Assembly: GCA_951828585.1 (NCBI GenBank)
Contig: OX639991.1
Span: 1,830,576 to 1,894,575 of the forward strand
Origin: Longimicrobiales bacterium
Lineage (GTDB): Bacteria > Gemmatimonadota > Gemmatimonadetes > Longimicrobiales > Gaopeijiaceae
DNA: 64,000 nucleotides
Direction: 5' to 3'
Each line of letters starts with the position of its first letter. Position 1 is the stretch's first letter. The notes beneath the pieces are model-generated. The model was given only the letters and a program-made list of their open reading frames with translations. It was not told the origin of the DNA and made no database searches. Positions 1 to 64,000 of this stretch are shown one piece after another. The translations under genes were made by a program, and so were the position numbers.

Positions 1-795
1 CGCCCCCAGCACGACACGCTTCGGCAACGGCGTGCGAGTGCTTCCGAGCATCAGGTCGCGTCCCAGATTCTGCACCGTGAGCGCCGCCGACACCGGCCCG
101 ATCCCCCGCGCCACGCCAACATCGACCGCGACCGTCCGAGCGCGTCCCCCCGCCACGCTTTGCCCCACCACCTTGGCCGCCGCCCCCACGTCGAACCCGA
201 AGATTTCGCGCGCGTAACCCACCGTGCCCACGAATTCGGTGGCGCCCCGCCATGACCGCCCGGCCGCGACCGCGCGGTCGGACCCGTCGTGATCGCCTCC
301 GGCGCCGTAGTCGAAGACCGCCAGACCCGCCGCGACCGTGCCTCCCAGCCACGCTCCGCTCGCGCCCAGCACCATGTGGATGGCGTCGTGGTGGGCGCGG
401 TGTGAATCGTCGTCGTCGCTGGCGTACCCCTGCCAGCCGTGTTCCCGGGATTCGTGGTCGCGGTCGTCCCGGTCGTCGTCGCCATCGCCCCGGTAGGAGC
501 CCCCGAGGGAGAGGTCGAAGCCCTGGCCGGAGATCAGCGCGGGGTGGTGGAAGACGGCGTGGGCCCCGCTGCCGATCCAGAATGCGCCCCCGAGCGCCAG
601 AGCCCTCGTGCTCGCGAGGAGTTCGAGGATAGGGGGGCCGGTTGGGTGGTCGCGTTCGCGCTCCTGCGCCGGCAGGGCAATAGCGCCGCATGAGGACGCC
701 AGCACGATCCACGCCAATGCGGGCAACACCGGCCGCGTCAGCAGCGAGAGGAGATGGCCGCGGTTCCGGGGGAGAGTTATTGCGTTGGGGAGCAC
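1..795 (-). CDS. PorV/PorQ-like outer-membrane beta-barrel protein, C-terminus cut by window edge
   Basis: Reading the minus strand from a GTG at 795 gives 265 codons that stay open to the window edge, so the C-terminus is missing. A basic N-terminus and a hydrophobic stretch ending ALPAQE look like a signal peptide. The following STRALALGGAF is typical of PorV/PorQ (UPF0164-type) barrels, which in Bacteroidota serve type IX secretion. A His/Asp-rich loop (residues about 85-110) precedes alternating barrel-like strands. No ATG or clear ribosome site was found, so the start is uncertain. Family assignment is by motif only. The PorX homologue at 43 kb makes a Por-type role plausible. Confidence 0.6.
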   Translation of the reverse strand, partial: MLPNAITLPRNRGHLLSLLTRPVLPALAWIVLASSCGAIALPAQERERDHPTGPPILELLASTRALALGGAFWIGSGAHAVFHHPALISGQGFDLSLGGSYRGDGDDDRDDRDHESREHGWQGYASDDDDSHRAHHDAIHMVLGASGAWLGGTVAAGLAVFDYGAGGDHDGSDRAVAAGRSWRGATEFVGTVGYAREIFGFDVGAAAKVVGQSVAGGRARTVAVDVGVARGIGPVSAALTVQNLGRDLMLGSTRTPLPKRVVLGA

Positions 796-832
796 GCTTG
801 TTCGTCTCGGCGGGTGAGGCGCCCGGGCAGAT

Positions 833-1132
833 CTACTCCAGTTCGGTCTGGACAACCACCCGCTTCATCCCCGCCTCGACCAGTGCCTTCTGCACCTCGT
901 TGACCGTTCTGTAGGCGACTTCGGGATCCACCTCAACGCTCACCACGCGCGTGGCCTCGATCTCTTGGAGGGCTTCACCCAGTTCGGCGGTCGTCATTTC
1001 CACGTCGTCCAGGAGGACTGTGCCGTCGTCCTGGATCGAGACCGTGACGGGGCCGTTGTCCTCGTCGGGAGGTGGGGCGTCGCAGGCGCTCACAGTTGCG
1101 AAAATCGCCAGGGTCAGCAGTGCTCTCATCAT
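833..1132 (-). CDS. ExbD/TolR-like periplasmic domain carried as a lipoprotein
   Basis: 99 residues. The N-terminus (MMRALLTLAIF, then VSAC) is a lipoprotein signal with the lipid-attachment Cys near residue 17. The rest (VTVSIQDDGTVLLDD, a helix, VVSVEVDPEVAYRTVNEV, a helix, KRVVVQTELE) follows the beta-alpha pattern of the ExbD/TolR periplasmic domain. Normal ExbD/TolR has an N-terminal transmembrane helix with a conserved Asp that couples to the proton motive force. Here a lipid anchor seems to replace it. GGAG lies six bases before the chosen ATG; an ATG at 1141 is an alternative. The neighbour downstream is the PorV-like barrel gene, about 40 bases away. Confidence 0.65.
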   Translation of the reverse strand: MMRALLTLAIFATVSACDAPPPDEDNGPVTVSIQDDGTVLLDDVEMTTAELGEALQEIEATRVVSVEVDPEVAYRTVNEVQKALVEAGMKRVVVQTELE

Positions 1133-1313
1133 GTTCTCCATGTGGGGGGCCGAATCGGGCCCGGTGCGGTGCAGGTCCATTGTGGGCCGGACTACCAATG
1201 CCGGTCAACTGTGATACCCGCCAGTCACGGCCAGGTTGCGAAAGCAGCCCAGGGGCCCGCGCGAGCGTCTGCAGATTTCCTGCGCAGGCTGCCGGGAGCA
1301 AGTGTGGCCCGCT

Positions 1314-1532
1314 TCACGGCGCTAATTCCCCCGTTTCCATCCCCAAACTCCTCCGGCACCCGGAGCACCGCACCACCACCCGGTCACGCACGTAGGAAAC
1401 GTCGTCCCTGGGCGCGGTGTGGATGACCGCGCAGGAGGCGCCGCACCGCGGACACCTCGGGTTCGGCGTGCCCCGGGCCAGCTCCTGCGACAGGATTCGC
1501 CGCTCACGGGCGTTGTAGGCTATTGTGTCCAT
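1314..1532 (-). CDS. Small zinc-ribbon protein
   Basis: 72 residues with two CxxC knuckles (CPRCGAS and CSGCRRS) about 25 residues apart, the layout of a zinc-ribbon fold. The N-terminal third is helical and charged. No signal peptide or membrane segment is seen, so it is probably cytoplasmic. The reading frame stays open upstream, but only the part from the ATG at 1532 looks protein-like. Function unknown; a nucleic-acid or protein-binding role would be a guess. Confidence 0.55.
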   Translation of the reverse strand: MDTIAYNARERRILSQELARGTPNPRCPRCGASCAVIHTAPRDDVSYVRDRVVVRCSGCRRSLGMETGELAP

Positions 1533-1690
1533 CCTGGAGTCAGGAGCCCGGAGAAGGAATCCCCCCCGGCACTCCTGGATGCCCCGGGGCCAACGGCGCC
1601 ATCGTTTCGGGTGTCCTTGCGGGTTGGGTAGCGGTGATGCCGGGGGGAAGAGGATCAGAGTACGGAGACCAACACGAGGCTTACAGATAG

Positions 1691-4099
1691 ATGATCGTAT
1701 TGTTGGCGGCAATGACGGCCGCGGTCGGGCAGGAAGTGGTAGTCGGAGAGAACGATTCTGGAACGGATGGGACGGACGCCGCGTCGGCCGTGGTCGTCTA
1801 CGACGGCAGCGCGGGGCAGCTCGAAGTCCCCGGCCCCATGGTGGCCGAAGCCGATATCTCGATCGACGGCGAGATCACCGAGGCCGCATGGGCGAACGCC
1901 CCGGTCCTGACCGGCTTCACCCAGTTCGACCCGGTCGAAGGCGTCCCCGCCACGCAGCGCACCGAAGCGCGGGTGCTCCTCACCGACGACGCCATCTACT
2001 TCGCCATAACCGCCTGGGACGACGTGGAGGACGGAATCCGGGCCACCCTCGGCGACCGCGACTCCTTCGCCCGTTCGGACGACTATGTGCGCATCATCCT
2101 CGACACCTTCAACGACCACCGGCGCGGCTACGTCATCATGGTCAACCCGCTTGGGGTCCAGCAGGACGGGCTGTGGGTGGTGGGGGGAGGCGGCGAGCGC
2201 CGCCGCAGGTGGGGTCCGCCGATCGACTGGAATCCGGACTTCGTGTGGGATTCGAGCGGCCGCATCTTCGACGGGGGATACACGGTCGAGGTGAAGGTGC
2301 CCTTCAAGAGCATCCGCTTCCGCAAGACGCCGGTGCAGGACTGGGGACTGCAGATCCACCGCCGCATCGCGCGCAACGGGTACGGTGAATCGTGGGCGCC
2401 AGTGACCGCCGACGTGGCCAACGAGATGGAGCAGTTCGGCACGCTCACCGGGCTCCAGGACCTGAACCCGGGACTGTTCCTCGAGGTCAACCCGGTCCAG
2501 ACGTTCAGCAAGCAGGGCGCGTACGACCCCGGCGCGGATGCGTTCCAGCGCCAGGGGATCGATGGGGACTTCGGGCTCAACCTCACCTACGGCATCACCT
2601 CCAACCTGACCCTCGACGGGACCTACAACCCCGACTTCTCCCAGGTCGAGGCCGACGCGGGCCAGATCGCCGTCAACGAGCGCTTCGCCCTCTTCCTGCG
2701 CGAGAAGCGCCCGTTCTTCCTGGAAGGCACGGAGATCTTCCAGCTTCCGCAACAGCTCGTCTACACGCGCTCGATCGTCAATCCGATCGTGGGGACCAAG
2801 CTGCAGGGAAAGATCGGTTCCTTCAACGCCGGATACCTGGGCGCCCTGGACGAAGTCGACGATCCGGACCAGCCGGGAGAGAACACGCACGCGGTGGTGA
2901 ATCTCTTCCGCCTGCGGCGTGACCTGGGAAGCACCTCCAACGTCGGCATGGTGTACACGGACAGGGCCTTCAACCGCAATCGCTTCAACCGGGTGCTGGG
3001 GGCGGACGGACGCTTCCAGCTGCACCAGCGGTACACGGTCACCCTCCTGGCAGCCGGGAGCCGCGCGGCCCACGGCAGCCCCGAATCCGTCCACGGCGGA
3101 CTCCTGTCGGCACAGCTGGAGCGGTCGGGCCGCAACCTCCAGTTTGAGATCAGCGGCCACGACATCAGCAATGACTTCGAGGCCGGCAGCGGCTTCCTGA
3201 GGCGCACCGGCATCGCCCGGCTGCAGTCGCGGGCGAGCTACAACTTCCGTGGCCGGCCCGGCGACCTGATCGAGAGTTGGGGCCTGAGCCTGGAAACCGA
3301 AGCGTTGTGGACCCACGACGACTTCTGGGCCAGACAGCGGGCCCAGGAGGCCAGTGTACGGCTTGGGGGCAGCGTCTCCTTCCGCGGCAACATCACGGTC
3401 TTCGGCAACTACTCGCACTCGTATTACCGCTTCGAGCGCGACAGCTACTATAACCTCGTCTCCACGAGTGCCGGGGGCGTCAAGCAGGCCTTCTTCCCCG
3501 ACCAGTCGCTCTTCCAGGGTCTGAGCTCGGGCACGGTCTTCTTCTGGATCAATTCCTTCGACCGCGTGCGCGGGAATGTGCGGCTGACGCGGTCCGAGTC
3601 GCCTCTTTTCGACTTCATCAGCGACGCTCCGGTGGACGTGGCTGATTCGTGGTCCGGCGACGCCAGCCTGAACCTCTTTCCCACAACCAATCTCAGCGGT
3701 GAGCTGGGCGTCCGGCACACGAGCCTCTTCCGGCAGCGCGACGGGTCCCTCTACTCGCGGGCCACGATTCCGCGGGTCCGGGCGCAGTACCAGTTCAATC
3801 GTGCGCTGTACCTGCGGGCGATCGTGGAGTACGGAAGCCAGAGGCGGGGCTCCTTGCTTACACCCACCGGGGGGAGCCAGGTTGCATATTGTTCGGACGG
3901 GTCGTGCTTCGACCTGCAGGGGTCGGAGTCCAACGATTTCTCGTTCGAGACGCTGCTGAGCTACGAACCGACCCCGGGGACGGTCTTCTTCATGGGGTAC
4001 ACGCGCCGCATGGAAGACATGGAGGCCTTCCGCTTCCGGGATGTCCGTCCGGAGGCCGAGGGACTGTTCGTGAAACTATCCTACCGGTTCCGGGGGTAG
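1691..4099 (+). CDS. DUF5916 outer-membrane protein with N-terminal carbohydrate-binding-like domain
   Basis: 802 residues. An in-frame TAG directly precedes the ATG, fixing the earliest start. After a short signal peptide comes a CBM9-like beta-sandwich (about residues 50-230, with ISIDGEITEAAW and AIYFAITAWD). Next is the DUF5916 barrel with its hallmark FLREKRPFFLEG near residue 340. It ends in LSYRFRG, as expected of an outer-membrane strand. The family is widespread in Bacteroidota and Gemmatimonadota; its substrate is unknown, with polysaccharide binding or uptake suspected. A small membrane-protein gene follows 42 bases downstream. Confidence 0.85.
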   Translation: MIVLLAAMTAAVGQEVVVGENDSGTDGTDAASAVVVYDGSAGQLEVPGPMVAEADISIDGEITEAAWANAPVLTGFTQFDPVEGVPATQRTEARVLLTDDAIYFAITAWDDVEDGIRATLGDRDSFARSDDYVRIILDTFNDHRRGYVIMVNPLGVQQDGLWVVGGGGERRRRWGPPIDWNPDFVWDSSGRIFDGGYTVEVKVPFKSIRFRKTPVQDWGLQIHRRIARNGYGESWAPVTADVANEMEQFGTLTGLQDLNPGLFLEVNPVQTFSKQGAYDPGADAFQRQGIDGDFGLNLTYGITSNLTLDGTYNPDFSQVEADAGQIAVNERFALFLREKRPFFLEGTEIFQLPQQLVYTRSIVNPIVGTKLQGKIGSFNAGYLGALDEVDDPDQPGENTHAVVNLFRLRRDLGSTSNVGMVYTDRAFNRNRFNRVLGADGRFQLHQRYTVTLLAAGSRAAHGSPESVHGGLLSAQLERSGRNLQFEISGHDISNDFEAGSGFLRRTGIARLQSRASYNFRGRPGDLIESWGLSLETEALWTHDDFWARQRAQEASVRLGGSVSFRGNITVFGNYSHSYYRFERDSYYNLVSTSAGGVKQAFFPDQSLFQGLSSGTVFFWINSFDRVRGNVRLTRSESPLFDFISDAPVDVADSWSGDASLNLFPTTNLSGELGVRHTSLFRQRDGSLYSRATIPRVRAQYQFNRALYLRAIVEYGSQRRGSLLTPTGGSQVAYCSDGSCFDLQGSESNDFSFETLLSYEPTPGTVFFMGYTRRMEDMEAFRFRDVRPEAEGLFVKLSYRFRG

Positions 4100-4141
4100 G
4101 GTAGGGAACGATTCCTGGAACCAGAACAAGGAGATGATGGA

Positions 4142-4345
4142 ATGACGATAAGAGCCGTCGGCGCGGTTGCTGCCACCGGTGTGGTGAGTTTGATTCTGCT
4201 GAAGCTGCTCGCGGCCATCACGGCGCCGCTTGTCGGCATGTTCTTCAGTTTCATGGTGCTGGCCTTCAAGGTCGGGTTGGCGATCGGAGTGGTGTACTTC
4301 CTGTACCGGATGTTCCGGCGGCGGCAGGAGGAGATCGTCGCGTAG
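4142..4345 (+). CDS. Small two-helix membrane protein
   Basis: 67 residues. A good ribosome site (GGAGATGATGG) sits just before the ATG. Two hydrophobic segments (about residues 5-25 and 32-57) are followed by a basic cytoplasmic tail (YRMFRRRQEE). Not recognised. It may be co-transcribed with the DUF5916 gene. It is convergent with the DEAD-like gene, whose stop lies 45 bases away. Confidence 0.6.
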   Translation: MTIRAVGAVAATGVVSLILLKLLAAITAPLVGMFFSFMVLAFKVGLAIGVVYFLYRMFRRRQEEIVA

Positions 4346-4389
4346 GTGTGGTCCGGCTGTCGGGGGACTGCACCCGGCGCTGAACCCTA

Positions 4390-6156
4390 CTACTTCCCCC
4401 GCGGTCGCGAGGGTTTTCCGCCCGGCGGCCATCCCTTTCCACCCGGGCGTCCGGGCTTCCGGCCACCGGGTGACCGCTCTTTGCCGCCCGGCCGCCGTTC
4501 CTTGCTTCCTGGCCGCCGTTCTTTGCTTCCCGGGCGCCGGGGCTTCCGTCCCGAATGCCCTTCCCGGCCACCCGGCCGCCGGTCCCTGCCACTCGGCTGC
4601 CACTCCTTCCCTCCCGGCCGCCGCTCCTTCGCGCGGTCGTAGTCCACGCGCAGGCTGCGCCCCCCCAGCGTGACACCGTTCATCGCCGAGATCACCTTCT
4701 TCGCGTCGCTTTCGCGCACCTCGATCAGGGAATGGCTCTCGCGCACGTCGATGCGCCCCACCCTCTTGCCGGGAACGCCCGATTCGTTGGTCAGCGCGCC
4801 TAGCAGGTCGCCCGGGCCGAGGTCGTCGCGCTTGCCCGCGGTTACGAAGAGGCGGGTCCAGCTCTCGGGCGCGGAGGCGTTGGCCGCGCCGACCGCGGGA
4901 GCCTCCTTCTTCGCGCCCCTGCGATCGAGGAGCATGAGGGCCGCGGCCGCGACTTCCGCCGCAGAGAAGCGGTCCAGCAGCGACTCGACGAGCAGGTAGT
5001 AGGGGGCCATCTCGGGGGCGCGGACCGCTTCGTGAAGGTCGTCGATGCGGGCGTCGAGGGTGGCCGAGACGCGGGGAGGACGGGTGGGGCGGACGCGTTT
5101 GAGGCGCAGGCCGGCGTCGGCGGCGACCTCCTTGAGGTGGCCGGTTTCGCGCACCGCGGCGAGGGCCCAGGCGGGTCCGCCGACCGTGTGGCGAAGGGTC
5201 GCGGCGGCGCTTCCCGTGGGGACCGAGCAGGAAAGCGTTGCGACGGTCTCGGGCTCGTCCATGGCGTCGAGGGCCTCGCGGGCGGCCTCGTCCTCGCCGG
5301 GGGAGAGCCAGACGGGGACGGTCTCGTCGCCGGGGGGCCCGGAGCCGTAGCCGTGCATGGCAAGAAAGTCCCCCAGGTCCGCCGCCTGGTCCGCCGACGA
5401 GACAAAGATCAGCACGTGGCGGATGGGATCTTCCAGCAGCGTGGCGGTGAGCGCCAGCGCCGACTCCCAGCGGTCCCCCTCGAGCACGATGAGGTTGAGT
5501 TCGCGGGAGGACTCGTCGGTCGATGGCTTTTTCTTGCGGGGTTTTCCCGCGGATTGACGCGGCCCGGCCGGAACGGTGGCGGCCCGGTGCGTGAAGCGTT
5601 GGGCGAGCGAGCGCAGCGGGAGGCCGAAGGGAAGGCCGCAGAAGATGCGCTGGCACTCCTTGGGCAAGCCCGTCAGTAAAGCCTCGAGGTGATCGGCGGG
5701 GACGCCCTTGACCACACCGTCGCCGTCGTGCAGGACGAGTGCCTGGACGTGCGTGACGTCAATGGACCGGTCGTACAGCGCCTGCACGCGGTCGGCTGGG
5801 ACGAAGAGGAAGTCGGCGCGTTCGGGGAGCAGCCAGTTTTCGGCCAGCGCGGCCGCACGCGCTCCGGAGGCCTCGCAGAGGCGCGCGAAGGACCTTGCAA
5901 GTTCGGTGGCTTGGCGCTGCCCCGCGCAGAGGACCAGGCAGACGGGCGCGCCATGGCCCCCCTTGAGCCGGTCCAGCAGGGGTGCGCCGTAGCCGACGAG
6001 GGTGCCGCTGCCCGGCCCGGCCCGGCCCATGAGGTCGTTGCCGCGCGCGATGACGGGGATCGCCGCCGCCTGGAAGGGGGTGGGCGTCTCGATGCCCTCG
6101 GCCGCGAGTGCTGCGACGGTTTCGGGGCCGAGGGGAAGGTCTTCGAAGGATGTCAT
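4390..6156 (-). CDS. DEAD-box-like pseudo-helicase with DbpA-type RNA-binding domain and basic repeat tail
   Basis: 588 residues with the layout of a DEAD-box RNA helicase: a Q-motif-like TPTPFQ near residue 26, two RecA-like domains, a DbpA/CsdA-type RNA-binding domain at about residues 435-510 (RLFVTAG, then VGRIDVRESHSLIEV), and a tail of RRPGGKE-type repeats. The catalytic motifs are lost. Motif I reads AGPGSGTL, with Thr in place of the essential Lys. Motif II reads HDGD where DEAD is expected. PTREL, SAT and HRxGRxxR are not recognisable. It probably binds RNA without hydrolysing ATP. A complete DEAD-box helicase lies at 13.3 kb. Confidence 0.8.
   Translation of the reverse strand: MTSFEDLPLGPETVAALAAEGIETPTPFQAAAIPVIARGNDLMGRAGPGSGTLVGYGAPLLDRLKGGHGAPVCLVLCAGQRQATELARSFARLCEASGARAAALAENWLLPERADFLFVPADRVQALYDRSIDVTHVQALVLHDGDGVVKGVPADHLEALLTGLPKECQRIFCGLPFGLPLRSLAQRFTHRAATVPAGPRQSAGKPRKKKPSTDESSRELNLIVLEGDRWESALALTATLLEDPIRHVLIFVSSADQAADLGDFLAMHGYGSGPPGDETVPVWLSPGEDEAAREALDAMDEPETVATLSCSVPTGSAAATLRHTVGGPAWALAAVRETGHLKEVAADAGLRLKRVRPTRPPRVSATLDARIDDLHEAVRAPEMAPYYLLVESLLDRFSAAEVAAAALMLLDRRGAKKEAPAVGAANASAPESWTRLFVTAGKRDDLGPGDLLGALTNESGVPGKRVGRIDVRESHSLIEVRESDAKKVISAMNGVTLGGRSLRVDYDRAKERRPGGKEWQPSGRDRRPGGREGHSGRKPRRPGSKERRPGSKERRPGGKERSPGGRKPGRPGGKGWPPGGKPSRPRGK
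4400..4640. repeat. Degenerate short tandem repeats coding the basic tail of the pseudo-helicase
   Basis: Units of about 18-24 bases based on GGCCGCCGTTCCTTGCTTCC recur across this stretch. On the minus strand they encode RPGGKE- or RPGSKE-like units. The tail is Arg/Lys/Gly/Pro-rich and likely disordered, like RGG-type tails that bind RNA. Confidence 0.65.
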
Positions 6157-6173
6157 CGGCGGGGGTCAGCAGT

Positions 6174-6290
6174 CCGTGGATAGAGCCGCCCGAGCACCGA
6201 GAGCGGTGAGGCGCCGGGCTGGCAAGGCGCGACGAAGGGCGAATAGCACCGCTATTCGTCCGAGGAGCAACGCAGAGCGGAGCCGCGAAC
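6174..6290 (+). repeat. Dispersed GC-rich repeat, copy A
   Basis: Runs from CCGTGGAT through a GAGCACCG..GCGGTGAGGCGCCGGG arm to a core at 6251-6282 containing GCTATTCGTCCGAGGAGC. By eye the core matches 29 of 32 bases with the reverse complement of 38306-38337. The first arm matches about 80 percent with the reverse complement of 49261-49318. It is intergenic, upstream of the pseudo-helicase, and no reading frame is evident. Confidence 0.65.
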
Positions 6291-6311
6291 GGGCGACAAG
6301 TATAGTACACA

Positions 6312-6324
6312 TTACAATCTGTAA
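6312..6324. promoter_or_regulatory. Perfect TTACA-N3-TGTAA palindrome in an AT-rich patch
   Basis: TTACAATCTGTAA is a perfect dyad with a 3-base centre, within an AT-rich stretch (6298-6346) of otherwise GC-rich DNA. A near-identical dyad lies at 21426-21438. It is an operator-like site upstream of the minus-strand gene starting at 6156. TACA/TGTA dyads are known for BlaI/MecI-type repressors, but the spacing differs and no such regulator is seen here. Confidence 0.4.
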
Positions 6325-6346
6325 GGTATAGTTTACTGTGTGACTA

Positions 6347-6388
6347 ATTCGAGCGAAGCGTCCAGCGCGGATGCATCGCCGCTCGAAT
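6347..6388. terminator. Nine-base hairpin downstream of the 6422-6724 gene
   Basis: ATTCGAGCG (6347-6355) pairs with CGCTCGAAT (6380-6388) around a 24-base loop. It lies just past the stop codon of the minus-strand gene. There is no clear U-tract, so termination is only suggested. Confidence 0.3.
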
Positions 6389-6421
6389 GCCGGGGGGATT
6401 CTGTCCACGGGCTGCGTAGTC

Positions 6422-6724
6422 CTAGTCGGGATCGCCGGAGCCGGGGCCGCCGGCGTCGCCGTACTCGTAGGGGAGATGGTTGAGAAAGCGCTGGATCTCG
6501 TAGTCCATGCGCGATGTGCGGAGCCGGTCGGTGCGCGCCGTGACGTCCGTAAACGGGCCGTGCCGGTGGACGGAGAGGACCACCGTGCCCTCGTCGCCGG
6601 TGTAGGTGGCGCCATGGGAAGACTGCTTCGACCTGCTGAGGCCGATGTAGACCGGGAGGAGTTCCTCGGCCCGTGCCAGGACCTCCGCCGGAGCGAGCGC
6701 CGTCTTGCGTTCGTATCCCGCCAT
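6422..6724 (-). CDS. Conserved-looking hypothetical protein
   Basis: 100 residues, soluble, with no signal peptide. A GAGGAG ribosome site lies upstream of the ATG. The N-terminus looks helical (PAEVLARAEELLPVYIG). A strand-rich middle (GTVVLSVHRHGPFTDVTARTD) is followed by an acidic, Gly/Pro-rich tail. The start is 9 bases after the stop of the DsbA-family gene, so the two are probably co-transcribed. Not recognised. Confidence 0.6.
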   Translation of the reverse strand: MAGYERKTALAPAEVLARAEELLPVYIGLSRSKQSSHGATYTGDEGTVVLSVHRHGPFTDVTARTDRLRTSRMDYEIQRFLNHLPYEYGDAGGPGSGDPD

Positions 6725-6733
6725 TTTTTCCGT

Positions 6734-7336
6734 CTACTCCTCTTTTGCTGCTTCGAGTTCGTTCCTGATCCACCGTGTCCACCGCGCGATTTCGGCCGCC
6801 GTGGCCAGGCCTTCCAGGCGACGGTCGCCCGCAACGAGGGCCGGGACCACCGAAATCCCGTGCTCCCGGGCCGCCTCCCGCTGCTCCAGGACGACACGGG
6901 TGAAGCGGTCCACGTCCAGCACGGCCTTGGCCTCGGTGCGGTCCAGTCCGGCGCGGTGCGCGATGTCAACCAGCAAATCTATCCGCCCGATGTCGGTTCG
7001 GTCGACGAAGTGGGCCTCGAACAATGCGCGCCGGACGGCGTGGTAACAATCCCCCTCGCGGGCGAACTCGGCCAGTTCGTGGGCCTTGCGGGTCCACGGC
7101 ACGAGCTGCGGAGTATGCATTGGGACGCCGATTTCGCGGGCGCATTCGACAGCCTGGGCCTGGTAGGCGGACCAGTCGGCAGAGGTGGGATCGATCAGCG
7201 GGCGGGGGGGAGGCCGGAGCTCGAAACCCCGCCATTCGACCGCGTCCGCCGCACCCGCCTCATCGATCAGGTGTGCGGCGAGGCGTGAACCGGGATCGGT
7301 TAGATCGAAGTAGAAGGCGGGGGCTCGCTTCGGCAT
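6734..7336 (-). CDS. DsbA-family oxidoreductase / 2-hydroxychromene-2-carboxylate isomerase-like
   Basis: 200 residues with a FrnE/HCCA-isomerase layout of the DsbA superfamily: an N-terminal FYFDLTDPGSR strand-turn where DsbA carries CxxC, the helical insertion (TRKAHELAEFARE, RALFEAHFVDRTDIG), and the cis-Pro loop SVVPALV. There is no CxxC, so it is probably a glutathione-dependent isomerase-like or non-redox member and not a disulfide oxidant. No signal peptide. The ATG at 7336 is chosen because the family N-terminus begins there. Divergent from the aminotransferase gene. Confidence 0.7.
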   Translation of the reverse strand: MPKRAPAFYFDLTDPGSRLAAHLIDEAGAADAVEWRGFELRPPPRPLIDPTSADWSAYQAQAVECAREIGVPMHTPQLVPWTRKAHELAEFAREGDCYHAVRRALFEAHFVDRTDIGRIDLLVDIAHRAGLDRTEAKAVLDVDRFTRVVLEQREAAREHGISVVPALVAGDRRLEGLATAAEIARWTRWIRNELEAAKEE

Positions 7337-7453
7337 GGTCGCAATGGTCGGGGCGGCTGGCAGGGTTGCCAAAGATACCTCCGCGAACCGATTGTGCGAC
7401 GGCTCCGCCGAAAGCAGCAACCCTTTGAGTCCCCAAACGAGCCCCACCAACCT

Positions 7454-8641
7454 ATGACCTATTCCGAGAACATCGCGAGGCTGCAGCCGTCCGCCACCGT
7501 GACGGTCAGCACCCTCGCCAAGAAGTTGCGTGCCGAAGGGCGCGACATCATCAACCTGAGCGCGGGCGAGCCCGACTTCCGCACCCCCGAGGGGATCGCC
7601 GAGGCCGGCATCGAAGGGATTCGGCAAGGGCGCACGCGGTACACCCCCGCCGCGGGCCTCCCCGAACTGCGCGCCGCGGCCGCCGAATACATGACCGCCG
7701 GGACCGGCTATCCGGCCGATCCAACCCGCGTGGTGGTGTCGGCGGGGGCCAAGCAGTCACTCTTCAACGCCTGCTTCTGCCTCTTCGGTCCCGGCGACGA
7801 GGTGCTGATCGGGTCGCCGTACTGGACCTCCTATCCCGAGATGGTGACGCTGTCGCGGGCCGAACCGGTCCCAGTGGCCGGGAGCGAAGCCCGCGAGTTC
7901 ATGCTCACCCCCGACGACCTCGACGCCGCGGCGACCGAGCGAAGCAGGGGACTGATTCTCTCGACCCCGTCGAACCCGACGGGCGGCGTGTATTCGAAGG
8001 CCGCGCTCGGTGCAATAGCGGATTGGGCCAGGTCTCGCGGCGTCACCCTGATCAGCGACGAGATCTACCAGGAGATCTACTATGGCGAGGGGGACAAGGC
8101 CCCGGGCGCTCTCGACATTGACCCTGACGCGGTGGGTGACCTGGTGGTCACGAACGGGATGTCCAAGGCGTTCGCGATGACAGGGTGGCGGGTCGGGTTC
8201 TCGTACACTTCTCGCGAGCTGGCCTCCAAGATGTCGGCGTTGCAGAGCCACGTGTCGCTGAACGCGGCCACGCCGTCGCAGGTGGCCTCGCTCGAGGGCC
8301 TCACCCGGGGCGAGGACGGCGCGCGCGACCGTGCCGTCATGCTGGCCGCCTTCCGCCGCCGCCGCGACCTGGTGACGCGCCTCTTCGACGAGCTCCTCCC
8401 GGGGTGCTTCTACGTCAGGCCCGAGGGCGCGTTCTACCTGTATTTCCGCGTGGACGGCGTCTTCGACGGGGACATGACGTGCGCCGGCGATGTCTGCACG
8501 CGCATCCTGGAAGAGGTGGGGGTGGCGATCGTGCCGGGCGAGGCGTTCGGCGACCCGCGCTTCGCCCGCATGAGCACGGCCTCGTCGGACGAGGACATCG
8601 AGGAGGGGGTGCGGCGCATGGCGAAGGTGTTGAATGGGTGA
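7454..8641 (+). CDS. Class I pyridoxal-phosphate aminotransferase (aspartate aminotransferase-like)
   Basis: 395 residues, the usual length for fold-type I aminotransferases. Visible motifs: NLSAGEPDF near the start, STPSNPTGGVYS, LISDEIYQEIYY, and the PLP-binding Lys in NGMSKAFAMTGWRVGF. FYLYFRVDG and a C-terminal MSTASSDEDIEEGVRRM complete the domain. The likely reaction is transamination between aspartate or a similar amino acid and 2-oxoglutarate. The start at 7454 gives the family N-terminus (YSENIARLQPSATVTV). It overlaps the next gene by 8 bases. Confidence 0.9.
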   Translation: MTYSENIARLQPSATVTVSTLAKKLRAEGRDIINLSAGEPDFRTPEGIAEAGIEGIRQGRTRYTPAAGLPELRAAAAEYMTAGTGYPADPTRVVVSAGAKQSLFNACFCLFGPGDEVLIGSPYWTSYPEMVTLSRAEPVPVAGSEAREFMLTPDDLDAAATERSRGLILSTPSNPTGGVYSKAALGAIADWARSRGVTLISDEIYQEIYYGEGDKAPGALDIDPDAVGDLVVTNGMSKAFAMTGWRVGFSYTSRELASKMSALQSHVSLNAATPSQVASLEGLTRGEDGARDRAVMLAAFRRRRDLVTRLFDELLPGCFYVRPEGAFYLYFRVDGVFDGDMTCAGDVCTRILEEVGVAIVPGEAFGDPRFARMSTASSDEDIEEGVRRMAKVLNG

Positions 8642-9353
8642 GGGGAGGGGGGGAGAGGGGGATCCCCGCGCGGCGGAGACCCTGGTTAGTGGCGCGCCCG
8701 CGCCTTCCGAATTGGATCACGACAAGCTGGACGAATACGTACGCCGACTCTTCGCGCGTGAAGACGACTGCCTCCGCGCGATACGCGCCCGTGCCGCCGA
8801 GGCCGCGCTGCCAGCGATCCAGCTCCCCCCCGCCACCGCACGCGCCGTGCAGATCCTGTTGCGGGCGATCGGGGCGCGACGCGTTCTCGAGATCGGCACG
8901 CTGGCCGGCTACTCGGCGGTGTGGATCGCGCGGGCGCTGCCGTCGGACGGCAAGCTGATCACGCTGGAGATCGACCCGCGCCGGGCAACCGTTGCCCGTG
9001 ATTCCGTGGCGGATGCCGGTCTCGCCGACCGGGTCGAGGTGCGGGTCGGCGACGCGCTAGACCAGATGGTCGCGATGGACCCGGATCCCCCCTTCGACGC
9101 GGTCTTCCTGGACGCCGACAAGGAACGCTACTGCGACTACCTGGAGCAGGCGGCCCGTCTTGTCCGCCACAATGGGCTGTTAGTGGCCGACAACGCGCTC
9201 TGGCGCGGCGAAGTGCTCGATCCCGAGGGGTTCGGGGGGCTGGCGGTGCACATTCACCGCTTCAACGAGCGGGTGGCCGCCGATCCGCGCTTCGAGGCGA
9301 CCATCGTGCCGGTGGGGGACGGGTTGATGGTCGCGGTGAGGGTAGGTGGGTGA
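8634..9353 (+). CDS. SAM-dependent O-methyltransferase (caffeoyl-CoA OMT/COMT family)
   Basis: 239 residues. The SAM-binding motif VLEIGTLAGYSAVWIA is followed by LITLEIDPRRA, then VFLDADKERYCDYLE with the metal-site Asp residues, and LLVADNALWRGEV. This matches the bacterial O-methyltransferase family 3 (YrrM-like). It starts inside the end of the aminotransferase gene, so the pair is likely translationally coupled. Natural substrate unknown; tRNA 5-hydroxyuridine methylation (TrmR) is one known role of close relatives. Confidence 0.88.
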   Translation: MGEGRGGEGDPRAAETLVSGAPAPSELDHDKLDEYVRRLFAREDDCLRAIRARAAEAALPAIQLPPATARAVQILLRAIGARRVLEIGTLAGYSAVWIARALPSDGKLITLEIDPRRATVARDSVADAGLADRVEVRVGDALDQMVAMDPDPPFDAVFLDADKERYCDYLEQAARLVRHNGLLVADNALWRGEVLDPEGFGGLAVHIHRFNERVAADPRFEATIVPVGDGLMVAVRVGG

Positions 9354-9452
9354 TGTGCTAGCAATTTGTGCTGGCAGCCGACCCGCCTCTCCATTCGTTG
9401 CCTTTTGCGGCGTCTCCGCCCGGTTCGCCCAAGCCTCTCGGTGAAGGGCTTG

Positions 9453-9496
9453 GACCGGACAGATCGTGTGCTAAAGACCGGACAGATTTGTGCTAA
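9453..9496. repeat. Two tandem 21/22-base direct repeats
   Basis: GACCGGACAGATCGTGTGCTAA (9453-9474) is followed by the near-identical 21-base GACCGGACAGAT-TTGTGCTAA (9476-9496). A partial match, AATTTGTGCTGGC, lies at about 9363. The pattern resembles repeated transposase-binding sites at the ends of insertion sequences, but no transposase fragment was found. Confidence 0.5.
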
Positions 9497-9509
9497 CGAA
9501 CAACGGTCC

Positions 9510-9541
9510 TTGACAGAACGGGGGGGGGGGGGGGATAGACT
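9510..9541 (+). promoter_or_regulatory. Candidate promoter with a 15-G homopolymer as spacer
   Basis: TTGACA (9510-9515) and TAGACT (9536-9541) flank a 20-base spacer of which 15 bases (9520-9534) are G. The spacer is longer than the usual 17, so loss of a few G would move it toward the optimum. It lies about 75 bases before the Cys-rich secreted protein gene. Length variation could act as a transcriptional switch, which is inference. Confidence 0.5.
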
Positions 9542-9614
9542 GTCAGGCGCAGTATGGCTCCTCCGGGAAACGCTCGGAGGGAGCGAACTCACCGCTGGTG
9601 CCGGGAGGCAAACG

Positions 9615-10190
9615 ATGGCGATCGCAAGGAAGACGTACCTGTTCGTGGCCGCGCTGATGGTGTTCTTGGTGGGGGGCCTGCCCAACGAGGTGGAGGCGCA
9701 GGGTGGGGGGCTGACGTGCGGGTGGTGCGGGGAACTGGGACCGATCCACGGGTTCCCCAACGGGGGAGACAAATGCGGCTGGACAAACTCGGACCAGGGC
9801 TACCAGTGCTCTCGCTGCGGCGGGACATCTCACTGTCATGGGTTCGTCAGTTGGCACGCTTGGGGACCATGCCACATCCCCTGCGGTGGGACGGCGATGC
9901 AACAGGCGTTGTCCAATGCCGTGTCCGATCTTCGGAGCGGATTGGACGCCATGGATCTCGAAAGGGTAGCGGAGAGCATCGGGTCTACTCGCGACGGATT
10001 CTCGGTCGAGTATCTGCCGGAGGCGGGCCGAATCGACTTGGTCCTGGCGTGCGCGCCGAGCATTCCTGCGGGCACGGTCCCGGTTACGCCAGAGATCCGA
10101 CCTGCTCTTGATCGAGCGCTGAAGGAGCCTGTTGCGGCCATCGACCGCCGCAGTCGCGATGGCTGGCGAAAGAATGCAATCGAGGATTGA
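9615..10190 (+). CDS. Secreted Cys-rich protein of unknown function
   Basis: 191 residues. GGGAGG lies eight bases before the ATG. The signal peptide ends near EVEAQ. Residues about 30-90 hold five CxxC-like or CG pairs and repeated HGF motifs (CGWCG, CSRCGG, CHIPCGG), suggesting metal- or disulfide-stabilised knuckles. The C-terminal half is helical and acidic, with few Cys. No family recognised. The beta-propeller lipoprotein gene follows after 10 bases with its own strong ribosome site, so the two are probably one operon. Confidence 0.65.
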   Translation: MAIARKTYLFVAALMVFLVGGLPNEVEAQGGGLTCGWCGELGPIHGFPNGGDKCGWTNSDQGYQCSRCGGTSHCHGFVSWHAWGPCHIPCGGTAMQQALSNAVSDLRSGLDAMDLERVAESIGSTRDGFSVEYLPEAGRIDLVLACAPSIPAGTVPVTPEIRPALDRALKEPVAAIDRRSRDGWRKNAIED

Positions 10191-10200
10191 CGGAGGAGCA

Positions 10201-11559
10201 GTGCCACCGCAGACGGCTGCTCATGCGGCCGCGACTGAGCGGCGGTGGTGGCATGCTGCGCTCGGGTGGGCGACATGGGGCGCGATTCTCTTTCCCGTCC
10301 TCATGGTGTCTTCCCTGTTGCCTGGGTGCGATCACCAGGATTCCGGTGATCCGACCGGAACAGAAGCCGGCTTCGCGATCCGTGACTCCGCCGAGATCGA
10401 GATCGTGGAGAACCACTTTCCAGAGCATCATGCAGAACGGTTCTGGCGCATGGATGTGGAACCCGAGATCGTGCTCGGCGGTAGCGATCGGTCGCTTCTT
10501 GCCGGTGACTCCGCTCACCTGATATGGCAGGTGTCGGGGCTTGCGCGACTTGAAGACGGGCGCGTCGCCGTCCTTTCCCGCGGCAACAGGCAGCTCTACC
10601 TGTTCGAGCCCACCGGCGAGCGGTCGCGGGTCATGGGCAGAGAGGGGCGGGGCCCCGGAGAATTCGGTGGGCCCGCCGAGCTGCAGTACCTTCCCCCGGA
10701 CACCTTGGCGGTGTGGGATTCGTGGTTCGGGCCGGTGAGCTATTTCGACACGGACGGAGATCTCATCCGAACTCGGTCGGTGGACCTGGGCAAGGTGATG
10801 GAGGCCTCGAACGGCGTGACCGCTGAGTCGCGCCGCATTCCGCTGGCGGATGGGGGCTTCGTGACCATGGGCGGCGAGGAGGATCCGACCCTTCAACCCT
10901 CGACCGGAACGGCGGTCAGATCACCCATCGAATTCGTGCTGGTTGACCAGGAACACGCTACCCGCACACTGGGTGTTTGGGAGGGCGAGGAAGTCGTTCC
11001 AGTGGACATCGGGGGCGTACTCTTGCCGAGCTTTACCTTTCTCGACGCATTCCTTGCAGCGGGGGCGGCTCCCCCATCCATTTACATCGCCGACGGGACC
11101 AGAGACGAGATCCGGCAGTTTTCGTATGACGGGAGGCTCGTCCGGATCATTCGCCGCTCGACGGCTCGGGTGCCGGTTTCGGACGAAGGACACCGCGCAT
11201 GGGTGACCTACTTGGCCACCGCGCACGGTGCCATAGGGCTTGAGGATCTCGGGGAGCCGCTCCTGCGAGCGATTCCCAAGCGAGATTACCATCCTCCCGT
11301 GGCAGGCCTGTTCGTGGACCCCGAGGGGTATTTGTGGGTTTCCGGATGGTCTGCGTCGGAGGTCGGGGGACCCGACCTATGGAGCGTGTTCAGCCCTGAA
11401 GGACGGTGGCTCGGAGTGCTTCCGGCTCCAAGGCTCAGAGTGCCGTGCCACTGGTATCTGAACCCGTGCTGGATGGGAACGGACTTCCTTCTCGCCGTTG
11501 GACGGGACGAGTTGGGCCGGGAGCGGGTCGAAGGCTACCGGATCCGGCGTGACGATTGA
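10201..11559 (+). CDS. 6-bladed beta-propeller lipoprotein
   Basis: 452 residues from a GTG with an excellent GGAGGAG three bases upstream. An ATG at 10132 is in frame but would overlap the previous gene deeply. A basic N-terminus and a membrane segment end in a lipobox (SSLLPGC). NHL/propeller blades follow, recognisable from LARLEDGRVAVLSRG, LYLFEPTGE and GREGRGPGEFGGPAEL. The last is the classic GxGPGEF blade signature. It is probably anchored on the periplasmic or outer face. Ligand unknown. The family is heavily expanded in Gemmatimonadota and Bacteroidota. Confidence 0.8.
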   Translation: MPPQTAAHAAATERRWWHAALGWATWGAILFPVLMVSSLLPGCDHQDSGDPTGTEAGFAIRDSAEIEIVENHFPEHHAERFWRMDVEPEIVLGGSDRSLLAGDSAHLIWQVSGLARLEDGRVAVLSRGNRQLYLFEPTGERSRVMGREGRGPGEFGGPAELQYLPPDTLAVWDSWFGPVSYFDTDGDLIRTRSVDLGKVMEASNGVTAESRRIPLADGGFVTMGGEEDPTLQPSTGTAVRSPIEFVLVDQEHATRTLGVWEGEEVVPVDIGGVLLPSFTFLDAFLAAGAAPPSIYIADGTRDEIRQFSYDGRLVRIIRRSTARVPVSDEGHRAWVTYLATAHGAIGLEDLGEPLLRAIPKRDYHPPVAGLFVDPEGYLWVSGWSASEVGGPDLWSVFSPEGRWLGVLPAPRLRVPCHWYLNPCWMGTDFLLAVGRDELGRERVEGYRIRRDD

Positions 11560-11584
11560 CGGGCGCGTTCCCTGCATGCGGAGG

Positions 11585-12520
11585 TCAGAGTATCGCCTGC
11601 GCCGCCCGCACGGCTGCGGCCACGTAGCTGCCCCCAAAGAGCCGGGCGTGGACCAGCAGCGGGTACAGCTCGTATGCGGGGCGGCGGTGCTCATGGCCCG
11701 GTCGCCGGGGCCAGACCTCGTCGTAGCCACGGTAGAAGGCGCGAGGAAAGCCGCCGAAGAGGCGTGTCATGGCCAGATCGACCTCCCGGTGGCCGATGTA
11801 CACGGCCGGGTCGATGAGGACGGGTTCGGCTGCGCCGCCTCGCCGCCCGTCGCGCCCGCGGGCGAAGAGGACGTTGCCGGACCAGAGGTCGCCGTGCAGG
11901 AGCGACGGACCGTCGGCCTTGGCGGCGGGTGTGAGGAGAGCAGCCGCGCGATCGGCTGCCTTCTCGATCGTGGCCAGTTGTCGCGTGGACAGGGCGCCGC
12001 GGGTGGCCAGTGCCCGCGCGAGGGGACGGATGCGCTGCTCGGCCCAGAAGTCGCCCCAATCCTCCGTCCAGCGGTTCGGTTGGGGGAGCGAACCGATCAC
12101 GTTGTTGGAGTGCCAGCCGTGGCGGCCGTCGCCCTCGGAGCAGCGGTGCAGGGTGGCGAGTTGGCGTCCCAGCCGCCGCCACGACTCGTCGCCGGGGACT
12201 GCTTCCTCGATCCACTCGAGCAAAATCCACGCGACCGTGTCGGCCTCGCGGCTGCACGCCAGCACGGCGGGCGTCCTGACGGCGCCGGATGCCGCGAGTG
12301 CCTGGAGTCCCTCCGCCTCCACGCGGAAAAAACGATGTCCCACATCCGCGTTCCACTTGAGGAAGATGTCGCCTCCCCTGGTCCGCACCTTCAGCCCCTC
12401 GTTGACGCAGCCGCCGCCGACCATGCGCGTGCCCAGCACCTCCGCCGGGTCGATGCCCGCCGCTTGGCAGGCGCTGGGGACGACAGCCGGGTCCATGTTC
12501 GATCGGCGCCGACCCGTCAA
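11585..12520 (-). CDS. Fructosamine kinase family protein (FN3K-like)
   Basis: 311 residues, normal for the family. It has the protein-kinase-like small lobe (GGGCVNEGLKV, IFLKWN with the ATP-site Lys), the hinge LLEWI, the catalytic HGDLWSGNVLF and the metal-binding LIDPAVYIGHREVDLAM. The predicted role is phosphorylation of protein-bound ketosamines for deglycation. It starts with TTG overlapping the TGA of the phosphatase gene (TTGA); an ATG at 12496 is an alternative. Pairing with a low-molecular-weight phosphatase gene is common for this family. Confidence 0.88.
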   Translation of the reverse strand: MTGRRRSNMDPAVVPSACQAAGIDPAEVLGTRMVGGGCVNEGLKVRTRGGDIFLKWNADVGHRFFRVEAEGLQALAASGAVRTPAVLACSREADTVAWILLEWIEEAVPGDESWRRLGRQLATLHRCSEGDGRHGWHSNNVIGSLPQPNRWTEDWGDFWAEQRIRPLARALATRGALSTRQLATIEKAADRAAALLTPAAKADGPSLLHGDLWSGNVLFARGRDGRRGGAAEPVLIDPAVYIGHREVDLAMTRLFGGFPRAFYRGYDEVWPRRPGHEHRRPAYELYPLLVHARLFGGSYVAAAVRAAQAIL

Positions 12521-13017
12521 TCCCGGCCGGGGCCCGCCAGCTCGTCGAGGAGGCCGCGGCAGGAACGCTCCAGAATGCGGTAGACCCGCTCGAAACCGTC
12601 GTGGCCGCCGTAATAGGGATCGGGGACATCGGCGTCGCGTGCGTCGGGGTCGTAGTCGCGCATCATCACGATGTCGGCCAGACCGCCCCGGCCGCGACCG
12701 TATCGCTGACGCAAACGCTGCAGGGAGCGCTGGTTGCTGCGGTCCATCGCGACGATGACGTCGAAACGCTCCATGTCGCGGGGAGTGACCTGGCGGGCGT
12801 ATCCGGTCAGGTGGACGCCGTTCGCCGCGGCCACCGCCGTGGAACGGGAGTCGGGCGGTTCGCCCGAGTGGTAGCCCGCGGTCCCGGCGGAGTCCACATG
12901 GAAGTCACCATCGAGACCGCGCTCCTCCGCCAATGCGACGAAGATCCCCTCGCCGAGGGGAGAGCGGCAGATGTTTCCGAGACAGACGAAGAGAACGGAT
13001 GTGGTGGGCCGGGACAT
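12517..13017 (-). CDS. Low-molecular-weight protein-tyrosine phosphatase
   Basis: 166 residues. The catalytic P-loop is at residues 12-19 (CLGNICRS, CX5RS) with nucleophile Cys12 and Arg18. The general-acid Asp lies in VPDPYYGG near residue 133. Both are diagnostic. It is cytoplasmic and acts on phosphotyrosine proteins or, together with the overlapping fructosamine kinase, perhaps on phosphorylated sugar adducts. That last role is inference. Confidence 0.92.
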   Translation of the reverse strand: MSRPTTSVLFVCLGNICRSPLGEGIFVALAEERGLDGDFHVDSAGTAGYHSGEPPDSRSTAVAAANGVHLTGYARQVTPRDMERFDVIVAMDRSNQRSLQRLRQRYGRGRGGLADIVMMRDYDPDARDADVPDPYYGGHDGFERVYRILERSCRGLLDELAGPGRD

Positions 13018-13171
13018 GCTTGAAGATGGCGAGAGGGTGGGCCGGAGTCACCAGTTTGCCCGGCAAGATCCGACAGGTTGAAGCCTGCGGTACCGCGGGC
13101 GGCCTGCACGGCAGCCCCGTCTCTCCGTCTGGCAAACCGGAATGGGAGCGCCCACCGCGTCCTCCCTTAGG

Positions 13172-13201
13172 TTGTTCGGCATTGGCGGACCTTGTTACAT
13201 T
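13172..13201 (+). promoter_or_regulatory. Candidate extended -10 promoter for the DEAD-box helicase
   Basis: TTGTTC (13172-13177) is followed at 17-18 bases by TGTTACATT, an extended -10. It lies about 110 bases before the helicase start in an otherwise gene-free 290-base interval. Confidence 0.35.
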
Positions 13202-13310
13202 TTTCACAAGCCCAAGGATGTGTCGCCGGTTTGAGTTGAAGCGGGGTTGCTGCCGCGGGCCGTCAGTCGGGCGAAAGCGCCCGGCACGCCATTGAACCGC
13301 CACACATGAC

Positions 13311-14567
13311 TTGACCGAATCGACGAACTTTTCGGCCTTCGGGCTCTCTCCGCTCCGACTGGCCGCCATCGAGTCCCAGGGCTGGACCCTGCCGACCCCC
13401 ATTCAGCAGCAGGCCATTCCTCTTGTCGCGGACGGGCGGGACGTGGTCGGGATCGCCCGTACCGGGACCGGGAAGACGGGCGCCTTCATGCTGCCCGCGC
13501 TGGAGAGAATCGAAGAGGGGGCCGGGCTGCAGGTGCTGGTGCTGTGCCCCACCCGTGAGCTCGCGCAGCAGGTCTGCGAGGACACGGAGGCGCTGGCCGC
13601 CGGTTCGAAGGTGCGCTCGTCGGTGATCCACGGAGGGGTCGCCTACGGGCCGCAACTGGATGCGCTGGCCCGTGGGGACGAGGTGATCGTCGCCACCCCG
13701 GGACGCCTCATCGACCTGCAGCAGCGCGGCAAGGCGAAGCTGAAGGGCGTCCGCCTGCTGATCCTCGACGAGGCCGACCGCATGCTGGACATGGGGTTCC
13801 GGCCGCAGATCGAGGATGTGGTGCGCGGACTCGGGCGGCGGCCGCAGACCCTCCTCTTCTCGGCCACGATGCCCAACGCCGTCCACGCCCTGGCGCTGCG
13901 CATGACCCGTGACCCCGCCTGGATCGAGGTCACCCCCTCGGGCACGATGGCACAGGGGATCTCCGAGATCGCGTATTCGGTGCGGCCGGAACTGAAGCCC
14001 GACCTTCTGATCCACCTCCTGGCCCAGCCGGGATGGGAGCAGGTGCTCGTCTTCACCCGCACCAAGATCGGCGCCAATACCCTGCAGTCGCGACTGGAAA
14101 AGGCCCACATCTCCTGCGACGCGATTCATTCGGACCGGCAGATGCGCCACCGGACCCGCGCGATGGAGCGGTTCAGCGACGGCGAGGTGCGAGTACTGGT
14201 CGCGACCGACATCGCGCAACGGGGGCTGGACATCGAGGGGATCTCGCATGTGGTCAACTATGACGTGCCGCTCGACCCGGGCGACTACGTGCACCGCATT
14301 GGGCGGACGGGCAGGGCGGGGGCGACGGGCGAGGCCGTGACCTTCGTGACCGCGTCGGACATTGGAGCGTTCCGAACCCTGGAGTTCCAACTGGAGCGCC
14401 GGCTGGACAAGGTGCACCATCCGGACTTCGACTTCGCGGGAGGCGTGGTCATGGAGCGCAGGGAGCCTTCGCGGGCGCGTTCCAGGTCGGGGCGCGGCAT
14501 GGGGAGCAAGGCCGGGAAGCAGCTCGCGCCGGATGAGTTGGCGGCGCTGCTGAGCCACGAGGACTGA
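13311..14567 (+). CDS. DEAD-box ATP-dependent RNA helicase (RhlE-like)
   Basis: 418 residues with all motifs intact: Q motif TPIQQQAIP, motif I ARTGTGKT, Ia PTREL, Ib TPGRLID, II DEAD, III SAT, V ATDIAQRGLDI, VI HRIGRTGRAG. The short basic C-terminal tail fits the RhlE group, which acts in ribosome assembly and RNA turnover. The start is a TTG: the frame has a TGA at 13293 and no ATG between. An overlapping ATG at 13306 encodes only two codons. It is the active counterpart of the motif-less protein at 4.4-6.2 kb. Confidence 0.92.
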   Translation: MTESTNFSAFGLSPLRLAAIESQGWTLPTPIQQQAIPLVADGRDVVGIARTGTGKTGAFMLPALERIEEGAGLQVLVLCPTRELAQQVCEDTEALAAGSKVRSSVIHGGVAYGPQLDALARGDEVIVATPGRLIDLQQRGKAKLKGVRLLILDEADRMLDMGFRPQIEDVVRGLGRRPQTLLFSATMPNAVHALALRMTRDPAWIEVTPSGTMAQGISEIAYSVRPELKPDLLIHLLAQPGWEQVLVFTRTKIGANTLQSRLEKAHISCDAIHSDRQMRHRTRAMERFSDGEVRVLVATDIAQRGLDIEGISHVVNYDVPLDPGDYVHRIGRTGRAGATGEAVTFVTASDIGAFRTLEFQLERRLDKVHHPDFDFAGGVVMERREPSRARSRSGRGMGSKAGKQLAPDELAALLSHED

Positions 14568-14578
14568 GGACCGACCGC

Positions 14579-14992
14579 ATGATCCTCAGGCGATACGGGA
14601 AGTGGTATCACAGCGTGCAGCCCAACTTCAACCCCGCCGCGATGACCGAGATAGGGTTCCAGCGCGATCGGGTGTTCTCGGTTTCGGCGGCGGACTTCGA
14701 GGGCGGCAACCGCGCGGTTAGTACGGAGAAAATCGGCGCGGAGGCCGACGGCGACGTGCAGCGTCACGCCGAACGGGAGTTGCTGGGGAAGCTGGAGCAG
14801 GCTTTGCGGGACCATGTGGCCGCGCTGGGGCCCGGACAGGTGCTGGTCGTCATGAACGAACGCACCGATTGGCCCAAGACGCGTGAACGGCGCGAGGGAG
14901 TGATCGTGGACGGCGAGAACCGGTTCCATTTCCACTGGTGGGTGGATCCGCCGCTCAAGGTGGGCGTTTTCGAGGGGGAAGTGGCCGGGTGA
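14579..14992 (+). CDS. Hypothetical soluble protein
   Basis: 137 residues, starting 11 bases after the helicase stop and so probably co-transcribed. It is charged, with no signal peptide. The middle has a long helix (VQRHAERELLGKLEQALRDHV) between beta-like ends rich in aromatic residues (RFHFHWWVDPPL). No family recognised. Confidence 0.55.
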   Translation: MILRRYGKWYHSVQPNFNPAAMTEIGFQRDRVFSVSAADFEGGNRAVSTEKIGAEADGDVQRHAERELLGKLEQALRDHVAALGPGQVLVVMNERTDWPKTRERREGVIVDGENRFHFHWWVDPPLKVGVFEGEVAG

Positions 14993-15005
14993 GTCCGGTG
15001 GCCGA

Positions 15006-16292
15006 ATGAGGGCGTCCGCGAGGTCGCTCGGCCTCCGGGGGTGCGTCGCCGCCGTCGTTGCGCTGGGGACGGTGGCCGGGATGTGGAGTGATGCCCACTC
15101 CCAGCAGTCCCGCCCCAACGTCTTCCTCGACTGTCGCGAGGCTCGGTGCAACTACGAGTACTACCGCACCGAAATCGACTGGGTGAACTGGGTCCGCGAC
15201 AGGCAAGTCGCCGATGTCCATGTCATCATGACGGCCCAGGGGACCGGTGCGGGGGGCAGGGAGTACCTGCTCGACTTCATCGGCACCGACGAGGAGAAGC
15301 CCTACAGCCACGAGCATTCGTACCAGTCGCTACCGACCGACACCGACCGCGAAGTGCTGGACGCCCTTGCCAACACCCTGGCCCTCGGGTTGGCGATGTT
15401 CGCGAATCAGTCGGGGTATCGCGGGCTGGTCACGCTCACGGCGGCGGAGTCCGGGCAGCCGGAGGGCCTGGTGTCACCGGACGAAGTCGACGATCCCTGG
15501 AATCTGTGGGTGTTCCGGGTCCGCGGCGAAGCCGGCGTCGAGGGGGAGTCGAGCTACCGCAACGTCTCCCTCGAAAGCAATCTCGCCGCCTGGCGCACGA
15601 CGCCGACCTGGAAGTTCAGCGTGTCGGGCGGAATGGGCCACAATCGCCTGCAGATCGACCTGTCGGAAGGGACGTTCAAGGACAATCGCACGCGCTGGAA
15701 CGTGGACTCCCGCCTCGTATACGCGCTGGCCGAGCACTGGTCGGTCGGCCTCATCGGATCCAGCGGGCGATTCCTCAGCTACAACCTGGATTTTCGCGCA
15801 GCGTTGTCCCCCACGATCGAATACAGCGTCTTCCCCTACGACGAGGCGACGCGCCGCTCCTTCACCTTCGTGTACGGGATCACCGGCATGTACCACGACT
15901 ACACGGAGCGCACCGTCTACCTGGAGACCGCCGAGACCCGCTATGAGCAGATGCTGGAGATCCGGTTCGACCAGCGCCAGCCCTGGGGCAGCGCCTGGTT
16001 CGGGACCAGCGGCACGCAATTCCTGCACAACACCGATCTCTACAGGATCTCCTTCTGGGCCGGCGCGTCGGTTCGGGTCGTGCGCGGCTTGTCGGTCAAT
16101 GTCTCGGGGAATGTGTCGTGGGTGAGGGATCAGATCTTCCTGTCCGCGGAGGGTGCGACGGACGAGGAGGCCCTGTTGCGGCTCCAGCAGCGCCCGACCG
16201 ACTTCGACTACGGCATGGAAATCGGCTTCAGCTACCAGTTCGGGTCGATCTACAACAACGTGGTGAACAACCGGCTGAGGCCGAGGCGGTAA
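15006..16292 (+). CDS. Outer-membrane barrel protein with periplasmic N-terminal domain
   Basis: 428 residues. The signal peptide ends near DAHSQ. A compact N-terminal domain (VFLDCREARCNYEYYRTEIDW, about residues 38-150) carries two Cys. From about residue 190 come regular amphipathic strands, ending in MEIGFSYQFGS and a short tail. It resembles barrel proteins often annotated only as hypothetical in Gemmatimonadota and Bacteroidota. The permease gene begins 2 bases after the stop, so the pair is probably co-transcribed. Confidence 0.65.
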   Translation: MRASARSLGLRGCVAAVVALGTVAGMWSDAHSQQSRPNVFLDCREARCNYEYYRTEIDWVNWVRDRQVADVHVIMTAQGTGAGGREYLLDFIGTDEEKPYSHEHSYQSLPTDTDREVLDALANTLALGLAMFANQSGYRGLVTLTAAESGQPEGLVSPDEVDDPWNLWVFRVRGEAGVEGESSYRNVSLESNLAAWRTTPTWKFSVSGGMGHNRLQIDLSEGTFKDNRTRWNVDSRLVYALAEHWSVGLIGSSGRFLSYNLDFRAALSPTIEYSVFPYDEATRRSFTFVYGITGMYHDYTERTVYLETAETRYEQMLEIRFDQRQPWGSAWFGTSGTQFLHNTDLYRISFWAGASVRVVRGLSVNVSGNVSWVRDQIFLSAEGATDEEALLRLQQRPTDFDYGMEIGFSYQFGSIYNNVVNNRLRPRR

Positions 16293-16294
16293 CA

Positions 16295-18043
16295 ATGGCC
16301 CAGCAACCACGCCGAACCGGTACCGGAGTCCGCTTCGAACCCCACGAGAAACCCAGCAATCCCGTCACGATCGGGCTCGCGGCGCAGTACTGCCTTCTCA
16401 CCCTTGGGCCCATCGTGCTCACCGTCGCCATCGTGGTGCGGACAGCCGGCGCCAGCGAGCTCTTTCTGTCGTGGGCGGCCTCTGCGGCGCTCCTGGTCAG
16501 CGGCATCACGACGATGGTGCAGGCCAGGCGGTTCGGACGCTTCGGAGCGGGCTACATCCTGCTGATGGGCACGTCGGGGGCCTTCATCGCGGTGTCGGTG
16601 GGCGCGCTGGCGCAGGGCGGACCCGGCATGCTGGCCACGCTGGTCGCGACCTCCGCGCTCTTCCAGTTCCTGCTCGCGTCGCGGCTGTCGCTGCTCCGCC
16701 GTCTGATCACCCCGACGGTCGCGGGAACCGTGATCATGCTGATCGCGGTCACGGTCATGCCGCTGGTTCTCGACCTGGTGGAGCGGGTGCCCGAAGGGGC
16801 CGCCCCGTCCGCCGGGCCCGTGACGGCGTTGGTCACCTTGGGTGTCACGATGTTGATTGTGCTGCGAGGCGCCGGAGCGATGCGCCTCTGGGGTCCCGTG
16901 ATCGGGATCGTCGCGGGGAGCGCGGTTGCGGGTTTCTATGGGCTCTTCTCCTGGGATGCCGTGGGCGCCGCCCCCTGGTTCGGACTGCCGGTCGCGGGCT
17001 GGCCGGGCTTCGACTTCAGCTTCGGGCCTGTCTTCTGGGCGTTGCTGCCCGCCTTTGTGTTCGTGACGCTCGTGGGCGCCATCGAGACCATCGGCGACTC
17101 GGTGGCCGTGCAGCGGGTATCGTGGCGCGACGATCGGGCCACGGACTTCCGCGGGGTGCAGGGCGCGGTCATGGCCGACGGGCTGGGGAACCTTCTTTCA
17201 GGGCTGCTGGCGACCGTTCCCAACACGACCTATTCGAGCAGCGTGTCGATCGTCGAGATCACCGGTGTCGCCGCGCGGCGGGTGGGGGTCGGCATCGGAG
17301 TGGGATTCTGTGCCCTGGCCCTGATGCCCAAGCTCGTGGCGGTGATCCTCTCGATTCCGGACGCGATCATCGGTTCCTACGTGGTCGTTCTGATCGCAAT
17401 CCTCTTCGTGCTGGGCATGCGGATCGTGGTGAACGACGGGATGGACTACCGCAAGGCCGCGATCGTGGGCGTCTCGTTCTGGGTGGGGTCGGGCTTCCAG
17501 AGCGGCGGCCTCTTCATCGACCGGATGAGTCCGTTCTTCGCCGAGATGCTTGGCAACGGCATGACCTCGGGCGGTCTGACGGCGCTCGTCCTGACGGCCT
17601 TTGTCGAACTCACGGGCCCTCGCCGCAAGCGACTGGTGACGGCGCTCAGCGTGGATGCGCTGGCGGAGATCCGCACCTTCCTGGAGGGATTCGGCGCGCG
17701 GGTGGGTTGGCGCGACGATGGAATCGAGCGGGTCCAGCTTGCGGCCGAGGAAGCGCTGGTGAGCCTGATGGGGGATGAAGGGGAGGATTCCGGCCCTCCG
17801 CGGCGCCTGCGTTTGAGCGTGCGGTCGCGGCGCGGGGCGGTCGAGTTGGAATTCCTGGCCGTGGCGGGTGAGGGCAACCTGGAGGACCGGTTGGCGCTGG
17901 CTGGAGAGCAATCGTTCGAGATCGCGGGCGAGCATGATTTTTCGCTGCGGCTGCTACGTCATCTGGCTGCCTCGGTCCGGCACCAGAAGTACCACGACAC
18001 GGATATTCTGACGGTGAGGGTGGACTTGCCGGCGCCGGGGTGA
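16295..18043 (+). CDS. Nucleobase:cation symporter-2 family permease fused to a C-terminal ATPase-like domain
   Basis: 582 residues. The first 430 or so form a UraA/xanthine-permease transporter with about 14 hydrophobic segments and the family motif VGAIETIGDSVAVQ (substrate-site Glu), followed by GLGNLLSGLLATVPNTTYS. From about residue 440 a soluble domain (SVDALAEIRTFLEGFGARVGW, then ERVQLAAEEALVSLMGDEG) resembles the RsbW/histidine-kinase ATPase fold. Its N-box is weak, with no Asn after EEAL, and a clear G-box is absent. It probably imports uracil, xanthine or urate; the extra domain may regulate it. Confidence 0.8.
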   Translation: MAQQPRRTGTGVRFEPHEKPSNPVTIGLAAQYCLLTLGPIVLTVAIVVRTAGASELFLSWAASAALLVSGITTMVQARRFGRFGAGYILLMGTSGAFIAVSVGALAQGGPGMLATLVATSALFQFLLASRLSLLRRLITPTVAGTVIMLIAVTVMPLVLDLVERVPEGAAPSAGPVTALVTLGVTMLIVLRGAGAMRLWGPVIGIVAGSAVAGFYGLFSWDAVGAAPWFGLPVAGWPGFDFSFGPVFWALLPAFVFVTLVGAIETIGDSVAVQRVSWRDDRATDFRGVQGAVMADGLGNLLSGLLATVPNTTYSSSVSIVEITGVAARRVGVGIGVGFCALALMPKLVAVILSIPDAIIGSYVVVLIAILFVLGMRIVVNDGMDYRKAAIVGVSFWVGSGFQSGGLFIDRMSPFFAEMLGNGMTSGGLTALVLTAFVELTGPRRKRLVTALSVDALAEIRTFLEGFGARVGWRDDGIERVQLAAEEALVSLMGDEGEDSGPPRRLRLSVRSRRGAVELEFLAVAGEGNLEDRLALAGEQSFEIAGEHDFSLRLLRHLAASVRHQKYHDTDILTVRVDLPAPG

Positions 18044-18095
18044 CTCGGTTGGTGCGGCGCTGGCGGACGCGAGCATTGCAGGGAGGTTATTGCAA

Positions 18096-19229
18096 ATGAA
18101 GAAGATCGGAAACCCCGGAGCGGCGACAATGCTCGCCGTTGCAACCGCCATCGGCGCGCCCGTCGCGGAGGCCCAGCAGGTGCTGGAAATCGACACTGCG
18201 GCCGGACGGGTCATCATCGACGACATATGGCGCGCCATAGGCACAGTCGACGACATTGTCCTGGACCGGGACAGGGCCATTCTCTACGTCACCGATGCCG
18301 AGGAGCCGGAGGGGGTCATGGCCTTCTCCCTCGAGACGGGGGAGTGGATTCGGACCATTTCAACCCCTACTGGAGATGGTCCGCACGAACTTTCGGAGGG
18401 CCTGACCGGCATGTCGCTCGCTCGAGACGGGGGACTCTACGTTTCCGGCCATTTGAGGATCCTAGAGTTCGACGCGCTCGGCAGTTTCGTCAGCTATTGG
18501 CAACCTCGCGCGGAACCGCGCAAGAAGGTCTGCGGATTCGACGGTCAGCCGGCCATCCCGGTCCGGGGTGGCGTGATACGGCGTGGGCCCGACGGCACCG
18601 ACGAGGGCGTGGGTCCGGGCGAGGTGGATGGTCGGGGGGCCGATCGCGTGATCTGGGAAACGGAAACGGTGGAGGGAAGCCGGACACGCCGCAGCGGATG
18701 GACGGCTGTTGCACAAGTCGCCTGCACGGACGCCGAAGCCTACGTCGTGTTGAGTTACGGGGAGGGTCCCGATTCCGTGTTCGTGTATCACCGCGACGGC
18801 GAGATGCAGACGCTGGCGGTCCCCACCGATTTCGCCGAGGTGCGGGACGGTTGCACGGTGAAGGTGACGATGCCGTCCGGGCGGTCCGTGGATTGGCCCT
18901 GCGGTCGCTGGAACCGGCAGCTGAGACCGTCCCTGGACGACCAGGGCGACCTCGTGCTGCTCGGCCGGAACGTGGAGGTTCCGGGCACCGTCGTCGACCC
19001 CGAAACCGGCTGCCATGCAATCGTGCGCAAACCGGGACCGTCACTTGACTTCGACGCATGGCACATCTACCAGGACAGCGCCCTCGTGTTCGAGTACGCT
19101 ACCGGGTCCAAGGATGGAGGAGGCTCCTACATTTCGCAGCAGGCCAACAGGGTAGTCCTGCGCCCGCTGCGACGGATCAGCGGGGAGCCTTGTCCGGGGA
19201 TGTTGCCCTCCGTGGATGGTGTTGGGTAG
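18096..19229 (+). CDS. Secreted 6-bladed beta-propeller protein
   Basis: 377 residues. GGGAGG precedes the ATG at 18096. The signal peptide ends at APVAEAQQ. Blade-like repeats (DIVLDRDRAILYVTDAE, MSLARDGGLYVSGH, PSLDDQGDLVLLG) indicate a propeller. Several Cys near residues 148, 213, 250 and 308 suggest disulfides. It lacks the lipobox of its paralogues at 10.2 and 22.8 kb, so it is likely soluble in the periplasm. Function unknown. Confidence 0.7.
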   Translation: MKKIGNPGAATMLAVATAIGAPVAEAQQVLEIDTAAGRVIIDDIWRAIGTVDDIVLDRDRAILYVTDAEEPEGVMAFSLETGEWIRTISTPTGDGPHELSEGLTGMSLARDGGLYVSGHLRILEFDALGSFVSYWQPRAEPRKKVCGFDGQPAIPVRGGVIRRGPDGTDEGVGPGEVDGRGADRVIWETETVEGSRTRRSGWTAVAQVACTDAEAYVVLSYGEGPDSVFVYHRDGEMQTLAVPTDFAEVRDGCTVKVTMPSGRSVDWPCGRWNRQLRPSLDDQGDLVLLGRNVEVPGTVVDPETGCHAIVRKPGPSLDFDAWHIYQDSALVFEYATGSKDGGGSYISQQANRVVLRPLRRISGEPCPGMLPSVDGVG

Positions 19230-19265
19230 GGTGGTGGCGTAACGGCGACTCCTTCCCGGGTCCCC

Positions 19266-21293
19266 CTACGTCACCGGCCCTCCCCTCCGATGCTTCTCGA
19301 ACCACTCCCGCAGATAGATGTGCGTCCGCAGGAAGTTCGACGGCCTCGAACTCGTTCCGTGCCACTCGTTCTTGAACCGGATCATCGCCGTCGGGACCTT
19401 CAGCACCCGCAACGCCTGGTAATATTCCTCCGTCTGCGGCATCGGCGTGCGCAGGTCACCCTCGCCGGTCATCAGCATGGTGGGCGTGGTGACGTTGCCC
19501 ACGTACATGAGTGGTGAGCGCCGCAGGTGCTCCGACGGATCGTCCCAGGGGAACTTCTCGAAGTTGCGGTACCAGCTGGCGCCGTCCGTCGTTCCCACGA
19601 AGGACAGCCAGTTGGTCACGGGGCAGTTGGCCGACGCGGCCGCGAAGCGGTTGGTGTGTCCCACCACCCAAGAGGTCAGCACGCCGCCGCCCGAGCACCC
19701 GTATACGAACATGTTCTGCTCGTCGATGTAGCCGCGCCCGACCACCAGGTCGACGCCCGCCATGAGGTCGTCGAAGTCCTTCCCCGGATACGCGTTCTTG
19801 ATTGCGTTGCCGAAGGCGCTGCCATAGCCGGATGAGCCGCGCGGGTTGGTGTAGACGACCACGTAGCCGTTGGCGGCGTGGTTCTGCCAGCCGAAGTTGA
19901 AGCCCACGTTGTACATGCCGTGCGGCCCGCCGTGGATGGCGAGGATGAGGGGATACTTCTTCGACGGATCGAAGTCGGGCGGCTTGATGATCCATCCCTG
20001 GATGTCGTAGTCCTCGACCGACTTGTACCAGACCTCCTCGACCTCGCCGAGGGTCACGCCGGTGAGGACGTCGTCGTTCACGTCCGTGAGGCGGGTGATG
20101 TCGCCGGGGTCGGAGAGCCGGAAGGTGACGATGTCGCCGGGGTTGTGGGAGTCGGAGCGCGTACCCACCGCGAGGCCCGACTCGATCGACGAGAAGCTCA
20201 GCATGTGGTTGCCCTGGGTGACCGGCGTCACGCCCCCGTCCACCGACGCGAAGTGGACGTTGCGAGTGCCTTCGCTCGAGACATTCAGGTAGAGGCCGCT
20301 GCCGTCCTCGGCCCAGGTCATGCCCGAGGCCTGGCGGTCGAAGCCCTCGCTGATCATGCGCGAGTTCGACCCGTCGCGGTTCATCACGTAGATCTTGCGC
20401 GTGATGTAGGTGTCGGTGGTGAGGTCGTTGCCGGTGTAGGCGATGAGGCTGCCGTCCGGGGAGGGGACGGGGGATCCGTCGGGCCCCGAGCGGTCGGTGA
20501 GCCGGGTGATTGCACCGTTGGCCACGTTCACCGAGTAGATGTCCGACTGGCGCCACTCGTGCTCGGCGTCCTCGACGCGCAGCGAGGTGAAGAGGATCTC
20601 GGCGCCGTCGGGCGTCCACGTGACGCCGTTGTGGTTCCAATCCCCGTCGGTGAGCTGGCGGGCGGTTCCCCCGTCGGCCGGAACGACGAACAGGTGCGTG
20701 TAGCCCTCGTCGATGTAGCCGCGCCGGTCGCGCCGGTAGTAGAGCCGGTCGACCACCTTGGGCGCTTCGGTCCACTTGGCTCCGTCCGGACGCCCCGGCA
20801 CGCTGATCGGCCACGGATGATCCGAATCGACGGACATGGTGAAGGCGATCTGCGTCCCGTCCGGCGACCACTCGACGTTGCCGGGGCCGTTCTCAAGGTG
20901 GGTGACCTGTGTCTCGGCGCCCTCGGCGTCCATCCAGCGCACGAAGATCTGGGTGCCTTCGTCGTCGCTGCCCCTCGTGAAGAGGATGCGGTCCCCGCTC
21001 GGCGACCACTTCGGCGAAGATCCCTCCGTCAGACGGCGTTTTCTGCTGCCGTCCGCGTTCATGATGTACACCTCCGAGTCGCGCCGGTCGTTGATCTTGT
21101 CCACCCAGCTGCGGGTGTAGATGATCTGGCTGCCGTCGGGCGAGAGCTGCGGGTTCGCGACCCACTCCCAGTCGAGGTAGGTGACCAGCTTCAGGGTCCC
21201 GTCGGGCTCGTTCTGGGCGGTGAGCGTGGTGGGCAGCAGGAAGGCGGCGAGGAGGATGGGGAACAGGTTCGGGGCGATGCGGGGTCTGGTCAT
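19266..21293 (-). CDS. S9-family serine peptidase (acylaminoacyl-peptidase/DPP-like)
   Basis: 675 residues. The signal peptide ends in LTAQN. A propeller domain of TolB-like WD40 blades (LSPDGSQIIYTRSW, WSPSGDRILFTRG, WTPDGAEILFTS) runs to about residue 420. The alpha/beta-hydrolase domain follows, with HGGPHGM (oxyanion region), nucleophile Ser in YGCSGGG, Asp613 (TGEGDLRTP) and His645 (NEWHGTSS). It is exported, probably digesting short peptides in the periplasm. GGAGGC precedes the ATG. Confidence 0.93.
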   Translation of the reverse strand: MTRPRIAPNLFPILLAAFLLPTTLTAQNEPDGTLKLVTYLDWEWVANPQLSPDGSQIIYTRSWVDKINDRRDSEVYIMNADGSRKRRLTEGSSPKWSPSGDRILFTRGSDDEGTQIFVRWMDAEGAETQVTHLENGPGNVEWSPDGTQIAFTMSVDSDHPWPISVPGRPDGAKWTEAPKVVDRLYYRRDRRGYIDEGYTHLFVVPADGGTARQLTDGDWNHNGVTWTPDGAEILFTSLRVEDAEHEWRQSDIYSVNVANGAITRLTDRSGPDGSPVPSPDGSLIAYTGNDLTTDTYITRKIYVMNRDGSNSRMISEGFDRQASGMTWAEDGSGLYLNVSSEGTRNVHFASVDGGVTPVTQGNHMLSFSSIESGLAVGTRSDSHNPGDIVTFRLSDPGDITRLTDVNDDVLTGVTLGEVEEVWYKSVEDYDIQGWIIKPPDFDPSKKYPLILAIHGGPHGMYNVGFNFGWQNHAANGYVVVYTNPRGSSGYGSAFGNAIKNAYPGKDFDDLMAGVDLVVGRGYIDEQNMFVYGCSGGGVLTSWVVGHTNRFAAASANCPVTNWLSFVGTTDGASWYRNFEKFPWDDPSEHLRRSPLMYVGNVTTPTMLMTGEGDLRTPMPQTEEYYQALRVLKVPTAMIRFKNEWHGTSSRPSNFLRTHIYLREWFEKHRRGGPVT

Positions 21294-21411
21294 CGGTGCC
21301 TCCGGGATGGGGTGTCCGGGTGCGGTGGTGGGGTTGGGTGGGGGGGGAAGGTAGGGGGTCGGATCAGGCCGGGAAAGTGCGGCGGGAATCCCTCGGTCTC
21401 GGCATCCCGAT

Positions 21412-21438
21412 ATGGAAACTGGAGATTACATAATGTAA
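21412..21438. promoter_or_regulatory. ATGGAA-N7-ATTACA element running into a TTACATAATGTAA palindrome
   Basis: ATGGAA at 21412 and ATTACA at 21425 are 13 bases apart, the same spacing as in both copies at 28838-28877. The ATTACA forms half of the perfect dyad TTACATAATGTAA (21426-21438). It sits in the 200-base gap between the coiled-coil gene and the start of the S9 peptidase gene, so it may control the peptidase. Confidence 0.4.
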
Positions 21439-21495
21439 TGTGTAGTTCACATCCTGGGCCACCGAGGAAAGCGCTGGAGGGGAAGATGGGGGCGC

Positions 21496-21984
21496 TCAGG
21501 CGACAGAGGACGCTCGCCGACCGCCTGCAACATCCCGGATGTCCGCACGTAGCGCCGCGATATCGGTCCGCATTTCCGTCCTGAGGCCCGATATCTCGAT
21601 GCGCAGGGCCCCGAAGTCCTCTCTGCATTCGGTGCGCAGCGCGGCGATCTCCGCACGAAGATTGGAACTGTCGTCCCGTGTATCGGACCGGTGGACCTGG
21701 AAGTCGCTCCTGAGGTCTGTCCTGACGGTGGACATGTCACCCTTCAGCTCGGTTCTCAAAGTTTCGATGTCGCCCTTCAGTTCCGTGCACAGGTCGTCAA
21801 TCCTCGATCCGAGATTGTCCAGTCCTTCCCTGGTCTCGGTGCGTAGCGTGGTCATGTCCCCCCGCAGGATGTTCATGTCGGCACGCAGCACTCCGTTGAG
21901 CCTGACCTGCATGACGGCGAGGGCGACGCCGATCGCGATGAGGGAGGCACCGACACCGAGAATCGCAATGAATTCGGGGCTCAC
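21496..21984 (-). CDS. Membrane-anchored coiled-coil protein
   Basis: 162 residues, GTG start with GGGAGTG upstream. One N-terminal transmembrane helix (FIAILGVGASLIAIGVALAVM) is followed by about 130 residues of coiled coil with a repeating LRTELKGDM/LRTExREDF pattern, close to 11-residue spacing. DUF1640- or LemA-like stalk proteins look similar, but none is a firm match. It probably projects into the cytoplasm or periplasm as a helical rod. Confidence 0.65.
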   Translation of the reverse strand: MSPEFIAILGVGASLIAIGVALAVMQVRLNGVLRADMNILRGDMTTLRTETREGLDNLGSRIDDLCTELKGDIETLRTELKGDMSTVRTDLRSDFQVHRSDTRDDSSNLRAEIAALRTECREDFGALRIEISGLRTEMRTDIAALRADIRDVAGGRRASSVA

Positions 21985-22582
21985 AGGGACACTCCCAGGT
22001 CGATATGGCTTGTCGACCGGCCCATCGGTTCTTTCATGGCACTACACTCCATCCCCGCTCCTTCATCTCTACGGTGGGTGGCCCGATCGGCGTTTCCGAC
22101 GCGGTGACCACGCGTCTCGTTCGTCTTGCGACCCGACATGTTACCGACCCGCGTCGGGCGCAGGAATGCTGGAACGGGACAAACTGACTGTCCAACGGTA
22201 GTCTCCCCGTTTAGTCCCGACCAGTTGATGACCTTTGGCCGTTGCCGAACACTCATGGAAGCCGCGAGTCAGCACGAACCCTTTCCGGCGCGTCCAAGTG
22301 GTTGGCGTGGCTCGCCCTTGGGGCTGACGGTCACCTGTCATCACACTCCCCCCGGATCCCACGCCGATTGAACCGCCCCCGCCGCGCCGCGCCTCCAGTT
22401 CTCACCCCGCTCGCCCGTCCTCTCCGTCCGTCCTCTCCTGCGGCGACCCCAACGGCGACGGCTCCGGCGGCTCGCCGACATGGCCCGTGGACCGCGAAGG
22501 CCGGACCGGCGGATGTGGCCGCGGCGGAGACGAAGCCAGCGGTACGACGGTTGTCGTAACCCTGGGCCGTCATTAGACTGAA
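21985..22582. other. About 600 bases without a convincing gene
   Basis: No reading frame here has protein-like composition with a start site. A short structured stretch at 22174-22219 offers alternative pairings: CGGGAC with GTCCCG, GGAC with GTCC, and AACGG with CCGTT. The last part (about 22370-22560) is Pro/Arg-coding, C-rich sequence. It may hold decayed 5' sequence of the propeller remnant that follows. Confidence 0.4.
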
Positions 22583-22714
22583 ACCCTGCCCGCGGATGGG
22601 TTGCGGATTCCGGCGGCGTTCGGGTCCGGCGGGCTGACGGCCTACGATCGATTCGGACGAAATGGACGTTCGGACCGTCCGTGTGATCCGCCTGCTGTCT
22701 CCGGATCGCCGGTA
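22583..22714 (+). pseudogene. C-terminal remnant of a beta-propeller gene, frameshifted
   Basis: The first part reads TLPADGLRIPAAFGSGGLTAY. After a one-base shift the rest reads DSDEMDVRTVRVIRLLSPDRR and a stop. The intact propeller gene just downstream ends in TLPPDGLRIPRAFGPNGLMAY, then LDEYEVQSVRVIRLVSLER. The match across the shift shows this is the tail of a tandem paralogue whose 5' part is gone. Confidence 0.75.
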
Positions 22715-22755
22715 GGTCAAGCTACGGTAACCGAGCCGAAGGAGGATCCGAAGAG

Positions 22756-24087
22756 ATGAATGCGAAACATGTAACCCTGTCCATCACCGTTTGCACGTCG
22801 CTCCTGTTGGGCTGCGGCGACGCGGGGACGCCCAGCGACGCGAGCGGCAACGATCCGGGCGGTGCCGATGTCCTGGTGACACCCGTGACGGAGGAGGTTT
22901 TCGCCGTGGGGGCCCTGGAGGGCGAGGACTGGGAGATCTTCGGGCGAATCCAGTCGGTCCGGTTCGACGCCGATGGCAACCTCCACATCTTCGACCGGCA
23001 GGCGGACCGGGTCGTGGTGATGGGGGGCGACGGCGGCTTCCTGCGCACGGTGGGGAAGCCGGGTGAAGGGCCTGGCGAATTCTCTTCACTGATCGGGCTG
23101 GCAGTTTTCGGGGACGGGAGCTATGCGGCGATCAGCTTCGGTTCCATACACCTCTTCGACGTCGAAGGCGAGTTCACCGGAACCGTGCCGGCCGATGCCT
23201 CCACGGGAATCCCGATGCGGGCGCAGGCGTTGCCGGACGGGCGACTCCTCAGCACGAACACATTCAGGATGAACATGCCGACAGCGGGGCGATCGGTTTC
23301 GATTTCGACGAGCGAAGATCTGGAGGGCCGTCCGATCGAAATCTTTTCGCTCGACGAGGGTGCGTCCGAACTCCTCTACACGGCTTGGGAGCTGCCTGAA
23401 GAGGATGGCAACAGCAGTGAGATGTCGGTGTCGGGATCTTCCGCCGCCGTGAGCATTAGCATGCAGATGAAGCCGCCGCGGGCCTTCGTTCCCGGGCTGC
23501 ACGTCGGAGTGCTTTCTGACGGGAGGGTTGCCGTGGTGGACTCGGTCGGGTACCGGGTTAAGCTGGTGGGGATGGACGGGAGCGTGACCGGGACGGTTGA
23601 GCGGCCCATCGCACCGACGTTGGTGACCGAAGCGATCATGGAGCTGGAGCGCGAACGACGGCGGGCCGCACGCAAGGAGGGAAACGAGCGAGCCGAGGGA
23701 GGTTCGTTCATCGCGGTGAGTGGAAGCAGCAGCAGTGGCTCCGCGTCGGGCACAGTGAGCTCAATCAACCCTGACAACGTGCAGAGCATCGAGCTGGCCT
23801 CCGGCTCGATCGAGGACATGACCTTCGCGGACGAGATCCCCGTCATCGACGACATCGCGGTGGACTGGGAAAACCGGATCTGGGTGGAGCGCACCGGCGA
23901 AAACGGCCAGGGACCGGGGCTGATCGACGTCATGACCCCGGATGGCCGCTATGTGGGTACGCTTCCGCCCGACGGGCTGCGCATCCCGAGGGCGTTCGGA
24001 CCGAACGGGCTGATGGCCTACGTGGAGTTGGACGAGTACGAGGTTCAGAGCGTGCGGGTGATCCGACTGGTGTCGCTGGAGCGCTAG
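22756..24087 (+). CDS. 6-bladed beta-propeller lipoprotein
   Basis: 443 residues. A strong GAAGGAGG site lies upstream of the ATG. The lipobox is TSLLLGC, with Cys about residue 19. Propeller blades are visible: IQSVRFDADGNLHIFDRQ, VGKPGEGPGEFSSLIGL (the GxGPGEF signature), DIAVDWENRIWVER and the terminal DGRYVGTLPPDGLRIP. A Ser-rich insertion (about residues 320-335) interrupts one blade. A frameshifted remnant of a sister gene sits directly upstream, indicating past tandem duplication. Confidence 0.82.
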   Translation: MNAKHVTLSITVCTSLLLGCGDAGTPSDASGNDPGGADVLVTPVTEEVFAVGALEGEDWEIFGRIQSVRFDADGNLHIFDRQADRVVVMGGDGGFLRTVGKPGEGPGEFSSLIGLAVFGDGSYAAISFGSIHLFDVEGEFTGTVPADASTGIPMRAQALPDGRLLSTNTFRMNMPTAGRSVSISTSEDLEGRPIEIFSLDEGASELLYTAWELPEEDGNSSEMSVSGSSAAVSISMQMKPPRAFVPGLHVGVLSDGRVAVVDSVGYRVKLVGMDGSVTGTVERPIAPTLVTEAIMELERERRRAARKEGNERAEGGSFIAVSGSSSSGSASGTVSSINPDNVQSIELASGSIEDMTFADEIPVIDDIAVDWENRIWVERTGENGQGPGLIDVMTPDGRYVGTLPPDGLRIPRAFGPNGLMAYVELDEYEVQSVRVIRLVSLER

Positions 24088-24096
24088 CGTTGGCTG

Positions 24097-24129
24097 CGCG
24101 GGGCCGACCGGGGCCGACCATGCCCCGCG
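24097..24129. terminator. GC-rich hairpin between two convergent genes
   Basis: CGCGGGGC (24097-24104) and GCCCCGCG (24122-24129) form a perfect 8-base stem with a 17-base loop, 10 bases after the propeller stop codon. It lacks a T-run. The position between convergent genes supports a bidirectional terminator. Confidence 0.35.
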
Positions 24130-24178
24130 ATCGCGATTGGCGCGCCCGGGCTACGTGATCCCGGGCGTGAGCCGACCG

Positions 24179-25252
24179 CTACCGAAAGAGCGCCGGGTGA
24201 CCGCCGGTGTGCAGAAAGACCGCGTGATCCCCCGCCGAGATCGTTCCGTCCCGCAGCCGGGCGACCAGGGCCGCGGCCGCCTTGGCGGTATACACCGGAT
24301 CGAGGATCACCCCGGCACGGGCGCCGAAGAGACGCGTGGCCTCCTCGCCCTCGGGAGTGGGGATCCCGTAACCAGCGCCGCCGAACCGGTCGGTGACGGT
24401 CACAGCGTCCGCCGTTTCGCGAACGCGGTCTGCCAGGTCCATGTCGCCGCGCCCCGCGCCCGGGTCGGCGCCGCCGGGGTCCTTTTGTGGATCGGGTTCG
24501 CGTCCAGGCAAGCGAGCCGCCGCCACGGCTAGCCCGGTCGCGGTCTTCCTTATGGTCGCCGCCGGCTCATCCGCACTGACAGCCACCAGCCGGGCACGCC
24601 AATCGAGGATCGCACACCCCAGGATCAGGCCCGCAAGCGTACCCCCAGAAGACGACGAGGTGAAGATCCAGGGTGGCGCGTGGTCGCTTCCGAGTTGTTT
24701 GTGCATCTCGGCGACGGCGTGCACGTATCCCAGCGCTCCCCTCGCGGTCGAGGCGCCGATCGGCACCACCAGCGCCTTCCCTCCGGCCGCGGCAATACGG
24801 TTCGCCTCATCCTCCATGGCGGGACCCCGTTCCGCCCGGTCCCCCACCGTCACGATCCGCGCACCCAGCAGCCGGTGCAGCCGGGCGTTGCCCCGCCCCG
24901 GGTCTTCCGGTTCGCCGTTCACGACCAGCGTGCACCCCAGCCCCAGCCGCGCCGCGGCGGCCGCCGTCACACGGCAGTGATTGGAGTGCGGCCCGCCCGC
25001 CGTCACCAAATGGCTAACGCCCTGCAACCTTGCCGGGTCCAGTTCGTACTCCAACTTGCGCACCTTGTTGCCGCCGAGTCCCAGACCGGTGCAGTCGTCT
25101 GCCTTGATGGAGATGCGGGCGCGGGTCCGCAGGTGGCTGGCCAGGCCCGGCGCCGGAAGCAGGGGAGTGGGCACGGTCGCCAGGCGAGTACGACCGATGG
25201 CCTCCAGCCGGTCGAGCGCCGGACCGGAACCTGCGGAACGAAGAACTCTCAT
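24179..25252 (-). CDS. 1-aminocyclopropane-1-carboxylate deaminase / D-cysteine desulfhydrase family protein
   Basis: 357 residues, fold-type II PLP enzyme. PLP-binding Lys in GLGLGGNKVRKLEYEL, then TAGGPHSNHCRVTAAAAARLG, the glycine-rich phosphate loop SSSSGGTLAG, and a C-terminal LDPVYTAKAAAALVARL with HTGGHPALFR. The order is typical of DcyD/AcdS. D-cysteine desulfhydration is more likely than ACC deamination in a free-living bacterium, but sequence alone does not decide. The ATG at 25252 is used; upstream TTG codons are possible. Confidence 0.82.
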   Translation of the reverse strand: MRVLRSAGSGPALDRLEAIGRTRLATVPTPLLPAPGLASHLRTRARISIKADDCTGLGLGGNKVRKLEYELDPARLQGVSHLVTAGGPHSNHCRVTAAAAARLGLGCTLVVNGEPEDPGRGNARLHRLLGARIVTVGDRAERGPAMEDEANRIAAAGGKALVVPIGASTARGALGYVHAVAEMHKQLGSDHAPPWIFTSSSSGGTLAGLILGCAILDWRARLVAVSADEPAATIRKTATGLAVAAARLPGREPDPQKDPGGADPGAGRGDMDLADRVRETADAVTVTDRFGGAGYGIPTPEGEEATRLFGARAGVILDPVYTAKAAAALVARLRDGTISAGDHAVFLHTGGHPALFR

Positions 25253-25339
25253 TGGAGGAAGATGAGGGTGGGAGGGCGATTCCACCAAGAGTCCCGACCC
25301 AGTACAATTCAAGCAGCCCGTGGTGAGGGGTTCGCCAAC

Positions 25340-27772
25340 ATGTCCAACAAGTCGCCTGTCAAAACGATCCGCCCGCCCCTGTCCCGGGGGTGCCGGACCG
25401 GAGTTGTTCGGGGTCGCGACGGCAAGGACGCCAAGCGGGTGCAGCCGCGTCCGTGGCCGCTCGCTCTCGCCGCCGCCCTCCTCGCCCTCGCGCTTCCTCC
25501 TGCCGCCTCCGCCCAGAACAGCGCGATCAGCGGCCGCGTATGGTCCGCCGACGGCCTCCTCCTCGCCTCGGCCGGCGTCCGCCTCGTCGCGGCTGCCGAT
25601 TCCACCCGGCGGCGCGTAGCCGACACGGACCGGCTCGGGTTCTTCGCCTTCACCGACGTGACGCCCGGCGCCTACGTCCTCACGGTGAACCGGATCGGGT
25701 ACGCCACGTATGAGGGGCGGGTTGAAGTCGCGGCCGGGACCCCGCTCGAACTCGATATCAGCCTGGTGGCGCAGCCGATCACGCTGGAGGGGATTGCGGT
25801 CGAGGCGGAGCGCAGCCGCGCCCGTGCCCGCTTCGAGGAGTCGGCGGGCGCGACGGTCCAGGAGATCAGCCGCGTCGAGATGAAGTCGCTCCCGATCCTG
25901 GTGGAGACCGACCCGATCCGGGCGGTGGAGGTGCTGCCGGGCGTGAACACGGTCTCCGACTTCACCGCGGCCTTCAATGTGCGGGGCGGGTCGGCGGACC
26001 AGAACCTGATCCTCCTAGACGACATCCCCATCTTCAACCCCTTTCACCTGGGCGGCGTCTTCTCGGTCTTCAACGCCGACATGGTGCAGCGCGCCGAATT
26101 GCAGGCGGGCGGCTTCCCGGCCGAGTACGGGGGACGCGTGTCGTCGGTCCTCACGGTGGAGACGGATGTGGGGGACGGGAAGTTCGGCGTGGACGCCGGA
26201 ATCAGCCTGCTGGCGTCGCGGATTGCGGTGAACGGGTCCCTGCCGAAGGGCTTTACGGACCAGATGGGCCTCGCCAACACGCGGTGGCGCCTGTCCGGCC
26301 GCCGCTCCTACTTCGACGTTCTCGTCAGGCCGTGGTTCAAGTTTCCCTATCACCTGACGGACCTGCAGGGAGCCTTCGAGGCGTGGACGAAGGGGGGCAA
26401 CCGCTTTCGCTTCACCGGCTATACGGGGCGCGATGTCCTCGACCTCTCGGATGTGGGTGACAACCCGCTGCCGATCCAGTGGGCGTGGGGGAACGACGCC
26501 GTGGGAGGCTCCTGGACGAATCCGATGAGGGCGGGCGGGTCCATGGATGTTCGGGCCTCCTTCTCCCGCTTTACCTCCGACTTCGAGTTCACGGAAACGG
26601 GATCCCGCTTCACCTCCAACATCGAGGAATCTGCGTTCCACTCCAACCTCGAACAGCGTCCGACCGGGCGGACACGGTGGAAGTCCGGGGTGGCCGCCAA
26701 GAGACTCGTTTACGACAACCGAATCGTGGCGGGGGGCACTGTCTTCGCCGAGAGCGCCGGGAGTGGATGGGAGGGCGCGGTGTACAGCCAGATCGACTGG
26801 GATCCCAACTCCCGTTGGCTGCTCGAAGGCGGGCTGCGGGTCGACCACTGGATTCCCGACCAGGGCGAGAGCCGGACGACTCTGTCACCACGCTTCGCGG
26901 TCAAGCGCTTCATCCGCGACCGGAACGCCGCGGTGCGCCTGACCGGGGGACGGTACACCCAGTTCCTGCAGTCGCTCCGCGACGAGGAGTTGCCCCTCGG
27001 CATCGACACCTGGGTTCTGGCGGGGGCGCGCGCGCCGCGCATCGTGTCGGACCAGATTCAGCTGGGCCTCGAGAGCTTCTTCGGCGACGACGACGAATGG
27101 TACTCGTCGCTGGAGGGCTACTACCGGACCTTCGACGGGGTGACCACCGTGAACGCGGCGGACGACCCGAACGACGAGTTGGACGACCTCGTCTCCGGGG
27201 ACGGCTGGTCGTACGGCGTCGACCTCTTCCTGCGGCGCGACCGGGGCACGACGACGGGATGGATCACGGTCTCCTTCCTGAAGACCGAACGTACCTTTCC
27301 CGACACGCGGTCGGGCCTGGATCCCCCTCCCGGCCTGACCTATCCGCCCGTCTTCGACCGCCGCCTCGACATCGACCTCGTGCTTCGCCGCTCGTTGGAC
27401 TGGTGGGGCGTGGAGGCGGGACTGCGCGCGAACTTCGGAACCGGGACTCCCTATACGCGGCCGCTCGGCCAGTTCGATATCTACCGCCGCCGTCCGGTGG
27501 AGAGCGTGGTGGAGTACAACAACGGGTCCGCCGTGGCGCTGGGGCCACGCAACGGGGCGCGGTATCCGGCGCGCCACCGTCTGGACCTGTCCCTGAGGAA
27601 GACAATCGAGAAGGACTGGGGACGCGTGATCCCGTACCTGAGCGTCATCAACCTCTACAACCGCAAGAATGTCCTCTTCTACTTCTACGACTTCGAGCCC
27701 GACCCGCCCACGCGTTCGGGAGTGTCGATGATCCCCTTCCTGCCGACGTTGGGTGTGGAGGTGTCGTTCTGA
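25340..27772 (+). CDS. TonB-dependent receptor with carboxypeptidase-regulatory-like N-terminal domain
   Basis: 810 residues. Signal peptide near residues 40-62 (ending PPAASAQ), then a CarboxypepD_reg-like domain (about 64-150, ISGRVWSADG..GYATYEGRVEV). A plug follows (about 165-280, VLPGVNTVSDFTAAFNVRGG, LDDIPIFNPFHLGG), then a large barrel ending in PTLGVEVSF. It imports an unknown ligand across the outer membrane using TonB energy. A lipoprotein gene follows downstream, reminiscent of receptor-lipoprotein pairs in Bacteroidota. Confidence 0.9.
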   Translation: MSNKSPVKTIRPPLSRGCRTGVVRGRDGKDAKRVQPRPWPLALAAALLALALPPAASAQNSAISGRVWSADGLLLASAGVRLVAAADSTRRRVADTDRLGFFAFTDVTPGAYVLTVNRIGYATYEGRVEVAAGTPLELDISLVAQPITLEGIAVEAERSRARARFEESAGATVQEISRVEMKSLPILVETDPIRAVEVLPGVNTVSDFTAAFNVRGGSADQNLILLDDIPIFNPFHLGGVFSVFNADMVQRAELQAGGFPAEYGGRVSSVLTVETDVGDGKFGVDAGISLLASRIAVNGSLPKGFTDQMGLANTRWRLSGRRSYFDVLVRPWFKFPYHLTDLQGAFEAWTKGGNRFRFTGYTGRDVLDLSDVGDNPLPIQWAWGNDAVGGSWTNPMRAGGSMDVRASFSRFTSDFEFTETGSRFTSNIEESAFHSNLEQRPTGRTRWKSGVAAKRLVYDNRIVAGGTVFAESAGSGWEGAVYSQIDWDPNSRWLLEGGLRVDHWIPDQGESRTTLSPRFAVKRFIRDRNAAVRLTGGRYTQFLQSLRDEELPLGIDTWVLAGARAPRIVSDQIQLGLESFFGDDDEWYSSLEGYYRTFDGVTTVNAADDPNDELDDLVSGDGWSYGVDLFLRRDRGTTTGWITVSFLKTERTFPDTRSGLDPPPGLTYPPVFDRRLDIDLVLRRSLDWWGVEAGLRANFGTGTPYTRPLGQFDIYRRRPVESVVEYNNGSAVALGPRNGARYPARHRLDLSLRKTIEKDWGRVIPYLSVINLYNRKNVLFYFYDFEPDPPTRSGVSMIPFLPTLGVEVSF

Positions 27773-27783
27773 TGTCCGGCAGA

Positions 27784-27822
27784 CCGTGGATAAATACCCG
27801 CGAGCACCGGAAGCGGCGAGGC
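27784..27822 (+). repeat. Dispersed GC-rich repeat, partial copy D
   Basis: CCGTGGATAAATACCCGCG, then AGCACCGG and AGCGGCGAGGC, aligns with the first arm of copy A (6174-6212) with one gap. It also shares GGAT(A/T)ATACCCG with copy B. It fills the gap between the TonB receptor stop and the lipoprotein start. Confidence 0.5.
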
Positions 27823-27831
27823 AAAGGACGA

Positions 27832-28803
27832 ATGTCCGCCGGCCGTGCGATTACGATCTTCGCCGTTTCCTCCCTGGCCACGGGCTGCGAATTGACCGAG
27901 GTCACGGTGGAGCTTCCCGATGACGTGATCGTGGCCGAGGCGCAGGTCGTGCTGACCCTGGGCCACGACGATGACGAGACGTCGCTGACGGCTTGGACGC
28001 TTCTGCACCGGACCTATCAGCCCGAGGGCGCCCCGAGCCTGTCCGGCGCGGTGATCACGGTTTCGGGCGAAGGACAGAACACCATCCGGCTCGTGGAGCA
28101 GGACAGCGTCGACCTGTGCATTGTGCCTGACTCGACCGAGGACTTCTCCACCGAGGGGGCGGCCTGCTACCGCGCCGAGGCCACGCCCGCCCCCTTCTCC
28201 CCCGGCGAAGTGCTCTCACTGGACATCAGGGCCGCCGACGGACGGGTCCTCGCGGGCACCAGCCTCGTACCCGGCGCGTTCTCGCTGATTGGGTTGACCC
28301 AGAGAGACGGCCAGTGCCGCCTTCAGCCCGACACCAACTACCGCTTCGTGTGGACACCCTCGGACGATTCGTGGGCCTACATCGTCGACGCCCGTCTCGA
28401 AGGCCTTGCCGCGGCGTTCGCCTCCCGCGACATCAACGCACCCGACACGTTGTACATGGTGGGCATTTCGATCGGGCGCGAAGACACCGATATCGTCTTC
28501 CCGAGAAACCTGGGGGTCTTCGACTTCTTCGACAGCGACGAGGACGAACGCGAGGTCATTCGGGCGTTGAGAAACGGGCTCCCGGAAGGATCCCGGGCCG
28601 CCGTGGCGATCACCGCGGTGGACCGCAACTGGGTGAACTGGGCGCGGGGGGGCAACTTCAACCCGTCGGGACAGGTGCGCATTCCGTCGATCTTCGGCGA
28701 GGGAACCGGGATGTTCGGGACCGCGATCCAGCGGCGGGTGTGGGTCAGGTCGAGCCAGCGCGGGCCAGGAGAGCCGCCGCTGTGCGGGCTACCCTGGAAT
28801 TGA
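27832..28803 (+). CDS. Lipoprotein partner of the TonB receptor (DUF4249-like)
   Basis: 323 residues. Lipobox SSLATGC gives a lipid-anchored Cys at about residue 19. An Ig-like strand-rich N-terminus (VTVELPDDVIVAEAQVVLTLG) and the segments LSGAVITVSGEG and YRAEATPAPFSPGEVLSLDI recall DUF4249 lipoproteins that accompany TonB receptors. The end (IPSIFGEGTGMFG) fits such domains. GGA lies just before the ATG at 27832; an ATG at 27772 overlapping the receptor stop would add repeat-encoded residues. Role inferred from position. Confidence 0.65.
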   Translation: MSAGRAITIFAVSSLATGCELTEVTVELPDDVIVAEAQVVLTLGHDDDETSLTAWTLLHRTYQPEGAPSLSGAVITVSGEGQNTIRLVEQDSVDLCIVPDSTEDFSTEGAACYRAEATPAPFSPGEVLSLDIRAADGRVLAGTSLVPGAFSLIGLTQRDGQCRLQPDTNYRFVWTPSDDSWAYIVDARLEGLAAAFASRDINAPDTLYMVGISIGREDTDIVFPRNLGVFDFFDSDEDEREVIRALRNGLPEGSRAAVAITAVDRNWVNWARGGNFNPSGQVRIPSIFGEGTGMFGTAIQRRVWVRSSQRGPGEPPLCGLPWN

Positions 28804-28837
28804 GGGGCAGCCGGCGGATGGCGGAGTAGTCTCCAAG

Positions 28838-28877
28838 ATGGAAATCAAAGTTTACAAAATGGAATCCCGGATTTACA
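28838..28877. promoter_or_regulatory. Two tandem ATGGAA-N7-TTTACA elements
   Basis: ATGGAA (28838) with TTTACA (28851), and again ATGGAA (28859) with TTTACA (28872), both at 13-base spacing and 21 bases apart. They lie between two convergent gene ends, an odd place for a promoter. The second copy continues AATCTG, as in the palindrome at 6312. A conserved protein-binding site or fragment of a mobile element would fit. Confidence 0.45.
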
Positions 28878-28887
28878 ATCTGCCCTT

Positions 28888-29562
28888 CTAGGGGTCCGTG
28901 GAAACCGTCACCCGGCTGGCGACATTCCGCTCGATCCGCAGGGGCCCCGCCCCCCCCTCCACCGTCACAGTCAGCGCGCCCTCCTCCCCGCCGCCCTTCC
29001 ACACCGCGGCCTTCGCCCCCGGAACCAGTCCCACCGACTTGAGGTAGCGAAGCCGGACGGGGTCCTCGTCCGCGACCGAGCGCACCGTTACCGTGCTGCC
29101 CGGTTTCACCTCGTCGAGGCGGTTGGTCGGCGTGGGGTCGATCCGGCCCGCGCGGGTCGGGATGGGGGCCCCGTGGGGATCGGTGGCCGGGTGGCCCAGC
29201 GCGTCGGCCATTGCTTCGATCAGCCGTTCGGATGCGGCGTGCTCGAGCCGTTCCGCCTCGGCGTGCACATCGTCCCAGTCGTAGCCCAGCCGCTGCACCA
29301 GAAACGACTCGATGATCCGGTGGCGGCGGAGGATCTTGAGCGCCTCGCGGCTCCCTTCCTCGGTCAGCCGCACTCCCCGGTAGGGCTCGTGGCGCAGGAG
29401 CCCGTCCTCGGCCATCCGCCGGATCATCCCGCTGACGGAGCCCGGCTGCACGGCGAGCAGTCGTGCCAGCTCGTTCGTGCTGGCCGGACCGCCACCTTCG
29501 TTCAGGGAATAGACCGCCTTCAGGTAGTCCTCCACCGAGGGCGACAGAGAGGAAGATTTCAT
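28888..29562 (-). CDS. DtxR/MntR-family metal-dependent transcriptional regulator
   Basis: 224 residues in the full-length three-domain layout. A winged helix comes first (VEDYLKAVYSLNEGG, TNELARLLAVQPGSVSGMIRRMAEDGLL). The dimerisation/metal domain follows (HRIIESFLVQRLGYDWDDVHAEAERLEHAASERLIEAM with GHPATDPHG). A C-terminal FeoA/SH3-like domain (about 150-224) completes it. The metal-ligand pattern fits Fe2+ or Mn2+ sensing. It would repress metal uptake genes when the metal is abundant; no target operon is evident beside it. Confidence 0.9.
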   Translation of the reverse strand: MKSSSLSPSVEDYLKAVYSLNEGGGPASTNELARLLAVQPGSVSGMIRRMAEDGLLRHEPYRGVRLTEEGSREALKILRRHRIIESFLVQRLGYDWDDVHAEAERLEHAASERLIEAMADALGHPATDPHGAPIPTRAGRIDPTPTNRLDEVKPGSTVTVRSVADEDPVRLRYLKSVGLVPGAKAAVWKGGGEEGALTVTVEGGAGPLRIERNVASRVTVSTDP

Positions 29563-29744
29563 GGGTGCAAGATAATGCGCGGGAGCCGGAATCGGGCAAA
29601 CTCGCAGGCTGGGTGGACCCATGCGTTCCCCGGCGCGGCCAGCGCGCGGGTGGGGCGGCGTGAATTGCAGCCGGACGCACAACGAAAACAGGTGTTCACG
29701 TTACCTTATGGGTGCTTTGACTGATTCTGCCCCAGGAGGCCCGA

Positions 29745-29927
29745 TTGGAAGACTCGGTTGCTGTTGACGCCAAGCGCATCCTGCTGCGCTACGGCACTCC
29801 GATTCTGGTGCTCGACAAGGTTCCGTCGGAAGAGCGCATCAAGCTGGCTCGCCAGATCGCCAGAACCCCGCTTCCGGAACGGGAGACCCGTCTGCGCAAG
29901 TTGCTCGCGGAAGCCGGTCACCTCTAG
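29745..29927 (+). CDS. Small hypothetical protein
   Basis: 60 residues. The start is TTG with a perfect AGGAGG six bases upstream. Charged and mainly helical (ERIKLARQIARTPLPERETRLRKLLAEAG), no signal peptide. The stop is 9 bases from the stop of the convergent ABC-class ATPase gene. Not recognised. Confidence 0.55.
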   Translation: MEDSVAVDAKRILLRYGTPILVLDKVPSEERIKLARQIARTPLPERETRLRKLLAEAGHL

Positions 29928-29936
29928 CAACCCCGC

Positions 29937-31649
29937 TCAGCGCACCAGCCGCAGGTTCCTGAGCCGCCCCAGCGCGGCCGCCACATCCTGTACGCGTGGC
30001 AGGGCGAGATCCCCGGTCCTGCCCGAGTCGAGCACATCGAGCCCTTCCCGCTCCAGGGCTTCGCCCAGCGCCGCGAGCACGTCTTCCACGGCGATTCCCG
30101 CGCCCATGTAGTTGCGGACGAGGTCAACCGCCAGCGCGACCGCTCGCGTCTGCGCGTAGGAAACGATCTGCCGCACCCCTCCAAGCTCGATCCTCTCCTG
30201 CCCGAAGTCGACCGTGTCGCGGCTCCGGACCTTGATCGACCGTGCGCGCCGGCCCCGCCGCGCCGAGATGGAGCGCGGATCGGGGAAGCGGTGGCGGGCG
30301 GGCCAGCGAACCGGTCCCTCGTGGGTCCGGCGGCCGGTGGGAAGGTCGGCCGCGACTTGCCGCGCCGCATCGGTCAGGTCCACGGGGCGGTACCGGATCA
30401 TTCCCACCACGCGGTCGGCCACATCCAGGTAGTCTCCCGAGCCGCCGATCACCAGGAGCGTGCTGGCGCCGACATCGTCGCGCAGGCTGCGCACCCGGTC
30501 GATGAAGGGAGTGATGGGTTCGTCGTCGCCCTTGACCAGCGCCTGCATGCGCCGGTCGCGGATCATGAAGTTGGTGGCGGCGGTGTCCTCGTCGATGAGC
30601 AGCAGCCGCGACCGGGCCTCCAGCGCCTCGATGATGGCCGCGGCCTGGCTGGTCGACCCGGAGGCGTTGGGCGTCGAGAAGGCACGGGTGTCCTGGCCGC
30701 CGGGGAGCGCGCCGATGAAGGGCGAGATATCCACGCCCGCGACCGATCGGCCGTCCTCGGCCTGGACCTTCATGGCGGTCGGGTCGGTGACGACGCATTC
30801 GCGGCCGTCGCCGGGGCGGTGGTTGTAGACGCCCTGGGCCACCGCGTCCAGCACCGTCGACTTGCCGTGGTAGCCGCCGCCCACCAGCAGGGTCACGCCG
30901 CGCGGGACCCCCATGCCGGAGATGGGTGCGGCGTTGGCGCGGTCGAGGGTTACGCGGAGGTTTGGGGGGGACTCGAAGGGCGTGGCCCGGTCGGCGGAGA
31001 GGGGTCTGTCGTCGATGCCGCTCCGCCGGGGCAGGATCGAGCCGTTGGCGACGAACGCGACGAGGCCGCGCTCGTCCAGCTGGGCGCGCATGAAATCGGC
31101 GTCTTCATTGACGTGCGCGTGGCGGGCCAGGGTCTCGGGGGAGTGGGCGCGGTGGGGCAGGGTGGACTGGACCAGAGCGGGGAGGGTGTCCAGGAGGAGC
31201 CGCTCCGCCGCGCGGCCCAGGATGCGCCGGCCGGCGGCGGGCAGGCCGAGGGTGAACCGGGCCTCGATCGCCCCGTCGGGTCCGACGAGCACAGCCGTGT
31301 TGGGGAGGACGACCTGCCCGGGATCGGCCATCGCGATCTCGCCGCTTCTCCCGCTGCCGCTCCCGCGCCGGGCGCGCCGGGCGGCGGCCGCGAAGGTGCG
31401 GGCGAGGAGGCAGGAGAGACCCGTTCGGCGGGAGGGCGTGGCCAGGGTGGATGCGTCATGGCCGGCCCACGCGGGGTCCAGGATGACCGCGACCCTTGAG
31501 GGGGCCGCGAAGGGGTCTCCCTGGACCCGCCGCACCTCCAGGGTGTAAGGTGGGAGGCGCCATGTGCCCTTGAGGTCGCGGTACGCGGGGTAGCCGCGGC
31601 CGTCAATGCGGCGCAGTGTCTTGCGGAGGTCGTCTTCCGTTCGGTGCAT
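29937..31649 (-). CDS. Predicted ATPase of the ABC class (ABC_ATPase family)
   Basis: 570 residues, the family length. The N-terminal segment (LRRIDGRGYPAYRDLKGTW) and the central P-loop GGGYHGKSTVLDA, Walker B LLLIDEDTAATNFMIRD and SGDYLDVAD are diagnostic of this stand-alone ABC-like ATPase group. It has no membrane segments. The role is not established; links to tRNA or DNA processes have only been proposed. It is divergent from the DUF3179 gene, with 25 bases between the starts. Confidence 0.88.
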   Translation of the reverse strand: MHRTEDDLRKTLRRIDGRGYPAYRDLKGTWRLPPYTLEVRRVQGDPFAAPSRVAVILDPAWAGHDASTLATPSRRTGLSCLLARTFAAAARRARRGSGSGRSGEIAMADPGQVVLPNTAVLVGPDGAIEARFTLGLPAAGRRILGRAAERLLLDTLPALVQSTLPHRAHSPETLARHAHVNEDADFMRAQLDERGLVAFVANGSILPRRSGIDDRPLSADRATPFESPPNLRVTLDRANAAPISGMGVPRGVTLLVGGGYHGKSTVLDAVAQGVYNHRPGDGRECVVTDPTAMKVQAEDGRSVAGVDISPFIGALPGGQDTRAFSTPNASGSTSQAAAIIEALEARSRLLLIDEDTAATNFMIRDRRMQALVKGDDEPITPFIDRVRSLRDDVGASTLLVIGGSGDYLDVADRVVGMIRYRPVDLTDAARQVAADLPTGRRTHEGPVRWPARHRFPDPRSISARRGRRARSIKVRSRDTVDFGQERIELGGVRQIVSYAQTRAVALAVDLVRNYMGAGIAVEDVLAALGEALEREGLDVLDSGRTGDLALPRVQDVAAALGRLRNLRLVR

Positions 31650-31674
31650 GGTTTCCGTGGTTCAGGAGGTTTGT

Positions 31675-32763
31675 ATGTCGCGTTCACAATATGGCTGGAT
31701 GACGCTGCTCGGGGTTATGGCCTGGCTCGCCGGGGCGTGCGGAGGTTCGGACACACCGCCCGAAATGTTGGAGTGCGGGGACCTCGATCCCGCGTACCTT
31801 GCCGATGGTGGGGTGGGGCGGGACGGGATCCCGGCGCTTACCGATCCGGTATTCGTCGCCTCCGACAATGAGGAACAAACCAGGTATCTGTCGGAGGAAT
31901 CACGGGTCATCGGCGTGGAGGTGGACGGCGAATGGCTTGGCGTCCCCCACAACGTCATGTACCGGCACGAGATCGTGAACCTCAGCCGCGACGATGAGAT
32001 GTTCGCGGTGACCTACTGTCCCCTCACCGGATCGGCGCTGACCTTCGACCGGGGGTCGGTGAATGGCGCCGAGTTCGGCGTTTCGGGACTGCTCTACCAG
32101 GCCAACCTGATCATGTACGACCGAAATGCCGACGATTCGCTGTGGCCCCAGATGTCCGGTGCGGCCGCGTGCGGACCGAGCGAGGACAAGGTCCTGGTGC
32201 GCCGCCCGATGGTTGAGATGACGTGGGCTGGATGGAAGGAGCTGTTTCCGGATTCCAGGGTGATCGGGATCGATGCGGCGCGGACCTTCACCTACAACAT
32301 CAACCCGTACGGGATCGGCTACGAGAACCTGGACAATTCCGACTTCATAGGCTTTCCGCTCCCGCGCGACGACCTCAGGCGCCGGCCCAAGGAGCGGGTC
32401 CTGGGCCTGCCGGCGGAGGGGGGCCGGGCGCCGCTCGCCTTCCCCTTCCTTGCCATGGCCGAACAGGGTGACCACTGGACTGCCGACTTCGATTACGCGG
32501 GATCCGCCGCCGTGGTGTTCTGGGACGCGGGCAAGCAGGCGGCCGTGGCCCTGCGGCCCGTCGCGGGTGGCCAGGCGCTGACCTTCCGGATCGAAGAGGG
32601 TGGCTTTTTCGACAACGAGACCGGATCGCGGTGGAATGTGGCCGGACTGGCCACCGCAGGATCCCTTGAGGGCGAACAACTCGAGATCATCGCCGAGGCC
32701 TACGTCGCGTTCTGGCTGCCGTGGGCCGCCTTCCATCCGGGGACGAATCTGTTCATTGAGTAA
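31675..32763 (+). CDS. DUF3179 domain lipoprotein
   Basis: 362 residues. AGGAGG precedes the ATG. Lipobox at AWLAGAC. The DUF3179 signature VTYCPLTGSALTFDR (about residue 120) is followed by GLLYQANLIMYDR and SLWPQMSGAA, as in the family. DUF3179 proteins are exported and of unknown function. The promoter must lie inside or close to the start of the divergent ATPase gene. Confidence 0.85.
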   Translation: MSRSQYGWMTLLGVMAWLAGACGGSDTPPEMLECGDLDPAYLADGGVGRDGIPALTDPVFVASDNEEQTRYLSEESRVIGVEVDGEWLGVPHNVMYRHEIVNLSRDDEMFAVTYCPLTGSALTFDRGSVNGAEFGVSGLLYQANLIMYDRNADDSLWPQMSGAAACGPSEDKVLVRRPMVEMTWAGWKELFPDSRVIGIDAARTFTYNINPYGIGYENLDNSDFIGFPLPRDDLRRRPKERVLGLPAEGGRAPLAFPFLAMAEQGDHWTADFDYAGSAAVVFWDAGKQAAVALRPVAGGQALTFRIEEGGFFDNETGSRWNVAGLATAGSLEGEQLEIIAEAYVAFWLPWAAFHPGTNLFIE

Positions 32764-32809
32764 TGCCGGAGCTGGCGGGCCGCGGGTAACAGGGCGCCCC
32801 GCCAGTGCG

Positions 32810-33682
32810 GTGTTTGGTCGCTTTCGGTGCTTTCGGAGACTCGTTCGAGGACTGTTGACGACTGTGGTCGCAGGGTTGGGTGGCAGCGGGGGCGGTTTGG
32901 GCGGACAGTGGGTGGAAAAGCCCGGCAACGGGTGGGTCGCGCTGGCCGTGTACCACCAGGACACGCGGGACCGCTTCGGGATCGAAGGGGGTACCCGGGC
33001 GCTGTCCGCCGAAGGTCGCGCGGTCACGACCTCGTCGTTCCTGACCATGGCCATGGGTCTCGCCCCGGGGGTCGACCTGTGGAGCCAGTTCTCCTTCCAC
33101 AGGCTCCGCTACGACGATGTGGGGGGGAGGCGGTCGTCCACGGGGATCGGCGACACCAGGCTCTGGGTGCGTGCCGCCCCGCTGCGGTGGCTGGGTTCGG
33201 AGCTGCCCTTCGCCATCCGGGCCGGCTTCAAGGTCCCCATCGGCGACTTCGACGTGGACGCCGAGGTTATCCCGCTCGGAGACGGGCAGCGCGACTGGGA
33301 GGTGATGGCCGAAGTGGGACACTCGTTCTGGCCGCGCTCGCTGTACCTGTCCGGGTGGGTGGGCTACCGGTGGCGAGAGGAGAATGCCGAGTCGAGAAAG
33401 GACTTCGGGGACGAGGTGTTCTACTTCGCCCAGATCGGGGGACGCCTGGGCCGGTTGGGTTGCAAGCTGGCCGTCGACGGGTGGGACGGAGCCGCGGGCG
33501 TCACCGAGGGGATTCCCATCCCGAGTTTTCAGCGCGACCTGGTGCAGCTTCAGCCGTCGCTGCTGTATGATGTCGGTCCAGGGCAGATCGAGGCGGGCGC
33601 GCGCTTCGCGCTGGGTGGCAGAAACCTCCCGGCCGGAACCGCGCTCATGATTCAGTACTTCACCGGATGGGAGCCGTTCTGA
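32810..33682 (+). CDS. Outer-membrane barrel protein, transporter-like
   Basis: 290 residues from a GTG giving a basic N-terminus and hydrophobic signal (RRLVRGLLTTVVAGLGG). The rest consists of amphipathic strands (WVALAVYHQDTRDRF, GVDLWSQFSFHRLRY, STGIGDTRLWVRAAP, PFAIRAGFKVPIGDFD) with the terminal YFTGWEPF. The GDTRLW..KVPIGDF arrangement resembles the MetA-pathway/phenol-degradation-like barrel family. No convincing ribosome site, so the start is uncertain. It overlaps the next gene at TGATG. Confidence 0.6.
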   Translation: MFGRFRCFRRLVRGLLTTVVAGLGGSGGGLGGQWVEKPGNGWVALAVYHQDTRDRFGIEGGTRALSAEGRAVTTSSFLTMAMGLAPGVDLWSQFSFHRLRYDDVGGRRSSTGIGDTRLWVRAAPLRWLGSELPFAIRAGFKVPIGDFDVDAEVIPLGDGQRDWEVMAEVGHSFWPRSLYLSGWVGYRWREENAESRKDFGDEVFYFAQIGGRLGRLGCKLAVDGWDGAAGVTEGIPIPSFQRDLVQLQPSLLYDVGPGQIEAGARFALGGRNLPAGTALMIQYFTGWEPF

Positions 33683-35439
33683 TGGATGGATTCGTCGGGT
33701 TTCGAGGGGCCGTGAGCCGCTGGCAAATCGTGGGATTGGCGGCTCTTCTCGGTGTGTGGGCCTGTGCGGAGGACGCCGGGCCACTTCCGGACGGTGTTTA
33801 CGGCGATGCCCAGGTGGCGCGGTCGGGAAGCGGGGTGGTGGTGGCCGCGCAGCCGCGTGCGGCGGAAGCCGGGGCGCGGATGCTGCGCCGGGGCGGCAAT
33901 GCGGCGGATGCGGCGGTGGCGGCGGCCTTTGCCGTGTCGGTCGTGGAGCCGTCCATGAACAGCATTGGTGGCCGTACCCAGATTCTGCTCCGGCTGCCGG
34001 ACGGCACGGTGGCCGGGATCGATGCGACCACCCAGGCGCCTTCCACCTACGACCCCGAGACCGCGCCCCAGGCGTCCTACGGATATCCGACCGTGGGCGT
34101 GCCGGGGGCGGTGGCGGGACTCGTACGCCTCCTTCGCGAACACGGAACACTGCCCCTGGCTGAGGTCATGGTGCCCGCGATCGAGTTGGCCGAGGAGGGC
34201 TTCGAGCTACTGCCCGGCGAAGCGGCGCGGCACGCGGCTGGCGCGGAACAACTGGCCGAATTCGACGGCTCCCGTGCCCACTTTCTCACACCATCCGGCG
34301 AGACCCGCGCGGCCGGCGAGGTCTTCGCGCAGCCCGATCTCGCGGCCACCCTCACCGCCATTTCCACCGGCGGCGAGGACGCATTCTACCGCGGTGCCAT
34401 CGCGGAGCGGATCGTGGCCGACATGGCCGCGCACGGCGGCGCCGTCACCGCCGGGGCGCTGGCCGAATACCGCGCCCTCGACGCCCCGGTCGTGCGGGGG
34501 AGCTACCGCGGCTACGAGTTGGCTGGGACCGACCTCCCGGCCTCGGGCGCGGCGACCATTGGAATCCTTCACATCCTGGAGCACTTCGACATGGGCGCCC
34601 TCGATGCGGACAGCTGGGCGGGGCTGGTGGGGACCGTGGTCGCGCGGGTCTTCGAGGAGCGCGCTGCAGCCCGTGCGGAGGGTGCGCGAGACCTTGCGTT
34701 CATGACCGGCAGGGAGTGGGCGGCCGGGATTGCGGCGACCACAGAGGTCCCCGGAGCGGTGCGCCGCGCGGCTGGGGCGACCCCGGGGGATGCGGGGACG
34801 AGCCGGGCGACATCGCTCATTGCCCAGGCGGGCGGGACAATGGCGAATTGGGACGCCGGCGAGTGGGGTCCGGCGGACGGTCACACGACACACCTCTCTG
34901 CCGCGGACGCCGACGGCATGTACGTGGCACTGACCCAGACCATCGGTCCCAACCTGGGATCCAAGGTCGCCACACCGGGTCTCGGCTTCCTGTACGCCGC
35001 GACTCTGGGCGGCTACCTCGGCCACATGGAGCCCGGAGAACGGGCCAGATCGAGCATTTCGCCGCTAATGGTCCTCCGCGACGGCAAGCCGGTGCTGGTG
35101 CTGGGGGCGGCCGGGGGCGCAAGGATCATCTCGGCGGTGGTGCAGGCGGTGCTCCGGGTGGTGGACCAGGGCATGTCGCTGCCCGATGCGCTCGCTGCAG
35201 CGCGGGTTCATCCCATCGACGGGGGCATTGCCATGGAGACCTCGCCGGGGATCGGCTGGGCGGCGGATGATATCGCCGAGGTGGAGTCCTGGGGGATGGT
35301 GGTTCAGCAGGTGGAGCGGGAGGGTGCCTTCGGGCGGATCCACGGGATATGGGTGGATCCTTCTACGGGCGAGGTCGTGGGAGTGGCGGATCCCGATTGG
35401 GAGGGCGCGGCGATCGCGGTGGAGGTGACGGGACGGTAA
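33682..35439 (+). CDS. Gamma-glutamyltransferase family protein (lipoprotein)
   Basis: 585 residues. Lipobox GVWAC. The N-terminal part has GARMLRRGGNAADAAVAAAFA and EPSMNSIGG. The small-subunit start is DGHTTHLSAADADG, where the first Thr of the TTHLS motif is the autoprocessing nucleophile. PLMVLRDGKPVLVLGAAGG gives the downstream Gly pair. Probably acts on glutathione or gamma-glutamyl peptides outside the inner membrane. The ATG overlaps the previous stop codon. Confidence 0.88.
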   Translation: MDGFVGFRGAVSRWQIVGLAALLGVWACAEDAGPLPDGVYGDAQVARSGSGVVVAAQPRAAEAGARMLRRGGNAADAAVAAAFAVSVVEPSMNSIGGRTQILLRLPDGTVAGIDATTQAPSTYDPETAPQASYGYPTVGVPGAVAGLVRLLREHGTLPLAEVMVPAIELAEEGFELLPGEAARHAAGAEQLAEFDGSRAHFLTPSGETRAAGEVFAQPDLAATLTAISTGGEDAFYRGAIAERIVADMAAHGGAVTAGALAEYRALDAPVVRGSYRGYELAGTDLPASGAATIGILHILEHFDMGALDADSWAGLVGTVVARVFEERAAARAEGARDLAFMTGREWAAGIAATTEVPGAVRRAAGATPGDAGTSRATSLIAQAGGTMANWDAGEWGPADGHTTHLSAADADGMYVALTQTIGPNLGSKVATPGLGFLYAATLGGYLGHMEPGERARSSISPLMVLRDGKPVLVLGAAGGARIISAVVQAVLRVVDQGMSLPDALAAARVHPIDGGIAMETSPGIGWAADDIAEVESWGMVVQQVEREGAFGRIHGIWVDPSTGEVVGVADPDWEGAAIAVEVTGR

Positions 35440-35452
35440 CCGCGCCTTCACA

Positions 35453-36076
35453 TCAGCCGATGGGGAAAAGAACGCCGCCCCGGAGGGCAAGGCTGCGGTT
35501 CTTCCGGAACGGTTCATCTCCCCCGTCCGCGTAGGACAACCCGCTGTAATACAGAAAGCCCGCCATGACTCCCATCTTGTCGGTCAATCCGATCTCGAGG
35601 TTTCCTCCGAGGGCCAATCCGTAGTCCATCGAGTTGAACTCGCCGTCGCTGCAGGGGTTTTCGCGCTCGCAGGACATCAGCCAACCCAGAGTGGGACCGG
35701 CCTGGATATGAACAGCCAGGGGTTCGATGACCAGCGGCACCCTCACGTCGATCAGGGCCGCAACTTCCAGGTAGTTCAAGCTGAGGGCACTTCCGCTCAG
35801 GCCCTGCACATCGGCCCCGCGCCCGGCGTAGGACCCGCTCAGCTGGACTCCGAGGCTGTTGACCCGCTCCGGTGGAGTCAGTCGAAATGTGGCCGAAAGA
35901 CCGAAGTGCGGCTTGGCAACCCGCAGGTAGCTGAACGGCAGGAGGGTATCCCGTGCCTCGTTGGTCAGGATCGCGAGGTTGAGGCCGCCATGGAGCGAAA
36001 GGGTGGTCTGGGCGGACGCGTTTGACGCGGGGAGGAGCAGGCCGGCAGCCAGGAGGATACTGGGCAGGCGTTTCAT
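35453..36076 (-). CDS. PorT-like outer-membrane beta-barrel protein
   Basis: 207 residues. Signal peptide ends in SNASAQ. Eight-strand-like pattern (LSLHGGLNLAILT, FGLSATFRLTP, NSLGVQLSGSYAGRGAD, LEVAALIDVRVPLV, MGVMAGFLYYSGLSY) ends in LALRGGVLFPIG. The same ending appears in the protein at 38.4-39.1 kb, a clear paralogue. Two Cys in a loop (SCERENPC). Function unknown. Confidence 0.75.
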   Translation of the reverse strand: MKRLPSILLAAGLLLPASNASAQTTLSLHGGLNLAILTNEARDTLLPFSYLRVAKPHFGLSATFRLTPPERVNSLGVQLSGSYAGRGADVQGLSGSALSLNYLEVAALIDVRVPLVIEPLAVHIQAGPTLGWLMSCERENPCSDGEFNSMDYGLALGGNLEIGLTDKMGVMAGFLYYSGLSYADGGDEPFRKNRSLALRGGVLFPIG

Positions 36077-36236
36077 GAGAACCCTTTCGCTGAACGGGAG
36101 GCGTTAGTCCAAGCTAAGCGTCGGACGGCGCAAGAGAAACCGGGGGTGTTGCCCGGGCGCGGTCCCTCCGCTCTTGTCTCCATGCCACGCCAGCCCACTT
36201 TGTGTTGGACCTTCCTTTCCCATACGGAGAGCCTCG

Positions 36237-37817
36237 ATGAAGACTACACCCCGGCCCGCACCGTTGATCCCGTTCGCCCTCCTGGCCCTGACGGCCTGCG
36301 CACCCGACGCGTACGACACGATCCTTCGGGGCGGTCGCGTCCTGGACGGCACCGGCGTTCCCGCCCGGGGAGCGGACATCGCCATCCGCGACGGCCTCAT
36401 CGCGGCCATGGGCGACCTTGGCGGTGCGGTTGCCGAGACCGTACTCGATGTCACCGGTCTGTACGTCAGCCCCGGTTTCATCGACACCCACTCCCACGCG
36501 GGACCGGGCCTGGCCACCGTAGAGCTGAGCCATGGCGAGCCGCTCCTGGCACAGGGCCTTACCACGGTCGTGGTGAACCCCGACGGGGGCGGTCCGGTCG
36601 ACTTGGCCGAACAGCGGGCCGAGCTCGAGGAACACGGCCTCGGCGTCAACGTGGCGCAGCTTGTCGGCCACGGGTCCGTGCGGGGGCGGGTGCTGGGGAG
36701 CGATGACCGCGCGCCCAGCGATGCCGAACTGGACGAAATGCGCTCCCTGGTCCGCGCCGGGATGGAAGCGGGGTCGTGGGGACTTTCCTCCGGGACCTTC
36801 TACGCGCCCGGCAGCTACTCCGAGAACGCGGAGCTGATCGAACTGGCGCGCGTGGCAGCGGAGTTCGGCGGAATCTACACCAGCCACATCCGGGACGAAT
36901 CCAACTACACGATCGGGGTGATCGCAGCGGTCGAGGAGGTGATCGATGTGAGTCGCCAGGCGGGAATCACCGGGGTCGTGACCCACATCAAGGCGCTGGG
37001 ACCGCCGGTGTGGGGTTCCTCCGTGGCCATCGTCGAACGGATCGACGCAGCGCGCGCCGAGGGGCTTTCGGTCTACGCCGACCAGTATCCCTACCTGGCC
37101 TCGGCCACGGGACTCTCGGCGGCTCTGCTGCCCCGATGGTCCCAGGCCGGCGGCAGCGATGCTTTCGCGGAGCGGGTGGCGGACCCGGAGACCCGGGCTC
37201 GCATCCGCGAGGCGATGGTGGAGAATCTGGCTCGGCGCGGGGGCGCGGACCGGATCCAGTTCCGGCGCTTCAGCGAGGACCCCTCGATCGAGGGACGCCT
37301 ACTCTCCGATGTGGCCGAGGAGCGGGACGAGGACCCCGTCGACACCGCGTTGGAGCTGATCATCCAGGGTGGTCCGTCGATCGTCTCCTTCAACATGAGC
37401 GAGGAGGATCTGCTCCGGCTGATGACGCAGGAATGGACGATGACTTCGTCGGACGGGGGTCTGCCGCAGTTCGGCGTGGGGGTGCCCCATCCCCGATCAT
37501 ACGGGGCGTTTCCGCGCAAGATCGGGAAGTACGTCTTCGAGGAGGGCGTGATGGCGCTGGAGGCGGCGATCCGGAGCATGACGTCGCTCCCCGCCGAGAT
37601 CATGGGCATGGATGATCGGGGCCGGATCGAGGAAGGGATGGTGGCCGACCTGGTGGTCTTCTCGGAGCACTTCAGGGACAACGCGACCTTTACCGAGCCG
37701 CACCAGCTGTCCGCGGGGGTGGTCCACCTGTTCGTGGGCGGGGAGGCCGCGATCCGCGACGCGGGGTTCACGGGGGAGCGGGCGGGGCGGGTGTTGGTGA
37801 AGGGGGTGGGGCGGTAG
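36237..37817 (+). CDS. D-aminoacylase / N-acyl-D-amino-acid deacylase family amidohydrolase (lipoprotein)
   Basis: 526 residues. A lipobox (ALLALTAC) is followed by the amidohydrolase fold: VLDGTGVPARGADIAI, metal ligands in FIDTHSHAG, SGTFYAPGSYSE, TSHIRDES and VTHIKALG. SSDGGLPQFGVGVPHPRSYG and the C-terminal DRGRIEEGMVADLVVF complete it. The likely role is hydrolysis of N-acyl-D-amino acids or a related cyclic amide in the periplasm. The ATG at 36237 gives the lipoprotein signal. Confidence 0.88.
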   Translation: MKTTPRPAPLIPFALLALTACAPDAYDTILRGGRVLDGTGVPARGADIAIRDGLIAAMGDLGGAVAETVLDVTGLYVSPGFIDTHSHAGPGLATVELSHGEPLLAQGLTTVVVNPDGGGPVDLAEQRAELEEHGLGVNVAQLVGHGSVRGRVLGSDDRAPSDAELDEMRSLVRAGMEAGSWGLSSGTFYAPGSYSENAELIELARVAAEFGGIYTSHIRDESNYTIGVIAAVEEVIDVSRQAGITGVVTHIKALGPPVWGSSVAIVERIDAARAEGLSVYADQYPYLASATGLSAALLPRWSQAGGSDAFAERVADPETRARIREAMVENLARRGGADRIQFRRFSEDPSIEGRLLSDVAEERDEDPVDTALELIIQGGPSIVSFNMSEEDLLRLMTQEWTMTSSDGGLPQFGVGVPHPRSYGAFPRKIGKYVFEEGVMALEAAIRSMTSLPAEIMGMDDRGRIEEGMVADLVVFSEHFRDNATFTEPHQLSAGVVHLFVGGEAAIRDAGFTGERAGRVLVKGVGR

Positions 37818-37842
37818 TGGTCCGGCGGGAGGGGTCCGCCTT

Positions 37843-37971
37843 CTAGCGCTCGCGGGGCGCGGGGTCTTGCCGTGCCACCGTGCCTTGTCGTCGCACGGAC
37901 CAAACGACCACTACCGCGCTGACGGCAACCAATCCCCCCAGGCTCGCCTTCCATACGGCCACCGTTCCCAT
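37843..37971 (-). CDS. 42-residue membrane protein
   Basis: A short gene with a perfect AGGAGGGG five bases before the ATG. One transmembrane helix (ASLGGLVAVSAVVVVW) is followed by a basic and polar tail (SVRRQGTVARQDPAPRER). It begins 9 bases after the stop of the 93-residue membrane protein, so the two form a small operon. Unknown function. Confidence 0.6.
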   Translation of the reverse strand: MGTVAVWKASLGGLVAVSAVVVVWSVRRQGTVARQDPAPRER

Positions 37972-37980
37972 GATCCCCTC

Positions 37981-38262
37981 CTAGAGACAGGATGCTGCCG
38001 CGAGGGTCGACAGGATGCCCAGCACGAGGCCGGTGGACCGCAGGATCCGCATGCGCCGAGTGTCCGGGCCCTGGTCCCTGATGGCCAGGATGCGGGTGGA
38101 CACGTAGACGCTTGGAAAGGCGGCCATGAATACCAGCGCCATCGACCAGCCGTGTCCTCCGTCGATGAGGTCGATCGATCCGGCCAGGACCCCGCCAACG
38201 GCCATCACCGCGATCAAAGGGAGGGACCAGCGAGGGTAAAGTTGTGTCCGCGAACGCTCCAT
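37981..38262 (-). CDS. Small membrane protein with three hydrophobic segments
   Basis: 93 residues. Three likely transmembrane helices: LPLIAVMAVGGVLAGSIDLI, WSMALVFMAAFPSVYVSTRI and STGLVLGILSTLAAASCL. A GGAG site precedes the ATG, and the dispersed repeat copy B lies just upstream. Not recognised. Confidence 0.6.
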   Translation of the reverse strand: MERSRTQLYPRWSLPLIAVMAVGGVLAGSIDLIDGGHGWSMALVFMAAFPSVYVSTRILAIRDQGPDTRRMRILRSTGLVLGILSTLAAASCL

Positions 38263-38300
38263 TGACCGACTCCTCTGTTCAGCGATGCGGGGGCGAGTTG

Positions 38301-38406
38301 AACCGCTTCGCTCTACGTTGCTCCTCGGGCGAATAGCTCTGCCGATAACCTCCGGTCGCACCTCACCACCCCGGCGCCACGCCGCTCCACGTGCTCGCGC
38401 GGGTAT
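38301..38406 (-). repeat. Dispersed GC-rich repeat, copy B
   Basis: On the minus strand it reads GGGGATTATACCCGCGCGAG, then the GGAGCGGCGTGGCGCCGGGG arm, and a core ending GAGGAGCAACGTAGAGCG. It is co-linear with copy A at 6174-6290 over about 105 bases. It is intergenic and points toward the start of the 93-residue membrane protein gene. Confidence 0.65.
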
Positions 38407-38419
38407 AATCCCCGGACTC

Positions 38420-39076
38420 CTACCCGATCGGAAAGACCAGGCCTCCCTGTACCGTGATGGCCCGGTTGTGCACCGTCCGGTCCAACTCGCCAGCGTAGAT
38501 GGACCGCAACCCGTAGGTGTAGAGAAAGTCCAGCGACAGCGCCGTCCGTCCCGCCACGCCCAGCTGCACGCCGGCGCCCCCGACCACTCCGACATCGATG
38601 GCATGGGTCGGATTGTAGGTTTCCTCGTCGGTGCATTCGCCCGCGAGCGCAATGGGTTGAAGCGCGTAGTCGACTTTCACCTCGCAACTCATCTCCCGTG
38701 CCAACGCGGGACCCGCGAGCAGGTGTACGGAAATCCGCGAGCCGACCAGCGGCAGGGAGACCCTTCCCAGGGCGGACAACTGGACGTAGTCGACCAGTGC
38801 GCTCACATCGCCCAGCTTGCCGTCCGACCAGGTGGCGCCTCTCTGGACATACGAGCCTTCGAGCCGCAGCCCGAGGGATTGCGACAAGGGAAGGGTTGCA
38901 GATGCGCCCGCCGCGATCCCTTTGCGCGACTCCTCGCCCCGGATCTCGAGCCCGGTAAGGCTCACCATCGACGAGCTCCAGCCGGCGGTGACACCGAGCG
39001 TCACCTGACTGGCTGCAGGGCTGGCCGCGAGTCCCGCGACCAGAGCGCATGGAAGAAGGGTGCGGAGTCGGGTCAT
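38420..39076 (-). CDS. PorT-like outer-membrane beta-barrel protein
   Basis: 218 residues. GGAGG precedes the ATG. Signal peptide ends in SPAASQ. Barrel strands follow (VTLGVTAGWSSSMVSL, LGLRLEGSYVQRGATW, LVDYVQLSALGRVSLPLV), ending in ITVQGGLVFPIG. Paralogue of the protein at 35.5-36.1 kb: same length class, GSYVQRG versus GSYAGRG, and the shared C-terminus. Two Cys in the central loop. Confidence 0.75.
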   Translation of the reverse strand: MTRLRTLLPCALVAGLAASPAASQVTLGVTAGWSSSMVSLTGLEIRGEESRKGIAAGASATLPLSQSLGLRLEGSYVQRGATWSDGKLGDVSALVDYVQLSALGRVSLPLVGSRISVHLLAGPALAREMSCEVKVDYALQPIALAGECTDEETYNPTHAIDVGVVGGAGVQLGVAGRTALSLDFLYTYGLRSIYAGELDRTVHNRAITVQGGLVFPIG

Positions 39077-39138
39077 GGGGCCTCCAGCGGGAGGAGGTGG
39101 CGACCCCGCGCGGGTTGCGGTCGTCTCGGGAGAGAGCA

Positions 39139-40566
39139 TCACTCCGGCACCACCCCGTACCGCCGAAGCACTTCCATTGTCGCTTCGATCGGCAGGGCCT
39201 CGCGTGTCCCGAAACGGCTGCTCACCGTGACCGCCTTGAAGATGGAATTGTAGATGGCTTCTTCCGTGGCTTCCACGGCTGCCTGGAAAATCCCCGAAAT
39301 CGCGTTGTTGGCAAGATCGTTCACCGACCGCACCGGGTCGCCGGGACGCCTTCGCACGCCCGGGGCGGTGGAAAACGCGATCACGTAGTCCCCCGACCCG
39401 TTGCTCGCATACGAGCCCGTGCGCGACAGTCCCATCACGGCCCGCATGGCCACGCGGCGGAGATTCCGTTCCGACAGCGGCGCGTCGGTCGCTACCACCA
39501 TCATGATCGAGCCCTGGGACTCGCCGCCGCGCTCCTCGCCGAGGCCGGGTCCACCCGTCCCACCCGCGCCCCCGCCACCCACCCCCCCGCGGCCGGATTG
39601 CCCTTCGCCCCCCTCGGCCCCGCCGCCCGATCCGCCCTCGCCACCCGCGCCTCCTCCCCCTGCCCCCCCACCCCCCCGCTCCACCTGCCCCCGAAACGCG
39701 TACCGCCCCAACTCCTGCCCCACCGGCGCACCGGCGATCTGCAGGATGCCCCCGAAGTTGGACTGTACCAGCACCCCGACCGTGTAGCCCCCCAGCGACG
39801 CAGGCAACACCCTCGAACTGGTCCCGATCCCGCCCTTCCAACCGAATGCCGACGTTCCCGTTCCGGCCCCGACCGCCCCCTCCTCCACCGGCCCCGCTAC
39901 CGCCCCGTCCAACGCCGCACGCACGTGGGCCGCCGTCACCGGCCGGCCGCGAATGTCGTTCAAACCCCCATCGTTCGTCTCACCCACCACCGGGTTGATC
40001 GACCGCACCCCGTCCATCCCCTCCATCTCCAGCGCCCATTCCACCATTGCGTCGGCCGCCTTCCACACGCACAGCGTACAGGTCAGCAGGATGGGCATCT
40101 CCAATTCGCCCAGCTCGCCGACCTGCGTGACGCCCAGCAGCTTGCCGAAGCCGTTGCCGACGTGCATGGCGGCGGGCACGCGGTCGAAGTAAAGGTTGCC
40201 GCCGTGGGGGCGGATCGCGGTCACGCCGGTGCGGATGTCGTCCCCCTCGATCACGGTTGCGTGCCCGACCAGAACGCCTTCCACGTCGGTGATCGCGTTG
40301 TACCGTCCCGGCTCGAAGATCCCGACGGCGATGCCGAGGTCGCGGGCGCGGGGGCGGTCGGGTTCCTGGGATGCGGCGGTGTCGCCCACCGGGGCGAACA
40401 GCGCGATCGACACGGCAGCGAGAACGGGCAGGACTCCCCGCCGGGGAATGATCGGTCGCGTGACCGCAACCAGGTGGGCAGCCCCGAGCTCTCTCAGGGA
40501 ATCGAGTGTCGGGATCTTTGGTGTAGCCAAATTACCATATCTCCTAACCGTAAGACCATATTTCAT
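39139..40566 (-). CDS. P1-family peptidase (DmpA-like) with a glycine-rich insert before the cleavage site
   Basis: 475 residues. A membrane-like segment near residues 40-65 is probably an uncleaved or cleaved signal. The DmpA fold follows: NAITDVEGVLVGHATVIEGDD, VPAAMHVGNGFGK, INPVVGETNDGGLND, FGWKGGIGTSSR, and the catalytic-site GSIMMVVATDAPLSERNL, where Ser becomes the new N-terminus on autoproteolysis. About 50 residues of Gly with Ala, Glu, Ser and Arg (coded by 39518-39680) precede that Ser. Aminopeptidase activity is expected. Start uncertain: a TTG 13 codons in has a better ribosome site. Confidence 0.82.
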   Translation of the reverse strand: MKYGLTVRRYGNLATPKIPTLDSLRELGAAHLVAVTRPIIPRRGVLPVLAAVSIALFAPVGDTAASQEPDRPRARDLGIAVGIFEPGRYNAITDVEGVLVGHATVIEGDDIRTGVTAIRPHGGNLYFDRVPAAMHVGNGFGKLLGVTQVGELGELEMPILLTCTLCVWKAADAMVEWALEMEGMDGVRSINPVVGETNDGGLNDIRGRPVTAAHVRAALDGAVAGPVEEGAVGAGTGTSAFGWKGGIGTSSRVLPASLGGYTVGVLVQSNFGGILQIAGAPVGQELGRYAFRGQVERGGGGAGGGGAGGEGGSGGGAEGGEGQSGRGGVGGGGAGGTGGPGLGEERGGESQGSIMMVVATDAPLSERNLRRVAMRAVMGLSRTGSYASNGSGDYVIAFSTAPGVRRRPGDPVRSVNDLANNAISGIFQAAVEATEEAIYNSIFKAVTVSSRFGTREALPIEATMEVLRRYGVVPE

Positions 40567-40637
40567 TTCATCACCGCGTGGCCGGGGGGATTTCGTGCGG
40601 GGGGCTGCCGGGCCAAGCCGGGCGCGTATGCATCCCA

Positions 40638-41519
40638 TCACAGCGCCCCGGCAACCATCGCCGCCAGCAGCAGCGGGTGATACAGCAACGACCCCAGAAA
40701 CACCCGGCCGCAACGTTGCTTGCCTGGTTTCAGCATGAACGCCACGGTGACCGCAAGCATCCCCCCACCCAGGACCAGAGCCCCGGCAAGGTAGACGCTT
40801 CCACTCATCCCCAGCACACTGGGCAGGAGGCTCAGCGGCAGCAACACCACGGCGTTGCCGACCATGAGCCCGGAGATCAGCCGGTCCGATCCGGGGGGAA
40901 TGAGCTGGAACCCGGCGCGCGCGTAGTCCTGGCGCAGATTCCAGCCCAGCGCCAGAACATGAATGAGCTGCCACAGGAAGAGGATTCCGAAGAGGGCCAT
41001 GCCGCGGGCGTCGATGGTGCCCGCGTGTGCCGTCCACCCGATCAGGGCGGGGAGCGCGCCGGGCACGGCGCCCACGGGGGTCGCGAGCGGGGACCGAAGT
41101 TTGAGGGGCGTGTAGACGGCGTCGTACAGGAGCGCGGCGGTGGCGGTGAAGAGGGCCGGGAGCCACCCGATCCAGAACCAGAGATGTCCGGTGCCGGCCA
41201 CGATCAGCAGCCAGCCGAAGGTGCGCGCATGGCCCGGCGGAACCCGTCCGGAGGGTACGGGACGCCCACGGGTCCTGAGCATCACGCCGTCGGGCTCGCG
41301 TTCCAGGTACTGGTTCAGGGCCAGCGAGCCCGCGGTGCCCAGCGTGATGCCGACGACCAGATGGAGGAGCGTGGCAAGGTCGACCGTGGGGATCGCCGCC
41401 ATGAGGTAGCCCGCTACCGCCGTGACCGCGACGAAGATTGTGATCCCGGGCTTGGTCAGCTCCAGGTAGGCCGCGGCCCGTCCGCCCCGGCCCGCCCGGA
41501 TCCGCTCCTCGACGCTCAC
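40638..41519 (-). CDS. ctaB: Protoheme IX farnesyltransferase (heme O synthase)
   Basis: 293 residues with nine hydrophobic segments. The first Asp-rich motif region NQYLEREPDGVMLRTRGRP and the second, YDAVYTPLKLRSPLATPVG, mark the UbiA superfamily. The motif arrangement and length fit heme O synthase. It converts heme B to heme O for terminal oxidases. No other cytochrome oxidase gene is in the window. It starts 40 bases after the SDR stop on the same strand. Confidence 0.9.
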   Translation of the reverse strand: MSVEERIRAGRGGRAAAYLELTKPGITIFVAVTAVAGYLMAAIPTVDLATLLHLVVGITLGTAGSLALNQYLEREPDGVMLRTRGRPVPSGRVPPGHARTFGWLLIVAGTGHLWFWIGWLPALFTATAALLYDAVYTPLKLRSPLATPVGAVPGALPALIGWTAHAGTIDARGMALFGILFLWQLIHVLALGWNLRQDYARAGFQLIPPGSDRLISGLMVGNAVVLLPLSLLPSVLGMSGSVYLAGALVLGGGMLAVTVAFMLKPGKQRCGRVFLGSLLYHPLLLAAMVAGAL

Positions 41520-41559
41520 CGGGCCCGCTGCCCGGGGGACTGCCCTGATCGCGCGGCCT

Positions 41560-42351
41560 TCAAAGCAGCCCCTGCACCAGGCCGCCGTCGATCTGCAGGG
41601 TGTGCCCCGTGACGTAGGAAGCGGCCTCGGAGGCCAGAAATACCACCGCGTTGGCGAACTCGCCGGGGCGCCCGATGCGCCCTGCCGGGATATCGCCGGT
41701 GATGCCCTCCAGCACGGCCTCCCGCGTCGTCCCCCGCGCCTCGGCCTGGTTCGCCAGGAGCGATTCCACCCGCGCGGTGTGGATGAAACCGGGCGCGGCC
41801 ACGTTGCAGAGGATGCCTTCGGCGGCCAGGTCGCGCGAAATCGTCTTGATGAATCCCACGACCCCGGGCCGCGCGGTGTTGGAGAGGAGCAGCCCCTTGA
41901 CCGGCTGCTTCACCGCCACCGAGGTGATGGCCACGATTCGCCCCCACCCGCTCTCGCGCATGTGGGGGAGCGCGGCCAGGGTCAGCTGCACCGTCGACAT
42001 GAGGTTCAGGTCGAGGGCCGTGCGGTACGCCTCGGGAGCGAAGTCGTCCACGCCGCCGGGAGGTGGCCCCCCCGCGTTGGCGACCAGGATGTCGAGACGG
42101 CCGAATTCGGCGACGCTGCGGTCTGCGAGAGCTGCGCAGAAATCCTCGTCGGCCACGTTGCCCGCCATGGCGACGATCCTGCGCCCGGATTCGCGCGCGA
42201 TCTCGCGTGCCGTGGCCTCGAGCGCATCGGGGGACCTGGAGTTGATCAGCACGTCGGCGCCCTCGTGCGACAGCCGCTCCGCCACCGCCCGGCCCAGTCC
42301 CCGGGATGCGCCGGTGACGAGCGCGGCCCTATCTTTTAATCCGAGATCCAC
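41560..42351 (-). CDS. Short-chain dehydrogenase (FabG-like) lacking the usual catalytic Tyr
   Basis: 263 residues from a GTG. Cofactor site TGASRGLGRAVAE, NAGG, Ser of AITSVAV, and C-terminal DGGLVQG are normal. Where the YxxxK motif is expected the sequence is SNTARPGVVGFIK, so Lys is present but Tyr is replaced by Asn/Thr. A subgroup of SDRs shows this change. It may use another proton donor or bind ligand without full activity. Start codon uncertain. Confidence 0.78.
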   Translation of the reverse strand: MDLGLKDRAALVTGASRGLGRAVAERLSHEGADVLINSRSPDALEATAREIARESGRRIVAMAGNVADEDFCAALADRSVAEFGRLDILVANAGGPPPGGVDDFAPEAYRTALDLNLMSTVQLTLAALPHMRESGWGRIVAITSVAVKQPVKGLLLSNTARPGVVGFIKTISRDLAAEGILCNVAAPGFIHTARVESLLANQAEARGTTREAVLEGITGDIPAGRIGRPGEFANAVVFLASEAASYVTGHTLQIDGGLVQGLL

Positions 42352-42556
42352 GGAAGCTCTTCTTCCCAGTGTGTGAAAGCCGATGCGCTGCGGGGGCGAA
42401 AGGTGATCCGGACCCGGCGGCCAGGCAAGTCGGGGCCGCCGTGCAGGGGCGGCGGCGGCCGAAAAGGCGATCGAGGGGAAACCCTCTGCCCGGCCCGGTG
42501 GTACTAAGGACATACGCGGAACAGGATCGAACCCGCGGCCCGATCAGCGGAGACAG

Positions 42557-43243
42557 ATGAGCACCCCCAACGTCAGAACCCGGCGCCGGAAGGAACGGAA
42601 GCTCTGGAGAACCGCCCTGGTGGTGTCTCTCCTCTTCCACCTCCTGGTGCTCGTGTTTGGTGGCCGGCGCCCCATTCCCCTGTCTCCCTTCGCCGCGGCG
42701 GGACCCAAGGCGGGCGACACCCGTGCGGCGCGAGGCGGGATGCAGACGATGAACATCACCGTCCCCCCGCCCCGCCCGATCGTTCCGCCGCCGATGCCGG
42801 TGCTGGCGGAGATCGAATTCGATCCCGTCGAATTCGACTCGGAGCCGCAGTTCGACCTGGCCGCACTGCTGGGGGAACGGCCGGGCGACGGCCCGCCGGG
42901 TCTCGATGGGGACGGCGAGGGTGACGGGGGCGATGCGACGGAGGGGACCGCGACGGTGACCCCGCCGAAGCCCCGGGGAATGATCCTGCCTCCCGACCAC
43001 AAGGACCTCAAGGACAACGAGGTGACCGTCTGGGTGTTCGTGAACGAGCATGGCCAGGTGGTTGCCGACTCGACGCGGCTGGAACCCCCGACCCGGAATC
43101 GCGACCTCAACCGGCAGCTGATACAGAGAGCCGCGCAGTGGATCTTTCTTCCCGCGACCCGGCACGGCCAGCCGGTCGCCGCGTGGACCAACTTCAGGTT
43201 CGGCCTGAGCGGCACAGGTCGCACTCCGTCGCGGGACCGCTAA
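42557..43243 (+). CDS. TonB-like energy-transducer protein
   Basis: 228 residues. GGAGACAG precedes the ATG. An N-terminal membrane helix (LVVSLLFHLLVLVFGG) with the His typical of TonB is followed by a Pro-rich stretch (PPPRPIVPPPMP), an acidic/Gly region, and a C-terminal TonB-like domain (NEVTVWVFVNEHGQVVADSTRL, LIQRAAQWIFLPATRHGQPV). It may energise outer-membrane receptors. It begins a co-directional run with PorX 10 bases downstream. Confidence 0.75.
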   Translation: MSTPNVRTRRRKERKLWRTALVVSLLFHLLVLVFGGRRPIPLSPFAAAGPKAGDTRAARGGMQTMNITVPPPRPIVPPPMPVLAEIEFDPVEFDSEPQFDLAALLGERPGDGPPGLDGDGEGDGGDATEGTATVTPPKPRGMILPPDHKDLKDNEVTVWVFVNEHGQVVADSTRLEPPTRNRDLNRQLIQRAAQWIFLPATRHGQPVAAWTNFRFGLSGTGRTPSRDR

Positions 43244-43253
43244 CTTCACCTCC

Positions 43254-44822
43254 ATGCAGCGTGCCGCCAAACGAATCCTCTGGGTGGACGACGAGATCGA
43301 CCTTCTGCGTCCCCACCTCCTCTTCCTGCAGCAGCGGGGCTACCACGTCGACGCCATCACCAACGGCGACGACGCGCTCGCGCTGCTCCGCGACCACGCC
43401 TACGACCTGATCCTCCTCGACGAGCAGATGCCGGGACGGCGCGGCCTCGAAGTCCTTCGCCTGATCCGTCACAACGACCCGCACGCCCGCGTGGTCATGG
43501 TCACCAAGTCCGAAGAGGACCACACCATGAACGAGGCCATCGGCCGCCAGGTGGAGGCCTATCTGGTGAAGCCGACCAGCCCGCGCCAGGTGCTGTCGGT
43601 GGTGACGCGCATCCTCGAGGGCTCCACGATTCAGCAGCAGCGCGCGGCCCAGGACTTCGCGACCCGCTGGCCCAAGCTGTCGCGAAAGCGGGAGGATGCG
43701 TCGACGGCCTCCGACTTCGCCCGCGTCTACCAGGAGCTGGTGGACTGGCACCTCCGTCTGGAGCGGGCCGGCGAGACCGGGCTGCTCGCCACCGTCGAGT
43801 CGCTCCAGCAGGACCTGCGCCACGACTTCGGTCCCTGGGTCATGCGGGAGTACCCCCGCTGGGTGCGGGGCGGACAGGGGGCGCCGGCGCTCTCCGTCGA
43901 CGTCGTGAAGACACACCTGATTCCCCTGCTGGACGGGGATCCGGTCTTCTTCGTGGTTCTCGACTGCATGAGGCTGGACCAGTGGCGGGCTATCACCCCT
44001 CTGGTGGGCAGTTTCTCCGACATCGACGAAGACTACCACTACTCCATCCTGCCGACCGCCACCCCATACGCGCGCAACGCCATCTTCTCGGGCTTCTTTC
44101 CCGACCAGATCGCGGCCAGGCGCCCCGGGTGGTGGGATTCGTCCGACGACGAGGGGTCGCTCAACGCCTTCGAGGACGAGCTGCTGCGAGACCAGCTCCA
44201 GCGCCTCACGGGCCGCGATGTGCAGGTCCACTACGAGAAGGTCTTCACCGACCGTGACGAAGCGCAGGTGCGCGGCCGGCTGCTGTCGGCTCTGCGGGCC
44301 CGGGTTCCCGTGGTCGCCATGGTCTTCAACTTCGTGGACCTCATGACCCACGGACGCTCCGAGTCCCCCATCCTGATGGAGGTCGCCAAGGACGAGGCGG
44401 CGCTGAGACAGCTGACCCGTTCCTGGTTCGAGCGCTCGACGGCGTTCTCCGTGCTGAAGGAAGCCGCCGCGCGAGGACACCGGGTCGTCCTGACCACCGA
44501 CCACGGATCCATCCACTGCCGGCGTCCGGCCACCGTCTACGCCCGGCGCGACGCCAGCCCGAGCCTTCGCTACAAGTTCGGCGGCAACCTGCGCGCACGG
44601 GATCCGCGGTCCGCGTACGCGCCCAAGAGCATGGCGACGCTGCGGTTGCCGAGGGGGCCGGCGGGAATGAACTGCCTGGTCGCGCTCGACGACTATTTCT
44701 TCGTGTACCCCACCAAGCTCCGGGAATACCAGCGTCGCTACCGTAACTCGTTTCTGCACGGGGGAATCTCGCCGGAAGAGATGATCGTTCCCGTTTCGGT
44801 GCTGAGGCCGCGGCCGCGGTGA
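43254..44822 (+). CDS. porX: PorX homologue: response regulator with PglZ-type phosphodiesterase domain
   Basis: 522 residues. The receiver domain (1-125) has the acidic pair VDDE, phospho-acceptor Asp56 in LILLDEQMPG and Lys in VKPTS. A linker follows, then a PglZ/alkaline-phosphatase-like domain (about 200-520) with VLDCMRLDQW, TATPYARNAIFSGFFP and TTDHGS as metal-ligand sites. This layout is that of PorX, the type IX secretion regulator of Porphyromonas. Its partner PorY histidine kinase is not in the window. Confidence 0.9.
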   Translation: MQRAAKRILWVDDEIDLLRPHLLFLQQRGYHVDAITNGDDALALLRDHAYDLILLDEQMPGRRGLEVLRLIRHNDPHARVVMVTKSEEDHTMNEAIGRQVEAYLVKPTSPRQVLSVVTRILEGSTIQQQRAAQDFATRWPKLSRKREDASTASDFARVYQELVDWHLRLERAGETGLLATVESLQQDLRHDFGPWVMREYPRWVRGGQGAPALSVDVVKTHLIPLLDGDPVFFVVLDCMRLDQWRAITPLVGSFSDIDEDYHYSILPTATPYARNAIFSGFFPDQIAARRPGWWDSSDDEGSLNAFEDELLRDQLQRLTGRDVQVHYEKVFTDRDEAQVRGRLLSALRARVPVVAMVFNFVDLMTHGRSESPILMEVAKDEAALRQLTRSWFERSTAFSVLKEAAARGHRVVLTTDHGSIHCRRPATVYARRDASPSLRYKFGGNLRARDPRSAYAPKSMATLRLPRGPAGMNCLVALDDYFFVYPTKLREYQRRYRNSFLHGGISPEEMIVPVSVLRPRPR

Positions 44823-44850
44823 CGGCGGTTCGCAGGCGAAACGGCTGACC

Positions 44851-46662
44851 TTGGCGGGCTGGCGGAGGATCCTTTCGTACCTTGGCCCGCGCCGGGGTGT
44901 CCTGTTGCTGGCGGCGCTGGCCAGCGTGGCCTACGCGGCCCTCGACGCCTTCTCGATCGTGGTGCTGATACCGTTCCTGGGGGCGGTCTTCGGGGCGGGG
45001 CGAGGGGACGGGGACGCCGCGGCCGAGCCCGGGCAGATCGACCGGATGCTCGAGTTCACCGTCGGCCGGTTCGTCGACCTGGATGGCGATCCGCAGACGG
45101 CGGTGGCCGGTATCATCGTCTTCATACTGGTGCTCGTCGTGCTCAAGAACGCGGTGGACTTCGCGCGCGCCTGCCTCTCGGCACGCGTCGAGCAGGGGGT
45201 CACGCGCGACCTGCGCAACCAGGTCTACGGGCACCTGCTGGAACTCGACCTCGCCTTCTTTGGACGGGTGCGCACGGGCCAGATCGTGTCCCGCCTGACC
45301 CACGACGTCGAACAACTCCGCACCCTGGTGACCGCCGAGCTCATCAGGGCGCTCTCGTCGGCGCTGGTCTTCTCGGCCACGCTCTACTGGATGCTTGTCG
45401 TGTCGGTCCAGCTGACCGTGGCCGCCTTCATCGTGGTGCCGCTGACGATGGTGATCTGGGGGCCGCTCATCCGCCGTCTAAGGCGCGGCGACCGCGAGGT
45501 CCTCGACATGGCGGGCGAGCTGAGTTCTCACATCCAGGAGACCGTCTCGGGCATCCGCATGGTCAAGTCCGCGGCGGCGGAGCCGCAGGAACGGGGGCGT
45601 TTTCTCGGACTGACGACCGACTACTTTGAGACCTTCCTGCGGACGGTCCGGATCCGCGCGCTGGCCGGCCCAATCACCGAGATCTTCGTCGCGCTCGGCA
45701 CTGCGATCCTCCTCTGGTACGGCGCCCGAATGGTGGTGGTGGACGGAACACTCACCGGCGAGGCGTTCGTCGGGTTCATCTTCCTGAGCACGAAGCTCTA
45801 CGCGCCGGTCAAGTACCTGAGCAAGCTGCCCACGCTGATTCAGCCGGGCCTCGTGGGGGCCGAGCGCATCTTCGAGTTTCTGGACGCGCCGGCGGAGATC
45901 CGGGACCGGAAGTGGGCGCGGCCCTTCACCGGGGTGCATGTGGGGATCCGCTACCGGGACGTGCACATGGAGTACCGCGCGGGCGAACCGGTGCTCCGGG
46001 ATGTGGACTTTTTTGTGCCGACGGGAGCGGCGGTGGCGCTGGTGGGACCCAGCGGGGCCGGGAAGACCACGATTGTGGACCTGCTGGCCCGTTTCTACGA
46101 TCCCACCGCCGGCGCGGTCGAGATCGACGGAACCGACATCCGCGACCTGCGTCTCGCGTCGCTGCGCGGCGGGCTCGGGGTGGTTGCGCAGGATACGGTG
46201 CTCTTCCACGACACGGTGCGCGCCAACATCGCCTACGGGAAGGACGACGCCCCGCTGGAGCAGATCGAGGCGGCGGCCCGGGCGGCACACGCCCACGACT
46301 TCGTGATGAAGCTCCCGCATGGCTACGACACCGTGGTGGGCGAGCGCGGCACCACGCTGTCGGGCGGCCAGCGCCAGCGGATCGCGATCGCACGCGCCGT
46401 ATTGCGCGACCCCCCCGTGCTGGTCCTGGACGAGGCGACCAGCGCGCTCGACACCGAATCGGAACGGCTGGTCCAGGAGGCGATGGAGGCGCTGCTCGAT
46501 GGCCGTACCGTGTTCGTGATCGCGCACCGGCTGTCGACGATTCAGCGCGCGGACCGGATCGTGGTGGTGGACGGGGGGCGGATCGTGCAGCAGGGCACGC
46601 ACGACGAGCTCATGGAGGAAAGGGGGCTGTACCGGCGACTGCGGGAGCTGCAGTTCCGGTGA
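44851..46662 (+). CDS. ABC exporter with fused permease and ATPase (MsbA-like)
   Basis: 603 residues from TTG. A six-helix exporter domain (about 1-330) precedes the ATPase: Walker A GPSGAGKTT, Q-loop, signature LSGGQRQR, Walker B VLVLDEATSALD, switch His in IAHRLSTI. The size and neighbours (LpxL-like acyltransferase overlapping by 4 bases) point to lipid flipping, such as lipid A or a glycolipid. Confidence 0.88.
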   Translation: MAGWRRILSYLGPRRGVLLLAALASVAYAALDAFSIVVLIPFLGAVFGAGRGDGDAAAEPGQIDRMLEFTVGRFVDLDGDPQTAVAGIIVFILVLVVLKNAVDFARACLSARVEQGVTRDLRNQVYGHLLELDLAFFGRVRTGQIVSRLTHDVEQLRTLVTAELIRALSSALVFSATLYWMLVVSVQLTVAAFIVVPLTMVIWGPLIRRLRRGDREVLDMAGELSSHIQETVSGIRMVKSAAAEPQERGRFLGLTTDYFETFLRTVRIRALAGPITEIFVALGTAILLWYGARMVVVDGTLTGEAFVGFIFLSTKLYAPVKYLSKLPTLIQPGLVGAERIFEFLDAPAEIRDRKWARPFTGVHVGIRYRDVHMEYRAGEPVLRDVDFFVPTGAAVALVGPSGAGKTTIVDLLARFYDPTAGAVEIDGTDIRDLRLASLRGGLGVVAQDTVLFHDTVRANIAYGKDDAPLEQIEAAARAAHAHDFVMKLPHGYDTVVGERGTTLSGGQRQRIAIARAVLRDPPVLVLDEATSALDTESERLVQEAMEALLDGRTVFVIAHRLSTIQRADRIVVVDGGRIVQQGTHDELMEERGLYRRLRELQFR

Positions 46663-47609
46663 GCGCGCATCCCCGGTCGAAGCGCATGCGTCACCGGATG
46701 GAGTACGTGGCGCTGCGAGCGGTGATCGCCCTCTGCAGGGCCGTTCCCGCCGTGGTGGCGGACCGGGTGGCGGCCGCGTTGGGGTGGGTGGTGGCGCGGG
46801 TGTGGCGGCCGCGCTGGGATGTGGTCACGGGGCAGCTGCGCATGGCCTTTCCGGGGGCGGACGAGGGATGGCGGCGGTGGGTCGCGCGGCGTTCGTACGT
46901 GCACTTCTGCGCCGAGGCGGTGGCGATGTTCCGGCTGGCGGGCGCCCGGCGGGCGGGGATCCTCGAACGGACCCGGCTGAATGGGGAGGAGGTGCTGAAG
47001 GAGGCGGCGCGGGAGGGGCGGGGGGTGATGCTGGTGAGCGGCCACCTGGGCAACTGGGAGGTGGGGACGGCGGGGGTGGTCGCGCGCGGGTTTCCCATGG
47101 ACATCGTGGCGGCGCGGCAGCGCAACGTCCTCTTCGACCGCTACCTCACCCGGTCGCGCGAACGGCTGGGTATGAGGGTGATCCCCCGCGATGAGGCGCA
47201 GCGCGGCGTGCTGGCCTCCCTCAAGGAGGGGCGAGTGATCGGAATCATGGGGGACCAGGACGCGCGCCGGGCGGGCGTCTTCGTGGACTACTTCGGCCGT
47301 CCGGCGTCCACTGCGCGGGGCCCCGCGGTGCTCTCAATGCGTGCCGGGGCAACGGTCGCGACGTTCTACACGATCCGAAGGGCAGGATGGAAACCCCGTT
47401 ACGACATCTACATCGAGCCGGTGCAGGCGGCGGGGGGCGGCCGGGGCCGCGCGGCGGTTGCCGCGGTGACCCGGGCCTTCACCGCCCGGCTGGAGGAACG
47501 CGTGCGGGAACACCCGGAGCAGTACCTGTGGCATCACCGGCGGTGGAAGACGCCGCCGCCCGGGCGAGCAGAATCAGGAACCACGACAGACCGAGTATGT
47601 GTAGATTGA
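46659..47609 (+). CDS. Lysophospholipid acyltransferase family protein (LpxL/LpxM-like)
   Basis: 316 residues from a GTG overlapping the exporter stop (GTGA). The N-terminal membrane segment is YVALRAVIALCRAVPAVVADR. The acyltransferase HX4E motif is in VSGHLGNWEVG, followed by VAARQRNVLFDRYLTRSRERLG, GIMGDQDARRAGVFVDYFGRPA and the C-terminal EQYLWHHRRWK. It would add a secondary acyl chain to a lipid A-type molecule. The tail after RRWK is Pro/Arg-rich and variable. Confidence 0.88.
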   Translation: MSAHPRSKRMRHRMEYVALRAVIALCRAVPAVVADRVAAALGWVVARVWRPRWDVVTGQLRMAFPGADEGWRRWVARRSYVHFCAEAVAMFRLAGARRAGILERTRLNGEEVLKEAAREGRGVMLVSGHLGNWEVGTAGVVARGFPMDIVAARQRNVLFDRYLTRSRERLGMRVIPRDEAQRGVLASLKEGRVIGIMGDQDARRAGVFVDYFGRPASTARGPAVLSMRAGATVATFYTIRRAGWKPRYDIYIEPVQAAGGGRGRAAVAAVTRAFTARLEERVREHPEQYLWHHRRWKTPPPGRAESGTTTDRVCVD

Positions 47610-47613
47610 CACC

Positions 47614-48366
47614 ATGATCCACATCTGCATTCCCTGCCGCGACGAGGACCGCACCATCGGCGTGCTGCTCTGGAAGATCCGCGAGGTCATGCTCGGCATG
47701 GACCGCGACTTCCACGTCTACGTCCTCGACGACGGCTCCACGGACGGGACCGGGGCGCTGCTGGACAAGTACCGGCAGGTGCTGCCTCTGACGGTTCTCG
47801 CGGAGCGGCGGCCCATCGGGTACGGCCGCGCCCTCGAGAGGCTGCTCAAGACCGCCGCCGGCGGGACACGGTATCCGAAGCGGGACGCGATCGTCACCAT
47901 GCAGGCGGACTTCACCGAACACCCGAACCACCTTCACGCACTGGTCAGGACCTTCGAGGGAGGCGCCGACATCGTGGCCTGCGAGGCCGGGGCCGAGTCC
48001 GCGAACCCCCCACGGACCGTTCGCCTTGCCCGCCGGCTTGCTCGGTTCGCGCTGGGACGTCCAGCGCCGGACGATCCCGGCATCGATTCCTTGATGGGCT
48101 TTCGGGCGTATCGCGCGGTTGTGGTCAGGAAGGCGCTCCGTGCTGCCGGGGGCCGGCCGCTCGTCTCCACCGACGGGTGGGCCGCCAACGCAGAGCTCAT
48201 GAAGGTGCTGGCGCCCTTCGCCCGGCGGGTTGCGCGGGTGCCGCTGGGCTTGCGATACGATATCCGCTGGCGAGGTTCGCGGGTGCGCGTCCTGGGGACC
48301 GTGCGGCAGGTTCTGCGGGTCAGGAAGGTTTCGGCGCTGGAGCCAGAGGGTCATGGCGCGGTTTGA
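47614..48366 (+). CDS. Family 2 glycosyltransferase (dolichol-phosphate-mannose synthase-like)
   Basis: 250 residues. GT-A fold start IHICIPCRDEDRTIGVLL, nucleotide site VLDDGSTDGTG, and acceptor/metal region TMQADFTEHPNHL in place of the usual DxD. No membrane segment. It probably transfers a sugar from a nucleotide sugar to a lipid carrier or envelope lipid. It lies 4 bases after the acyltransferase gene and overlaps the next gene by 14. Confidence 0.82.
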   Translation: MIHICIPCRDEDRTIGVLLWKIREVMLGMDRDFHVYVLDDGSTDGTGALLDKYRQVLPLTVLAERRPIGYGRALERLLKTAAGGTRYPKRDAIVTMQADFTEHPNHLHALVRTFEGGADIVACEAGAESANPPRTVRLARRLARFALGRPAPDDPGIDSLMGFRAYRAVVVRKALRAAGGRPLVSTDGWAANAELMKVLAPFARRVARVPLGLRYDIRWRGSRVRVLGTVRQVLRVRKVSALEPEGHGAV

Positions 48367-49255
48367 GGGGGGGCGGGGAGCGGTGGGGGTGGCTCGCCTG
48401 GCTGCGGGTGCCGCACTGGGCTTCCTGCTGCTGACGCCGACGGTCGCAAGGGCGCAGCAGGGGGCAACCGTGGTCGGGGACTCCCTGGCCGCGTCCGGCC
48501 AGGAGGCTCACAAGGTCCCGCTCTGGATGGGCGAGGCACTCAGGTACAAGGTCAAGTACGGGATCTTCGGGGTCGGCGAGGGGAGGATGGGTGTGTCCAA
48601 GCTTGATACGATCGACGGTTGGACGACCTACGTGGCCGAGATGCACATCAAGGGCTGGGGCGTGGATCAGAAGCTCCGCAGCTGGATCGACACGGAGAAG
48701 CTGTTTTCCCGGCGCTTCGTGAAGGAAGAGGAGGGTCGGCCTCGCGAATACGATTTCCTTCCCGAAGAGCATCTTGTCCACCAGATCCAGCATCTGGACA
48801 GCATCTGGTCGATAGAGACGTCGGAGCCGCTCGACGACATTGCCTTCGTCTACCTCGCGCGGACGCTCCCCCTCGAGGTCGGGCAGACCTACGAATACAA
48901 CCGGTATTTCAAGGAAGAACGCAATCCGATCATCCTGAAGGTACTGCGCAGGGACGAGCGAAAGGTGGGGGCGGGAGAGTTCAATACCATCGTCGTGCAG
49001 CCCATCATTCCGGAGAGCAGCCTGTTCGCCGAGGGTGGTAATGCCGAGATCCACCTCTCCGACGACGAGCGGCGATTGGTCGTTTACATGAAGGTGGACG
49101 GACCGTATCTGCCCTTCAATTTCACCCTGCACCTGGAAGAGTTTCAGGAGGGCGCTGCGCTCGGGGACGACGGCGATGCGGAGGAGCGGAATGGCGACGA
49201 GGACGGCCCCGAGAGATCCACCCTGCGCAATCCGCCCGTCACCCGCACCCGCTGA
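48353..49255 (+). CDS. DUF3108-containing secreted protein, copy 1
   Basis: 300 residues. Signal peptide ends in TVARAQQ. DUF3108-like strands: LRYKVKYGIFGVGEGRMGV, YVAEMHIKGWGVDQKLRSWID, FVYLARTLPLEVGQTY, VGAGEFNTIVVQPII. Homologous along its length to the protein encoded immediately after it. The family is exported and poorly characterised. Its acidic/Pro tail is unlike copy 2. Confidence 0.8.
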   Translation: MARFEGGRGAVGVARLAAGAALGFLLLTPTVARAQQGATVVGDSLAASGQEAHKVPLWMGEALRYKVKYGIFGVGEGRMGVSKLDTIDGWTTYVAEMHIKGWGVDQKLRSWIDTEKLFSRRFVKEEEGRPREYDFLPEEHLVHQIQHLDSIWSIETSEPLDDIAFVYLARTLPLEVGQTYEYNRYFKEERNPIILKVLRRDERKVGAGEFNTIVVQPIIPESSLFAEGGNAEIHLSDDERRLVVYMKVDGPYLPFNFTLHLEEFQEGAALGDDGDAEERNGDEDGPERSTLRNPPVTRTR

Positions 49256-49260
49256 ACTGA

Positions 49261-49318
49261 AGTGCCTCGCCGGCCCGGCGCCGCGCCGCCCCCGGTGCTC
49301 GCGCGGGCAGATCCACGG
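49261..49318 (-). repeat. Dispersed GC-rich repeat, copy C
   Basis: On the minus strand this matches copy A from GTCCGTGGAT through GAGCACCG to the GGCGCCGGGC arm, about 80 percent identity by eye over 58 bases. A core-like stretch, reversed, reappears at about 49423-49449 inside the next coding region, so the copy is rearranged relative to A and B. Confidence 0.6.
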
Positions 49319-49370
49319 ACCTCAGGATGCTCCGTCGTATGTGCAGAATACCGGTACGCTGTGGCGAAAT

Positions 49371-49386
49371 GTAATGTCAGCATTAC
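49371..49386. promoter_or_regulatory. GTAATG-N4-CATTAC palindrome upstream of DUF3108 copy 2
   Basis: A perfect 6-base dyad with a 4-base centre in an AT-rich patch. Downstream, ATGTCA (49390) and TTTACA (49403) reproduce the 13-base spacing of the ATGGAA-TTTACA elements at 21.4 and 28.85 kb with two mismatches. The sequence AGTTTACAGTGTGACT resembles AGTTTACTGTGTGACT at 6330. It sits at the start of the next gene and may regulate it. Confidence 0.4.
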
Positions 49387-49394
49387 TTTATGTC

Positions 49395-50351
49395 ATGCGT
49401 AGTTTACAGTGTGACTCGGTAGGGCTTCGCTCCGCGTCGCTCATCGGGCCAGGCGTGCTCCCATTCCTCCTGGCGCTCGCCTGTCTCATCCCCCCCCACC
49501 CCGCCTCCGCCCAAGCTGACACCCTCACCGCCCCCGCCCCCGCACCCTTCGTCCCCGGCGAAGAGGTCCGCTACAAGGTCAAGGTCGGCATCTTCTCCAT
49601 CGGCGAGGCGATCATGCGAATCCCCCGCATCGACACCATCCGTGGCGCCCCCGCCTACGCCATCGAGTGGACCATCGACGGCGGCCTCCCCGGCTTTCGC
49701 ATCCGGGACCGGTTCTTCAGCTGGGTGGACACGCGGACGCTCGCGTCGCTGCGCTTCAAGAAGGAGACCCACAACGGGACGGAGCGCCGCGAACCCGCCT
49801 TTTTCCCGGAAGAGCGCCGCTGGCAGCGCCTCGACATCGACAGCGCGGGGGTCCTACCCAGTTCTCTCCCGCTCGACGATGTCTCGTTCGTGTACTTCGC
49901 CCGCACCCTCGAGCTGCAACCAGGGACCACCCACCGCTTCGACCGCTTCTACGAGGAAGAGGCCAACCCCATCACTCTGAACGTCCTCAGGAGGGACCGG
50001 CGGGAGGTGGGCGCGGGCGAGTTCGAGACCGTCGTCATCCGCCCCGTGATCAGGAACACCGGTCTCTTCGCCGAGGACGCCAACGGCGAAATCCACGTCT
50101 CCGACGTTCACCGCCGCCTGGTCGTGTACATGAAGGCGGATCTTCCCCTGGTGAACCTCACCTTCCACCTGGAGGAGATCGTGGAGGGGGTGCCGCTGGG
50201 GGATGGGGGTGGTGGACTCAAGCCTCCTGATGCCGATATCGAGTCAGCAGTCGGGGTGGGCAGCGAAGCCGCCGGACATGGTGGGGATGGATCCGTCGGA
50301 GTGGTGCAAGATACCGCCAGCGGTGACTCAGGACCGGGGACGTCCCCCTGA
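49395..50351 (+). CDS. DUF3108-containing secreted protein, copy 2
   Basis: 318 residues. Signal peptide ends in PPHPASAQ. The core mirrors copy 1: VRYKVKVGIFSIGEAIM, WTIDGGLPGFRIRDRFFSWVD, FVYFARTLELQPGTTHRFD, VGAGEFETVVIRPVI, RRLVVYMKADLPL. The first 20 residues are coded by the AT-rich and core parts of the dispersed repeat, so a start at 49374 or a later codon is possible. The tail is Gly/Asp-rich. Confidence 0.8.
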   Translation: MRSLQCDSVGLRSASLIGPGVLPFLLALACLIPPHPASAQADTLTAPAPAPFVPGEEVRYKVKVGIFSIGEAIMRIPRIDTIRGAPAYAIEWTIDGGLPGFRIRDRFFSWVDTRTLASLRFKKETHNGTERREPAFFPEERRWQRLDIDSAGVLPSSLPLDDVSFVYFARTLELQPGTTHRFDRFYEEEANPITLNVLRRDRREVGAGEFETVVIRPVIRNTGLFAEDANGEIHVSDVHRRLVVYMKADLPLVNLTFHLEEIVEGVPLGDGGGGLKPPDADIESAVGVGSEAAGHGGDGSVGVVQDTASGDSGPGTSP

Positions 50352-50905
50352 GACTGCGTCGACGGGCGGCGCGTCTTTGGGGGGCCTGGGTCCTCGCGCT
50401 CGTCTACTTCTGGCTGGCGCGGCCAGACGCGGTTTCCCTATGGACCGGGGGTGCGGTCATCCTTGCCGGGCTGTTGGCTCGCGGCTGGGCGGCGGGGGTC
50501 CTGGAGAAGGACCAGGAACTCGCAGTGTCGGGACCGTACGCATTCACCCGCAACCCCCTCTACCTGGGCAGTTTCACCATTGGAGTGGGCGCGACTGTCG
50601 CGGGTGGCCGGATCTGGATCGGCGTGGTCTTTCTGGCCTTCTTCATCTGGGCCTACCGGGGGCCGATGGCCCAAGAAAGCAAGAGGTTGGAGGAGCGCTT
50701 CGGCGAAGGCTACCGGCGCTACCGGGATGCCGTTCCGGCCTTCCTGCCCCGGCTGACGCCGTACCGACCGCCCGCTGAAACCGCGCCCGCCCGAACGCGC
50801 TTTTCGCTCGCCCGCTACATCCGCAATCGCGAATGGGAAGCCGCGCTGGGGGGGGTGGCCGCGATGGGGCTCCTGGCCCTCAAGGCGGCGGGCCACCTCG
50901 GGTGA
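50348..50905 (+). CDS. Isoprenylcysteine carboxyl methyltransferase family-like membrane protein
   Basis: 185 residues from an unusual CTG overlapping the previous TGA (CTGA). In this frame an RRR-rich N-terminus and helix (LWGAWVLALVYFWLARP) precede further helices. The family motif VSGPYAFTRNPLYLGSF follows, then ESKRLEERFGEGYRRYRDAVPAFLP. A TTG at 50474 would lose the first helix. These small membrane methyltransferases act on membrane lipids or prenyl groups; the substrate here is unknown. Confidence 0.72.
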   Translation: MRLRRRAARLWGAWVLALVYFWLARPDAVSLWTGGAVILAGLLARGWAAGVLEKDQELAVSGPYAFTRNPLYLGSFTIGVGATVAGGRIWIGVVFLAFFIWAYRGPMAQESKRLEERFGEGYRRYRDAVPAFLPRLTPYRPPAETAPARTRFSLARYIRNREWEAALGGVAAMGLLALKAAGHLG

Positions 50906-50914
50906 CCGGCCCAG

Positions 50915-51325
50915 CTATTGACCGGCTCCCTCCTCCACCTCCACCAGGTGCAGCGTCGGACCCGCCAGGACATTGCCCTTCACCTTCACTTCGAACTTGT
51001 ATCGTCCCGGAACGGGGAAGACCACATCCTCGAGCGGCATGACCAGCTGGGTGCGTGGGGGCGGTCGGTCGGCGGGTCTGGGGGTCACCTCGGACTGCCC
51101 CTCGACCGTCAGGGTGGGCCGGCCGTCGGGCCCGCGGACATCGACGCGAAACGAGTGGCGACCGGCGTCATTCCGGTCCCATTCAAGCGACAGCACCAGC
51201 GTCATGTGATCCTGCCGGGCCGGAAAACCGGGGGCGTACAGGTCGTGGAAGAGGCCGTGGAGGTTGAGTTTGCCGTCGGGGGTGGCGGCGGCGTGATCGC
51301 AGATGGCGGCCGTGAGGATTCTCAT
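50915..51325 (-). CDS. DUF6941-like protein
   Basis: 136 residues, soluble. MRILTAAICDHAAATPDGKLNLHGLFHDLYAPGF is the start typical of this conserved family. Beta-sandwich pattern (TLVLSLEWDRND, FRVDVRGPDGRP, PVPGRYKFEVKVKGN) suggests a C2-like or Ig-like fold. Function unknown. Convergent with the methyltransferase-like gene. Confidence 0.75.
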   Translation of the reverse strand: MRILTAAICDHAAATPDGKLNLHGLFHDLYAPGFPARQDHMTLVLSLEWDRNDAGRHSFRVDVRGPDGRPTLTVEGQSEVTPRPADRPPPRTQLVMPLEDVVFPVPGRYKFEVKVKGNVLAGPTLHLVEVEEGAGQ

Positions 51326-51476
51326 CGGTCGCGGGGTTCCGGCGACCGCCGTGCGGGCTGGTTTCTTGCCATTGTTGCGTCTTCACGTAAGTTAGGGGCT
51401 TCGTCCGAGCGGCATGGGGTCGCCCGGGCAGAAGGCGGGCAGGCCCCGCTGGACCGACCAATTACAAGGAGGAGTG

Positions 51477-51773
51477 GTGGCGAAGCAAGAGCCGATGGAT
51501 CGAGCGCGGGACGAGTTGTTCAGTCATATACACCGTTGCGGCGTTCTGCAGGCACACGAAGAGGACCAGGATTCGTGGATGACGGAGACGATCGAATACC
51601 TGGCGGAGCGCTACCCGGACCTGGATGTGCAGGAGCTGACGCAGCTCAAGGCGGTAGGAATGCAGTTCTGCAAACCAGTGATCTCGCGGCTCAAGCGCGA
51701 GGAGCCGGCCGTACAGCCCGCGGTGGACGAGGAAGACACCGAGGCCCTGCTGGGCGCGCCCCGAGAGGCTTGA
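51477..51773 (+). CDS. Hypothetical protein
   Basis: 98 residues. AAGGAGGAG lies directly before the chosen GTG; an ATG follows six codons later. Acidic and helical (MDRARDELFSHIHRCGVLQ, DSWMTETIEYLAERYPDLDVQELTQLKAVGMQFCKPVI) with two Cys. The asparaginase gene follows 22 bases downstream. Not recognised; looks like a small conserved cytoplasmic protein. Confidence 0.6.
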   Translation: MAKQEPMDRARDELFSHIHRCGVLQAHEEDQDSWMTETIEYLAERYPDLDVQELTQLKAVGMQFCKPVISRLKREEPAVQPAVDEEDTEALLGAPREA

Positions 51774-51795
51774 CTACATTCGGGAGAAACAACAA

Positions 51796-52896
51796 ATGAC
51801 GAGTCGTCGTGACTTTCTGAAGACTTCGGCCGGGGTGGGGATGGGCGCCGCGGTCGGCATCGGTTCGCCCAAAGCGCTCACCGGTTCACCGGCGGTGCTG
51901 CGGAGCAGGGTCGCACCCGTCGCCGTCGCCAGCGGCAACGGAATGGAGGCCGTCGCGACCGCATTCCAGGCGGTTAGCGCGGGTGGGGACACGCTGGACG
52001 CCGTGGTCGAGGGCGTCAACATCGTCGAACGCGACCCCAACGACCGGTCCGTCGGCTACGGCGGGCTCCCGAATCTGGACGGCGTGGTCCAGCTGGACTC
52101 CTCCGTCATGCACGGCCCCAGCCGGGGCGCGGGCGCGGTCGCCTGCCTCGAGGGGATCAAGTCGCCCTCGCGGGTTGCCGTGGACGTGATGCGCTACACC
52201 GACCACGTGCTGCTTGTCGGCAAAGGGGCTCAGCGCTTCGCCGTGTCGATGGGCCACCAGGTGGAGGACCTCCTCACCGAGAGCACCCGGCGCAGGTGGA
52301 TCGAGTGGCGCGCGCGGATGAGCGCCACCGATGACTATCTCACGCCCGAGGAGGCGGGCTTGAAGGTTCCCCCCTTCGAGGACGAGGAAGACTACGGACT
52401 GGGACTGCTGGATTCCCACGACGGCGTCCGTCCGCAGGGGACGATAAACTGCAACGTCATCAACCAGGACGGTGACCTCTCCGGGGTCACCACTACTTCG
52501 GGACTGGCGTGGAAGATCCCGGGCCGGGTCGGCGATTCGCCGATCGTGGGCGCGGGCCTGTACGTCGACAACGATGTCGGGGCCTGCGGGTCCACCGGCC
52601 GCGGCGAGGCGGTCATCAAAACGTGCGGCTCCCACTCGGTCATTGAGTTGATGCGCTCGGGCATGTCCCCCGTGGATGCCTGCCTGGAGGCGCTTCGGCG
52701 CGTCGTGACCTTCACCGCCGAGGCGCGCCTCCAGAACGAGCAGGGACGTCCGAACTACAACGTGAACTACTACGCCGTGAACAAGAACGGCGACTACGGC
52801 GGCGCGGCCATCTGGTCTGGCGCACGCTTCGCGGTTTGCTCCGGGGGCGAGAGCCGCCGCGAGGACTCCGCCTATCTCTTCGAGAGGGGCAGTTGA
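51796..52896 (+). CDS. Exported N4-(beta-N-acetylglucosaminyl)-L-asparaginase / isoaspartyl peptidase (Ntn hydrolase)
   Basis: 366 residues. A Tat signal RRDFLKTSAGVGMGAAVG starts it. Ntn fold features: SGNGMEAVATAFQAVSAGGDTLDAV, ERDPNDRSVGYGGLPN, LDSSVMHG. The autoprocessing region QGTINCNVINQDGDLSGVTT has Thr as the likely nucleophile, followed by SPIVGAGLYVDNDVGACGSTGRGE. Probably hydrolyses glycosylasparagine or isoaspartyl bonds in the periplasm. Its stop overlaps the next gene's TTG. Confidence 0.88.
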   Translation: MTSRRDFLKTSAGVGMGAAVGIGSPKALTGSPAVLRSRVAPVAVASGNGMEAVATAFQAVSAGGDTLDAVVEGVNIVERDPNDRSVGYGGLPNLDGVVQLDSSVMHGPSRGAGAVACLEGIKSPSRVAVDVMRYTDHVLLVGKGAQRFAVSMGHQVEDLLTESTRRRWIEWRARMSATDDYLTPEEAGLKVPPFEDEEDYGLGLLDSHDGVRPQGTINCNVINQDGDLSGVTTTSGLAWKIPGRVGDSPIVGAGLYVDNDVGACGSTGRGEAVIKTCGSHSVIELMRSGMSPVDACLEALRRVVTFTAEARLQNEQGRPNYNVNYYAVNKNGDYGGAAIWSGARFAVCSGGESRREDSAYLFERGS

Positions 52897-53513
52897 GTAC
52901 CGGGGACGCCGGCCACGGCGAAGAAACCGGCCACGGCGAAGAAACCGGCCACGGCGAAGAAACCGGCCATGGTGAAGAAACCGGCCACGGCGAAGAAACC
53001 GGCCACGGTGAAGAAACCGGCCACGGTGAAGAAACCGGCCACGGCGAAGAAACCGGTCACGGCGAAGAAACCGGCCACGGCGAAGAAACCGGCCACGGCG
53101 AAGAAAACGGTCACGGCGAAGAAGGAGCAACGAGCCCGAAAAGGGTCAAACCCCCAAAGCCGAAGCCTCTCGGGTTCGGCGTGGAGGAGCTGGCCGAGGT
53201 CAAGAAGATGGAACGCCTGCACTGCTCCGGCCGGCAGGTGCCTTCTCCGATGGGAGGTTTCCTCATGGATCTGGGCGTCCGGCAGGAGCTGGACGGAACC
53301 AGCACGATCCTCTTCGAGTGCAAGACGTCCGCCCTGCGCTACCAGCTCCCGCTCAGGATCAGCACCTGGAGGGAGCGAAGGAAGGTGAGGGTCCAGGCCG
53401 ACGAAGGGCTGGATCCCCTCTGCCCGCGCGGCGAACTGGGACCTCCGCTGGTGCGCCGCGGGAAGGACTTCTTCTGCCCGCGCTGCAACATCATGTTCGG
53501 GAGGGTTCCGTAG
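52893..53513 (+). CDS. Protein with twelve TGHGEE-type repeats and a C-terminal Cys-containing domain
   Basis: 206 residues from a TTG overlapping the asparaginase stop (TTGA), with GAGAGGGG upstream. Residues about 6-78 are 12 near-perfect GHGEET repeats, His/Glu-rich and perhaps metal-binding. A basic Pro/Lys linker follows. The folded C-terminus has CSGRQVPSPMGGFLMDLGV, FECKTSAL, CPRGEL and the knuckle CPRCNIMF. Third-base changes among repeats keep this frame's amino acids but alter those of the alternative KKPATA frame, so this frame is preferred. Its stop overlaps the leuB start region. Confidence 0.68.
   Translation: MSTGDAGHGEETGHGEETGHGEETGHGEETGHGEETGHGEETGHGEETGHGEETGHGEETGHGEETGHGEENGHGEEGATSPKRVKPPKPKPLGFGVEELAEVKKMERLHCSGRQVPSPMGGFLMDLGVRQELDGTSTILFECKTSALRYQLPLRISTWRERRKVRVQADEGLDPLCPRGELGPPLVRRGKDFFCPRCNIMFGRVP
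52911..53126. repeat. Twelve-copy 18-base tandem repeat
   Basis: Unit GGCCACGGCGAAGAAACC repeated 12 times with few substitutions. Open in several frames on both strands: GHGEET, ATAKKP, and a hydrophobic VAGFFA frame on the minus strand. It lies within the preceding CDS. There are no spacers, so it is not a CRISPR array. Copy number may vary between strains. Confidence 0.95.
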
Positions 53514-54559
53514 CCAGAGTCGCGCTGATCGGAGGGGACGGAATCGGCCCCGAGGTCATCGGGGCGGCCGCGGAGGTCCTTTCTGCCGCCGCCGCCAAAC
53601 ACGGCTTCGACCTTACGCTCGACCACTGGGACCTGAACGCGGAACGCTTCCTGCGCGACGGCGTCACCATCACCGACGAAGAGCGCGACCGTCTCATCGA
53701 CGAGTACGACGCCGCGCTCCTCGGCGCCCTCGGCGACCCCCGCGTCCCCGGCAACGAACACACCCGCGACATCCTTCTAGGCCTCCGCTTCGGCGCGGAC
53801 CTGTACATCAACTTCCGTCCCTGCAAGCTCCTCGTCCCCGCCCTTTCCCCCCTCAGGGGCCCCCACCCGGCCACCGACATCGCCTTCTTCAGGGAGAACA
53901 CCGAGGGGCTGTACGTGGGCGTGGGGGGGAGCTTCAAGCGCGGCACCCCCGACGAAGTCGCGACCGAGCAGAGCGTCAACACCTGGAAGGGAGTTGACCG
54001 CATCGTGCGCGCGGCCTTCGAGTACGCGGCGGCGACCGGACGGGGACGCGTCACGCTGGTGGACAAGGCGAATGTGCTCCTTCACGAGGGGGGGCTGTGG
54101 CGGCGCGTCTTCGCCGAGGTGGGGGCCGCGTACACCGGCATCGTCCAGGACGCGATGTACGTCGACGCGATGGCGATGGACCTGGTGCGGCGTCCGGAAC
54201 GCTACGAGGTCGTGGTCACCTCCAACCTCTTCGGCGACATCCTGAGCGATCTGGGGGCGCAGGTGACGGGTGGGCTGGGGCTGGCGCCCTCGGGGAACCT
54301 CAACCCGGGGTCGTGGGCGCTCTTCGAACCGGTGCACGGGTCGGCGCCGGACATCGCCGGGCGTGGGATCGCGAACCCGCTGGCGGCCGTGGGATGCGTG
54401 AGCCTTGCCTTTGAACATCTGGGCATGGGCGAGGCGGCGGCCGCCGTGGACGAGTGCATCGTGGCGTCGATTCGGGAGGGCATCACCACGCCTGACCTGG
54501 GAGGAGGTGCCACGACTCGGTCGGTTGGGGAGTGGATGGCCGGACGGTTGCGCGGGTGA
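53510..54559 (+). CDS. leuB: 3-isopropylmalate dehydrogenase family protein
   Basis: 349 residues. N-terminus ARVALIGGDGIGPEVIGAA, substrate region GLRFGADLYINFRPCKL, FFRENTEGLYVGVGGSFKRG, VTLVDKANVLLHEGGLW, metal site DAMAMDLVRRPERY, NLFGDILSDLGAQVTGG and FEPVHGSAPDIAGRGIANPL. Leucine pathway; tartrate or 3-isopropylmalate-like substrates cannot be told apart here. The start is odd: no ATG, GTG or TTG near the family N-terminus. GGGAGGG sits before a GTA that overlaps the previous TAG; a CTG at 53483 is the other option. Confidence 0.85.
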   Translation, partial: VARVALIGGDGIGPEVIGAAAEVLSAAAAKHGFDLTLDHWDLNAERFLRDGVTITDEERDRLIDEYDAALLGALGDPRVPGNEHTRDILLGLRFGADLYINFRPCKLLVPALSPLRGPHPATDIAFFRENTEGLYVGVGGSFKRGTPDEVATEQSVNTWKGVDRIVRAAFEYAAATGRGRVTLVDKANVLLHEGGLWRRVFAEVGAAYTGIVQDAMYVDAMAMDLVRRPERYEVVVTSNLFGDILSDLGAQVTGGLGLAPSGNLNPGSWALFEPVHGSAPDIAGRGIANPLAAVGCVSLAFEHLGMGEAAAAVDECIVASIREGITTPDLGGGATTRSVGEWMAGRLRG

Positions 54560-54781
54560 GGCGCTCCCTGCGGCTGTCGGCGGCCCGGCGTCCCGCTTCC
54601 GGAGATGGCCGCGCCTTGAACCCCCCCTTCTCCCGCAAGTAGCTTTCAGCCCCTTCACGAAGGGAACCCGCGGGAGCAGGCGGAGGCGAAGTGGGTAGGC
54701 AGGGTCGATGCGGAAGAGGTCGTGCGGGGGTCCGGGCAAATGAAACAGCAAAAGGCGGGAAGACCGCCACGGGAGCGATAC

Positions 54782-55987
54782 ATGGGAACGCAGGGCTTCG
54801 AGAAGGAAGTGGTCTTCCTTTCCGGGAAGCGCACCCCCTTCGGCACCTTCGGCGGGTCACTCAGGGACTTCACCGCGACCGACCTCGGCGCGCACTCGGC
54901 CACCGCGGCGCTGGAAGCCGCCGGGATCGAGCCCGCGCAGGTGGGCCACGTCTTCTACGGCAACGCCCTGCAGACATCCGCCGACGCCATCTACCTGGCG
55001 CGGCACGTGGGTTTGCGTGCAGGCGTCCCCCACGAAGCGGGGGCCCTCACGGTGAACCGGCTGTGCGGCAGCGGCTTCCAGGCCATCGTGTCGGGCGCGC
55101 AGGAGATCCTGCTCGGCGGCACCGAGGTGGCGCTCTGCGGCGGCTCCGAATCGATGAGCCAGGCGCCGCATGTGGTCCGCGGCGCCCGTTGGGGACAGCT
55201 GCGGCTCGGGCCGGCCGGCAAGGGCTTCGAGGACACCCTCTGGGAGGCGCTTCTGGACTCGCACTGCGGACTCACCATGGCGCAGACCGCCGAGGAGCTT
55301 GCTGAGCGGTACGGCGTGACCCGCGAAGAGGCGGACCAGGTGGCGGTGAACAGCCAGAGGCGGGCCAGGGCGGCCTGGGACGAGGGCCGCTACGACGCCG
55401 AGGTGGCGCCGGTCACCGTGCGGACACGCAAGGGCGAAACACAGTTCGCCGTGGACGAGCACATGCGCCCCGACACGACCCTGGAAGCGCTGGGGCGGCT
55501 GCGCCCGTACTTCAAGAAGGACGGCCTGGTCACGGCGGGCAACGCCAGCGGCATCGGCGACGGAGCGGCCTCGGTGGTACTCGCCGAGCGGAGCTGGGCC
55601 GACGCCAACGGTGCGACGCCGATCGGCCGCCTGGTCTCGTGGGGGTTCGCCGGCGTCGATCCGCGCATCATGGGGCTTGGACCCGCGCCCGCCGCCCGGT
55701 CCGCGCTCGCCGCCGCCGGGCTCTCGCTGGAGGAGATGGATCTGGTCGAGGTCAACGAGGCATTCGCGGCCCAGTACAAGGCCGTCGAGAAGGAGCTGGG
55801 GCTGGACCCCGAACGCACCAACGTGAACGGTGGCGCGATCGCGATCACGCATCCGCTGGCCGCTTCGGGGGCGAGGATCACGCTGCACCTGCTCCATGAA
55901 CTGCGGCAGCGGGGCGCGCGGTACGGTCTCGGGTCGGCGTGCATCGGGGGTGGCCAGGGTGGTGCGGTTGTGGTCGAGGCGTACTGA
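54782..55987 (+). CDS. Acetyl-CoA acetyltransferase (thiolase)
   Basis: 401 residues. Nucleophile Cys95 in NRLCGSGFQAI, GGSESMSQAPHV, VNEAFAAQYKAVEKELG, His in ITHPLAASGARI and Cys in GSACIGGGQGGA are all present. The family start VVFLSGKRTPFGTFGG and the nearby GGAGCG support the ATG at 54782. It condenses or cleaves acetoacetyl-CoA. Partner enzymes are encoded at 56.9 kb and 61.9 kb. Confidence 0.93.
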   Translation: MGTQGFEKEVVFLSGKRTPFGTFGGSLRDFTATDLGAHSATAALEAAGIEPAQVGHVFYGNALQTSADAIYLARHVGLRAGVPHEAGALTVNRLCGSGFQAIVSGAQEILLGGTEVALCGGSESMSQAPHVVRGARWGQLRLGPAGKGFEDTLWEALLDSHCGLTMAQTAEELAERYGVTREEADQVAVNSQRRARAAWDEGRYDAEVAPVTVRTRKGETQFAVDEHMRPDTTLEALGRLRPYFKKDGLVTAGNASGIGDGAASVVLAERSWADANGATPIGRLVSWGFAGVDPRIMGLGPAPAARSALAAAGLSLEEMDLVEVNEAFAAQYKAVEKELGLDPERTNVNGGAIAITHPLAASGARITLHLLHELRQRGARYGLGSACIGGGQGGAVVVEAY

Positions 55988-56008
55988 GGCAGCTGGACGA
56001 ATGCGCCG

Positions 56009-56908
56009 ATGAGTTCCCGGGGACCGCTGACGCGGCGCGATTTCGACGAGGTCATGCGGCGGGCGGCCGAGCTCGCCGGTGACGATCCGGGGGGCGCCGA
56101 AGACGCGTTCAGCGATGCGGAGGTGGTGCGCATCGGGCGCGAGGTGGGGTTGCCTGAGCGGCATGTGCGCCGAGCGCTGGCCGAGCAGCGGGCCACGGGT
56201 GGCGGGGCGGGGAAGGGGTTGAGGGACGGTTGGCGGATGTTGCTCCTGCGTGACGAGGTGACGGCGAGCCGCACCATCAAGCGGTCCAGGGCACGCGTTC
56301 GGCGGGAGCTGGACGACTTCATGGTGGGCGGCCAGCTGCTGCAGCGGGTGCGCCGCAAGGACGACCTGCTCCAGTACAGGCCCGCGGTCGACTGGGTGTC
56401 GAGGGTGGCGCGCGCGGCCAGCTTCAGGTCGCGGCAGCACTACGTCGCGTCGGCGCGGCTCGTCGAGGTCCGGCTGGATCGGATGGATGCCGAATCTACG
56501 CAGGTGGAGGTCCGGGTGGATCCGGGAATCGCGGGGAACTACCGGAACTGGTGGGTCCTGGCCGCCGGCACGACGGGGGTGGCGGCGGGGGTGGGTGTCG
56601 GCATGAGCCTGCCTCCCTCGCTGTTCGCGGTCGGAGCGTTTGTCGCGGCCGGTGTGGCCACCGGTGTGCTGACCTCGTTGCTGGTGGCCATGCTGGCCGG
56701 TCCGGGATTCCGCCGCCGGGTGGCCGACGTGCAGTCCGAGGTCGAGGGGATCCTGGACGGCCTCGAGAGGGAGAAGGGACTCGAGCCGCCGCCGCCCGCG
56801 TGGCGGAGATGGGTGCGGCGCCACTTCCACGGCGTGGCGCGCGAAATGATGGAGACACCGGGAGATTCACAACAACAGGGAGATCCGACTTGGCGATCGA
56901 AAGAGTAG
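56009..56908 (+). CDS. Hypothetical membrane protein with two central helices
   Basis: 299 residues. The N-terminal soluble part (RRDFDEVMRRAAELAGD, VVRIGREVGLPERHVRRALAEQ) resembles a small helical DNA-binding-like module. The middle is basic (KRSRARVRRELDDFMVGG). Two membrane helices (WWVLAAGTTGVAAGVGVGM, SLFAVGAFVAAGVATGVL) are followed by a charged tail. It overlaps the next gene by 19 bases. Family not recognised. Confidence 0.65.
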   Translation: MSSRGPLTRRDFDEVMRRAAELAGDDPGGAEDAFSDAEVVRIGREVGLPERHVRRALAEQRATGGGAGKGLRDGWRMLLLRDEVTASRTIKRSRARVRRELDDFMVGGQLLQRVRRKDDLLQYRPAVDWVSRVARAASFRSRQHYVASARLVEVRLDRMDAESTQVEVRVDPGIAGNYRNWWVLAAGTTGVAAGVGVGMSLPPSLFAVGAFVAAGVATGVLTSLLVAMLAGPGFRRRVADVQSEVEGILDGLEREKGLEPPPPAWRRWVRRHFHGVAREMMETPGDSQQQGDPTWRSKE

Positions 56909-57768
56909 GCGTGGCCGGCTGCGGCCTCATGGGGAGCGGCATCGTGGAGGTGTCCGCGAAGGCGGGTTGCGACGTGGTGGTGCGCGAGATCGATGACGGC
57001 GCGCTCGCGGCCGGGAAGGCCAGGATCGTGAAGTCGCTGGACCGGGCGGTGGGGAAGGGGAAGCTGGACCCCGCGGCCCGCGACGAGGCGCTGGCGCGGA
57101 TCACCTTCACCACTTCATTGGACGACTTCGCGGACCGCGACCTGGTGATCGAGGCGATCATCGAGTCGCTCGACGCCAAGAACGAGCTGTTCGGCTACCT
57201 CGACGGCGTGTGCCCCGAAGGGACGATCTTCGCCTCCAACACGAGTTCGCTCACGGTCACGGACATGGCGGCGGCCACCTCACGCCCCCAACGCTTCGTG
57301 GGCCTCCACTTCTTCAACCCCGTGCCGGTCATGAAACTGGTCGAGGTCGTCCGCACGATCGTCACCAGCCAGGAGACTTTCGACGCTGCCTCCGCCTTCG
57401 CCAAACGCGTCGGGAAGGTGCCCATCGCCGCGCGCGACAACTCCGGCTTCGTGGTCAACCTGCTCCTCGTCCCCTACATGCTGGACGCGATCCGGCAGCT
57501 GGAACGCGGCGTCGCAACGATCGAGGACATCGACAAGGCGATGACGCTGGGGTGCGGATATCCGATGGGTCCCTTCACGCTCGGCGACTTCGTGGGACTC
57601 GACACGCTCATGCACGTCGCCGAGATCATGTACGGCGAGTACCGCGAAGAACGCTACGCAGCCCCGCCGCTCTTGAAGCGCCTGGTGGCGATGGGGCGGT
57701 ACGGACGCAAGACGGGCGCGGGTTTCTACGACTGGACGCCCGAAGGGCCAGTGGCCCTGAAGGTGTGA
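56890..57768 (+). CDS. 3-hydroxyacyl-CoA dehydrogenase (3-hydroxybutyryl-CoA dehydrogenase-like)
   Basis: 292 residues from a TTG with GGGAGAT upstream. NAD-binding VGVAGCGLMGSGIVEV, then ESLDAKNELF, FASNTSSL, catalytic HFFNPVPVMKLVEVV and the C-terminal helical domain LVPYMLDAIRQLERGVA, MTLGCGYPMGPFTLGDFVGLD. The length and sequence match the short Hbd/PaaH group. It reduces acetoacetyl-CoA or oxidises 3-hydroxybutyryl-CoA. Confidence 0.92.
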   Translation: MAIERVGVAGCGLMGSGIVEVSAKAGCDVVVREIDDGALAAGKARIVKSLDRAVGKGKLDPAARDEALARITFTTSLDDFADRDLVIEAIIESLDAKNELFGYLDGVCPEGTIFASNTSSLTVTDMAAATSRPQRFVGLHFFNPVPVMKLVEVVRTIVTSQETFDAASAFAKRVGKVPIAARDNSGFVVNLLLVPYMLDAIRQLERGVATIEDIDKAMTLGCGYPMGPFTLGDFVGLDTLMHVAEIMYGEYREERYAAPPLLKRLVAMGRYGRKTGAGFYDWTPEGPVALKV

Positions 57769-57827
57769 GGGTGGGGGAAGGTCCCCCGAAGTCAGCCAGG
57801 CAGGTTAGCCAGACGAGGCTCGCCAAG

Positions 57828-58025
57828 CTACCGGCGCGTGCCTCGCCGCTGCCGCCTGCGCTCGCGGCGAATCGCCGCCTCCCGCCGCCGCTTCCGCTGT
57901 GCGCTCGGCTTCTCGTAGAACCGGCGCTTCCTGAGCTCGGAGTAGAGCCCGGAGCGCTGCACCTTGCGCTTGAACCTGCGAAGAGCCCTTTCCAGGCTCT
58001 CGTTTTCCTTGACGAAGACTTCCAA
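57828..58025 (-). CDS. rpsU: 30S ribosomal protein bS21
   Basis: 65 residues from TTG with GGGGTG six bases upstream. A GTG at 58034 would add three residues. [45 protein letters not shown] is diagnostic of S21. The extended Arg-rich C-terminus is usual for the protein. It lies alone, convergent with the dehydrogenase gene. Confidence 0.93.
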
Positions 58026-58294
58026 CCGAATCACCCCGCTGTGAGGCCGTTCATGTTTGCCGGGAACGCCCGGCGCGTTCAAAAGGCCGCCTGAAGCCCC
58101 GCTCCAGCCGGCCGCGTCATCGGAAGAAGTCCGGAGACGGACGCTAATGATAGACCCGGGGGACACTGGCTGGCAAGTCGAAGTCGAAGTCGAGTCGCCC
58201 CGGCTGTCGTCCCCCAAGGCCGTTCGTCCCCCAGCCCTTGCGCGGCCCGTAAACAAATGCTTACGATTTGCCCCCATTTTCAACCGGCTCGCTC

Positions 58295-59242
58295 ATGCAT
58301 CCGACCACCACGACGGAAAGCCGCCCCGAGGCGATGGCCGATGTGCCGGGGATCTGTGAACTCCCCCTCACTCGCGCCGTGGTGCAGTACCGTGATGCCC
58401 ACGAACTGAATCGTTCCGGCGGGCGGATCCAGGACATCGGGCTGGCGGTCGTGGTCGAAGGACGGTTCGCGTCCTCTGTGCGCGCCATGGACCTCGGTTC
58501 TGCGGAGGTGAAGTACCTGAATCTCGCCTCCGAACTGGTGATTCTGGACTGGGTGTACGATCCCACGCTGGCGCACATCCGCGCCCTGGCGGCAGCCGGA
58601 CGGGATGCGGCGGCCACCGTCGGCCTGGGCCCCTCCGGCGAACTCAGGCGGTACTGCTTCGATCTGGCGCTGCGGGTGCTCGATCGGCGCGGCTTCTCTC
58701 ATCTGACGCGTCCCACCCTGCTCAGGATCGGCTTCCGCGATCTCTGCAAGGATCTGGATCTGCACGAGAGCACCGTCGTCCGCATCGTCACGGGAAGGGA
58801 CGAAGTCACCCGTGTCCATCTCGACTACGACGCGAACGCACTCGTCTTCCGCTCGGCCGGGCCCTCGCTCGGGACGAAGATGAAAGCCTCGATTCGGGAG
58901 ATCTTCCCGCAGCTGCCGATCCAGCGGCCGGCCGCCGACGATGTGGGCGGGTCAACGGCCTGGCAGGTGCGCTTTGGCGTGCCAGTGACCTTCGCCGAAC
59001 TTCGCGCCAGCCTGCTGGCCATGCGGCGGGGTCTCAACCACCTCTTCGCCCGCTTCGAGCCCGAAAGATTCCGGTCGGTCGAGGGCCTGCTGGACACCTT
59101 CGGCGAACGCGCCACGCTGGATCTTCTGGCTCGCCAAGGCGGGGAAGGGGACTGGCGGGAAACCCGGGACCGGAGCCCGTCCCAAAGACAGGGCGCCTCC
59201 GCGGCGGCGGTCGACCACACCACTGCGATGTCGGTTCACTGA
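58295..59242 (+). CDS. Hypothetical soluble protein
   Basis: 315 residues. The ATG follows an AT-rich stretch (58247-58268) that contains GTAA..TTAC half-sites. No signal peptide. Mixed alpha/beta content (LPLTRAVVQYRDAHELNRS, IQDIGLAVVVEGRFASS, KYLNLASELVILDWVYD; later RPTLLRIGFRDLCKDLDLHESTVVRIVTG). The latter could be a helix-turn-helix-like segment. The C-terminus is polar and disordered. A second unknown gene follows 15 bases downstream. Confidence 0.65.
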   Translation: MHPTTTTESRPEAMADVPGICELPLTRAVVQYRDAHELNRSGGRIQDIGLAVVVEGRFASSVRAMDLGSAEVKYLNLASELVILDWVYDPTLAHIRALAAAGRDAAATVGLGPSGELRRYCFDLALRVLDRRGFSHLTRPTLLRIGFRDLCKDLDLHESTVVRIVTGRDEVTRVHLDYDANALVFRSAGPSLGTKMKASIREIFPQLPIQRPAADDVGGSTAWQVRFGVPVTFAELRASLLAMRRGLNHLFARFEPERFRSVEGLLDTFGERATLDLLARQGGEGDWRETRDRSPSQRQGASAAAVDHTTAMSVH

Positions 59243-59257
59243 ACGAGGATACAGACC

Positions 59258-59842
59258 ATGGACCAGAGCGTCGCGAAGGCGTGGGCCATCCCACGGGACC
59301 GCCCCACCGAGACACCGGAGGTACTGTACTTTCGGTATCTTGCCTACCGGCGGCGCCACGCCGACCGACTCGTCCGGCTGATTCCCCGCGACGCGGTCCG
59401 CGACCTGTACGGGAAGGCGCGCGACTGGGCCCTCGAGGAGGGGGTTCACGACTCGCGCGACCCGATGGCCACCCTGACCCGCTTCGCCGAGTACCTCCTG
59501 CCCCTGCCACCCTTCGAGGTGTGGTTGGCCGACAGGGCCATCCACCCCATCCGTCACATCGAGGATTCGAGCCGGACATCGCCGGTGTCGCCCCCGGCGC
59601 AGCCCGCCAGGGTCGAAGAGCGTCGATTCGTCTACGAGGGCCGGATCTGGGTTGCCTCGCTGCACGTCTTCGCGGTCGGCGCCCGGTGGCGGGGATTCCT
59701 GCGTTTCCGCCAATCGGGCCACGCGCGCCGGTATCACACGGCCCACATTTTCCTGGAGGAGACGGCCCGGGAGGTGCGGAGGAGTTTCCGGGGGTTCGAC
59801 GGGGCTGCGTTGGGGGCGTTTCTGCGCTCCGTGCTGCCCTGA
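59258..59842 (+). CDS. Hypothetical soluble protein
   Basis: 194 residues. GAGGATACAG precedes the ATG. No membrane segment. Rich in Arg and aromatic residues (PEVLYFRYLAYRRRHADRLV, RWRGFLRFRQSGHARRYHTAHIFLEETAREV). The second half looks like a beta-alpha fold. It is probably co-transcribed with the preceding gene. Not recognised. Confidence 0.6.
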   Translation: MDQSVAKAWAIPRDRPTETPEVLYFRYLAYRRRHADRLVRLIPRDAVRDLYGKARDWALEEGVHDSRDPMATLTRFAEYLLPLPPFEVWLADRAIHPIRHIEDSSRTSPVSPPAQPARVEERRFVYEGRIWVASLHVFAVGARWRGFLRFRQSGHARRYHTAHIFLEETAREVRRSFRGFDGAALGAFLRSVLP

Positions 59843-59880
59843 CAAGGGGGACCGAAACGGCCTTCTGCACCGACCTATTC

Positions 59881-60240
59881 CTACTCTGTTTTTTGCGAAA
59901 AATCCGTTTCTGTTTCCCATCCCGTCGTGCATTCGGCGAATGTATACAAACCGTTATCGTCTTGGCACTTAGACCGCATCGCCTCCGTAACGCACAGATT
60001 GGGAAACTCCCCCGGAAACAGGTGGTTTACCGGTGAAGGCGCATTTTCGTAACTCGTTTTAGGACAACGAGTTAGGTAAACCAGGAGTCCGAAGGACCCC
60101 TCCTTGCGAATCCACAGTCCCGTCCCATATTGTTGATCGCCTGCCCAAAACGCCGACACGACGAATGCGGAGACCCCGTGAGCTCCCCGCTCCGCGGATG
60201 GTTCCGCCAAGAAACCGAACAGGAATCCAAACTTCTTCAT
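59881..60240 (-). CDS. Possible small protein opposite an AT-rich region
   Basis: 119 residues. Starts MKKFGFLFGFLAEPSAERG and is open over lower-GC DNA. Composition is plausible for a protein (five Cys; CVTEAMRSKCQ, TFAECTTGWE), but no ribosome site is seen and the frame spans the long hairpin at 60023-60083. It is divergent from the ribbon-helix-helix gene. It may be spurious. Confidence 0.35.
   Translation of the reverse strand: MKKFGFLFGFLAEPSAERGAHGVSAFVVSAFWAGDQQYGTGLWIRKEGSFGLLVYLTRCPKTSYENAPSPVNHLFPGEFPNLCVTEAMRSKCQDDNGLYTFAECTTGWETETDFSQKTE
60023..60083. other. Nested inverted repeat
   Basis: Outer arms TGGTTTACC (60023-60031) and GGTAAACCA (60075-60083); inner arms AACTCGTT (60051-60058) and AACGAGTT (60066-60073) with a 7-base loop. 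Both stems are perfect. It lies in the 415-base interval between genes at 59842 and 60258 and could be a terminator, RNA structure or recombination site. Confidence 0.55.
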
Positions 60241-60257
60241 ACAGGGGTCCAGTGCTC

Positions 60258-60479
60258 ATGTGGAACACGCGTTCCGTCCAGTTGAATGTCCGCCTCCCGC
60301 AGGATGTCGCCGCCGAAGCTGAAGAGGTTCAGCGCTCCGATCCCGACTTCCTCAGCCGGATCATTCAGTACGGCCTTACGCGGCGTGCCGTCTACCGCAG
60401 CCTCCGGGAGGGGGAACAGCGAGAAGCGCCGATGAGCCCCCTGTCGGCGGACGCCGCGCACGGTTTCCTGCAGCCGTAG
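60258..60479 (+). CDS. Ribbon-helix-helix-like protein
   Basis: 73 residues. RSVQLNVRLPQDVAAEAEEV gives the beta strand and first helix of a MetJ/Arc-type RHH fold; SDPDFLSRIIQYGLTRRAVY forms the second helix. Such proteins are usually antitoxins or small repressors. No toxin gene (PIN, ParE, RelE) is beside it; the opposite-strand frame at 59881-60240 is the only neighbour. The tail is polar. Confidence 0.55.
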   Translation: MWNTRSVQLNVRLPQDVAAEAEEVQRSDPDFLSRIIQYGLTRRAVYRSLREGEQREAPMSPLSADAAHGFLQP

Positions 60480-60534
60480 GAATCGCGGCTCTTCCTGCTT
60501 GAAGTCCCTTTCATTACCTGTTTGGTGCAGGATT

Positions 60535-60543
60535 TGCTATGAT
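60535..60543 (+). promoter_or_regulatory. Extended -10 element
   Basis: TGCTATGAT fits an extended -10 (TG-N-TATGAT). No good -35 is present. Positioned 70 bases before the ATG at 60613, in the 133-base gap after the RHH gene. Confidence 0.4.
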
Positions 60544-60612
60544 TGGACTACTGGTAAACGGTTGTGTCTTCCAGTATCATAGCCGGGACTTCAAGTGCAG
60601 GTAGAGGAGACG

Positions 60613-60912
60613 ATGGCGGACCGGGATGGAGAATCCGTACTTCGGGCGAAGTACAGAGACTACTGCTCCGCGCGGGTGGCCGATGCCCTTTTGTCCCTGT
60701 CCCCGGAGGAGGTCTTCGCGTTGGCGGAGGCAGAGGCACGCGCGTCCAACCGGATTGCGCCGAACTCCCACAATGAGGCAATCCGCCTGGCTACGGGCAG
60801 AATCCGCGATCGACTGGAGTTGCCCGACTACGGTGCCTGGGCCGAGGAGTACGTGAAGGATCCTTCGAGGTTCGACCCCTACCTGATGGGGCTCTGGAAG
60901 TCGGAAGAGTGA
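60613..60912 (+). CDS. Small conserved-looking hypothetical protein
   Basis: 99 residues, acidic and helical. GAGGAG precedes the ATG. LRAKYRDYCSARVADALLSLSPEEVFALAEAEAR then YGAWAEEYVKDPSRFDPYLMGLWK. No signal peptide or known motif. Downstream is the convergent infA gene, 31 bases away. Confidence 0.6.
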   Translation: MADRDGESVLRAKYRDYCSARVADALLSLSPEEVFALAEAEARASNRIAPNSHNEAIRLATGRIRDRLELPDYGAWAEEYVKDPSRFDPYLMGLWKSEE

Positions 60913-60943
60913 ACGCGCCCGCCCTTGCGCGGCCGTGCGGTCC

Positions 60944-61159
60944 TCACTTGTAGCGGTAGGTCACCCGGCCCCGGGTCAGGTCGTACGGCGACATTTCGAC
61001 CTTGACACGGTCTCCCGCGAGTACGCGGATGTAGAATTTGCGCATCTTGCCCGACAGGTAGGCCAGGATTTCATGCCCGTTCTCGAGCTTCACCCGGAAG
61101 TTCGCGTTCGGCAGCACCTCGGTTACGGTGCCCTCCATCTCGATTGCGTCGTTGGCCAA
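60944..61159 (-). CDS. infA: Translation initiation factor IF-1
   Basis: 71 residues from TTG with GAGGACAGAGG upstream. The OB-fold sequence [55 protein letters not shown] (given here only as a description of positions 7-60) and GRVTYRYK are those of IF-1. Confidence 0.93.
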
Positions 61160-61196
61160 GAGCCTCTGTCCTCGCTGTGCCGTCCCGTGCGCTCCG

Positions 61197-61634
61197 TCAG
61201 AAGGGCAGGTCGTCGTCCGGTTCGGTAATGGGTGGGGTGGGCGCGGGTGCGCGGTAGCCGCCTCCGCCACCCTGGGAGGGCTGCTCGGCGCGACCGCCTC
61301 CCGTCGATCCAAGCATGATCATCTCGTTCACGATAATGTCGGTCCAGTACCTCGTGCCGCCGCGGTCGTCCTGCGTCTGGGAGTACTCGATCCGGCCCTC
61401 CACGTAGAGGCGGTCCCCCTTCTTGACCCACTGCTCCACTACGTCAACCAACCGGCCGAAGAAGGTGAGGCGGTGCCACTCGGTGCGCTCCTGCTGCTGC
61501 CCGGACCGGTCCGGAAACGACCGGCTGGTGGCCAGCGAGAGCTTGCCCACGCGGTTGCCGGAGGCGGCAGTGCGCACATCGGGGTCGCCGCCTGCGTTGC
61601 CGATCAGCGTGACCTTGTTGAGAGATCGTGCCAT
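61197..61634 (-). CDS. ssb: Single-stranded DNA-binding protein
   Basis: 145 residues. GAGGAA precedes the ATG. The OB fold is visible in [52 protein letters not shown] and [16 protein letters not shown] Gly/Pro-rich linker leads to the acidic tip EPDDDLPF, which recruits replication and repair proteins. It lies upstream of infA on the same strand, 37 bases apart. Confidence 0.95.
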
Positions 61635-61944
61635 GAATTCCTCGAAAAGAATGGATGTTGCGGACCCTCCCGGTTCCGTCGGGTCCTCCGCCTCCCCGCC
61701 CCTTCGTCCGCCTCGGGGACCCGGCACATGCCTTCCCGGGAATGGGTCGGTGCCGTGAAACGAGCGCGGCACCGGGAGAGGCCAAATGAACGTAAGCCGA
61801 CGTCGCCTTCGCCGCTACGCCCCGGGCGGCTTGCGTCCCATTCCGACTTGGCAGAGTCCCGTTGGCGCATCTAGCTTCCCGGCGCCGTACCAGCCTGCCC
61901 CCCGCGGGCGTCCGAACCGACCACCCAACACCCGAATCCAGCAC
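61635..61944. other. 310-base divergent intergenic region
   Basis: Lies between ssb and the enoyl-CoA hydratase. TTGGCA (61848-61853) and CTAGCT (61871-61876) with 17 bases between give a weak candidate promoter for the hydratase. An in-frame ATG at 61786 exists upstream of the hydratase but the added residues are Arg/Pro-rich and unlike the family. Confidence 0.35.
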
Positions 61945-62730
61945 ATGACCGAGAACAAATACGTCAGGACCGAGACCTCCGGCGGGATCGCCACGGTGAC
62001 CATCGACCGACAGGCAAAGCTGAACGCACTCAACCCGCGGGTGATCGCCGGGATCGACGCCGCCTTCACCGCGCTGCGGGGCGATGCGGACCTTCGCGCG
62101 GTCATCCTCACGGGCGCGGGTGACAAGGCGTTCGTGGCCGGGGCGGACATCGGCGTGCTCGCGGAGATGGGCACCCTCACCGGAGCGGAGGTAAGCCGCG
62201 CCGGACAGGAAGTGCTGCGGCGGATCGAGCGCTTTCCGAGGCCGGTGATCGCGGCGGTGGGGGGGTACGCGCTGGGAGGCGGTTGCGAACTCGCGCTCGC
62301 CTGCCACCTCCGCGTCGCCAGCGAGCGTGCCCGTTTCGGCCTCCCCGAAGTCGGGCTGGGAATCATTCCCGGGTACGGGGGGACGGTGCGGCTGGCGCGG
62401 CTGGTGGGACTGGGACGCGCCGCCGAGATGATCCTGACCGGGGAGATGATCGACGGGAAGCGTGCGGCCGAGATCGGGCTCGCCAACGTGGTCGTCCCGC
62501 ACGAGGAGTTCATGGACCGTGCGAGGAAGGTGGCCGGGCGGATCGCGAGGAACGCTCCGGTGGCGGTCGAGATGGCGCTGGCGTCGCTCTATGGAGCCGA
62601 GGAGAACACCATGGAGCACGCGCTCGCCTTCGAGGCCACGCTCTTCGGGCTCCTGGCCTCCACGGACGACATGAAGGAGGGGATGGCGGCCTTCCTGGAG
62701 AAGCGCAGGGCGGTCTTCGGCGGGTCCTGA
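61945..62730 (+). CDS. Enoyl-CoA hydratase
   Basis: 261 residues, crotonase superfamily. TVTIDRQAKLNALNPRV, oxyanion-hole GDKAFVAGADIG and AAVGGYALGGGCELALACH; catalytic Glu residues lie in CELAL and GLPEVGLGIIPGYGG. C-terminal helices follow. It hydrates crotonyl-CoA or longer enoyl-CoA and complements the thiolase and dehydrogenase 5-7 kb upstream. Confidence 0.93.
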   Translation: MTENKYVRTETSGGIATVTIDRQAKLNALNPRVIAGIDAAFTALRGDADLRAVILTGAGDKAFVAGADIGVLAEMGTLTGAEVSRAGQEVLRRIERFPRPVIAAVGGYALGGGCELALACHLRVASERARFGLPEVGLGIIPGYGGTVRLARLVGLGRAAEMILTGEMIDGKRAAEIGLANVVVPHEEFMDRARKVAGRIARNAPVAVEMALASLYGAEENTMEHALAFEATLFGLLASTDDMKEGMAAFLEKRRAVFGGS

Positions 62731-62827
62731 AACGGCGGTACGTGGGGTCCGCAAACGGCGATTCGCAAGGGTTTCCCGGGGGTCCTGAATCGTCGTCCGA
62801 GACAGGCCGAATCCTGTTATATTCATA

Positions 62828-62876
62828 CATGTCCGGAAACTCCTGTTCGCGGTTTCGTCCCGCTTCGTGGTCTTGA
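62828..62876 (+). CDS. Possible 15-codon leader ORF overlapping the recF start
   Basis: ATG at 62828 reads MSGNSCSRFRPASWS and stops at TGA (62874-62876), which overlaps the recF TTG (TTGA). A TATATT -10-like box at 62818-62823 lies just upstream, so transcription could begin at or very near this ATG. Whether it is translated is unknown. Confidence 0.3.
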
Positions 62877-64000
62877 GGGAACTGGAGCTGCGCCACTTCC
62901 GAAACCTGGGGGTCCAGGAGCTGCATTTTCCTCCGGAAGGGGTGGCGGTGATCGGCGACAACGCCCAGGGGAAGACGAACCTCCTGGAGGCGATCTACTA
63001 CCTGGAGAGCTTCCGTTCCTTCCGGGGCGCGGCCGACGGCGAGCTGACCGCGTTTTCGGAAGACGTGTTCTACCTCAAGGGGTCCGTGGAAGGGGACAGG
63101 CCGGCAACGGTCTCCGCGGGCTTCGACCGGAAGCGGAGGAAGAAGAAGGTATCGGTGGACGGTACCGATGCGCAGCGTATGTCGAGTGCGCTGGGAAGGC
63201 TGGGCGCGGTCGTCTTCTCTCCGTCGGACGTGGAACTGGTCAGCGGCGGGCCGAGTGCGCGGCGCAGGTTTCTGGACATCCTGCTGTCCCTTAACCGGGA
63301 AGGATACGTGGAGGCTCTGGTGGGCTACAGAAAGGCACTCGCCCAGAGGAACGCGGCGCTCAAGGCCAATGCCGGGGCGGCGGCGGTCGGTGCCTGGGAC
63401 CAGGGGCTGGTGGGACACGGCGCGCGTGTCACGCATATGCGCCATGAGTGGGCCACCACCTGGTCGGGGGCGTTTTCGGCGTACTGCACCGCCATTTCAG
63501 GGTGCGACTCGGTTGCCATGAAGTATCGGCCGGATCTGGGGGCGGGCGGGGGTGAGCCGCGCGCCGGCGAAGAGGCGTTCGGGGACGACGAAGGCCTGGT
63601 GCAGGAGCGGTTCCGGGCCCGGCTCGCGGAGAACTGGGAGACGGATGTGCGGCGGGGCGTCACCACCGTCGGGCCGCACCGCGACGAGCTCCTGTTGACG
63701 ATCACGTCGCGGGCCAGGTCGCTTCAGGTCCGGACATTCGGATCCGGGGGACAGCGCCGCACTGCCGCGCTGGCTCTGCGCCTTGCGGAGGCCGCGACGA
63801 TACGGCGGGAGCGAGGTACCGAGCCGATCCTCCTCCTCGACGACGCCTTCGCCGAACTGGACGAGGGCCGGTCCCGGCAGGTCATGGAGTTGCTCCGCGA
63901 CGAGGGCACGGGCCAGGTCGTGCTCACCGCGCCCAAGGAGTCCGACGCGCGGCTCAGGGGACCCTCCCTGGAGCGTTGGCGTATCCACCAGGGAGTGATC
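62873..64000 (+). CDS. recF: DNA replication and repair protein RecF, C-terminus cut by window edge
   Basis: 376 codons from TTG to the window edge. RELELRHFRNLGVQELHF, Walker A GDNAQGKTNLLEAIYYLES, FRSFRGA, VVFSPSDVELVSGGPSARRRFLD, LVGYRKALAQRN, signature region TVGPHRDEL, FGSGGQRRTAALALRLAEA and Walker B ILLLDDAFAELDEGR are all present. It loads RecA at gaps through RecR/RecO. Only the very C-terminal residues may be missing. A GTG at 62867 is an alternative start. Confidence 0.95.
   Translation, partial: MRELELRHFRNLGVQELHFPPEGVAVIGDNAQGKTNLLEAIYYLESFRSFRGAADGELTAFSEDVFYLKGSVEGDRPATVSAGFDRKRRKKKVSVDGTDAQRMSSALGRLGAVVFSPSDVELVSGGPSARRRFLDILLSLNREGYVEALVGYRKALAQRNAALKANAGAAAVGAWDQGLVGHGARVTHMRHEWATTWSGAFSAYCTAISGCDSVAMKYRPDLGAGGGEPRAGEEAFGDDEGLVQERFRARLAENWETDVRRGVTTVGPHRDELLLTITSRARSLQVRTFGSGGQRRTAALALRLAEAATIRRERGTEPILLLDDAFAELDEGRSRQVMELLRDEGTGQVVLTAPKESDARLRGPSLERWRIHQGVI

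Follow-up and report, generated by a model that had tools for sequence, protein, structure and literature searches.

A DEAD-box-derived protein retained across the class Gemmatimonadetes without its catalytic motifs: a pseudohelicase proposed to act as an RNA-binding scaffold

Introduction

Can a protein built on the plan of a DEAD-box RNA helicase be kept by bacteria after its catalytic motifs have gone and, if so, for what? The question is raised by an open reading frame on the minus strand, positions 4390–6156, of the 64,000-nucleotide stretch of DNA analysed here (the window), whose host genome is a single contig of 4.47 Mb. Named relatives of the gene come from metagenome-assembled genomes (MAGs) of Gemmatimonadetes/Longimicrobiales. 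A sequence-only reading had described the product as a catalytically dead DEAD-box protein that kept a DbpA-type RNA-binding domain. It had suggested selection for a non-enzymatic role, such as that of an RNA chaperone or ribosome-assembly scaffold, with an active helicase at 13.3 kb perhaps supplying the ATPase.

Results

A DEAD-box-derived core joined to a DbpA-type RRM

The reading frame starts with ATG and runs for 588 codons plus a stop, in agreement with the full-length frame first described. Pfam searches of the 588-aa product identified a DbpA RRM (PF03880) at residues 435–504 (E = 2.5e-22; 79.2 bits against a cut-off of 25.6). The DEAD domain fell just under its cut-off (E = 1.1e-5; 25.7 bits against 26.0), the DeaD dimerisation domain (PF25399) scored 12.1 bits against a cut-off of 23, and the NCBIfam DbpA equivalog NF008744 scored 107 bits, short of its curated cut-off of 524. 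Searching the PDB with phmmer matched DbpA, Hera and CshA at E ~1e-15 to 1e-16. This sequence similarity, together with a structural match of the first RecA domain to 5gju, places DEAD-box homology above chance and, with Pfam, bears out the layout originally proposed.

From N to C terminus, the protein has a two-RecA core of DEAD-box origin, a helical segment of DeaD type, a DbpA-type RRM and, last, a basic tail. All parts lie on the minus strand: the RecA1-like domain, residues 1–195, at 5572–6156; the RecA2-like domain, residues 219–356, at 5089–5502; the helical segment, residues 357–412, at 4921–5088; the RRM, residues 433–508, at 4633–4860; and the Gly/Pro-rich tail, residues 509–588, with 28 R/K and 7 D/E, at 4393–4632.

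An AlphaFold2 model built on 68 homologues reached pLDDT values above 90 over most of the two RecA domains and of the RRM and fell below 50 in the tail, which is predicted to be disordered; the pTM of 0.66 makes domain placement uncertain. The predicted RecA1 domain superimposed on the DEAD-box domain 5gju with a Z score of 27.9 (2.0 Å over 196 residues). The modelled RecA pair matched eIF4A, CshA and others up to residue 357, with a high rmsd that is due to domain orientation, and the full model matched DEAD-box proteins including CshA, Hera and DbpA. The two tandem RecA-like domains that characterize DEAD-box helicases are, according to the model's fold, both present. With hhalign, the helical segment that follows RecA2 aligned with its counterpart in active Gemmatimonadota DeaD proteins (98.5%); the region had been preselected from a joint alignment, so this result checks consistency and is not an independent finding.

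Loss of the catalytic and RNA-contact motifs

The protein was read motif by motif using E. coli DeaD as the alignment reference. The Q motif is retained (TPFQ), and motif IV reads FVSS. Motif I (GPGSGT, continuing to PGSGTL) has lost its Lys, motif Ia is AGQRQ where PTREL is gone, motif II is HDGD rather than DEAD, and motif III is GLP where SAT is gone; motifs V (ARGLD) and VI (HRIGRTGR) are absent from the RecA2-like domain. The missing Lys and the HDGD sequence were as first reported, as were the unrecognizable motifs Ia, III and VI, to which motif V is now added. Judged from these residues, the protein has very likely lost catalytic activity.

Conservation of the degenerate protein across the genus and the class

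Full-length orthologues were found in 22 of 23 same-genus genomes, the host's own included, at ~61–86% identity outside self. All 22 lack the motif I Lys and carry HDGD. The one same-genus genome without the gene (G011) is much smaller, at 2.8 Mb. Some orthologue search matches contained in-frame stops; the re-extracted open reading frames were full length, which places these stops in the variable tail, at the natural terminus or past it. Independent assemblies yielded the 22 genus orthologues and dozens of others, which rules out a sequencing or frame artefact.

A scan of public genomes carried the pattern beyond the genus, as did a class-wide sample, in which 52 of 61 Gemmatimonadetes genomes contained a DbpA RRM and nine had none; it was not found in six sampled genomes outside the class (family f11). 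The degenerate protein occurred in at least 43 of the 61, in a tally that drew on 40 examined regions together with the genus and order members and covered 47 of the 52 RRM-bearing genomes. Four of the 61 had an active DeaD–DbpA helicase without a degenerate copy, and some genomes, including G076, G070, G086, G025 and G027, had both. The active Gemmatimonadota DeaD–DbpA helicases, which are the nearest active homologues, keep all ten motifs. The sequence-only reading had raised the possibility that orthologues are intact and only this copy is degraded. No member of the clade had the intact set, all full-length relatives examined showed the loss, and intact proteins were confined to the active DeaD–DbpA helicases, which are separate paralogues.

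Purifying selection on the folded domains

Substitution rates were estimated over residues 1–508 against the three nearest species (dS 0.41–0.45). The dN/dS ratio was 0.16–0.17 overall, 0.12–0.16 for RecA1, 0.16–0.21 for the RecA2-like domain and 0.075–0.084 for the RRM, which also had the highest mean JS conservation of any domain (0.63); linkers and tail were mostly under looser constraint. As a control, the active RhlE-like helicase gave ~0.08–0.10 in the same genomes and 0.11 in a fourth, more distant genome. Every folded domain of the protein is under purifying selection, and what is conserved is the fold, not the chemistry.

These data bear on whether the gene is a decaying pseudogene or reflects a recent loss in one lineage, a reading for which the lost catalytic motifs and the variable tail and linkers might be cited. 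A high nonsynonymous rate had been named at the outset as the sign of decay; the ratio of ~0.16 is instead close to that of the RhlE control (~0.08–0.11). Furthermore, conservation is class-wide, the reading frames in relatives are uninterrupted, and HDGD is invariant in the 22 genus orthologues despite synonymous changes at D144 and G147. Decay is therefore ruled out by dN/dS and conservation, and we assign this explanation, recent loss included, a negligible probability. Conservation of the dead version across the whole class instead makes a useful job probable.

A single clade with graded motif loss

In a tree of 80 proteins (LG+C20), the 60 degenerate proteins included formed one clade (SH-aLRT 100; stem length 1.12), which stayed single when class-wide members were added (93 rows). 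A single class-wide clade rules out horizontal acquisition or an isolated oddity. One member (L075, isolate Ww582) comes from a record titled Gammaproteobacteria; it groups within the Gemmatimonadota clade, has the gene order seen there, and is likely a mislabelled or mixed MAG. The sister group was the active Gemmatimonadota DeaD–DbpA proteins, with weak support (80), a relationship that is provisional because the stem is long and composition is variable.

Motifs V and VI are missing from every examined clade member that spans them, and motifs II and III from nearly all. On the 80-row tree, parsimony required the motif I Lys to change at least three times and the motif II Glu once. GKT is kept and DEAD lost in deep lineages (L027, L030, L083, L085, L091–L095 and L106 among them), and motif I of L097 reads GSGRT. 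In families f6 and f7 and most proteins of f4, the Q/P-loop region is eroded too, with the RRM still kept. The clade as a whole forms a graded series, from Lys kept and DEAD lost, through Lys lost, to eroded N-terminal motifs. L160 (G065), a distant member, is the only one to retain DEAD; its motif I is GSGHE, without the Lys, and it has neither motif V nor motif VI, an order of loss opposite to that of the GKT-retaining lineages.

Could HDGD, invariant within the genus, mark a cryptically active enzyme with a non-canonical catalytic arrangement? The motif I Lys has been lost together with the Glu of motif II and the arginines of motif VI, and outside the clade around the window's genus HDGD is not conserved; we regard such an enzyme as very unlikely.

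The nucleotide pocket and the RRM surface

The AlphaFold2 model predicts two well-ordered RecA domains, and the state of the nucleotide pocket was read from column conservation. Eleven columns are invariant among 68 full-length members (Q29, G49, G51, G269, P313, H340, G441, A454, G467, R500 and R508), and three of these fall within the seven Q/motif-I positions (hypergeometric p ~2.5e-4); F4 is nearly invariant. The near-invariance of F4, Q29, G49 and G51 means that nucleotide binding without hydrolysis may persist in the window's lineage.

The protein could, on this evidence, be a nucleotide sensor: the Q motif and the P-loop backbone would bind ATP or ADP without hydrolysing it, and the bound state would switch RNA or partner binding. 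These four positions are among the most conserved of the core in the 68 members, and GKT is kept in deep lineages. On the other hand, the motif I Lys has been lost at least three times, the glycines and Q-motif segment may be retained for folding, and f6, f7 and most f4 proteins have lost the Q motif along with much of the P-loop, so that the pocket is not essential to the family. From the sequences, a kept pocket is not a class-wide requirement, and we consider a sensor conceivable but rather improbable.

In the RRM, G453–A454 aligns with the contact positions G423–T424 of YxiN, and N457 with K427 of YxiN (YxiN residues from PMC3695512). With N457 in place of K427, exact YxiN-like specificity is not assured.

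A conserved 100-aa neighbour

Immediately upstream on the same strand lies a gene for an uncharacterized 100-aa protein (6422–6724, minus strand). It was near the pseudohelicase gene in 58 relative loci, with a gap of −1 to 64 nt in most of those measured. Conservation of the protein is high, with a mean column identity of 67%; its matches in families outside the order are weak, and no Pfam or NCBIfam family was found for it. In the class sample, 49 genomes had both the 100-aa gene and a DbpA RRM, three the RRM only, two the small protein only and seven neither. The association was significant over genomes (Fisher p ~9e-6) and with one genome per genus (7e-4), uncorrected for phylogeny and with the RRM count taking in active DeaD–DbpA copies. 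Linkage and co-occurrence make the 100-aa gene a likely operon partner; the two genes form an apparent operon, although linkage alone does not prove interaction. A confident alpha/beta model was predicted for the small protein. Fold searches gave middling KA1-like and SRPBCC-type matches, the best being 2zfd_B (Z 10.0; 2.0 Å over 84 residues), and Foldseek returned nothing at E < 1e-3.

In the window, the two genes are separated by a dispersed repeat of ~171 bp (6175–6345) that ends ~18 nt upstream of the pseudohelicase start codon. Across the genome it has at least 57 matches, in places arranged in tandem with ~171-bp spacing. No Rfam RNA was found in 3800–7000.

The RhlE-like helicase at 13.3 kb

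The helicase noted at 13.3 kb is real: an RhlE-like protein encoded at 13311–14567 on the plus strand, 7 kb from the pseudohelicase gene, assigned by Pfam/NCBIfam and motif alignment, with every motif intact. It is the only canonical DEAD-box RNA helicase in the window's genome, and the only DbpA RRM there is that of the dead protein. In relatives the RhlE gene is syntenic, ~3–6 kb from the pseudohelicase start and on the opposite strand. Since the metabolic genes between the two are likewise syntenic, we reject the linkage as proof of partnership. Of the suggestion that RhlE supplies the ATPase, its being the sole canonical helicase and its synteny are circumstantial evidence.

Metabolic neighbours might also suggest that the dead core now serves a non-RNA function, with the RRM used for protein contacts; RRMs can bind protein, and the RNA-contact motifs of the RecA core are gone. 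The RRM is nevertheless the most conserved domain and recognizably DbpA-type, and the tail is basic. We think such moonlighting unlikely.

Discussion

Purifying selection and class-wide retention uphold the proposal that the protein is selected for something other than catalysis; a chaperone or scaffold role is suggested by the kept DbpA RRM and core. We consider it reasonably probable that this class-wide bacterial pseudohelicase is an ATP-independent RNA- or rRNA-binding scaffold, probably dimeric and probably engaged in ribosome assembly. A ribosome or RNA scaffold, proposed by analogy with relatives, is our best guess, held with some reservation. Against it stand the near-invariance of F4, Q29, G49 and G51, for which a pure scaffold has no obvious use, the sub-threshold PF25399 score as regards a dimer, and the DEAD sequence retained by L160 (G065).

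We envisage that a DeaD/CsdA-type helicase with a DbpA RRM was duplicated, probably early in the class Gemmatimonadetes, and that one duplicate lost its catalytic and RNA-gripping motifs, most members keeping the two-RecA fold, helical segment and RRM. The protein would act without ATP hydrolysis, probably as a dimer, its RRM and basic tail holding structured RNA. By family analogy this RNA could be 23S rRNA near hairpin 92: characterized DbpA-RRM helicases function in 50S maturation (PMC8190605), and likeness to DbpA, CsdA and YxiN would point to a role in 50S assembly. The analogy for the RNA target is weakened because the RBDs of Hera and YxiN bind different RNA elements (PMC3695512). The dead RecA core would offer partner proteins a rigid surface on which to dock; plausible partners are the 100-aa protein and, perhaps, an active helicase such as RhlE. 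More tentatively, much of the class may have replaced a DbpA/CsdA-type ribosome-assembly helicase with an ATP-independent module of pseudohelicase and 100-aa protein, RhlE being the sole active DEAD-box RNA helicase in genomes like the window's.

Together with the active paralogues, the motif-loss series offers a natural experiment in the functions of an RNA helicase's RecA core other than ATP consumption. The family also directs attention to the uncharacterized 100-aa partner gene, and it warns that Gemmatimonadota proteins recognized by domain searches as DEAD-box helicases may not be helicases.

Searches of the open literature, with most subscription journals outside coverage, returned no report of a bacterial DEAD-box pseudohelicase and no earlier description of this protein family. 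The few pseudohelicases known from that literature are Utp25 of eukaryotes and Deinococcus radiodurans PriA. The latter is likewise a retained bacterial helicase homologue reported as a pseudohelicase, but it is a DNA replication restart protein and not DEAD-box (PMC4504706). Utp25/Def of the SSU processome has a DEAD-box-derived two-RecA fold without DEAD sequence and acts in ribosome assembly, and its remaining motifs are dispensable (PMC9539457). Pseudohelicases of the Utp25 type are defined by a helicase fold that persists under purifying selection although the orthologues have lost its catalytic motifs, and this is also what we observe here. Utp25/Def differs in being eukaryotic, of another lineage and on the small-subunit side, with an N-terminal disordered extension and no DbpA RRM described. 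Thermus thermophilus Hera is similar in its arrangement of RecA fold, RRM-like RBD and basic C-terminal tail, with a dimerization domain where the 588-aa protein has its putatively dimerizing helical segment (PMC3695512 for Hera), but is an active ATP-dependent helicase. DeaD/CsdA and DbpA/YxiN have the same two RecA domains, DeaD-type helical region and DbpA RRM; they are enzymes with all ATPase and RNA-contact motifs, whereas the 588-aa protein lacks the motif I Lys and motifs Ia, II, III, V and VI.
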